Source of the DNA: Nitrospira sp.
GTDB lineage: Bacteria > Nitrospirota > Nitrospiria > Nitrospirales > Nitrospiraceae
NCBI GenBank assembly: GCA_013140455.1
Contig: JABFSU010000092.1
Span: 1 to 32,363 of the forward strand
Direction of reading: 5' to 3'
DNA: 32,363 nucleotides
Part shown: one piece after another, positions 1 to 32,363 of the stretch
How the letters are laid out: the number at the start of each line of letters is the position of its first letter
Numbering within the stretch: the stretch's first letter is position 1
Made by a program: the position numbers and the translations under genes
The notes under the pieces: model-generated
Told to the model about the DNA's origin: nothing
Seen by the model: the letters and a program-made list of their open reading frames with translations, nothing else
The model's database searches: none

Positions 1-549
1 ATCGGCGGGTGGGTGGGAGCTGCAGGGCACCGGCTCGTGCGGGAAGAAATCACGCTTGTGCTCTTCGGCGTCCTGATGATCGTGGCGGCTGGACAGATGT
101 GGTGGCGTACGACATTGCGGGACGATCCTGAGGAGCCTAGCATCTGCGCGGATCTGTTTCCGTGGACCTGTTGGATAAAAGTGAGCGGGATTGGACTGGC
201 GGTCGGGCTGTTGACCGGATTCTTCGGGGTCGGAGGAGGGTTTGTGATTGTGCCTGCGTTGACGCTGCTGCTCGGATTTCCGATGCGAGTGGCGGTGGGG
301 ACCTCCCTGCTGATCATCACGCTCATCGCGTTGTCAGGCGTCGCTGCACACGTCCGTCTGGCTCCCCTGGATCTGCGCGTCCTCTCATTCTTGATTGCCG
401 GAGCCATCATAGGAATGTTGGCAGGGAGACAGGTGAGTCGCGCCCTCTCCCCCAGGCTCTTAATCAGAGCCTTTGCCGTCGTCGCCTGGGCCGTGGCGGT
501 GATTCTCATCGGCCACAATCTCTGGAAGATGAATGGAGGACTATTGTGA
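1..549 (+). CDS. TauE/SafE-family membrane permease, 3' part only
   Basis: C-terminal part of a TauE/SafE (DUF81) transporter; family members move sulfite, sulfonates or other small anions across the inner membrane. The reading frame is open back to base 1, so the true start lies left of the window and about 183 residues are visible. What remains is hydrophobic and contains the glycine-rich repeat GLLTGFFGVGGGFVIVPALT, which opens the second half of the family's internal duplication. Full-length members have about 250-270 residues, so roughly the first third is missing. The stop overlaps the GTG start of the Rieske gene (GTGA), so the two are probably co-translated. The family is certain enough; the substrate cannot be read from sequence. 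Sulfite export would suit the sulfite dehydrogenase genes further right, but that is inference. Confidence 0.85.
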   Translation: MGGWVGAAGHRLVREEITLVLFGVLMIVAAGQMWWRTTLRDDPEEPSICADLFPWTCWIKVSGIGLAVGLLTGFFGVGGGFVIVPALTLLLGFPMRVAVGTSLLIITLIALSGVAAHVRLAPLDLRVLSFLIAGAIIGMLAGRQVSRALSPRLLIRAFAVVAWAVAVILIGHNLWKMNGGLL

Positions 550-1091
550 GCGAGCATCAGGGAGGCGGTGAAGAGGGAGGGGCTCACACGCCTGTCGGCA
601 CGAGGCGGACATTTTTCGGCTGGGTCACAAAGGTGGCGGCAGGTCTGATCGGGCTCGGGCTGGCGATTCCGTTGGCCGGGTATGTCATTTCTCCGGCCTT
701 GAAACGGAGGGCGCGGCCCTGGGTGGATGTCGGCAGTCTGGAAGACGTGCCTTTCGGCGATCCCAAACAACTCGACCATGTCACGACGATTCAGGACGGG
801 TACTTGAAGAGCCAGTCACAGAAGGCGGTTTGGGCGGTCAAGCAGCCGGACGGACAGGTCAGAGTGTTCTCTCCGATGTGCACCCACCTCGGCTGCGGCT
901 ATCGCTGGGACGGGGAGGAGAAGCAGTTCAAGTGCCCTTGCCACGGCAGCGTGTTCGACATCGAAGGCAAGGTGGTGGCCGGGCCTGCGCCGCGGCCGCT
1001 TGATCTCTTGCCCTCCAAGATCGAGAACGGCCGTCTTCTTGTGGTTTTCAAGGAATTCAAGCCCGGAACCGGGGACGTCGTCGAACTGTGA
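546..1091 (+). CDS. Rieske [2Fe-2S] protein of a bc1/b6f-type complex
   Basis: Iron-sulfur subunit that takes electrons from quinol and passes them to the c-type heme of the cytochrome b complex on the periplasmic face. I chose the GTG at 546 because GGAGGA lies just upstream and the start overlaps the preceding stop (GTGA), giving 181 residues. A twin-arginine-like stretch (TRRTFFGW, about residues 19-26) precedes one membrane anchor (about 28-50). The cluster ligands are in CTHLGC (112-117) and CPCHGS (130-135), the two classic Rieske boxes with both Cys-His pairs. The next gene is the cytochrome b partner, 63 bases downstream. The frame is open upstream to 162, but that part is antisense-like low-quality sequence inside tauE and is not believed. 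Confidence 0.95.
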   Translation: MSEHQGGGEEGGAHTPVGTRRTFFGWVTKVAAGLIGLGLAIPLAGYVISPALKRRARPWVDVGSLEDVPFGDPKQLDHVTTIQDGYLKSQSQKAVWAVKQPDGQVRVFSPMCTHLGCGYRWDGEEKQFKCPCHGSVFDIEGKVVAGPAPRPLDLLPSKIENGRLLVVFKEFKPGTGDVVEL

Positions 1092-1154
1092 AACCGGCGA
1101 TGAGCTGGAGGTGGGTGTTAATCTCCCGTCCCTTACCGTTAGCCTGGAGCATGC

Positions 1155-2474
1155 ATGCGAATCTATCAATGGCTTGATAGCCGGCTCAATCTGAAGCCGG
1201 TTGAACAGACTCTTCTGGACGAACCCATCCCGGGCGGCGCCAGCTGGATTTATGTCTTCGGCTCGGCCACGCTGTTTCTCTTTCTGCTGCAAGCCGTCAC
1301 CGGCATGTTCCTCGCCTTGTACTATGCGCCGACGCCCGATCATGCCTACGACAGTATTCAGTTTATTGAAGAACAGGTCACATTCGGCGCGTTCGTGCGC
1401 GGCCTCCACCACTGGGGAGCTTCCGCCATGGTGGTAGCGATCGGGCTGCATATGCTCCAGGCGTTCCTGTATGGGGCGTATAAGCCGCCGCGCGAAGTGA
1501 TGTGGATGGTGGGCGTGGTGCTCTTTCTCCTGGTGATGGCCTTCGCCTTCACCGGCTACCTGTTGCCGTGGGATCAGACGGCCTATTGGGCGACGCAGAT
1601 CGGGCTTAATATGGTCGGCACTGTGCCGGTGGTCGGAGAGTTCTTGATGCGGGTTATGCGAGGCGGGGAAGTGCTGGGGGCGCTCACGCTGTCCCGGTTC
1701 TTTGCCGTCCATGTGCTCTTTTTGCCGGCGCTCTTGGTTGGCTTGATCGCCGCCCACCTCTTCATTCTGCGGCGTGTGGGCCCGGCCGGTCCCTGGACCG
1801 ATGCGCGGGCGTCACTCGGCAGCGAGACGTTTTATCCGCGGCAGGTCTACATGGATGCCGTCGTGATGTTGGTGGTGTTCGCGGTTATTTCAGCTCTCGC
1901 CCTGCTGGTGCCGTTCCCTCTGACCGACAAGGCCGATCCGTCCGACACGAGTTTTGTGCCGGTGCCGGAGTGGTATTTCCTCTTCTATTACGAGTTGCTG
2001 AAGTACGTCCATGGGCCGCTGGAGCCTCTGGCGACCTGGATCCTTCCGATGGGAGTGATTCTGATCATGCTGCTGTGGCCGTTTATTGATCGCAATCCTG
2101 CCAGGAATCCGATCAGACGGCCTGTCGCGCTTGGCGCAGGGGTTGTGTTTCTGGTTGTGGTGTTGTCCCTCTTGGGTCTATCGGTCAGGAATCTGTATGC
2201 TGTTCCGCGTATCGATCCGGCGGTGGCGAGAGGGAAGGCCCTCTATGCCGGGTTCGGCTGTGCGGGTTGTCACCGGATCCATGGCGCCGGCGGGGCGGTT
2301 GCGCCGGATTTGTCGTTTATCGGTGACACCAGACCGGAACAGGCATGGCACCTGAAACATTTCAAGGATCCCCAATCGGTGTCGCCCGGGTCGTTCATGC
2401 CGAAGTTTCCGCTCACTGATCCTCAGCTGAATGAGCTGACGAGCTATATGCTGAGCCTCAAGAAAACGCCCTGA
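1155..2474 (+). CDS. Cytochrome b (b6 + subunit IV) fused to a C-terminal cytochrome c
   Basis: Membrane core of a quinol:cytochrome c oxidoreductase, 439 residues. Residues 1-210 look like cytochrome b6, with heme ligand candidates H85/H99 and H186/H201. The 15-residue step in the second pair is b6f-like rather than bc1-like. Residues 230-345 match subunit IV, with the quinol-site PEWY at 271-274 and three hydrophobic helices. After the last helix comes a short c-type domain with one heme motif (CAGCH, 369-373) and a likely axial Met in GSFMP (M415). One polypeptide thus replaces b6, subunit IV and a cytochrome c1/f. Start: ATG 1155, with GGAG a few bases upstream; an ATG at 1151 is out of frame. 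Together with the Rieske gene it forms a minimal two-gene complex. Confidence 0.95.
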   Translation: MRIYQWLDSRLNLKPVEQTLLDEPIPGGASWIYVFGSATLFLFLLQAVTGMFLALYYAPTPDHAYDSIQFIEEQVTFGAFVRGLHHWGASAMVVAIGLHMLQAFLYGAYKPPREVMWMVGVVLFLLVMAFAFTGYLLPWDQTAYWATQIGLNMVGTVPVVGEFLMRVMRGGEVLGALTLSRFFAVHVLFLPALLVGLIAAHLFILRRVGPAGPWTDARASLGSETFYPRQVYMDAVVMLVVFAVISALALLVPFPLTDKADPSDTSFVPVPEWYFLFYYELLKYVHGPLEPLATWILPMGVILIMLLWPFIDRNPARNPIRRPVALGAGVVFLVVVLSLLGLSVRNLYAVPRIDPAVARGKALYAGFGCAGCHRIHGAGGAVAPDLSFIGDTRPEQAWHLKHFKDPQSVSPGSFMPKFPLTDPQLNELTSYMLSLKKTP

Positions 2475-2537
2475 TCGGCTCAGTCGAATCCTTTGCCTGC
2501 GTGCGGTCTCACACAGGCAGGAGAAAAGGAGGGTTCC

Positions 2538-2726
2538 ATGAAGCTTAACGAGATGCTGCGGTTGATTGCCGGGGTGTTTGTGTTGCTTGCCATTATTCTG
2601 GGAGCGACGGTCCATCCGTACTGGAATTACTTTGCGGCCTTTGTGGCGGCGAATTTGATTCAGTCGTCGTTTACGGGCTGGTGTCCGATGATGGCGCTCT
2701 TGAGGAAACTGGGCGTGCAGGAGTAG
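2538..2726 (+). CDS. YgaP-type membrane domain protein (DUF2892)
   Basis: Small 62-residue inner-membrane protein with two hydrophobic stretches (about residues 8-24 and 29-46), then a GWCPMMALLRKLG end. This matches the DUF2892/YgaP membrane domain, in which a conserved Cys-Pro follows the second helix. The start at ATG 2538 has a strong AAGGAGG just upstream. In YgaP this domain is fused to a rhodanese, which gives the family a loose sulfur link; no rhodanese is fused here. Function is unknown. A second copy of the family is at 16451. It follows the cytochrome b gene by 63 bases and may be co-transcribed with it. Confidence 0.8.
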   Translation: MKLNEMLRLIAGVFVLLAIILGATVHPYWNYFAAFVAANLIQSSFTGWCPMMALLRKLGVQE

Positions 2727-2838
2727 CCGGACTGGTGCAAAAAGGTGAGGCTTCGGTTAAGGTTGGGTTGTGTTCTGCCGTCACCTAAAGATGAACTGCA
2801 TGCGTTGTCTGGTTTGCGCGGTACAAGGACCAATGGTT

Positions 2839-3894
2839 ATGACGGGCCTACGATGGATTCTCGCGGCAGTTCTGCTGGCGGCTGGATGTAGCTCCAAAGA
2901 GGAACCGGCGACTGCGGTTGTTTCTGCGGCATCGCCGGCCACTATTCAGGCGGCGGTCGTCGAGATCAAGTCCGCTCAGGTTCCCGTTCGTGTCGAAGTC
3001 ACCGGTCAAATCATGCCCATTTTCCAGGCCACGCTGTCCAGCCGTATCCAAGGCACGATTGATACATTGTTGGTGAGGGAAGGCACGCGTGTCTCAAAAG
3101 GGCAGACTCTCATTCAGCTCGACAATCGTGATGTTCAAGCCGACCTGGCGCGCGCCTCGGCGGAGGTCGAAAATGCCAGGGCTCAACTGGACAGGATGAA
3201 GTCGTTATATAGCCAGGATGCGGTGTCCAAGCAGGAAATGGAGAATGCCACCCGTTCATACAAGGTTGCGGAGGCTAATCGGAAATCCGTGCTCGCGCAA
3301 CTGAGTTATACCGTCGTGAAGGCACCCTTCGATGGTGTGATCACCGAAAAGAAAGTGGAGGCGGGGGAGCTGGCCTCACCGGGACAGCCGTTGCTGAAAA
3401 TGGAGGATCCGCTCCAGCTCCGCCTGGAGGCGACGGTGGCGGAGGGAGACCTGAAATCAATCGCTCGGGGGGACAAGATTCCCGTGCTCATCGATGCCTT
3501 GGCGGCGCAGACGTTGAGCGGAGTGGTGAGCCAGATTCTGCCGGCCGGCGATCCGCAAACCCACACCTTCATGGTGAAAGTCGACCTTCCCAAGACCCCG
3601 GGATTGAAAACCGGCATGTTCGGCCGCTTTCAGCTGGATAAAGGGACCAGTCACACGATCCTGATTCCGGCGTCCTCTGTGGTCGAACGCGGGGAACTGA
3701 CGAGTGTCTATGTCGTCGGGGCCGACCGGATTGCCAGGCTCCGGTGGATTAAGGCCGGGCGACGGTTTGATCAGCAACTGGAAATTCTTTCCGGCGTGAA
3801 CCTGGGCGAACGGGTATTGACGGATGGAAGCCGAGGCATCGACGGTGCTCCCGTGCAGATCCTCGACGCCGTTGCCGCCCCGGCGACGCCCTAA
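2839..3894 (+). CDS. RND efflux periplasmic adaptor (membrane fusion) lipoprotein
   Basis: Adaptor that bridges an inner-membrane RND pump and an outer-membrane channel. From ATG 2839 the protein has 351 residues and begins with a lipoprotein signal whose lipobox is LAAGC (C17). ATG 2833 is possible but too close to the AAGGA at 2825. The body shows the HlyD/MFP order: a barrel-sandwich strand block (SRIQGTIDTLLVREGTRVSKGQTLIQLD), a coiled-coil hairpin (AEVENARAQLDRMKSLYSQDAVS), the second lipoyl half (VKAPFDGVITEKKVEAGELASPGQ, here split for length) and a beta-barrel. The pump gene starts 7 bases after its stop. No outer-membrane factor is encoded nearby. Confidence 0.92.
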   Translation: MTGLRWILAAVLLAAGCSSKEEPATAVVSAASPATIQAAVVEIKSAQVPVRVEVTGQIMPIFQATLSSRIQGTIDTLLVREGTRVSKGQTLIQLDNRDVQADLARASAEVENARAQLDRMKSLYSQDAVSKQEMENATRSYKVAEANRKSVLAQLSYTVVKAPFDGVITEKKVEAGELASPGQPLLKMEDPLQLRLEATVAEGDLKSIARGDKIPVLIDALAAQTLSGVVSQILPAGDPQTHTFMVKVDLPKTPGLKTGMFGRFQLDKGTSHTILIPASSVVERGELTSVYVVGADRIARLRWIKAGRRFDQQLEILSGVNLGERVLTDGSRGIDGAPVQILDAVAAPATP

Positions 3895-3901
3895 CCGCGC
3901 T

Positions 3902-6900
3902 ATGGATCAGTATCGCCCAGGGCTCAGTGGCCGGATTGCCGCACTGTTTATCGGGAGCAAGCTGACGCCTCTGATCATGCTGGCGGCCTTGTTGCTGGGC
4001 TTGTTTGCCATTGTTGTCACCCCCCGCGAAGAAGAACCGCAGATCGTCGTTCCGATGGCCGACGTGTGGCTGCCCTTTCCCGGCGCTTCCGCCAAGATCG
4101 TCGAAGAACAACTGACCAAACCCTTCGAACGCAAACTCTCCGAGATCAAAGGCGTGGAGTACGTCTATTCGATCTCGCGCCCCGGCGGCGCGCTGATCAT
4201 CGTACGCTTCTATGTCGGCCAGCCGATGGAGCAGAGCCTGGTCGATCTGTACGACAAGCTGATGTCGAACCGGGATCTCCTGCCGCCGGGAGCCGAGCCC
4301 TTTCTCGTGAAGCCGAAAGATGTGAATGATGTGCCGATCGTGACCGTGACGCTGTCGAGTCAGCGATACGGCGAGTTTGAACTGCATCAACTGGCCGAGC
4401 AGGTGTTGGAAGAGACCAAGAAAGTGCCCGGGACCTCCGGTGGCTTCATCGTCGGGGGGCGGTTGCGTGAATTGCGTGTGCAGATCGATCCAGCGCGATT
4501 GAAGGCCTATGGTCTGACCCCGTTGCAGGTGGCCGGTGTGATTCGCGGCGAGAATCGGGCCCTGCCGACGGGCCGGTTCGACAGTCGCAATCAGAGCTTC
4601 CTGGTAGAAACAGGGCGGTTCATTCGCTCCCGCGAGGATCTGGAAGCGTTAGTGGTTGGCGTCAATGAGCAGCGTCCTGTCTATCTCCGGCAGGTGGCCG
4701 ACGTTACCGATGGTCCGAATGAGGCGAAGCAGTATGTCTGGTTCGGGGCGCGTGATCAGAATGAAGAGCCTGCTGTGACCGTAGCGATCGCCAAGCAGGG
4801 CGGGATGAATGCCGTGAGCGTGGCCGAGAGCGTCATCCGCAAGGTGGAGGACATGAAGGGGCGGACGGTCCCGACGGACGTGCGCGTGACGGTGACGCGC
4901 GACTACGGTGACACTGCCCGCGAAAAGGCCGATGAGTTGCTCTGGCATCTCTTCATCGCGGTGGCCGCGGTGGTGGCGTTTCTTGGCCTGACGCTGGGGC
5001 TTCGCCCGGCTATTGTTGTCTCGCTGGCGATCCCCTTGACGCTGGCCTTGACGCTGTTTACGTCCATGCTCATCGGCTATACGATCAATCGGGTCACGCT
5101 CTTTGCGTTGATCTTCTCCATCGGGATTCTGGTGGACGATGCGATCGTGGTGGTCGAGAACACCTATCGCCATTTGACGCTGCGCCTGAAACCTCACCAG
5201 GAAGCGTCGATCTATGCGGTCGACGAAGTCGGGAATCCCACAATTCTGGCAACGTTCACGGTTATCGCCGCGCTGCTCCCGATGGCGTTCGTGTCCGGAT
5301 TGATGGGGCCCTACATGCGGCCGATTCCGGTGAATGCCTCCATTGCCATGTTCTTTTCGCTGCTCGTCGCCTTCATCGTCATTCCCTGGTTTTGCCAGAC
5401 CTGCTATCGACCGGGAGCCGTCGTGAAAGGAATCAATCATGAAGCGGACGATCAGGGGCTGATCGCGCGCTTCTACCGGCGGGTGCTGTCACCGCTGCTG
5501 GCTCATCCGCTCCTGGCGGCGATTTTTCTTGGGCTCGTCGCGTTGATGTTGGTCGGGGCCGTGATGCTGTTTCAGACCCGCCATGTCGTGGTGAAAATGC
5601 TGCCGTTCGACAACAAGAGCGAGATCCAATTGGTGATCGACATGCCGGAAGGCAGCACATTGGAAGAAACGGCGCGCGTGACCAAAGCGCTGTCGCAATA
5701 TGTGCGCACGATTCCGGAGGTGCGCGACTATCAGGCGTACGTGGGCACGGCGTCGCCGTTCAACTTCAATGGATTGGTGCGCCACTATTATCTGCGGGAG
5801 CAGCCGCATGAGGCCGATATGCAAATCAATCTCGTGGCCAAGGATGCGCGGAAGGCGCAAAGCCACGAAGTGGCCCAGCGGATTCGTCCTCCGCTGCAAG
5901 ACATTGCCCGGCAGTTCAATGCGAACGTGAAAATCGTCGAAGTGCCGCCGGGTCCCCCCGTGCAATCGGTGCTGGTCGGAGAAATTTACGGGCCGGACTA
6001 TACACGTCAGCTCGCCGTGGCCCGGGAGGTGCGGGCGCTGTTCGAGACGACGCCCGGCGTGGTCGATGTGGATGATTACATCGAAGCGGATCAAGTGAAG
6101 TACCTGTTCACCGTCGATCGGGCGAAAGCGGCGCTGGCCGGCATTCCGTCCGAGGAAATTGTACACACGCTGCGGATGGCATTGGAAGGCACGAAGATAG
6201 GATTGGTCCACATCCCCCAGGAAAAGAGCCCGGTGCAAATTGTGCTGCGTTTGCCGCTGGCTGAGCGGACCGGTCTTGAGCACATCGGGGAGATCGGTTT
6301 GCGCACACATACCGGCGGGATGGTGCAACTCTCCGAGCTCCTGACCATGGAGCCGACGATGCAAGAGAAGGCGATCTATCATAAGAATCAAAAGCCGGTG
6401 GTCTATGTCGTCGCCGACGTGGGCGGTCCCGGCGCAGAGAAAGCAGAAAGCCCCGTCTATGGCGTGCTCGGTGTCGGAAAGAAACTGGAGGCCTATCGGC
6501 CGGCGGAAGGCTATCAGCTGGAGCAGTACTATGCGTCACAACCCTGGTCGGAAGAGAAGCTAGCGATGAAATGGGACGGGGAGTGGCAGATCACCTATGA
6601 AACGTTCCGCGACATGGGCATCGCATTCGCAGTGGCGATGCTGCTGATCTATCTGTTGATCGTCGGGCAGTTCCAGTCGTTTCTGACGCCGGTCATCATC
6701 ATGGCGCCGATCCCGCTCACGCTCATCGGCATTCTGCCGGGGCACTGGATGACCGGTTCGTATTTCACGGCGACGTCCATGATCGGCTTTATTGCGCTCT
6801 CCGGCATCATCGTGCGGAACTCTATTCTGCTGGTGGACTTTATTCAGCTGCAGGAACGGGCGGGGGTGCCGCTACGGGAGGCGGTCATCACGGCCGGTGC

Positions 6901-7102
6901 GATCCGCACGAGGCCGATTCTCCTGACCGCTGCTGCGTTGATGGTCGGCGCATTCGTGATCATCCTCGACCCCATCTTTCAAGGGTTGGCGGTGTCGCTG
7001 CTGTTCGGCGTGGGGGCTTCGACATTGCTCACGCTCATCGTCATTCCGCTGTTGTATTACCATGTGCAACGGCGTTCCGCTGCTCCCGTCAGTGCTCCCT
7101 GA
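3902..7102 (+). CDS. RND-family efflux pump permease
   Basis: Inner-membrane proton-driven exporter, 1066 residues, normal length for the AcrB superfamily. It starts at ATG 3902 just after the adaptor gene; the frame is open further upstream, but that part lies inside the adaptor. A first transmembrane helix (about 20-40) is followed by the porter domain, then a helix bundle with the proton-relay pair in LVDDAIVVVEN (D412, D413), a second porter domain and the final helices. The helix that carries the AcrB proton-relay Lys reads SGIIVRNSILLVDF, so Arg (R972) sits at the usual Lys position. I cannot tell drug from metal export; it lacks the Met clusters that would suggest a copper/silver pump. 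It ends 310 bases before the next gene. Confidence 0.93.
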   Translation: MDQYRPGLSGRIAALFIGSKLTPLIMLAALLLGLFAIVVTPREEEPQIVVPMADVWLPFPGASAKIVEEQLTKPFERKLSEIKGVEYVYSISRPGGALIIVRFYVGQPMEQSLVDLYDKLMSNRDLLPPGAEPFLVKPKDVNDVPIVTVTLSSQRYGEFELHQLAEQVLEETKKVPGTSGGFIVGGRLRELRVQIDPARLKAYGLTPLQVAGVIRGENRALPTGRFDSRNQSFLVETGRFIRSREDLEALVVGVNEQRPVYLRQVADVTDGPNEAKQYVWFGARDQNEEPAVTVAIAKQGGMNAVSVAESVIRKVEDMKGRTVPTDVRVTVTRDYGDTAREKADELLWHLFIAVAAVVAFLGLTLGLRPAIVVSLAIPLTLALTLFTSMLIGYTINRVTLFALIFSIGILVDDAIVVVENTYRHLTLRLKPHQEASIYAVDEVGNPTILATFTVIAALLPMAFVSGLMGPYMRPIPVNASIAMFFSLLVAFIVIPWFCQTCYRPGAVVKGINHEADDQGLIARFYRRVLSPLLAHPLLAAIFLGLVALMLVGAVMLFQTRHVVVKMLPFDNKSEIQLVIDMPEGSTLEETARVTKALSQYVRTIPEVRDYQAYVGTASPFNFNGLVRHYYLREQPHEADMQINLVAKDARKAQSHEVAQRIRPPLQDIARQFNANVKIVEVPPGPPVQSVLVGEIYGPDYTRQLAVAREVRALFETTPGVVDVDDYIEADQVKYLFTVDRAKAALAGIPSEEIVHTLRMALEGTKIGLVHIPQEKSPVQIVLRLPLAERTGLEHIGEIGLRTHTGGMVQLSELLTMEPTMQEKAIYHKNQKPVVYVVADVGGPGAEKAESPVYGVLGVGKKLEAYRPAEGYQLEQYYASQPWSEEKLAMKWDGEWQITYETFRDMGIAFAVAMLLIYLLIVGQFQSFLTPVIIMAPIPLTLIGILPGHWMTGSYFTATSMIGFIALSGIIVRNSILLVDFIQLQERAGVPLREAVITAGAIRTRPILLTAAALMVGAFVIILDPIFQGLAVSLLFGVGASTLLTLIVIPLLYYHVQRRSAAPVSAP

Positions 7103-7412
7103 AAGCCAGATCCAGGATAGGCAACAGCCTCCGTTGCGTCGTCGGAGCGGAAGGTTCATTATTTGCCGACTGGCGCGTTCCGCTACAGCTCGTCAAGGAG
7201 TGCTGGGGAGAGGTTCCTCTGTTGAGAGCGTTCGATCTGCAGCGGTCTCCGACAACTGCTGGAATTGACTGCTGAGACGCATATTTGCTCTTGTCAGCCA
7301 TTCCGGTCTTCCGCTTGCACTCTTCCACCAAGCGGAGTTCTGTCATGGCTGATAGTTTGGAAGGGCGATAGGTTCATGGTATCGGGTTGTTTCGCCTGAG
7401 AGGGAGTTCGTT
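7103..7412. other. 310-base intergenic stretch, nothing recognised
   Basis: No gene, tRNA or strong hairpin was found. One + frame stays open from the RND stop to about 7270 and reads protein-like in places (for example SLFADWRVPLQLVKECWGE), but it has no credible start and I recognise no family, so it is not called. No convincing promoter for the HAD gene was seen; the region just before it supplies a purine-rich ribosome site (GAGAGGGAG). Confidence 0.4.
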
Positions 7413-8099
7413 ATGTCGTCATCAGACATGGTGTTCCTGTTTGATGTCGATAACACGCTGCTGGACAACGATCGGGTCACAGAAGATCTCGCGGATTACC
7501 TTGATCAGGAAGTCGGGCACGAGCGTCAGCAACGCTATTGGATCATCTTCGAACAGTTACGGGCCAAGCTGGGCTACGCAGACTATTTAGGCGCACTGCA
7601 ACAGTACCGCATCGAATATCCCCACGATCCCCACCTGTTAACGGTCTCTCGCTTTCTGATTCATTATCCGTTTGCCGACCGGCTGTATCCGAAGGCGCTG
7701 GCAGTCGTGGAACATGTCAAGCGGTGGGGCAAGGTCGTCATTCTTTCCGATGGTGACGTGGTGTTTCAGCCCAGGAAAGTCGAGCGGTCGGGATTGTTTG
7801 AAGCCGTTGATGGGAATGTATTGATCTATGTGCATAAGGAGCAGGAGTTACACGATGTGGCGCAGCGGTATCCGGCTCAGCAGTACGTGCTGATCGATGA
7901 CAAATCGCGTATTCTCACCGCGGTGAAAAAAGCCTGGGGCTCACGGGTGACGACAGTGCTTCCGCGCCAGGGGCACTATGCCTTGGATCCGCAGCTGTCG
8001 GGCCGTTATCCGTCGCCGGATGCGACGGTCGAGCGTATCGGTGACTTGCTGGACCATGATGGTTCGGCGTTGCTATCCTCTCTTCAGAGGAGAGCCTGA
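7413..8099 (+). CDS. HAD-superfamily hydrolase
   Basis: Cytoplasmic haloacid-dehalogenase-type hydrolase of 228 residues, probably a phosphatase of unknown substrate. Motif I is FDVDNT with the nucleophile and acid at D11 and D13; motif II is VVILSDGD (S112); K142 and the IDDK acids (D162, D163) suit motifs III and IV. A helical cap lies between residues 20 and 95. ATG 7413 follows GAGAGGGAG. The stop overlaps the start of the next small ORF (TGATG), so translation is likely coupled. The substrate cannot be inferred. The adjacent phosphoketolase fragment hints at a former sugar-phosphate context. Confidence 0.88.
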   Translation: MSSSDMVFLFDVDNTLLDNDRVTEDLADYLDQEVGHERQQRYWIIFEQLRAKLGYADYLGALQQYRIEYPHDPHLLTVSRFLIHYPFADRLYPKALAVVEHVKRWGKVVILSDGDVVFQPRKVERSGLFEAVDGNVLIYVHKEQELHDVAQRYPAQQYVLIDDKSRILTAVKKAWGSRVTTVLPRQGHYALDPQLSGRYPSPDATVERIGDLLDHDGSALLSSLQRRA

Positions 8100-8296
8100 T
8101 GTCGTCATCGCCTCAGTCAGATCATGCGGCCTGTGTCGGGCCTCTGCTAGATCGAGTTCCGTTGCACGGGGCCTGCGCCGATTATGTGAGGCAGGCGATG
8201 CGCGACAAACTCATCGAGCACAAGCAGTACATCACTGAACATGGCGAAAACCTGCCGGAGATTCGCAACTGGACGTGGCCGGGAGCCCGGCGATGA
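8099..8296 (+). CDS. Stand-alone fragment resembling the phosphoketolase C-terminus
   Basis: A 65-residue ORF whose residues 17-62 read like the extreme C-terminus of xylulose-5-P/fructose-6-P phosphoketolase: DRVP near the start, then RQAMRDKLIEHKQYI, then EHGENLPEIRNWTWPG. Phosphoketolases have about 790 residues and the catalytic ThDP domains are absent, so it cannot be an enzyme by itself. It is neatly placed: the start overlaps the HAD stop (TGATG) with AGAGGAGA upstream, and its stop overlaps the ftsH start (ATGA). It may be the remnant of a deleted phosphoketolase gene that now works as a translational bridge, or a small protein with a kept binding role. The family match is from memory of the motif, not from a search. 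Confidence 0.6.
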   Translation: MSSSPQSDHAACVGPLLDRVPLHGACADYVRQAMRDKLIEHKQYITEHGENLPEIRNWTWPGARR

Positions 8297-10095
8297 ATAA
8301 GAAAATCTCCTTTTCGATCTGGTACGTCTTCCTCGCCATCTGGGCGGTGATCCTCGTCCACGACTTCATTTACGCCCTTCAAAAAATCGAAGAGCTTCCC
8401 TACAGTGAATTCCGGCAGCTTGTGGCGGTCGGCAAGGTCGCCGAGGTATCGGTCGGCAGTCACACGTTGACGGGAAAGCTTAAACCGGAGAGCGACGCCA
8501 AAGAGCCGAAGCTGTTTTCGACCATTCGGGTTGAAGATCAGGATCTTGTCCGGGAGTTGAATCAGCACGGGGTGAAGTTCGTCGGTGTCATCGAGACGAC
8601 GTTCTGGCGCGATGTGATGTCGTGGATTCTGCCTGCCGCCATCTTCGGGGGTATTTGGTATTTCTTCATTCGCCGGCTCGGACAGGCCCAGGGTGGGTTC
8701 ATGCAGGTCGGTCAGTCCAAAGCAAAGATTTATGCTGAGACCGATATCAAGATCACCTTTGCCGATGTCGCCGGGGTGGACGAAGCGAAAGAGGAACTCC
8801 GCGAGGTGATTGAGTTCCTCAAGACGCCGGAAAAATTCACTCGGCTGGGAGGAAAGATCCCCAAAGGCATCTTATTAGTGGGTCCGCCAGGAACCGGGAA
8901 GACGCTGTTGGCCCGGGCGGTTGCCGGAGAAGCCGGGGTGACGTTCTTCAGCATCAGCGGGTCGGAGTTCGTCGAAATGTTTGTTGGAGTGGGCGCGGCG
9001 CGCGTGCGCGATCTCTTCGAGCAGGCGAAGCTGAAGGCGCCCTGCATCATCTTCATCGATGAACTTGACGCGTTGGGAAAAGCGCGGGGTATGGGCCCCA
9101 TGGCCCATGAAGAACGCGAACAGACACTCAATCAATTGCTGGTTGAGATGGACGGGTTCGATCCCCGCATTGGCGTTATTTTAATGGCGGCGACCAACCG
9201 TCCGGAAATTCTCGATCCGGCGCTCCTGCGCGCAGGCCGGTTCGATCGCCACGTCGTCGTGGACCGTCCGGACAAGATCGGGCGTCTGGCCATCCTTCGT
9301 GTGCATGCCAAGCATGTGCCGCTGGGTCCTGACGCGGATCTCGAGAACATCGCGGCAATGACGCCCGGGTTCTCCGGCGCCGATCTGGCCAATATCATCA
9401 ATGAGGCGGCGTTGCTGGCGGTGCGGCGCGGCAAAGACCTCGTGGGGATTTCGGAATTGCAGGAAGCGGTGGAACGGGTGATCGCCGGATTGGAAAAGAA
9501 GAATCGGGTCCTCAATAAGATGGAGAAAGAGCGGGTGGCCTACCATGAGACTGGCCATGCGCTGGTGGCGATCTCGTTGCCGGGCTCGGATCAAGTTCAG
9601 AAAATCTCGATCATTCCTCGCGGGGTGGCGGCGCTCGGGTACACGCTGCAACTGCCCACAGAGGACCGGTTTCTGATGACGAAGTCCGAACTGGAGAACA
9701 AGATTGCGGTGCTCTTAGGGGGACGGATTGCCGAGGAAATGATCTTCGGCGAGGCCTCCACCGGCGCGCAGAACGATCTGGTCAAAACGACGGACATTGC
9801 AAAAAGCATGGTAAAGGCCTACGGAATGAGCGAGAAGCTGGGCACCATTACGCTGGAGCGGGAACGGCAGCCGCAGTTCGTCCAGATTCCGGTGACCTCT
9901 GAAAAAGGAGACTACTCCGAAGAGACGGCCCGGGAAATCGATTGTGAAGTGCGGCGGATCATCGATGAACAGTATGAGCGGGTGACGCAACTGCTCGAGC
10001 AACGCAAAGCCGCCTTGGTCGAAGGCGCACGGGTCCTGCTGGAACGGGAAGTCATCAGCGGGAGCGAGCTGAGAACGATTATGGATATGCACTGA
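8293..10095 (+). CDS. ftsH: ATP-dependent zinc metalloprotease FtsH
   Basis: Membrane-anchored AAA+ protease that extracts and degrades misfolded or short-lived membrane and cytosolic proteins as a hexamer. From ATG 8293 (GGGAG upstream, ATGA overlap with the previous ORF) it has 600 residues. Two transmembrane helices (about 8-28 and 108-126) flank a periplasmic domain. The AAA module has Walker A GPPGTGKT (197-204), Walker B IIFIDE (252-257), and the second region of homology ending RAGRFDR. The zinc site is HETGH (418-422). Length is slightly short of the usual 610-650, with a compact C-terminal tail. Genomes of this type often carry several ftsH copies, so this need not be the housekeeping one. 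Confidence 0.96.
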
Positions 10096-10167
10096 TTGGC
10101 ATGACGGATGCGCGGCGCCCGGGATGCGCCGCAGTGCGGAGCTGGTTGCGCGAGGTGTGAATTCAAC

Positions 10168-11292
10168 ATGGCGATGGAACGGCAGGCCTCGATCGAGCGC
10201 GTGGACAACGTGATGCATTGCCGCGGCCGGTGGGTTTTGTCGAATGTCGCCGACCTTGAACACCAAGCCGGCGCGCTCGGCTGGCCCGAGAGGGGCGGCG
10301 TGATCTATGACGCGAGCGAGATTACCGCGATGGATACGGGCGGGGCGGTGCTCCTGCACCAGAGTGTCCGTGCGGCCGGTCGGGGTGGACGAGCGCCGTC
10401 TCTCCGAGGCCTGCCGCCGGAATTTTCCGCGCTGCTCAAAATGGTTGAGACGCAGTCGGTGAGCGCGTTCGGAGTAGTCCACGCGCAAGGGGGGCAAGGG
10501 GGATGGGTCGAGCGAGTGGGACGGGCCGCGTGGCATGAACTGGAGTCCGGTAGTCGCGGTCTCGCATTTCTTGGGGAGAGCACCGTCGCGTTTCTCCGCG
10601 TGTTGCGTCGACCGGGGGCGCTGCGCTGGCGTTCGCTCTTGCGGATGCTGCAAATCGACGGGGTGAATGCCCTGCCGATCACAGGGCTGCTGACGTTTCT
10701 CATCGGCGTGGTGATCGCCTATCAGGGCGCCGAACAGCTACGAAAGTTCGGAACGAACATTTTTATCGTCGATCTGGTGGGTATCTCGTTGCTCCGTGAG
10801 ATTTCACCGTTGATTGTGGCCATCCTGATTGCCGGCCGGTCGGGATCGGCCTATGCAGCCGAGATCGGTACCATGAAGGTGACGGAAGAGCTGGATGCCG
10901 TACGGACGCTGGGCATCTCGCCGATGGCGTTGCTTGTCCTTCCACGGGCGCTGGCGTTGGTCATCGCCTTGCCGTTATTGACAGTGTACGCGGATGCGCT
11001 GGGAGTCTTCGGGGGGATGCTGATCGCCTCGGGCCAGTTGAATGTCAGCTTTACGGAGTTTGTCTCGCGCTTTGAAGACGCGGTCGCAGTCCGGCACTTT
11101 TTCATCGGGATCGCCAAGGCGCCTTTCTTTGCCATCATCATTGCGCTGGTCGGATGCTACCAGGGATTCCAGATTCGTGGCGGGGTGGACGATGTCGGCC
11201 GTCATACGACGATCAGCGTGGTCCAGGGGATTTTCCTGGTGATCGTGTTCGATGCGATTTGCAGTATTTTGCTGAACTGGTGGGATCTCTAG
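10168..11292 (+). CDS. MlaE-type lipid ABC permease with N-terminal STAS domain
   Basis: Permease of an Mla-type transporter that moves phospholipids between inner and outer membranes. From ATG 10168 (GAGGTG upstream) it has 374 residues. Residues about 5-95 form a STAS/MlaB-like domain (VIYDASEITAMDTGGAVLL), so the usual separate mlaB gene is fused here. Residues about 150-374 are the MlaE permease, with the conserved AAEIGTMKVTEELDAVRTLG stretch and several hydrophobic helices. The ATPase gene begins 2 bases after the stop. An open frame extends upstream to 10108, but that leader is arginine- and cysteine-rich and unlike the family. Confidence 0.92.
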   Translation: MAMERQASIERVDNVMHCRGRWVLSNVADLEHQAGALGWPERGGVIYDASEITAMDTGGAVLLHQSVRAAGRGGRAPSLRGLPPEFSALLKMVETQSVSAFGVVHAQGGQGGWVERVGRAAWHELESGSRGLAFLGESTVAFLRVLRRPGALRWRSLLRMLQIDGVNALPITGLLTFLIGVVIAYQGAEQLRKFGTNIFIVDLVGISLLREISPLIVAILIAGRSGSAYAAEIGTMKVTEELDAVRTLGISPMALLVLPRALALVIALPLLTVYADALGVFGGMLIASGQLNVSFTEFVSRFEDAVAVRHFFIGIAKAPFFAIIIALVGCYQGFQIRGGVDDVGRHTTISVVQGIFLVIVFDAICSILLNWWDL

Positions 11293-11294
11293 CA

Positions 11295-12110
11295 ATGGCG
11301 AGCACGGAACACGTCGAGAAACAGCAAGCGATTATCGAGGTCAGCCATGTAGCGACTCGATTCGGAACGTCCGTGGTGCACGCGGATGTGAGCCTCTCGG
11401 TCCGGCGCGGCGAAGTCTTTGCCATTGCCGGCGGCAACGGGTGCGGAAAATCGACGCTGTTGCGAGAAATCGTGGGGCTGCTCACGCCCTCGTCCGGTTC
11501 GATTCGCCTCTTCGGCTTGGACAGCCGGGCGTTGGAAGAATACGACGGTCGACCGATCCATCGGCGGTTCGGGGTGATGTTCCAGCAGGGGGCGTTGTTC
11601 AGTTCGTTCACGCTGGCGGAAAATGTCGCGGTGCCGCTGCGGGAATTTACTGGCCTGAGCGCGCAGCTGATCCGGGAGATTGTGGCCGTCAAGATTGCGA
11701 TGGTGGGATTGCCGCCGGACAGTGCCGCCAAATTTCCCAGCGAACTGAGCGGTGGGATGCGGCGGCGGGCGGCGCTCGCCCGGGCGATCGTGATGGATCC
11801 TGAATTGTTGTTCCTCGACGAGCCGACGGCCGGTTTGGATCCGATCATCGCCGCGGGATTCGATGATCTGGTGCTCTCTCTGAAGCGCCTGTTGGGGCTG
11901 ACGGTGGTCATGGTGACGCACGATCTGGATTCGCTGTGGCGCATTGCCGATCGGGTGGCCGTCTTGGGCAACGGGAAGGTCCTCGGCGTCGGCACCATGC
12001 AGGAGTTGTCACAGTCCGACGACCCTGTCATTCGTGAATATTTCCAGGGCCCTCGGGGACGGGCGGCGCAGGAGCAGGCGGCCTGGAATCAACAGGGCCG
12101 CCGCACGTGA
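11295..12110 (+). CDS. MlaF-type lipid transport ATPase
   Basis: Cytoplasmic ABC ATPase that powers the lipid permease encoded just upstream, 271 residues from ATG 11295. It has Walker A GGNGCGKST (46-54), a Q-loop (MFQQG, about 95-99), signature LSGGM (151-155), Walker B LLFLDEP (171-177) and switch His in THD (H209). The FQQGALFSS segment is typical of Mla/Ttg2A-type ATPases. It starts only 2 bases after the permease stop, and the next gene (MCE protein) follows in 39 bases, so all are one operon. The C-terminal tail of about 25 polar residues (Gln, Arg, Ala-rich) is extra. Confidence 0.93.
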   Translation: MASTEHVEKQQAIIEVSHVATRFGTSVVHADVSLSVRRGEVFAIAGGNGCGKSTLLREIVGLLTPSSGSIRLFGLDSRALEEYDGRPIHRRFGVMFQQGALFSSFTLAENVAVPLREFTGLSAQLIREIVAVKIAMVGLPPDSAAKFPSELSGGMRRRAALARAIVMDPELLFLDEPTAGLDPIIAAGFDDLVLSLKRLLGLTVVMVTHDLDSLWRIADRVAVLGNGKVLGVGTMQELSQSDDPVIREYFQGPRGRAAQEQAAWNQQGRRT

Positions 12111-12149
12111 CGCGTTTAGGAGATCGAACGCGAGTAGAATGAGGATGGT

Positions 12150-13112
12150 ATGGAACCGAAGGTAAATTATTTTCTCGTGGGCTCCTTTGTCCTCATCCTC
12201 GGTGCGGCGATGGTGATCGCCATGTTCTGGCTGGGGAAAACAGACTACCGCGGCGTCAATGACCGATACGAAGCATTTATGCGGGAGTCCGTCGCCGGGT
12301 TGAGTGTGGACTCCACGGTCAAGTATCGCGGTGTCGATGTGGGGCGGGTAAAGGACATTGCCCTGAATCAGAACAATCCCGAAGAGGTGCGGCTGACGCT
12401 CGATATTGCCCGCGGGACGCCGATCAAGACCGATACTATCGCCGTCCTTGAGACCCAGGGACTGACGGGCCTGGCGACGATCAATCTGACCGGAGGAAGT
12501 CGGGAGGCTCCTCCGCTGCAGGCGGCGGCAGGACAGGAATACCCCGTCATTAAAACGGGGCCGTCGTTGTTCTTCCGTCTCGACGAGGCGATGTCCCGGC
12601 TCTTATCTGAAAAAGGGCTGACCAAACTGCTCACCGATCTTGATGTATTGGCGAAGGGGGCGTCGGAGATCGTGGATGAGGAGAACCGTGTCCGGTTAAA
12701 GCAGACGCTCAAAGACCTGTCCGAGGTGGCGCAGACGATTGCCGCACACAAAGATCAACTGGATCGCGGCCTGACCGGCGCGGAGCGGAGTGCGGACAAC
12801 CTCGCCAAGATGACCCTGTCGCTCAACGAGCAGGTGCCGTTGCTGCTTGGGCGGATCAACAAGAGTGCCTCGTCGATTCAGCGGCTGACCGATGAGTTGG
12901 CGGTGACGAGCAAGGCCGTCGGGGCGCTGGTCAATGAGACGAAGCCGGAGGTGGAGCAGTTCTCACGCCAAACGTTGCCGGAGTCGAGTCTGTTGGTGAG
13001 CGAGCTGCGGCAATTGACCGGAACCCTCAATCGCGTGGTGCGTGATCTGGAGCGGGAGCCGAACGCGCTGGTGTTCGGGAAGCAGGCACCGCGCCGCGGG
13101 CCCGGCGAATAG
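12150..13112 (+). CDS. MlaD-type MCE domain protein
   Basis: Substrate-binding MCE-domain protein that is anchored in the inner membrane and forms a ring through which lipids pass. It has 320 residues: an N-terminal anchor (about 7-28), one MCE domain (about 38-118, with GLSVDSTVKYRGVDVGRV), then a long helical tail (about 160-310). That tail is much longer than in E. coli MlaD (183 residues in total) and is like the extended MCE proteins of other phyla, which may bridge more of the periplasm. ATG 12150 follows GAGGATGGT. The stop overlaps the left arm of the inverted-repeat element at 13111-13229. Confidence 0.92.
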   Translation: MEPKVNYFLVGSFVLILGAAMVIAMFWLGKTDYRGVNDRYEAFMRESVAGLSVDSTVKYRGVDVGRVKDIALNQNNPEEVRLTLDIARGTPIKTDTIAVLETQGLTGLATINLTGGSREAPPLQAAAGQEYPVIKTGPSLFFRLDEAMSRLLSEKGLTKLLTDLDVLAKGASEIVDEENRVRLKQTLKDLSEVAQTIAAHKDQLDRGLTGAERSADNLAKMTLSLNEQVPLLLGRINKSASSIQRLTDELAVTSKAVGALVNETKPEVEQFSRQTLPESSLLVSELRQLTGTLNRVVRDLEREPNALVFGKQAPRRGPGE

Positions 13113-13229
13113 CAGAATGCTGAAACCGTCTTTTCGCCTTTTCGCTTGTTGCGGCCTTTCGGAGAAACGCGCGTCTTGGCGCGCGGGGGTGGGCGGGTGA
13201 GAAGTGGATGAACTGTTTGAGCATCCTGC
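13111..13229. repeat. MITE/REP-like element with imperfect terminal inverted repeats
   Basis: AGCAGAATGCTGAAAC at 13111-13126 and GTTTGAGCATCCTGC at 13215-13229 are inverted copies that match at 13 of 15 positions. Between them is a perfect 6-base palindromic stem (CGCGCG at 13168-13173 and 13180-13185). The arms resemble GCAGGATGCT(C/G)AAA ends of repeats I remember from Nitrospira intergenic regions; this is memory, not a search. It lies between the MCE gene and the auxiliary lipoprotein gene, inside what is otherwise one operon. Confidence 0.5.
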
Positions 13230-13255
13230 GGTTTTCTGATGAGGAGTGACAGACG

Positions 13256-13882
13256 ATGAGAATATGGACGATAGCGGCGTGGATGTTTGTATTGACGGCA
13301 TCGGGGTGTTTCTCGCCTCGGGGTGATGCCCTTCCGGTTCATACCTATCAATTGAGTGTGGACGGAGGGTCTGACGAAGGGCTTCCCGTTCCAGCGGATG
13401 GGCCCGTCTTGTTAGTGAACCTGCCACAGGCCGAACCCGGGTTTGAGACGCAACGGATGGTCTATGTCACGCGGCAGTTCGAGTTGGAATATTACGCCAC
13501 GAATCAATGGGCCGAGAGTCCTGCGCGCCTGTTTTCGCCGTTGCTGGTGCAGTCGGCCGGTCGAACCGGTGACTGGCGCACGGTTGTCGCGTTGCCGAGT
13601 TCCATTCGCGGGGATTATCGGTTGGATGTGGCGGGGGTCGCCGTCCGGCAGGAGTTTCTGCAACGGCCGAGCCGTGTGCGGATGACGCTCCGCGGTCAGC
13701 TCGTAGAGCTTAAAGAGTCTCGCGTCGTGAGCACGAAAACATTCGAAGCGGTGGCCCAGGCCCCGAGCGAGGATGCCTACGGGGGAGTATTGGCGGCGAA
13801 TCAGGCGACCGCAGCCGTGCTCACGCAGGTCACGTCATGGCTCCAGAGCTGTGTGCGGCATCAGCCGGAGTGCAATCGGTGA
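13256..13882 (+). CDS. ABC transport auxiliary lipoprotein (PqiC-like)
   Basis: Outer-membrane lipoprotein component that accompanies MCE-type lipid transporters, 208 residues. It has a lipoprotein signal with lipobox TASGC (C18). It then shows the family pattern of a short N-terminal strand (VHTYQLSV), a LLVNLPQAEPGFETQRMVYV segment (split here for length) and RQFELEYYATNQWAESPARL, typical of the ABC_trans_aux family. GAGGAGTGAC lies upstream of ATG 13256. It is the fourth member of the lipid transport operon, though separated from the MCE gene by the repeat element. MlaC is not here but at the right edge of the window. Confidence 0.85.
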   Translation: MRIWTIAAWMFVLTASGCFSPRGDALPVHTYQLSVDGGSDEGLPVPADGPVLLVNLPQAEPGFETQRMVYVTRQFELEYYATNQWAESPARLFSPLLVQSAGRTGDWRTVVALPSSIRGDYRLDVAGVAVRQEFLQRPSRVRMTLRGQLVELKESRVVSTKTFEAVAQAPSEDAYGGVLAANQATAAVLTQVTSWLQSCVRHQPECNR

Positions 13883-13922
13883 GCGAGTGGGGTGCCCTCC
13901 GATGTGGAACGTCAGGGAGATC

Positions 13923-14273
13923 ATGATGGATTTCCGTATACAGGTGGTTGGTGCAGCAGTGGCCGCTTGGTGGCTGGCGATGGCTATTCCAGGGCTTGCG
14001 GCAGGCGAGGCGAACCTCCATCGAGGGAAGCAGGTGTATGAGAAATATTGCCTGGCCTGTCATGGCCCACAGGGGAGAGGGGATGGCACGACGCAGTTCG
14101 ATCCGCCGGTGGCCGACCTGACATCGAGCGAGGTTCTGATGAAACCCGATTCGCGGTTGCTCCGGAGCATGCATGACGGCCGGATGAATACGGCGATGGA
14201 CGCGTGGAAGTCGACGTTGTCGGATGACGCTATGCGTGATGTACTGGCCTATATTTTGACGTTTCCCCGGTGA
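13923..14273 (+). CDS. Monoheme c-type cytochrome
   Basis: Exported monoheme cytochrome c, 116 residues from ATG 13923; ATG 13926 fits the AGGGAG site equally well and ATG 13902 is less likely. The N-terminus is a Sec signal ending near GLAAGEA. The heme motif is CLACH (43-47) followed by GPQGRGDG, and an axial Met is likely in MNTAM. It is a soluble periplasmic electron carrier by family; its partners are unknown. It is a clear paralogue of the cytochrome at 15991: both end in HDG..NTAM.AW...LSDD...DVLAY. It is 40 bases after the lipoprotein gene and may be transcribed with it. Confidence 0.9.
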   Translation: MMDFRIQVVGAAVAAWWLAMAIPGLAAGEANLHRGKQVYEKYCLACHGPQGRGDGTTQFDPPVADLTSSEVLMKPDSRLLRSMHDGRMNTAMDAWKSTLSDDAMRDVLAYILTFPR

Positions 14274-14306
14274 GGATGACGTGATTGAAGGAATGGCTGT
14301 CGCGTC

Positions 14307-14795
14307 ATGAGAGCCTCATGGATAACCGGGTTGAGTTTCGGATTGACGTCCGGTGTGATCACGACGTTAGGGTTGATGGTCGGATTGAATTCCGGGACGC
14401 ATTCCCGTCCTATCGTCATCGGCGGGATTCTGACGATTGCGATCGCCGACGCCATGTCGGACGCCCTCGGCATCCATGTGGCGGAAGAATCAAGAAATAA
14501 TAGTCCGGCCAGACAGATCTGGGAATCGACCGTGGCCACGTTTCTGGCCAAGTTTGTCATCGCGCTGACGTTCGCTATCCCGGTTTTGGTGGCGTCGCTC
14601 GATCAGGCCATTCCCATCAGCATCATGTGGGGCCTGTTCCTGCTGGCAGGACTCAGCTTCTTTATTGCGAGGGCGCAGGGGATCGCGCCCTGGAAAGTCA
14701 TCGGCGAGCATCTCGTGATTGCGCTCTGTGTGGTGGCCCTCACGCATGCGGTCGGTGATTGGGTCCGGCTGTATGTGGCGGATGGGAAGCCCTGA
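14307..14795 (+). CDS. VIT1/CCC1-like integral membrane protein
   Basis: Inner-membrane protein of 162 residues with about five hydrophobic segments. The first, GLSFGLTSGVITTLGLMVGL, matches the VIT1/CCC1 family that moves Fe(II) or Mn(II). This copy is short and lacks an extended cytosolic metal-binding domain, as in the small archaeal and bacterial DUF125-type proteins. ATG 14307 is chosen; AAGGAA lies about 13 bases upstream, a long spacing. Metal export or storage is a family-level guess; iron handling would suit the heme-rich surroundings. Confidence 0.7.
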   Translation: MRASWITGLSFGLTSGVITTLGLMVGLNSGTHSRPIVIGGILTIAIADAMSDALGIHVAEESRNNSPARQIWESTVATFLAKFVIALTFAIPVLVASLDQAIPISIMWGLFLLAGLSFFIARAQGIAPWKVIGEHLVIALCVVALTHAVGDWVRLYVADGKP

Positions 14796-14869
14796 TGATT
14801 GCGGCGACACAGCTGATTTGACTGACAGCCTGCAGTTCATCTTAAGATCGTCAGGGACGGGGGGGAGAT

Positions 14870-15319
14870 ATGTGGAAACAGCGGGTTGTCATGTCAGCGC
14901 TCCTAGCGGTGGGCATGACGTCACCTCTTCTGGCCGAAGACAGGGCTGGTCAGCAGAATCAGTCGGATCGACAACATCGTGTCGTCATGCATCTGAATTC
15001 AGGCGATGAGAAAGTTCAGCGGGGAGTATTGAATAATATTCGTCATCTCTACCAGGCGCTCGGACACGATCGCCTTCAACTGGAACTGGTGGTGCATGGG
15101 GCTGGACTCGGGCTAGTTACGAAGACGAGGACTACGCTCGGTGCGGAACTGACTCAACTCAAGGCCGAGTATGGAGTGCAGTACACGGCTTGTTCCAACA
15201 CGATGAAGGCGATGCAGGTCTCGCGGGAAGATCTGCTCGATGAGGTCGGCGATACGGTACCGGCGATGGTACGGCTGATGGAGCGGCAGGAACAGGGGTG
15301 GGCATATATCAAGCCGTAG
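14870..15319 (+). CDS. Exported DsrE-family protein
   Basis: DsrE/DsrF-like protein of 149 residues with a Sec signal ending near LLAEDR (about residue 23), so it is expected in the periplasm. The core shows the DsrE fold order: HRVVMHLNSGD, a helix, QLELVVHGAGLGLV, then ELTQLKAEYGVQYTACSNTM with the only Cys at C108, where periplasmic relatives have a conserved reactive Cys. DsrE-type proteins bind or relay persulfide sulfur. GGGGGAGAT is just upstream of ATG 14870. It precedes an OsmC-type thiol protein by 39 bases. A cytoplasmic-type relative lies at 21069. Confidence 0.85.
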   Translation: MWKQRVVMSALLAVGMTSPLLAEDRAGQQNQSDRQHRVVMHLNSGDEKVQRGVLNNIRHLYQALGHDRLQLELVVHGAGLGLVTKTRTTLGAELTQLKAEYGVQYTACSNTMKAMQVSREDLLDEVGDTVPAMVRLMERQEQGWAYIKP

Positions 15320-15358
15320 CGGAGAGCTGATGGCTGAAAGCAGGAACTGGGAGGACGC

Positions 15359-15793
15359 ATGGAATCGAAACCGAAAGTCTATCTGTACCACACGGCGGTG
15401 AAATGGATGGAGCAGCGCAAAGGCATCATCTCTTGCGCGGGCAAGCCCGATGTACAGGTGGCGACGCCGCCGGAGTTCAAGGGCCATGACGGCATCTGGT
15501 CGCCGGAGGATCTGTTCGTGGCGTCGGCCAATATCTGTTTGATGACAACGTTCTTGTCAGTGGCGGAGCGAGCCGGTCTTGCCTTTACTTCCTACGAAAG
15601 TGCGGCTGAAGGAAAGCTGGAATTGGTCGAAGGCAAGTTTCAGTTCACGGCCATCACGCTGAAACCGGTGATTACGCTTCCTGCCGGTGGCGATGCCGCC
15701 AAGGCGAAAGAACTGATCGAGAAGGCCGAGGCGAACTGCCTGATTTCGAATTCCATGAAAGCTCACGTCACCCTCGTCCCGACCATTCGTTAA
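15359..15793 (+). CDS. OsmC/Ohr-family protein
   Basis: OsmC-like protein of 144 residues. The two family cysteines are present: C60 in SANIC and C127 in EANCLISNS; in Ohr/OsmC these form the peroxidase pair. GHDGIWSPEDLF is the typical segment before the first Cys. There is no signal, so it is cytoplasmic. GGGAGGAC sits before ATG 15359. It could reduce organic hydroperoxides or, like some OsmC relatives found with sulfur genes, handle persulfides; the sequence does not decide. It is only distantly like the second OsmC protein at 17581. Confidence 0.87.
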   Translation: MESKPKVYLYHTAVKWMEQRKGIISCAGKPDVQVATPPEFKGHDGIWSPEDLFVASANICLMTTFLSVAERAGLAFTSYESAAEGKLELVEGKFQFTAITLKPVITLPAGGDAAKAKELIEKAEANCLISNSMKAHVTLVPTIR

Positions 15794-15990
15794 TCTCTTC
15801 GTATTGGGGCATCTTGGGACAGTATGTGAAAGCTGGCTTGGGGTGTTTCTCGCCAGTCGACGTTCGCATGTCCTTCTGCTGTTCCTGTATGGAAGCTAAC
15901 TTGCGGGGATCATTGAAGAGTTTTCTCATCAGGGTTCCGCGCCGATGGCACATCGCTCGCATTACTTTTCTCACAAACAGATGAGGTGGT

Positions 15991-16371
15991 ATGCGCGTTG
16001 GTGGAATCATGCTTAGCCTTCTGATCGGGATTGCGTCAGTGGGGTTCGGCGGTGGCGGATTGAAAGATCTTCCTGCGTCGGGGAAAGAATATGACGCCGT
16101 CACCGGGCGAGAAATTTATTCCAACACCTGTATCCGCTGCCATGGGATCGACGGCAAGGGAGCGATGGGGATTCGCCTGGTGCCCAAGCCGGCCGATCTG
16201 ACCTCACCGGGTATCCAGAGCCGGTTGGATGCCAGCCTCTTCAAACGCATTCATGACGGCAAGCCAAATACCGCGATGGGGGCATGGAGTACGGCGTTAT
16301 CAGACGACGAAATCTGGGATGTCTTGGCCTATGTGCGGACATTGAAGCAGGAGTCAGGGCGCATAGAATGA
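15991..16371 (+). CDS. Monoheme c-type cytochrome
   Basis: Exported monoheme cytochrome of 126 residues (ATG 15991; ATG 16009 is an alternative start that leaves a shorter signal). The hydrophobic signal is followed by GREIYSNTCIRCHG with the heme at C47-H51, and an axial Met is likely in PNTAMGAW. Paralogue of the cytochrome at 13923; the shared tail HDG..NTAM.AW...LSDD...DVLAY makes duplication likely. It follows 197 bases of non-coding DNA with no recognised signal, so it probably opens a new transcript that may run on through the YgaP-type and TsdA-like genes. Confidence 0.9.
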   Translation: MRVGGIMLSLLIGIASVGFGGGGLKDLPASGKEYDAVTGREIYSNTCIRCHGIDGKGAMGIRLVPKPADLTSPGIQSRLDASLFKRIHDGKPNTAMGAWSTALSDDEIWDVLAYVRTLKQESGRIE

Positions 16372-16450
16372 GCGAATCTTTTTGGCAGATCATGACTCCT
16401 ATGAACGGAGAGCGCACGGTCGGTGTTGTATTTAACCGGGAGGTGTCGTG

Positions 16451-16669
16451 ATGGCATGCAATGTTGGCGGGGTTGAACGACCCATTCGCATCGTGGTCGG
16501 GATCATTGCGCTGGGGATCGGAGCCTTTGCGGGATTGCCGCCGGTGGGGACCGGTGTGGCACTGGTGGTCGGGACTATAGCCCTGGTCACTGGGACCTTT
16601 GGATTCTGCCCGCTCTGGACCGTATTCGGGATCAATACCTGTCCGGTCACTCCTGGGAAGAAGGGCTAG
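16451..16669 (+). CDS. YgaP-type membrane domain protein (DUF2892), second copy
   Basis: Small 72-residue protein with two membrane helices (about 15-34 and 37-55) and the family's Cys-Pro after the second helix (GFCPLWTVFGINTCPV). The N-terminal CNVGGVERPIRIVVG is characteristic of the family. Start: ATG 16451 with GGGAGG upstream; a GTG immediately before it is possible. It sits 10 bases before the TsdA-like gene, so it is probably co-expressed with it. Compare the copy at 2538. Role unknown; YgaP relatives carry a rhodanese domain, which again points to sulfur. Confidence 0.8.
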   Translation: MACNVGGVERPIRIVVGIIALGIGAFAGLPPVGTGVALVVGTIALVTGTFGFCPLWTVFGINTCPVTPGKKG

Positions 16670-16679
16670 CGAGGAACCG

Positions 16680-17534
16680 ATGCGATCACATCTCTGGACC
16701 TTTCTTATCGTAGTGGGAGTTCTGGCCGGATCCGGTGGATGCACACCGACTCCGAAGGTCGCAGCGGGTCCTGTGCAAGGCCATGACAGTGGAGCCCTCA
16801 CGTCGGCCGATATGGTATTTGCTCCGCCGTCGCCGGATATGATTCCGGGCGATCAGCGAGGGGAACAGATTCGCTTAGGCTACAAAATCGTGGTGGATAC
16901 GCAGGAGTATGGGCGTCCCTATGTGGGCAATCGGCTGAATTGTACGAATTGCCATCTCGATGCCGGCATAAATCCGAACACGGCATCTTTTGTGGGCATC
17001 AGCCGGTTGTATCCGGAGTATCGGGCGCGGGCGGATCGGCAGATGACACTGGCCGATCGTATCAGTGAATGTTTCGAACGCAGCATGAACGGAACGGCCC
17101 CTCCCCCCGATAGCTCGAAACTCCAGGCCGTCGTGGCCTACATCGAATGGCTCTCGCAAAACGTGCCGCCGGGCAGTGCGGTGCCGTGGCGCGGGATCCC
17201 GCGTCTGACCTCCAATCACATTCCCGATCCTGTAAACGGGAAAAAACAGTTCGCCACGAAGTGTGTGTTCTGCCATGGCGCGGATGGACAGGGGACCATG
17301 GCGGCCCCTCCGGTCTGGGGTCCGCATTCCTACAACATTGCAGCAGGAATGGCTCGTGTTTCGGTGGCGGCGTCGTTTATCAAGTCCAATATGCCGAGAG
17401 GCTGGGGCTGGACACTGACGGACGACGAGGCCTTCGATGTAGCGGCTTATGTGAACAGCCAGCCGCGTCCGGATTTCCCCGGCAAGCAGCATGACTGGCC
17501 GAAGGGCGGTAAGCCGGCGGATATACCGTACTAA
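16680..17534 (+). CDS. Diheme cytochrome c, TsdA-like (thiosulfate dehydrogenase type)
   Basis: Likely periplasmic lipoprotein of 284 residues (lipobox GSGGC, C21). Two c-type domains: the first has YVGNRLNCTNCHLDAG with heme at C88-H92, then ISRLYPEYRARAD and LADRISECFERSMNG; the second has CVFCH (C195-H199) and a likely Met ligand in SNMPRGW (M238). The NRLNC.NCH, DRI.ECFERSMNG arrangement is that of TsdA, which joins two thiosulfates into tetrathionate or does the reverse. C131 is at the position of the unusual Cys ligand of the active-site heme. The same layout is shared with relatives of unproven substrate. Start ATG 16680 has GAGGAAC upstream. An OsmC gene follows 46 bases later. Confidence 0.85.
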   Translation: MRSHLWTFLIVVGVLAGSGGCTPTPKVAAGPVQGHDSGALTSADMVFAPPSPDMIPGDQRGEQIRLGYKIVVDTQEYGRPYVGNRLNCTNCHLDAGINPNTASFVGISRLYPEYRARADRQMTLADRISECFERSMNGTAPPPDSSKLQAVVAYIEWLSQNVPPGSAVPWRGIPRLTSNHIPDPVNGKKQFATKCVFCHGADGQGTMAAPPVWGPHSYNIAAGMARVSVAASFIKSNMPRGWGWTLTDDEAFDVAAYVNSQPRPDFPGKQHDWPKGGKPADIPY

Positions 17535-17580
17535 ATCGTCGCTTGCCAGACGGCAATCGTGCGTATTCGGGAGGTGCGCG

Positions 17581-17994
17581 ATGAATCTTACTGTGGCCTA
17601 TCACGGCGGCGCACGCTACGACATCACCAGCGGTCGGCATCGCGTAGTGACCGATCAGCCGGAAGAAGACGGCGGCCACAACGCGGGCATGAGTCCTGTC
17701 GAGCTCTTCGTCGGCTCGGTTGCCGGCTGTGTCGGCTATTTCGTCGGTCAGTTCTGCGCGCGGCATGACATTTCGCGTGAAGGTCTTGCGGTGGATGCCG
17801 AGTGGGAGATGGCCGAAGGACCTCATCGCGTGGGGAAGATGGTGTTGGCGATCCGATTGCCGCATCGTCTCACGCCGGAAATGAAAGAACGCTTGTTGAA
17901 AGTCGCCCACGGGTGCACGGTGCATCAATCTTTCTCCGGCGCCCCGGCCGTCACGATCCAGCTCAATCCTCATACCACTGGAGTCCATCCATGA
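17581..17994 (+). CDS. OsmC-family protein, coupled to the sulfite dehydrogenase gene
   Basis: OsmC-like protein of 137 residues with the paired cysteines C50 (SVAGCVGYF) and C112 (AHGCTVHQSF). The GGHNAGMSPVELFVGSVAGC segment is typical of the YhfA-like OsmC branch rather than classic Ohr. No signal peptide, so cytoplasmic. GGGAGGTG lies just before ATG 17581. Its stop overlaps the start of the SorA-like gene (ATGA), so the two are translated together, which ties this protein to sulfite or related thiol chemistry. That link is inference from gene order. Confidence 0.87.
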   Translation: MNLTVAYHGGARYDITSGRHRVVTDQPEEDGGHNAGMSPVELFVGSVAGCVGYFVGQFCARHDISREGLAVDAEWEMAEGPHRVGKMVLAIRLPHRLTPEMKERLLKVAHGCTVHQSFSGAPAVTIQLNPHTTGVHP

Positions 17995-19175
17995 GTGAGT
18001 CCGTTTCATCCTCCCGTCGAACACTGTTCAAGCGGATGGCCGAAATTATCGGCGGGCTCGTGGTCTGGGGTCAGGTGCGACCGGCGCCGGCCCAGCAGAC
18101 GGTTTCACCGGAAACCGGCCCGCAGACCGTGCGGGTGATGCGACCGTACGACGCAGAAACGCCGGTGCGTGAATTCACGTCTTATGTGACCCCGAATCAC
18201 CGCTTTTTCGTGCGGAGTCATTTCGGTCCGCCCGCGCCTGAATTGATTGCTGAAGCCAATTGGCGGCTCCGTGTCGGAGGGCTGATCGAACATCCGCTGG
18301 AATTTACGCTCAAGGATCTTAAGGAGTTCGAACGGGTGACGATCACGGCCGTCGTGCAATGCAGCGGCAACGGGCGGGCGTTCCATCGTCCGAAAGTGCC
18401 GGGTGTGCAATGGGAGCGTGGCGCGGTCGGCAATGCGCAGTGGACCGGTGTGCGATTGCGGGACGTGCTCGCCAAGGCCGGCATACGGCCGTCCGCGAAA
18501 CATGTGCAGCTCCAGGGCGCCGATCGCCCGGTAGTGGCATCCGTCCCGTTGTTTACGCGAAGCATCCCGCTGGAGAAAGCCCTGCATCCGGACACAATCC
18601 TTGCTTATGAGATGAACGGGCGTCCCTTGCCGCTCCTGCATGGCGCGCCGTTGCGGGTCATTACTCCGGGCTGGATGGCGGATTCCTGCACCAAGTGGCT
18701 GACGGAGATCACGGTGCAGGTGGATGAAGCCAAGGGGTATTACATGCAGACGGCCTACCGCGTGCCGGTCACGGCGATTCAGCCGAACTCCGGTTTGCCG
18801 GGGACCTCGATGGTTCCCGTTGAAGCGATGGTCGTGAAGTCGCTCATCGCCTCGCCGGTCAATGGTGACCAGGTCGGGCGGGGACCGGTCACCGTGCAGG
18901 GCGTGGCGTGGAGCGGAGAAGCCGCTGTCGCGATCGTGGAGCTTTCGTTCGACGATGGCAAGACCTGGGAACAGGCCCGGCTGGTCGGCGAGGACGAGCC
19001 CTACGCCTGGCGGCAATGGCAGTTCCTGTGGAAGCCCAAGGCGGCCGGTGCCGTGACGATCCTCTGTCGCGCGACGGATGCTGCGGGACAGGTACAACCC
19101 CAGGAGAGCCCGTGGAATCCCAGCGGGTTCTTGTGGAACGGGTGGGACCGTGTCGCCATTACGGTGGCGTCATGA
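17991..19175 (+). CDS. sorA: SorA-like sulfite dehydrogenase, molybdopterin subunit
   Basis: Periplasmic molybdenum enzyme of the sulfite oxidase family, 394 residues, expected to oxidise sulfite to sulfate. It begins with a twin-arginine signal (SSRRTLFKRM, 7-16) and a hydrophobic stretch to APAQQ. The molybdopterin domain contains the Mo-ligand Cys in VVQCSGNGR (C124), and HGAPLRVITPGW is the family's cofactor-side segment. The C-terminal domain (about 280-394) is the dimerisation fold, ending PWNPSGFLWNGWDRVAI. ATG 17991 overlaps the previous stop and the gene's own stop overlaps the diheme partner (ATGA). A sulfite-specific activity is likely but other sulfite-oxidase relatives act on other substrates. 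Confidence 0.88.
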   Translation: MSESVSSSRRTLFKRMAEIIGGLVVWGQVRPAPAQQTVSPETGPQTVRVMRPYDAETPVREFTSYVTPNHRFFVRSHFGPPAPELIAEANWRLRVGGLIEHPLEFTLKDLKEFERVTITAVVQCSGNGRAFHRPKVPGVQWERGAVGNAQWTGVRLRDVLAKAGIRPSAKHVQLQGADRPVVASVPLFTRSIPLEKALHPDTILAYEMNGRPLPLLHGAPLRVITPGWMADSCTKWLTEITVQVDEAKGYYMQTAYRVPVTAIQPNSGLPGTSMVPVEAMVVKSLIASPVNGDQVGRGPVTVQGVAWSGEAAVAIVELSFDDGKTWEQARLVGEDEPYAWRQWQFLWKPKAAGAVTILCRATDAAGQVQPQESPWNPSGFLWNGWDRVAITVAS

Positions 19176-19789
19176 TGACACGGAGCCTTCCACTCATCGG
19201 CTTGTTCGTTTTGGGACTGGCAGGGCTGGCGGCGATGACGGCGGCGCAGGAAGACGATCCGGCCTCGGTGAGCGCAGCCCTGGCGCCGCGCGCAGAAGGC
19301 CTGATCGTCGCGCGTTGCTCGGTGTGCCACAGCCCCGATCTGGTGGCTCAGCAACGCCTGCCGAAAGACCGCTGGCTGGCCACGGTCGATAAAATGAAAC
19401 ATTGGGGAGCGGAAATTGCCGACGACGAAGCCGAGCTGCTCGTGCGGTATCTGTCCGCCCGCTATCACCCGGCTGCGCCGGATCATCTGCCGCCGTTCGA
19501 TCATGAATTGAGAAAAGCGGAGCCGCTGACACAGGAGCCTGCGGACACCGGTCCGCTCGTCGGCGTGGCGACAAGAGGGGCGGGCATCTTCGAGCACAAT
19601 TGTCAGGCCTGTCATGGCACCGGTGCGACCGGTGGTATGGGGCCGAAGCTGGCGAAGAATCCGATCCTGAAACATGACGATCTGTTCTGGGAGACCGTGC
19701 TGCATGGGCGGGGGCCGATGCCGGCTTGGGGATCGGTGCTGAGTCAGCAGGATATTGCCGATATTCACACCTGGTTATTGACGAAGTAG
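19172..19789 (+). CDS. sorB: SorB-like diheme cytochrome c
   Basis: Exported diheme cytochrome of 205 residues; by position and coupling the electron acceptor of the SorA-like enzyme. After a Sec signal (about 1-25) comes a domain with CSVCH (C49-H53), of the RCSVCHSPDLV..QRLPKDRW type seen in subunits of sulfite dehydrogenases. A second domain follows with CQACH (C144-H148). The second domain is strikingly like the separate cytochrome at 25745 (GG.GP.LA.NP.L...FW..V..GR..MP). Start ATG 19172 overlaps the SorA stop; ATG 19175 is equally possible. E. coli-type and Starkeya SorB have one heme, so the two-heme form is an elaboration. Confidence 0.85.
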   Translation: MMTRSLPLIGLFVLGLAGLAAMTAAQEDDPASVSAALAPRAEGLIVARCSVCHSPDLVAQQRLPKDRWLATVDKMKHWGAEIADDEAELLVRYLSARYHPAAPDHLPPFDHELRKAEPLTQEPADTGPLVGVATRGAGIFEHNCQACHGTGATGGMGPKLAKNPILKHDDLFWETVLHGRGPMPAWGSVLSQQDIADIHTWLLTK

Positions 19790-19803
19790 CGGAGAGCGGA
19801 GTT

Positions 19804-19944
19804 CACCCGCCTACGCAGGAAGCCACAGCTGTAAAGCTGTGGAGGAATGCGCAGCGGGTGTCCTCCGAAGCCTTGGCGAAGGAGGACAAGCTTCGGCGGG
19901 TTCCGCCGAAGACACAAAAGGGCCCACGGCTGTAAAGCCGTGGG
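19804..19944. repeat. Cluster of four inverted repeats (REP-like hairpin array)
   Basis: Four near-perfect or perfect stems are packed between sorB and the triheme cytochrome. CACCCGC 19804-19810 pairs with GCGGGTG 19854-19860, enclosing CCACAGCT 19823-19830 / GTAA / AGCTGTGG 19835-19842. GTCCTCC 19860-19866 pairs with GGAGGAC 19881-19887. CTTCGGCGG 19891-19899 pairs with CCGCCGAAG 19903-19911. CCCACGGCT 19923-19931 / GTAA / AGCCGTGGG 19936-19944 closes the set. The first and last hairpins share the GTAA loop and a similar stem, so they look like two copies of one unit. No protein is encoded. It may act as a terminator or messenger-stability element, or be a mobile REP-like unit. Confidence 0.7.
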
Positions 19945-19971
19945 GCTCCACCACAGAGGAAAGGAGCGGTC

Positions 19972-20982
19972 ATGAACGTGAGACGGAGCATGGTTGTCGG
20001 AGGGGCGTTGCTGACGTTGGTGGGGCTGATGTCGACTCCCCGCGTATTGTTCGGAGCCGATCAGCCGAAGGCGAAGGAGCTGGTCCAGCAGAACTGCGTC
20101 CAATGTCACCGGATGGAAGGCCAGGCGGAGTCCCGATTCAATTTGAAGGCGCCCGATCTCATCTGGGCGGGGAGCAAGTATGACCGGGCCTGGCTGATTC
20201 GCTGGCTGACCGGCAAGGAAGCGCCGTTGTATGTGAAAGGGTACCGCTGGGATCAATCGCAGGAAGCGCATAAGCACGTGACGGTGTCGGAGGCCGAGGC
20301 CAACGGGATTGCCGATTACTTTGCCGAGCACAACAAAGATCCCCGTGTGAAAGTCGGGGCCTTCGACACGGCGAAGGTCTCCAAGTATGAAGTGGCGTTC
20401 GGCGGAATGGCCTACAAGGCGCATGCCTGCCTGGGCTGCCATACGATCGAAGAAAACGGGAAGCTCATCGGCGGACAGCAAAGCATCGCGTTGGAAAAAG
20501 CCGGTCAGCGGTATAATATGGACTGGCTGTTCCGCTTCGGCCAGAACCCCCAGGATTTCATCACCCACACCGGAGAGTTTCTTGCCGATGCCACGGAGCC
20601 GCAATTGCGGGCGGTCATCGGCTATCTGGCTGCGCAGGGCGTTTCTGACTTCAAGTATTACGAGCCCTGGACGGCGCCGGAATTTGCTAAGGCCAGCTCT
20701 GGGCGCGGCAAGGTCATTTACAAAGAGTACTGCATGCAGTGCCACGGAGCCACCGGGAAAGGCGACGGCCCGGCCGCAGCCACTCTGGAGCCGAAACCCG
20801 CGATTCACGCCAATATCAATTTCAGCGAAGTGCCGACGGAATATCTGTATAACATGATCAATCACGGGGGGGCGGCAATGGGCAAATCCGCCAACATGCC
20901 CTATTGGGGCCTGACTATCGGACAGCAGGGTGTGGCGGATGTGATGGCGTATCTCAAGACCACGTTCAAGGGGCCGAAATAG
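19972..20982 (+). CDS. Triheme c-type cytochrome
   Basis: Exported cytochrome of 336 residues with three separate c-type motifs: CVQCH (42-46), CLGCH (153-157) and CMQCH (254-258). The signal peptide contains RRSMVVGGALLTLVGL and ends near LFGADQ. The domains are about 100 residues each, and domains 1 and 2 share no obvious identity with domain 3, which resembles the small monoheme cytochromes nearby (YCMQCHGATGKGDGPAAATL). I recognise no named family. It may collect electrons from the SorAB or TsdA-like enzymes. AAAGGAG precedes ATG 19972, and the hairpin array ends 27 bases before the start, so expression could be controlled by RNA structure. Confidence 0.9.
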   Translation: MNVRRSMVVGGALLTLVGLMSTPRVLFGADQPKAKELVQQNCVQCHRMEGQAESRFNLKAPDLIWAGSKYDRAWLIRWLTGKEAPLYVKGYRWDQSQEAHKHVTVSEAEANGIADYFAEHNKDPRVKVGAFDTAKVSKYEVAFGGMAYKAHACLGCHTIEENGKLIGGQQSIALEKAGQRYNMDWLFRFGQNPQDFITHTGEFLADATEPQLRAVIGYLAAQGVSDFKYYEPWTAPEFAKASSGRGKVIYKEYCMQCHGATGKGDGPAAATLEPKPAIHANINFSEVPTEYLYNMINHGGAAMGKSANMPYWGLTIGQQGVADVMAYLKTTFKGPK

Positions 20983-20991
20983 GAAACGCGT

Positions 20992-21043
20992 GTGAAGCGT
21001 CTCTCGTATCTCGTGAAGCGTGAATAGCGCCCGCGAGATACGA
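20992..21043. repeat. Inverted repeat with direct GTGAAGCGT copies
   Basis: TCGTATCTCG at 21004-21013 pairs perfectly with CGAGATACGA at 21034-21043, leaving a 20-base loop. GTGAAGCGT occurs twice, at 20992-21000 and 21013-21021. The stem could terminate the triheme cytochrome message; no U-run follows, so a Rho-independent terminator is not supported. Alternatively it is a small dispersed repeat. Confidence 0.55.
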
Positions 21044-21068
21044 ACGACGAGGGACGGAGGGTTCATCG

Positions 21069-21428
21069 ATGGCGACGTTTATTATTTCTGGCAGCCGCGG
21101 CACGGATGATCCCACGATGGCGACGCTCCCGTTCGTCGCGGCGAAAGCGGCCAAAGAGCAGGGGCACGATGTTGTCCTCTGGCTCTGGAACGAAGCGGTG
21201 ACGCTGGGACGGAAGGGTACGGCCGATCACGTCCATGGCGTGAATCTGACACCGCTAAAAGACTTGCTTGCCGGGGTGCACGCTGCAAATATTCCCATAT
21301 GGGTTTGCGGCGCCTGTGCGGTGGCGAGGCAAATCGGCGGAGGGGATCTGGTGGCCGGCGCGGCCATTAAAGGCATGCCGGACTACATCAAGGCGGTTGC
21401 CGAGCGGGATCGCAGTGTCGTGTTCTAG
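21069..21428 (+). CDS. DsrE-family protein (cytoplasmic type)
   Basis: DsrE-like protein of 119 residues without a signal peptide. The order FIISGSRGTDDPTMATLPFV, GHDVVLWLWNEAVTLG and NIPIWVCGACAVARQ is that of small DsrE/TusD-type folds. A CGAC pair (C80, C83) sits where sulfur-relay members carry their persulfide Cys. GGACGGAGGG lies just before ATG 21069. It could hand sulfane sulfur between enzymes. Its neighbours are a triheme cytochrome and a polyphosphate kinase, so context alone does not fix a role. The other DsrE protein of the window (14870) is exported and has a single Cys. Confidence 0.85.
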   Translation: MATFIISGSRGTDDPTMATLPFVAAKAAKEQGHDVVLWLWNEAVTLGRKGTADHVHGVNLTPLKDLLAGVHAANIPIWVCGACAVARQIGGGDLVAGAAIKGMPDYIKAVAERDRSVVF

Positions 21429-21493
21429 CAGGTTGTTCAAAGTGTTTGGGATACCGCTCGTTCGAGAGGGAGAGTCTCACCCGGGAGAATGTT

Positions 21494-22555
21494 ATGGCTG
21501 TTGACGGCGAGCCGAACGGCAAAGCGAAGAATAGAAAAGAGGGCCGGAGTGATCGGAATGCCGGGGCTGCCGCCGGCGGCGGGAGCGACCTGTCGGCGGA
21601 TGAACTGGAAACGATTCCGACGGCGATTCCCAGACAAGGCGACGGCTATCGTCAGCGGCAGAATGGAACCGGGGATGAGATCGCCTATGCGATCGGTGTC
21701 GCCGGGCACGCGTTGACGGATGACGACCTGATTCGGATCAACACCCGCAGAGGGTTGCTGACACTTCTGAAGCGGAAAGAGGTCGATCTGGAGGAGGTGC
21801 GCAAGACGCTGCTGTATGAGCAGGAGTTGAGGCAGCTTCAGGTCGAACTGGTCCGGTTGCAGCGGTGGGTGCAGGAGAGCGGCCAGCGGATTGCAATTCT
21901 GGTCGAAGGCCGCGACGCGGCCGGCAAGGGCGGCACGATTCGCCGCTTTACGGAACACTTGAATCCTCGCGCCATGCGCGTCGTCGCGCTCCCCAAGCCG
22001 TCGGATGAAGAGCGCGGCCAGTGGTATTTTCAACGCTATATCCGGCAATTGCCGAACAAAGGCGAGATCGTGTTCTTCGACCGCAGCTGGTACAACCGCG
22101 CGGTGGTCGAACCGGTGATGGGATTTTGCAGCAAGAAAGATCATCAGCGCTTCCTGCAGCAGGTTACCGAGTTTGAACATATGCTCTATGAAGACGGGGT
22201 GACGATCATCAAGTTCTGGTTTTCCATCTCCAAAGACGAGCAGGCGAAACGGTTTGAAGCGCGCCGACAGAATCCCCTCAAACAGTGGAAGCTGAGTCCG
22301 GTCGATGAAAAAGCGCAAGAGCTGTGGGATTCCTACACGCGCTATAAAGAGGAAATGTTCAGTAAAACCCACGCCACATTCAGTCCCTGGATCATTGTGA
22401 AGGCGAATGACAAGCAGGCCGCGCGGTTGGAGAGCCTGCGATATGTGTTGAATCTCCTGCCTTACAAAGGCAAGGAAGAGACTCAGATCCGTCTGACTCC
22501 GGATCCCAATATCATCACGCGCTTTCATCGCAAGATGGTGGAACTCGATTTGTGA
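21494..22555 (+). CDS. ppk2: Polyphosphate kinase 2
   Basis: PPK2-family enzyme of 353 residues that transfers phosphate between polyphosphate and nucleotides. The core has Walker A GRDAAGKGG (139-147), the GGTIRRFTEHLNPRAMRVVA stretch, a lid with PSDEERGQWYFQRYI and Walker B FFDRSWYNR (194-202). This is the single-domain form that typically makes GTP or ATP from polyphosphate. An N-terminal extension of about 100 residues, low-complexity and Gly/Asp-rich at first, precedes the catalytic part. ATG 21494 has GGGAGA upstream. The stop overlaps a GTG that could start the next gene. Confidence 0.95.
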   Translation: MAVDGEPNGKAKNRKEGRSDRNAGAAAGGGSDLSADELETIPTAIPRQGDGYRQRQNGTGDEIAYAIGVAGHALTDDDLIRINTRRGLLTLLKRKEVDLEEVRKTLLYEQELRQLQVELVRLQRWVQESGQRIAILVEGRDAAGKGGTIRRFTEHLNPRAMRVVALPKPSDEERGQWYFQRYIRQLPNKGEIVFFDRSWYNRAVVEPVMGFCSKKDHQRFLQQVTEFEHMLYEDGVTIIKFWFSISKDEQAKRFEARRQNPLKQWKLSPVDEKAQELWDSYTRYKEEMFSKTHATFSPWIIVKANDKQAARLESLRYVLNLLPYKGKEETQIRLTPDPNIITRFHRKMVELDL

Positions 22556-22572
22556 GGAACAGGATTGCGGCC

Positions 22573-23142
22573 ATGACAATCACACGTATGCTGGCGGTTA
22601 TGTTGGTTTGTGGCGTCGTGAGCGCGTCGGCCTTATCGGCGGCGGAGCGCCAGATGATGCAGCCGCGGGTGCCGGCCGACAAACTGGCGGAAGCGCGCGC
22701 ATTGGCGAGTCCGTTGCCGGATTCTGCCGAGATCCTTGAGAAGGGCAAGACGCTCTACAACGGCAAAGGCACCTGCTTCAATTGCCACGGCAAAGACGGA
22801 TCGGGCAACGGCATGGCAGCGGTCGGCCTCGATCCCTCGCCGCGTAATTTTCAGCACCATGGGTTCTGGCGGCATCGGACGGAGGGCGAGATTTACTGGG
22901 TGATCAAGCACGGCTCACCCGGCACGGCTATGATCGGATTCAGCGATCAGCTCACCGACGAAGAAATCTGGTCGATCATCCAATACGAGCGCAGTTTTGC
23001 CGGAGAGCATGGGCCGGGCATGATGGGGAACAAGGAAGGCATGGGCTATGGAATGGGACCCGGCGGGGGAATGGGCGGCATGGAGCATCGAGGCCCGAGA
23101 GGCGGCATGGGTGGATGTGAAGGCGAGGCCTGTAGCCGGTAA
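22573..23142 (+). CDS. Monoheme cytochrome c with Gly/Met-rich C-terminal tail
   Basis: Exported cytochrome of 189 residues from ATG 22573; a GTG at 22552 overlapping the PPK2 stop is possible but gives a poorer signal peptide. The signal ends near LSAAERQ. The heme motif is CFNCH (C68-H72) in GKGTCFNCHGKDGSGNG, and a likely Met ligand lies in PGTAMIGF. After the c-domain (ending QYERSFAG) comes a tail of about 40 residues made largely of Gly and Met, with HRGPRGGMGGCEGEACSR at the end. Met- and Cys-rich tails of this kind often bind Cu(I) or other soft metals, but that is inference. It lies 17 bases after ppk2. Confidence 0.88.
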   Translation: MTITRMLAVMLVCGVVSASALSAAERQMMQPRVPADKLAEARALASPLPDSAEILEKGKTLYNGKGTCFNCHGKDGSGNGMAAVGLDPSPRNFQHHGFWRHRTEGEIYWVIKHGSPGTAMIGFSDQLTDEEIWSIIQYERSFAGEHGPGMMGNKEGMGYGMGPGGGMGGMEHRGPRGGMGGCEGEACSR

Positions 23143-23514
23143 TGCGAGATCGCCAAATGCGGTGAAGGTGGAACAGTTCTCCTGAGCCGGCTCCTGCTAC
23201 CACATCAATTGCGCCAATCAGAATTCTTTCAGCTATACTCCCTCTTCTAATGGTTCTCTCTCTTGCGGTCGTCCATCAATCGCACGGACTACGGATTGGC
23301 CGGATCATCTGTCTCTTGCTCGGCACTGGTGCCTTTTGCATCAGGCCTCTTTCCCCTCAAGGCCTGGAATGCCCCAGCAGGGCTCTTTCCCATCTCGTGT
23401 CCTCTCTGTAAGCACCCATCAAAGCAGCGCAATCGGCGGATGACCGGCTGGACGGGTCTGGCACGAACCTGGCTTTTCAGTTATGAAGAACGTATTCATC
23501 ACGGAGGAATTGCC
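23143..23514. other. 372-base intergenic stretch with a weak promoter candidate
   Basis: No gene or RNA recognised. A possible -10 box TATACT at 23234-23239 lies 19 bases after TTGCGC at 23209-23214, which would be a weak sigma-70 promoter reading toward the YtxH-like gene. The rest is pyrimidine-rich with no repeat that stands out. The break suggests that the cytochrome series ends one transcript here and a stress-type cluster begins. Confidence 0.3.
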
Positions 23515-23826
23515 ATGGAAAACCACGACGCACGATGTTCATCGCAAACTGTTGCCCTTGCCTTTCTCGGTGGCGCCATTGCGGGAGCGGTCGCCGGAAT
23601 TCTGCTCGCGCCAAAAGCAGGGGAAGAGACGAGGCGTGAATTGCGGGGATATGCGAGAAAAGCTGAGGAAGAGGTGATCGAGAGAGCCAAGGAGGCGCGC
23701 GCCGCGCTCGATGAGATGATCGAACGCGGGAAGCATTTCGTGGCGGAGAAACGCGAGGATGTTGAAGCTGCGGTGACAGCCGGCAAGGAGGCGATGAAAG
23801 AGCGAATGGATAAATGTTGCAGTTGA
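23515..23826 (+). CDS. YtxH-like small membrane protein
   Basis: A 103-residue protein with one glycine/alanine-rich membrane segment (about 13-33, FLGGAIAGAVAGILLAPKAG) followed by charged helix (ETRRELRGYARKAEEEVIER, then more) to the end. This is the YtxH/gas-vesicle-protein-like pattern, linked in Bacillus to general stress. The start at ATG 23515 follows ACGGAGGAA. The C-terminal DKCCS holds a Cys pair. Function is unknown. The following genes encode a cytochrome c'-like lipoprotein and a hemerythrin. Confidence 0.85.
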   Translation: MENHDARCSSQTVALAFLGGAIAGAVAGILLAPKAGEETRRELRGYARKAEEEVIERAKEARAALDEMIERGKHFVAEKREDVEAAVTAGKEAMKERMDKCCS

Positions 23827-23884
23827 TGGGGGGCCGCAGCCTGTTGATGGATCACGTTGAGTCGACAGGAGGGAGCGAAGGGTA

Positions 23885-24367
23885 ATGCCGATACAGACTA
23901 GGGCGCTGGTTATCCTCGGGTTACTGGTCACGAGCGGAGGGGCGGGTTGTGCGGAGCGAATGCACCATCATGAAGCCGCACGACCGAATCCGTATGTGGA
24001 GGCGGATACTCGCCAGGCTATTCCACTTCCCTCGTCGGCAGGCAAGGAACATCGTGCGGTGATGTTGCAGCATTTGGAAAGCATTCAAGTGATCATGAAC
24101 GCGCTGGTCGAGGAAGACTATGAGTTGGCGAAAGGCTTAACGGAAACACATCTGGGTTTCTTCATGCATCGGCAGGCGATGGCGAGTCAGCAGCCGGAGA
24201 GCTTTCCGCCGGCCTATCACGATCTGGCCATGGCCCACCATGCGGCCGCGGAGGAACTCGCCCGCATCATTCCGACAAAAGATCTCAAACAAATCCTGCC
24301 GCAATTCAATAACGTGTTGAAAGCCTGTGTGGCCTGCCATCTGGAATACAAACTGCGAAGTTCATAG
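23885..24367 (+). CDS. Cytochrome c'-like heme lipoprotein
   Basis: Protein of 160 residues with a lipoprotein signal (lipobox GGAGC, C22) and an all-helical body. The single heme motif CVACH (C148-H152) is close to the C-terminus and is followed by LEYKLR, which is the arrangement of cytochromes c', where the heme is five-coordinate and binds NO or CO. Members are usually soluble, so the lipid anchor is unusual. Start: ATG 23885, with GGAGGGAGCGAAGGG upstream. The His-rich stretch MHHHEAA follows the anchor. A hemerythrin gene follows 13 bases later, so the pair may deal with diatomic gases. Confidence 0.82.
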   Translation: MPIQTRALVILGLLVTSGGAGCAERMHHHEAARPNPYVEADTRQAIPLPSSAGKEHRAVMLQHLESIQVIMNALVEEDYELAKGLTETHLGFFMHRQAMASQQPESFPPAYHDLAMAHHAAAEELARIIPTKDLKQILPQFNNVLKACVACHLEYKLRSS

Positions 24368-24380
24368 GGAGGGAGCGCGT

Positions 24381-24824
24381 ATGCCCGAACGCACCATCAG
24401 CACCATGTTCGACGAAGACCATGAACGTCTGGATGCGCTGTTCAAATCCTTCCAGACTCTGAAGCGAACCGACTTCCCCAAGGCCAAGAGCGCATTTCTT
24501 GAGTTCAAGGCGGGACTACAGCGGCACGTGGTGTGGGAGGAGGACATATTGTTCCCCCTGTGGGAGAGAAAGTCGGGGATGACCGGCGGAGGCCCCACGA
24601 TTGTCATGCGTAGCGAGCACCGGGAAATCGGGGACCGTCTGGAGTCGCTCTCTCGAAAGATCCAGGCGCAGAATTTGGAGACCGAACGGGAGGAAGAGTT
24701 CCTGCTGGATTTGTTGGATCGACACAACATGTCGGAAGAGGAGGTGCTCTATCCTGAAATGGATCACATAATCAGCCCTGAGGAGCGTGAGGCGGCGTTT
24801 CGCGCCATGGAGAAGATTGCCTAA
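24381..24824 (+). CDS. Hemerythrin-domain protein
   Basis: Cytoplasmic four-helix protein of 147 residues of the HHE/hemerythrin family. Candidate di-iron ligands are H14 (DEDHE), H49 and E53 (QRHVVWEE), H80 (RSEHREI), H115 (DRHNMSEEEVLYP) and E119. The order and spacing match bacterial hemerythrin-like proteins that bind O2 or NO or repair iron centres. ATG 24381 follows GGGAGGGAGCG. It is 13 bases after the cytochrome c'-like gene. Role in gas sensing or storage is inference. Confidence 0.9.
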   Translation: MPERTISTMFDEDHERLDALFKSFQTLKRTDFPKAKSAFLEFKAGLQRHVVWEEDILFPLWERKSGMTGGGPTIVMRSEHREIGDRLESLSRKIQAQNLETEREEEFLLDLLDRHNMSEEEVLYPEMDHIISPEEREAAFRAMEKIA

Positions 24825-24845
24825 GAGCATGATGCAGGGCGGGGA

Positions 24846-25202
24846 ATGAAGTTTATCATGGCTGATAGGCTTGCTCGACGGTCTGGTCTCGTTGCAGGGG
24901 TCTTCATCGCGGGGGTATGGATAGGGGGCAGCGAAGGAGCGTCAAGCGAGGCCGTATCGGTACCCGTTGTTGTGGACCAGACAAACAATCCTCACAGTGA
25001 TCTCATCTTTCGCGCAACCGGTGCAAAGACTTGTTGGGATTGTCATCGGGCGGCGCGGGACCAGAGCCTCAGTCCTGTGACGCTGGATAATGACCTGGTG
25101 AGAAATCTTCGGTCGAAAGCGAAGGGCATTCATGGTCCCGGGCGTTTTGCCGATTGTCTTCGTTGTCATGCGGGAGGACGAAAGGGAGTGGAGAAATACT
25201 AG
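24846..25202 (+). CDS. Small diheme c-type cytochrome
   Basis: Exported protein of 118 residues with two heme motifs, CWDCH (C63-H67) and CLRCH (C104-H108), and a signal peptide ending around EGASSEA. Start is ATG 24846; ATG 24858 is an alternative start that would leave a more compact signal. The hemes are 41 residues apart, with few residues outside them, which is typical of multiheme-like electron carriers rather than class I monodomain cytochromes. No family recognised. It follows the hemerythrin gene by 21 bases. Confidence 0.85.
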   Translation: MKFIMADRLARRSGLVAGVFIAGVWIGGSEGASSEAVSVPVVVDQTNNPHSDLIFRATGAKTCWDCHRAARDQSLSPVTLDNDLVRNLRSKAKGIHGPGRFADCLRCHAGGRKGVEKY

Positions 25203-25271
25203 CGGACTGCTGAAAGCCTCTGCCGCACAGACGAGGTCAGCCCGGAACAGCGAACACAGAAGGAATTGCGG

Positions 25272-25700
25272 ATGAGAATCTCCTTTGTCGGACTTGCTCT
25301 GCTGGGACTTGCGCTCGCTGCCGGGGCTACTGCTGAGGTGACGCGGCCGCAGGCCAATCCGTCCGCAGCTGCTCAAGGCGATGTCGAGCGTGGGCGAGCG
25401 GTGTTCAACGGGACAGGCGTGTGTTATTACTGCCACGGTGTCGACGGGCAAATCGAGAAGCGGCCTCAGTTAGCCGCTGACACGGCTGCACTGATAGCCG
25501 GCCTAAGCCCTCCGCCGGCCGATCTGCGCAATTCAAAGGCCCTCCATCTAAAAAGTGACAAGCAGCGCGCGAAAGCCGTTCGCGAAGGCCATCCGGGCAC
25601 AGGCATGTTTCCCGACACGAGGATGACGAATCAGGAGCTTGTGGATGCGCTGGCTTATCTGGCCCTCCTCAGAAAAGAAGGCGCAGCGGCACCAAAGTGA
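25272..25700 (+). CDS. Monoheme c-type cytochrome
   Basis: Exported cytochrome of 142 residues; ATG 25272 follows AGAAGGA. The signal peptide is LALLGLALAAGATAEV. The heme motif is CYYCH (C51-H55) after VERGRAVFNGTGV. A likely axial Met lies in GTGMFPDTRM. The long spacer between heme and Met (LAADTAALIAGLSPPPADLR) is typical of the small class I cytochromes in this region. The last bases overlap nothing, but the next cytochrome starts 44 bases later and is probably on the same transcript. Confidence 0.9.
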   Translation: MRISFVGLALLGLALAAGATAEVTRPQANPSAAAQGDVERGRAVFNGTGVCYYCHGVDGQIEKRPQLAADTAALIAGLSPPPADLRNSKALHLKSDKQRAKAVREGHPGTGMFPDTRMTNQELVDALAYLALLRKEGAAAPK

Positions 25701-25744
25701 CCGCCGTGTTTTGTGACGACGGAAAACGAAATGGAGTGATGCCG

Positions 25745-26119
25745 ATGAATAGATGGGTGATCTGCGCCGTCCTCTCTGTAGTCGTTCTTGAGGTTGCGGG
25801 TAACGGGACTGTGATTGGGGCGAGCGACGGTGGGCCGCTGAACGCGGACAAGATCGGCTCGGGCGGGAGTATGTCGATGCGTCCTGCGGGGGACAGCAGC
25901 AGAGGCGAGGGACTCTACAATGCCAGTTGCATTGTCTGTCACGGCCCGCAAGCGGCCGGAGGTATCGGCCCTCGTTTGGCGGGCAATCCCGTACTGTCCA
26001 ACGAGCCGGCATTTTGGAAAGTCGTGTATGAAGGGCGGCACGTGATGCCGCCGCTGAAAGGCGCGATCACCGAACAGCAAATGGCCGACATTCAAGCCTG
26101 GCTGAAGACGCTGCGGTAA
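25745..26119 (+). CDS. Monoheme c-type cytochrome, SorB-domain paralogue
   Basis: Exported cytochrome of 124 residues. ATG 25745 is preferred (TGGAGTG 6 bases upstream); ATG 25739 is in frame as well. Signal peptide to about residue 26. The heme motif is CIVCH (C62-H66), then the GGIGPRLAGNPVLSNEPAFW segment, MPPLKGAITEQQMADIQAWL end and likely Met ligand in MPP. The c-domain closely parallels the second domain of the SorB-like protein at 19172, so one is probably a duplicate of the other. It closes the + strand cytochrome series. Confidence 0.9.
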   Translation: MNRWVICAVLSVVVLEVAGNGTVIGASDGGPLNADKIGSGGSMSMRPAGDSSRGEGLYNASCIVCHGPQAAGGIGPRLAGNPVLSNEPAFWKVVYEGRHVMPPLKGAITEQQMADIQAWLKTLR

Positions 26120-26165
26120 CATGTCCGGCCAAGTTGATCTCTGGCCTCTGCCCCGTTCCTAAGTA

Positions 26166-26183
26166 GCCATAAATATATATGGC
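26166..26183. promoter_or_regulatory. Inverted repeat upstream of brnT (candidate operator)
   Basis: GCCATA (26166-26171) and TATGGC (26178-26183) are perfect inverted copies around AATATA. It lies 38 bases before brnT, in an AT-rich stretch that also offers a TATATAT -10-like sequence. BrnA-type antitoxins repress their own operon, so this is a natural operator candidate; the assignment is inference. Confidence 0.45.
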
Positions 26184-26221
26184 AGAACATATTGCTCTGT
26201 GCTAGCCTCGACAAAGAACCT

Positions 26222-26512
26222 ATGGCCGAGACACGCTTTGAGTGGGATCCCGACAAAGACGCTGTAAATCGAAGAAAGCATGGCGTGTCCTTTCAGCGCG
26301 CACAATATGCTTTTGCCGACCCTCGACGTGTCATTGCTAAAGATGTGACTCACAGTCAGTCAGAGGACCGCTTCTATTGTTTCGGCGAAGTTGACGGCGG
26401 CATCCTGACGGTGCGGTTTGCATACCGGGCTTCCGTCATTCGTATTATCGGCGCAGGTTATTGGCGGAAAGGAAAGGCGATTTATGAGCACGAAAATCAA
26501 GTATACCGATGA
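26222..26512 (+). CDS. brnT: BrnT-family toxin
   Basis: Toxin of a type II pair, 96 residues; family members are RelE-like ribonucleases that halt translation. The opening FEWDPDKDAVNRRKHGVSFQRAQYAFAD and the tail RASVIRIIGAGYWRKGKAIYE are typical (each shortened here to stay brief). The middle has the acidic and aromatic SQSEDRFYCFGE. In BrnT the last motif usually reads RIISAR; this copy has RIIGAG, so the Ser and Arg are changed, and activity may be altered. ATG 26222 is chosen. The antitoxin overlaps its 3' end by 29 bases, the usual toxin-first order of BrnTA. Confidence 0.88.
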   Translation: MAETRFEWDPDKDAVNRRKHGVSFQRAQYAFADPRRVIAKDVTHSQSEDRFYCFGEVDGGILTVRFAYRASVIRIIGAGYWRKGKAIYEHENQVYR

Positions 26513-26765
26513 GCCTCTAGGCGAGCTTCGCGTCATTTCCGATTTTCTTCCTTCTCCGGCTGAATTGGCATTTCGCGAAGAGGGCGTCAAGGTCACCTTG
26601 GCCTTGAGCAAGAAGAGTATCGAGTTCTTCAAAGCCGAAGCATCGCGGCATCATACCCAGTATCAACGCATGATTCGTCGGTTGGTGGATGCGTATGTGG
26701 ATGCGCAACCTCAGTCATTAACTGGTCGCACAGCCCGGCATACTCGCAAACGGGCAGCCGGTTAG
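26484..26765 (+). CDS. brnA: BrnA-like antitoxin
   Basis: Antitoxin of 93 residues paired with BrnT. The C-terminal half, VKVTLALSKKSIEFFKAEA then YQRMIRRLVDAYV, is the ribbon-helix-helix part that dimerises and binds DNA; the N-terminal half with LPSPAELAF binds the toxin. ATG 26484 lies within the brnT gene, after AGGAAAGG. It should repress the operon at the inverted repeat at 26166. A basic tail (RTARHTRKRAAG) ends the protein. Confidence 0.85.
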   Translation: MSTKIKYTDEPLGELRVISDFLPSPAELAFREEGVKVTLALSKKSIEFFKAEASRHHTQYQRMIRRLVDAYVDAQPQSLTGRTARHTRKRAAG

Positions 26766-26860
26766 CTGCTGGTGGCTACGATGAGTAAAACTGTGACCAC
26801 ATCATTACTGCGATGTCCCCAAGCACCGTCGTGTCCCTATGTGGATAAGATAAGTAAGGG

Positions 26861-27373
26861 GTTTGGTTCCTTTGCACGGCCACGTCGGATTACGAGCGCA
26901 TTTACGTTCTATCTGAGGCAACCAAGAGCGTCGCTGCCTACAAATCAGCCGACTTCACGACATCATTTGTCCTTGGTTGGTTTTTGCTCGAGCGTTTCGT
27001 AGAGTCGCGTTGGGCTAGTTATCTGGAGGTAGAGAACCGGGAACTAGACCACGGACAAAAACGTATCAACGCAGAGCGGAGAAAGTCATTAAATGATGCA
27101 CGATCTTATCCAGTATCCGTAAAGCTGCAGTTTCTTGAACTGGCTGGCAAGCTCTCGTTTCGGCAGTTTTCTGATCTTGACCTGCTGCGAGGAAAGCGGA
27201 ATGAGATTGTTCATCCAAAGAAGACACAAAATGGGGGAATCGCGGGCAAGGGAGATCCTCAGATCTGCACCAAAGCGTTCGAATTGTTGCAGGAGTTTCT
27301 GGAATCTGACGTCGGCCTGCATATAACTTTTAATACATCCTATTCGCATCTCGGAGTCTTTGACCGTCAATGA
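26861..27373 (+). pseudogene. HEPN-like gene truncated at its 5' end
   Basis: Protein-like sequence runs in one frame from about 26861 to the stop at 27373: TATSDYERIYVLSEATKS, LGWFLLERFVESRWASYLE, then a basic helix and RGKRNEIVHPKK. The last is the HEPN-type RX4H motif (R-N-E-I-V-H). The only usable start codon is a TTG at 26984, deep inside the coherent part; upstream the frame meets TAA at 26855 with no ATG or GTG. So the gene appears to have lost its 5' end. A shorter functional product from the TTG (129 residues) cannot be excluded. HEPN domains are often RNase toxins, which would suit the neighbouring BrnTA pair. The family match is from the motif only. Confidence 0.5.
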
Positions 27374-27465
27374 GGTTTAACATCTGCAGGGCTTGTACTT
27401 ATGTCAGCAGTGTCAGCTGCAAGCAATGGTTTCGGTACTCGCCCGACCGCCGATCAACAGCTTTC

Positions 27466-27745
27466 TTAAACTGTCGGCAAACTCTTACCAATGCAAATCC
27501 GTCCATCAGAAATTCTGCAGCCATGTCCTTCTGGTAGCGCGAAGATCGGATTCAAATCCAGTCAGCTGATCCCAGCGAATTCCTTCGACGAGCTTTGATA
27601 TACGCACGAGCAACATTTCCACGCGCATTCTCTCCGGCTGCTGATTTGCGCGGTAGCTTTGTCGCAATCGATGGCCGTTGATCCCTTCACCATCTCGGTT
27701 GCATCGCGGTCGGTCAGCGGAGTGATGCGAATCAGCCACCGCCAA
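27466..27745 (-). pseudogene. Decayed C-terminal part of an ADP-forming acyl-CoA synthetase (ATP-grasp)
   Basis: Read on the - strand, three frames join into one recognisable protein end. First frame: IRITPLTDRDATEMVKG. Second: GINGHRLRQSYRANQQ, then RVEMLLVRISKLVEG. Third: LDLNPIFALPEGHGCRISDG, and a TAA at 27468-27466. The PLTDRDA, LLLR.S.LVE and LDLNP.FALP.G.GCR order is that of the C-terminal ATP-grasp part of ADP-forming acetyl-CoA synthetases and their acetyltransferase fusions. Two frameshifts (near 27683 and 27562) make it a dead remnant. Only the last 90 or so codons remain, converging on the HEPN-like gene. The stretch 27374-27465 shows nothing. Confidence 0.7.
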
Positions 27746-27769
27746 TGCTCTAAAGTGTATCAGGCCGTT

Positions 27770-28132
27770 CTAACTCACGGTTTCAGACGGCACGACGCTT
27801 CTGATGTACGACAAGACGTCGAGCATCTGCTGATCCGTTAACTTGCCTCGAAACCCGTGCATCGGGCTGAAGAGCACGCCGTTGGAAATAGTCACGAGCA
27901 ATTCCCAATCGGTCTTGGTGCGCGACGCCTGTGATTGCAGATTGGCAGGACGGACGATGAGATCCTGGCTGTCCGGCCCCTTTCCATCCAGCTTACTGCC
28001 ATGACAGCGCAGGCATTGTTTCTCGTAGACGGCCTGGCCCGTTTCAGGGTTCCCGCGCGCGGTCTGCCCGGCGGCCCAGGAGGATCCGAAGACAATGATC
28101 GTGAGCGCACACCCTACGGCAAGTCGTTTCAT
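27770..28132 (-). CDS. Monoheme c-type cytochrome
   Basis: Exported cytochrome of 120 residues on the - strand. Signal peptide to about SSWAAGQT; heme motif CLRCH (C40-H44) in GQAVYEKQCLRCHGSKLDGKG; a likely Met ligand lies in FSPMHGF. The c-domain ends DQQMLDVLSYIRSV, a near match to the other small cytochromes in the window (..DVLAY..). AAAAGGAGT lies upstream of the start. It is the first gene past the junction and the only cytochrome on this strand. Confidence 0.9.
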   Translation of the reverse strand: MKRLAVGCALTIIVFGSSWAAGQTARGNPETGQAVYEKQCLRCHGSKLDGKGPDSQDLIVRPANLQSQASRTKTDWELLVTISNGVLFSPMHGFRGKLTDQQMLDVLSYIRSVVPSETVS

Positions 28133-28162
28133 GTTGGTGCAGACTCCTTTTGTAAGACGTCG

Positions 28163-29020
28163 TTAGCGTATGACCAGGACGGAACAACCCGCCCGGTGAA
28201 CGATGCCATGCGACACGCTGCCGAGGAGGAACCGATCTATTCCCTGACGGCCGTGCGATCCGACAATGATCAAGTCGTACCCTGCAGCTGCGGCACACAC
28301 CGCAGAGACTGGATCGCCAGTCCGGACCTCGGTGGTGACGGTAAAGCGCGGGCCGGCCAAAGCCTGAGCGGTTTCGGCCACGATCTGTTCCGCCTGGCGC
28401 TTGTGCTCCTCAGACCAAGTTTGATAACCAGCCATGATAACCGGCTCAACCATCGTGAGTGACGGCACGATCGACAGGATGGTCATGGCCATAGGATTTC
28501 TGAACGGGTGCGCCATGAGCCAGGACCGCACACGGGCGGCATCGTCGCGGCCCTCCACGGCCAGAAGCACGCGCGCGACGGGCTTCGCTTTGCCTTTGAC
28601 GATGAGTGTCGGGATGGATGAGTGGAGCAATACATGGTGCGACACACTGCCGACGAGGAGCTCCGCGAGGCGGGAGTGGTTATGCGTGCCGACGACGATG
28701 AGATCAGCCTTGAGGGCGTTGGCGTTGTCGAGAATGAACGCGGCGGCGTGATGCGGTTCGGACTTGGTTTGTACGGAGGGAATGTCGGCGGGCAGCACGG
28801 TCCGTCCGCGTTCGACGGCCTGGCGCCCGGCGTCGATCATCGCCCGGCGAAACTCGTCGTACCCTTGCAGGTTGGCCGCTCCGGCCAACAGAGGCGACTG
28901 AAACATTCCCAGGTCCGCTCCGTGGACCAGCAGGACTTCGTCCGGCTTGTATAAGAGGCCGAGTTGCTCAACGGCGGCAAATGCCTCATCGGACCAATCG
29001 ACACCCGCGACAATTTTCAT
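28163..29020 (-). CDS. Universal stress protein with two UspA domains
   Basis: Cytoplasmic protein of 285 residues made of two UspA folds (about 1-142 and 148-285). The second domain carries a full nucleotide-binding motif, VGSHGRQGIDRFLLGSVS (G-2x-G-9x-G-S/T). The first reads VGTHNHSRLAELLVGSVS and lacks the second Gly, so it probably does not bind ATP. Tandem Usp proteins of this kind respond to stress; no specific partner is visible. The gene lies 30 bases upstream of the cytochrome gene on the - strand, so they are likely one transcript. Confidence 0.93.
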   Translation of the reverse strand: MKIVAGVDWSDEAFAAVEQLGLLYKPDEVLLVHGADLGMFQSPLLAGAANLQGYDEFRRAMIDAGRQAVERGRTVLPADIPSVQTKSEPHHAAAFILDNANALKADLIVVGTHNHSRLAELLVGSVSHHVLLHSSIPTLIVKGKAKPVARVLLAVEGRDDAARVRSWLMAHPFRNPMAMTILSIVPSLTMVEPVIMAGYQTWSEEHKRQAEQIVAETAQALAGPRFTVTTEVRTGDPVSAVCAAAAGYDLIIVGSHGRQGIDRFLLGSVSHGIVHRAGCSVLVIR

Positions 29021-29061
29021 GGCTACTCCCTGTGGTGCATTCCCGGCCTTAGAGGGGGGTA

Positions 29062-29562
29062 TTAGGACTTCGTCCAGTTCACCCGGACCGAGTCCTCGCC
29101 CTCGCCATAGTGAATGTCCAGCTCACCATGATAGGCATGTTTCAGTGCCTCGCCGATCTGTCTGGGCAAATGCGAATCCGTGGTCGAGACCACCAGGCCG
29201 TCGGGCGTGGATTCGATGCTCATGATGCGGGCGAGCGGGTGCTCCTTATTTTCTTTCATCTCGATGTTCTTGATCACCCCCATCACCTGTTCAGATTGCT
29301 GAGAGGCAAAGGTGCCTTTCAGCATGAGCACTCCCTTCGGGCGTTTGTCCTGCAGCCGGTGGCAGGCGGGGCAGACCGTTTCATGTGCGCCGGCCGGCGG
29401 GGCGGTCCAGCTCCAGCGTCCTTTGTGAAAGACGGCGCTGCATGTGGGGCACACGGCCGGTTCTGCCAGCTTGCTCGGCAGTTTGTACGAGTCATGTCGG
29501 TATTCCTCAACAAAACGGTCTCGGCGGGCCTCATGGCCTCCGGCATTGGGACTGTTGGTCAT
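29062..29562 (-). CDS. BCAM0308-family zinc-binding protein
   Basis: Cytoplasmic protein of 166 residues with a zinc-ribbon-like pair of CPxC knuckles: CPTC (C38-C41) and CPAC (C64-C67), between which lies FHKGRWSWTAPP. The N-terminal RRDRFVEEYRHDSYKLPSKL and that central motif match the BCAM0308 family. The second half (VMGVIKNIEMKENKEHPLAR) resembles part of the Nmd3-type domain. CPACH is a zinc knuckle here, not a heme site: the protein has no signal peptide. Function is unknown. It sits between the stress protein and the phosphoribosyltransferase, which often travel together in stress islands. Confidence 0.8.
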   Translation of the reverse strand: MTNSPNAGGHEARRDRFVEEYRHDSYKLPSKLAEPAVCPTCSAVFHKGRWSWTAPPAGAHETVCPACHRLQDKRPKGVLMLKGTFASQQSEQVMGVIKNIEMKENKEHPLARIMSIESTPDGLVVSTTDSHLPRQIGEALKHAYHGELDIHYGEGEDSVRVNWTKS

Positions 29563-29565
29563 CGG

Positions 29566-30267
29566 TCAGACTCCCTTGGTTGAAGGCATGGCGGATCGTG
29601 TTCGTCGGGCATTGGGTTCGCCCTGGAAGGCTTCATTGGCCTGGTGCAGGGTGCGGATCACTTCGTCGTCGGTCACTTGCTCGAATTCCTCGAAGAAACA
29701 GCCGACGGCGGCGAACGGTTCCGGTGTCGAGAGAATGACGCACTCATCGACGAGTGCACGAATGCGCTCGGCTGTCGAGGGCGGCGCGACCGGCATCGCC
29801 ACTACGACGCGCAAAGGATTCAGCGCCGCGAGCGCATCGAGCGTGGCAAACAACGTGGCCCCTGTGGCGACGCCGTCATCGACAAGAATCACGGTTCGAT
29901 GATGCAGTGTCGGCAACCCGCGCCCCTCGCGATAGAGCCCCCGCCGCCGCTCGATTTCGCGGCGCTGCGCGGCGATCAATCCGTCGAGATCTTCTTGAGA
30001 CAGCTGCATCGCCCGCACGGCCTCCTGGTTGAGATAGACGGCCCCCGTTTCGCTGACGGCCCCGACGGCATATTCAGGCGACTCGGGCGCCGCGATCTTG
30101 CGGGTGATGAAGACGTCCAGCGGCAGATGGAGCGCCATGCTCAGCTCATGTCCCACCACGACACCTCCGCGCGGAAGCGCGAGCACGACCGCGTGATGAT
30201 CACCCCGATAGGTCTGCAGATGGTTGGCTAACAGAATCCCGGCATGGCGACGATCGCGAAACAACAT
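29566..30267 (-). CDS. Phosphoribosyltransferase-fold protein
   Basis: Protein of 233 residues with a type I phosphoribosyltransferase fold. The PRPP loop is VILVDDGVATGAT (about residues 125-137), and the N-terminal VVLALPRGGVVVGHELS and ITRKIAAPESPEYAVGAVSE are typical of the stand-alone family often found next to stress genes. It ends 4 bases before the BCAM0308-type gene, so translation is probably coupled. The substrate is not known; the family lacks a clear base-binding hood, so it may have another role than nucleotide salvage. Confidence 0.88.
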   Translation of the reverse strand: MLFRDRRHAGILLANHLQTYRGDHHAVVLALPRGGVVVGHELSMALHLPLDVFITRKIAAPESPEYAVGAVSETGAVYLNQEAVRAMQLSQEDLDGLIAAQRREIERRRGLYREGRGLPTLHHRTVILVDDGVATGATLFATLDALAALNPLRVVVAMPVAPPSTAERIRALVDECVILSTPEPFAAVGCFFEEFEQVTDDEVIRTLHQANEAFQGEPNARRTRSAMPSTKGV

Positions 30268-30310
30268 GACGCCTCCCTTGCTGCTACGTCATTCAAACGA
30301 TACCTGCTGT

Positions 30311-30466
30311 CTAGAACTCTCCGCCGACGGCACGCACGCCGATCAGGAGCAGCGCGATCAGCACCACCGCGCCGATCAGCCACCAGACGTGCCGATGGTG
30401 TGAGTGTGTGTCCGTGTGCCAGTGGATATTCCAGGGAATGTCCAAGTAATGGGGATGGCGAAACAT
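30311..30466 (-). CDS. Histidine-rich 51-residue membrane protein
   Basis: A very small ORF: the start ATG (complement of 30464-30466) has AAAGGAGGCG a few bases upstream, a strong ribosome site. An ATG just before it is too close to that site. Residues 1-26 are rich in His (FRHPHYLDIPWNIHWHTDTH, then HHRH) and aromatic residues; residues 28-46 (VWWLIGAVVLIALLLIGV) form one membrane helix. The His cluster may bind metal. No family recognised. It lies 43 bases upstream of the phosphoribosyltransferase gene and is probably co-transcribed with it. Confidence 0.65.
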   Translation of the reverse strand: MFRHPHYLDIPWNIHWHTDTHSHHRHVWWLIGAVVLIALLLIGVRAVGGEF

Positions 30467-30480
30467 CATCGCCTCCTTTC

Positions 30481-31166
30481 GAGCGGGTAAGACTGAGAGG
30501 CCAGCCGTACGATGTATCGACCTGGGCTCTGTTGCCGAAGCGTCACCTGTCCCGACCTGCTGAGATCCCGTGCGGTCGCCATGGTGCACCTCAACCAACC
30601 GGTGTACCGCTAAGAAAGAGGAATAGCATCGACGATGCCAAAGAGAAGAGGGCCTGCCAAAAAAATACAATCAGTGGAGATTCAATGAGTTCGATCATGA
30701 ACGAAGCCCCGGTGATGCAAGTATGAACTGGGGACTGTTGCGTAATAGGGCAGTGGCAATTGTCGTGCTGGGGAGTTGTTCGACATTGATTGCGCTCAAC
30801 CCTGCCTTATCAAAGAAGTAGGAGGGGAGGTGAGGCCAGGATAATCAAGAGTTCCCCGCTTCTGTGCTGGACGGTTGGTTCGGGGCTCGGGTCTGGGTCG
30901 GGAGCGGAGTGGGTCTGAAGGGATGCGCTTCTATCGCGGTGCCCGTAGGAGGCACGGCTCTCAAAGGAGCCCGAAGACTGAGAGGCGCAGAGTGATCGGA
31001 CAGGGCTGGAGGTGCCGGGTCGCTCGGATTCACTCCGGCAAGTAAGTGAACAGACTGGAGAGCTCCACACAGAAGCGGGTTGTTGTAGGTCTCCGGCGGG
31101 TTCCCCGTTCGGTTTACACTCCAAGCACTCTCTCCAGTATTCCAAATGGAACTGAAGAAGCGACGT
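30481..31166. other. 686-base intergenic stretch, only tiny ORFs
   Basis: No normal-sized gene recognised. On the + strand three tiny ORFs follow each other with ATGA overlaps: 30635-30688, 30685-30726 and 30723-30821. The last (32 residues) has a lipoprotein-like VVLGSC. Ribosome sites are weak and I do not call them. The part from 30822 to 31166 is GC-rich with no coherent frame, RNA hairpin or repeat that stands out. It contains the 3' flanks of convergent and divergent transcripts, so regulatory sites are expected but none is clear. Confidence 0.35.
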
Positions 31167-31712
31167 TCAGAAGAGCGGATGCGGTGCCGTTCCAAAAGGC
31201 AGTATCGGCTCAGATTCGCCGCCGGCGTTTCCGGTGATTTTCCAGCGGCCGTTTTCCTTCTTCAGAAAGTGGACCTCTTCGTACCAACTATCGACCGGAC
31301 TTCGCAGCTTGGTGTTTTTGGCTGTGCCCCAGACGACTCCGGTGCAGGTCATTTCGGCTATGAGTTTACTGCCGGTTCCTACTGCCCGGATCACTGAAAA
31401 CGTGTGAAAGCTTTCCAGGTTTTTGTAGTGGTCGAAGAGTTGCGCCCAGACTTTCCGGATGTCGGCCTTTGTGAGGCCGTGGTAATAATAATCATCCGAA
31501 TACAACGCCATGATGTTGTCGAGATCGTGAGCCTGCATCGCCTGTTCGGCCTGTTCGAAGGTTGAGAGCAGTTCGGCGAGCGTGGCGGAGTCGACTTCCT
31601 GAATCGTGCTTGAAGTCGTCTGGGTTTTTGCCTCGGCGTCAGGGGTGAGCGGCATCCAGACACTCAGGCTGAGGGAAACCCCGAGGAGCACCGCGATCCG
31701 TCGCATCGTCAT
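31167..31712 (-). CDS. Exported NTF2/SnoaL-like protein
   Basis: Protein of 181 residues from the ATG complementary to 31710-31712, with GGGGG about 5 bases upstream. A Sec signal peptide (MRRIAVLLGVSLSLSVWMPL) is followed by a cone-fold domain: LAELLSTFEQAEQAMQAHDL, IMALYSDDYYYHG, then VIRAVGTGSKLIAEMTCTG and WYEEVHFLKKENGRWKITGN. This is the NTF2/SnoaL-like fold with a pocket, here in the periplasm. No catalytic motif is evident. It lies 189 bases downstream of the partial MlaC gene. Role unknown. Confidence 0.78.
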   Translation of the reverse strand: MTMRRIAVLLGVSLSLSVWMPLTPDAEAKTQTTSSTIQEVDSATLAELLSTFEQAEQAMQAHDLDNIMALYSDDYYYHGLTKADIRKVWAQLFDHYKNLESFHTFSVIRAVGTGSKLIAEMTCTGVVWGTAKNTKLRSPVDSWYEEVHFLKKENGRWKITGNAGGESEPILPFGTAPHPLF

Positions 31713-31901
31713 CGTAACCCCCTTCTTCGAAAAAGTGATCGTCATACATCTGAGATCTGCAAGGGCGGGGCCAGGCATGAAGATGTCGGATATCCAACAC
31801 CCTCCTGCGAATTCAAAACGGCGGGTGTCAGAAATATCTGCAAGGTCATTCCCCCTGTTGCAGAAATCACCACGCACGGGCGAGTAGCGGGGAATATCGC
31901 G

Positions 31902-32363
31902 TCACCGTGTCTCTTTCTTCTCTTCGGCCACGGTGCGGTTGCGCAGTCGTTTCACGAGTTCATCATAGGAGTCGGAGTGGATGATCTTGTCGAACTGACT
32001 GCGGTAATTCTTCACCAGGCTGACGCCATCCGCGATAATATCGTAGGCATACCAGCGGCCCGCTTTGTTCATGAGGCGGTAATCCATCGGGATTTCGGTT
32101 TTGCTGGAGACCAGCCTGGTGCGGACTTCCGCATAGGATCCTTCGAGCCGCTCGCTGAGGTACTCCGTCCGCTCTCCGGAATAGCCCTCGATTTTCCCCG
32201 CGTACCGATCGGACAAGAAGGCTTTGAACAACTCGACAAATTCGGCACGCTGGTCGTTGGTCAGCGAAGTCCAGTTGGCGGCCAGGGCGCGCTTGGACAT
32301 TTCCGCGTAGTCGAAGCGCTCGCCGATGACCTGTTCCAGCAGGCGCCGGCGCGGCATGAGCTT
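31902..32363 (-). CDS. mlaC: MlaC-type periplasmic phospholipid carrier, 5' end cut by the window
   Basis: Periplasmic lipid shuttle of the Mla system (Tol-Ttg2D family). The frame is open to the right edge of the window, so the signal peptide and about 50 N-terminal residues are missing; some 153 residues are seen. FDYAEMSKRALAANWTSLTNDQRAEF and the closing DGVSLVKNYRSQFDKI are diagnostic (each quoted in part only). The domain between them includes VRTRLVSSKTEIPMDYRL and WYAYDIIADG. It lies about 18 kb from the permease operon and on the opposite strand, which is unusual, as mlaC is normally inside it. Confidence 0.88.
   Translation of the reverse strand, partial: KLMPRRRLLEQVIGERFDYAEMSKRALAANWTSLTNDQRAEFVELFKAFLSDRYAGKIEGYSGERTEYLSERLEGSYAEVRTRLVSSKTEIPMDYRLMNKAGRWYAYDIIADGVSLVKNYRSQFDKIIHSDSYDELVKRLRNRTVAEEKKETR

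Follow-up and report, generated by a model that had tools for sequence, protein, structure and literature searches.

The hairpin cluster and its host locus

In a Nitrospira genome, a tight cluster of hairpins lies just upstream of a cytochrome c gene, and the question it raises is whether these structures serve the neighboring genes or belong to a unit that moves on its own. In the window, by which we mean the whole stretch of 32,363 nucleotides that was analyzed, the genes flanking the cluster encode two cytochromes c (one upstream, one downstream), a molybdopterin oxidoreductase and a DsrE protein. An earlier note on this DNA had described four packed inverted repeats at 19804-19944 and had offered three readings: a REP-like mobile unit, a terminator of the sor operon, or a 5' leader that sets expression of the cytochrome. 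All of its inverted-repeat stems were found in the sequence at the positions it gave, and its spacing of 27 bases between 19944 and the cytochrome ATG at 19972 is correct. Its coordinates hold for the hairpins and not for the extent of the unit, which runs from 19807 to 19951 and is preceded by a TTCAC target at 19802-19806 (Table 1). The hairpin region folds more stably than all of 200 dinucleotide shuffles, both as RNA (z -6.45) and as DNA (z -7.23, again 200 of 200). Only one of 35 aligned copies, that of the window, has the ninth pair of the final stem (C19923-G19944).

Table 1. Features of the element and its host genes (positions in the window).
Feature	Position	Strand	Basis and remarks
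Molybdopterin oxidoreductase gene	17991-19175		precedes the upstream cytochrome c frame
Upstream cytochrome c reading frame	19172-19789	+	host; the name SorB is the earlier note's
Target / putative left cleavage site TTCAC	19802-19806	+	host DNA; in nearest relatives' empty site; 50/65 copies
Probable PATE-like non-autonomous element, 145 bp	19807-19951	+	exact boundaries from empty-site alignment and 39 two-ended copies
Left-end outer stem, 5' arm	19804-19810	+	pairs with 19854-19860; includes target CAC; RNA and DNA fold
Left-end middle stem CGCA	19814-19817	+	pairs with 19848-19851; fold and copy alignment
Putative left guide GGAA	19818-19821	+	complementary to TTC of TTCAC; guide/target tables
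Left subterminal hairpin CCACAGCT-GTAA-AGCTGTGG	19823-19842	+	stem 19823-19830/19835-19842, 8 bp; loop GTAA
Left-end outer stem, 3' arm	19854-19860	+	RNA and DNA fold; 35-copy alignment
Internal hairpin 1 (TGTCCTCC/GGAGGACA)	19859-19888	+	stem 19859-19866/19881-19888, 8 bp
Internal hairpin 2 (CTTCGGCGG/CCGCCGAAG)	19891-19911	+	stem 19891-19899/19903-19911, 9 bp; copy alignment
Putative right guide	19920-19923	+	GGGC in the window copy, consensus GGGA
Right subterminal hairpin CCACGGCT-GTAA-AGCCGTGG	19924-19943	+	stem 19923-19931/19936-19944, 9 bp; loop GTAA
Putative right cleavage site TCCAC	19947-19951	+	final bases of the element; TCCAC in 52/65 copies
Downstream cytochrome c gene	19972-20982	+	host

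Empty sites and precise insertion

When the flanks of the window copy were joined, the resulting query matched across the junction in at least 11 of 79 genomes of the genus, among the matches listed (G014, with the highest identity at 96%, and G002, G050, G067, G068, G039, G038, G069, G070, G041 and G011), and fell into two separate pieces on the source genome. One side only, or mainly one side, was matched in other genomes, for example G019, G065, G025, G032, G003, G015, G017 and G009, again among the matches listed. Ten of the 11 junction-matching genomes entered an empty-site alignment. The nearest relative carries the uninterrupted sequence GCGAAG-TTCAC-CACAGAGGAAAGGAGCGGTCATG, and the element is thus exactly 19807-19951. 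The alignment places the insertion precisely between TTCAC and CACAG, with neither duplication nor deletion of the target. Of the ten aligned empty sites, five have TTCAC exactly, including those of the four nearest relatives; the others read CTCAC, TTCAT, CTCAC, TTCAA and TTCCC. These data show that a 145-bp unit was inserted at this locus.

Copies that interrupt genes gave the same picture. In G019, copy L075 splits deoC, and joining its flanks with a single TTCAC restores the frame ...LAGRAK/VKASGGIREW (the slash marks the junction), a site at which 15 uninterrupted homologues align. A second copy in that genome, L080, splits a nuclease-like gene (labeled from a reading of its sequence) at the target ACCAC, and the joined flanks restore EGWC/WWYRKYAPG. 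The five target letters are therefore host DNA, and since both copies interrupt coding sequences, insertion is not confined to spacers. A 3-bp CAC target duplication, which would fit the window copy, was ruled out by L005 and L060 (TTTAC on the left) and L083 (TTCAT on the left), all of which have CTCCAC on the right. Terminal inverted repeats are absent: the left end, CCGCC... directly after TTCAC, and the right end, ...GGGGCTCCAC, are not inverted copies of each other.

Copies, variants and distribution

A search of the source genome (143 contigs) for the hairpin unit returned five copies including that of the window, so the sequence is not single-copy; a sixth match consisted of 24 bases of internal hairpin inside L006, a different element. 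Within the genus, 40 of the 79 genomes gave element matches at E <= 0.001, and in 32 genomes the match was below 1e-10. The phylum sample, in which at most two candidates were scored per genome, gave matches in 47 of 395 genomes. Matches below 1e-10 outside the genus came from nine genomes of the same family, in seven genera (g2, g3, g4, g7, g10, g13 and g15), and one further genome, from another family of the order, had a partial match at that level. Searches of plasmids and phages yielded no element match, and viral contigs no exact match to the left end.

Scanning 45 loci gave 39 copies with both ends. Counting the pentamer, 21 of these are exactly 150 bp long with TTCAC, eight measure 149, 151 or 152 bp and another eight 185 bp. 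About 35 extra bases account for the latter length, situated in the left or right hairpin loop in seven of the eight and elsewhere in the eighth (L090). This insert is palindromic and leaves the hairpin intact where it lies inside the loop (right in L002, L073 and L077; left in L080, L083 and L084); it recalls the SMR-A elements reported to target PATE palindromes in Haloquadratum (PMC3119063). Several genomes also contain core-deleted solo units of 49 nt (TTCAC, one hairpin and ...GGGGCTCCAC), seven of which are among the 65 copies discussed below, and a pattern search for this unit matched additional genomes. A deletion from one end hairpin to the other, which resembles it, would produce such solo units, and core deletion of Haloquadratum PATEs is reported to leave terminal-only versions of 52 bp (PMC3119063).

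An exact scan for the right-end core, with one genome per species, returned 57 stretches, mostly from Nitrospira. The others include an Elusimicrobia MAG (six contigs), an Uhrbacteria MAG, a Neomarinimicrobiota MAG, Candidatus Velamenicoccus and other Nitrospirae. In the Elusimicrobia MAG the left end is found on four of the six contigs, and the layout and both internal hairpins are kept, with TTTAC as target and a GAAA foot. In the Uhrbacteria copy the layout is looser, again with TTTAC and GAAA; GAAA is likewise combined with TTAAC in L278 and with GTTAC in L267, both from Nitrospirae, and the Neomarinimicrobiota copy (L322) is complete and diverged, with TTTAT and GAAA. The Velamenicoccus layout is looser still than that of Uhrbacteria, and L265 shows a right end only. 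The same layout, partly looser and mostly with a TTTAC-like target and a GAAA foot, was noted in L246, L254, L255, L273, L256, L278, L268 and L322; of the outside copies, L254, L255, L256, L273 and L322 lay beyond the reach of the copy detector and were assessed visually. Misbinning of such MAG contigs is possible, but their sequence differences speak against simple contamination by Nitrospira.

End structure, putative guides and targets

Of 65 copies, including solo and variant ones, 50 have TTCAC as the left pentamer and 52 have TCCAC at the right end. Pairing is kept in 93.5% of the stem cells of 35 aligned full-length copies, and their covariation score exceeded that of all 500 shuffles; the count of further pair types was reached by 157 of 500 shuffles and is hence not exceptional. 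One pair of the outer stem switches between G-C (17 copies) and A-T (14), and one pair of the left hairpin between A-T (16) and G-C (16). The covarying pairs track lineages, so they represent few independent events.

The left foot GGAA is complementary to the TTC of TTCAC, and the right foot GGGA to the TCC of TCCAC. The GGGC foot of the window copy may constitute a weakened right-end guide. Since the left end is palindromic, uncleaned scans of guides and targets also picked up chance matches and matches in antisense; the guide table was therefore cleaned and holds 105 left ends, a few odd rows remaining (such as GGTGT and one TTCC). GGAA is the guide in 82 of the 105, and GTAG occurs in no row. 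CC at target positions 2-3 accompanies GGGA in three of six left ends and GGAA in four of 82 (one-sided p 0.006, in a test chosen post hoc). The three GGGA/CC ends all come from G019, where among 12 distinct, hand-read left ends those at CCAC comprise 3/3 with GGGA and 0/9 with GGAA (p 0.0045, likewise chosen post hoc); the three GGGA copies elsewhere sit at TTCAC. Similarly, T at target position 3 goes with GAAA in two of five ends as against three of 82 (p 0.025, post hoc; one of the three is an odd row), and both GAAA copies of the genus itself sit at TTCAC. The match between guide and target is thus not invariable, and the natural variants, which follow the pairing in part, hint at retargeting in nature.

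L006, on contig C53 of the source genome (about 47540-47665), shares the internal hairpin CCTCCGTAGCCTTGGCGAAGGAGG, placed between other ends, and its right end (..GGGGAGCTTCATT) resembles by eye the class A compact elements described below. The core of internal hairpin 1 was found at 59 sites in the examined loci, and L006 is the only one without an end of the element family nearby. Because L006 shares this hairpin, passenger hairpins appear to have been swapped between element families.

Search for a mobilizing transposase

The source genome contains one match to a Y1 tyrosine transposase, which is short, sits on another contig (C91) and has no element nearby. This match (L052) is an ORF of 156 aa, labeled RAYT-like from its sequence and length; genes of relatives that look similar by eye have 234 aa, and it is probably a decayed relative.

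Y1_Tnp matches occur in 64 of the 79 genus genomes. Each of the 32 genomes in which the element matches below 1e-10 has one (G027 weakly), and none of the 15 Y1-less genomes has such an element match (Fisher p 0.0002). At the Pfam cut-off, element matches of this strength occur in 31 of 62 Y1 genomes and in one of 17 others (p 0.0007). Two Y1-less genomes, G014 and G025, show weak partial element matches. This co-occurrence may merely reflect genome size, completeness or clade.

Several searches were directed at an autonomous partner with the same ends. A pattern for an element of about 550 bp with these exact ends, a form of search that misses diverged or tnpB-bearing versions, returned nothing in 175 genomes. 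The TnpB domain PF07282 was detected in seven of the 79 genomes, and 12 loci bore merely loose, partial similarity to the element ends. Y1 matches were present in four of eight genomes carrying the right-end core, and their 17 loci contained no TnpA gene with element ends; the sole left-end-like match among them, L322, turned out to be a complete, diverged copy next to a broken piece of Y1 sequence. Using tblastn with Y1 proteins on the examined loci, we detected Y1 sequence in three element-bearing loci (L130, L133 and L173). In these and in L322 it lies 0.8-7 kb from the element and never between the element ends. One-ended partial copies, examined for a mobilizer, proved to be truncated, solo or extended.

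The same genus also harbors compact tnpA-only elements of about 550 bp (L097-L116), which we grouped into four sequence classes and some of which have an outer stem round the left hairpin. The left end of class C has, by eye, the TGTAAA loop and the outer stem in common with our element. In contrast to it, these compact elements carry their transposase and have other ends and targets (TCTAAT, TTCAA and others).

The closest rival to a PATE is its near cousin, a REP/BIME-type repeat spread by a RAYT (TnpA_REP). Hairpin repeats of single-strand type speak for it; RAYT-length Y1 genes are common in the genus, the source genome has its one RAYT-like ORF, and the 49-nt solo units look REP-sized. 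Against this stand the feet, where GGAA prevails and the GTAG tag is missing, and the surroundings of the Y1 genes. No element match was found in 31 Y1 loci, drawn from some of the genus Y1 matches listed, and among the hairpins listed up to 400 bp away from 17 additional Y1 genes none was element-like (20 loci, three without a Y1 ORF). Moreover, the 234-aa genes also occur in genomes that gave no element match, such as G013 and G009. The earlier suggestion of a REP-like mobile unit was right in that the sequence is dispersed and mobile, and does not hold in the strict sense, given the absence of a GTAG foot tag, the 145-bp unit and the lack of an adjacent Y1 gene; we consider a RAYT-spread repeat unlikely.

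Leader and terminator readings of the locus

A second rival reading is that the hairpins, maintained by selection, control the cytochrome gene in cis as its 5' leader or attenuator. In its favor, the region folds strongly, and a start codon lies 20-53 bp ahead of all five source-genome copies (a nominal distance for the shortened L004). The wider idea of a regulatory leader, which these five copies facing start codons had suggested, was dropped when no clear bias emerged from 65 copies: of the genes to their right, scored by codons, 35 run forward and 28 in reverse, with two uncalled (two copy pairs represent shared sites), which indicates no general leader role. Relatives, at least 11 among the matches listed, keep the gene pair with the site uninterrupted, the proteins downstream of the five source-genome copies look unrelated by eye, and an Rfam search over the window gave no match. 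We therefore regard a selected leader as very improbable. With the insertion, the 37-bp spacer between the cytochrome genes gains 145 bp of structured sequence. The element ends 20 bp before the start codon and leaves the ribosome-binding region the same as in the empty site; any effect on cytochrome expression would be a by-product.

An intrinsic terminator of the sor operon, which GC-rich hairpins after the upstream cytochrome gene might suggest, is the least probable of the readings: the sole terminator-like site in the element is on the minus strand, no hairpin followed by a T run on the transcribed strand was found within it, and a scan for promoters and terminators over 17500-22600 gave no more than chance would, with four terminator sites against 4.4 expected.

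Comparison with known systems

The PATEs of Haloquadratum walsbyi, as characterized in PMC3119063, share with the Nitrospira element the lack of terminal inverted repeats, near-terminal palindromes, the absence of target duplication, a length too short to encode a transposase, core-deleted terminal-only versions and a targeting sequence of 4-5 bp at the 5' end. In contrast to them, the Nitrospira element occurs in Nitrospira relatives and other bacteria and has two conserved internal hairpins, an outer stem round the left hairpin and the left guide GGAA with TTCAC. Ends related to IS605 are reported for some PATEs in that paper, and its feature table does not include them; for our element, the Y1, TnpB and 550-bp pattern searches revealed no IS605-type relative with the same ends.

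With the IS200/IS605 family, as described for IS608 (PMC5934647, PMC7290912), the element has several traits in common: it inserts 3' of a short, fixed sequence, which is kept at the left flank, hairpins lie near the ends, and the foot bases are complementary to the cleavage sites. It differs from IS608 in lacking tnpA and tnpB, in using the pentanucleotide TTCAC instead of TTAC and in having three possible Watson-Crick pairs per end. Because no Y1 TnpA gene lies inside the 145 bp, we class it as a non-autonomous IS200/IS605 relative and not as an IS. REP/BIME sequences with their RAYTs (PMC3733652, PMC8266576) likewise consist of short interspersed palindromes and rely on single-strand enzymology; unlike them, the Nitrospira element is a longer unit with a fixed target, has neither a GTAG nor a CGTC tag, and no RAYT was found beside it in the loci examined.

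Discussion

Our results argue, with a probability that we put at roughly 90%, that positions 19807-19951 of the window are a mobile IS200/IS605-type element that lacks a transposase gene, that is, a PATE. Its mode of movement is deduced from its anatomy. During a single-stranded phase of replication or repair, both hairpins would be bound by a Y1 tyrosine transposase provided in trans, and the foot GGAA would pair with the left cleavage site, TTCAC, and the foot GGGA with the right one, TCCAC. Next, the element would depart as a single-stranded circle, whose left guide would select a new TTCAC, the two central hairpins traveling as passenger modules. In IS608 guide and target are known to pair, and DNA-guided target choice has been engineered there (PMC5934647).

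A broader reading is possible, if doubtful. It would unite these sequences, across phyla, in one superfamily of transposase-free PATEs with common passenger hairpins, members of which retarget themselves through changes in their DNA guides and depend on transposases encoded elsewhere. Its guide-target sets would be GGAA/TTCAC in Nitrospira, GGGA/CCAC in one Nitrospira genome and GAAA/TTTAC-TTTAT in the Elusimicrobia, Uhrbacteria and Neomarinimicrobiota MAGs.

PATEs are an already known kind of element, and the family reported here would be a new, bacterial one; in the titles and abstract openings of the literature searched we did not find such a family described in Nitrospira. A hairpin cluster that had lacked an explanation is now accounted for as an insertion, its empty site being present in near relatives. 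Thanks to the natural variants of the guide, target choice by DNA guides becomes testable in wild sequences. For the annotation of Nitrospira genomes, the finding carries a caution: such hairpins are not to be taken for leaders or terminators.
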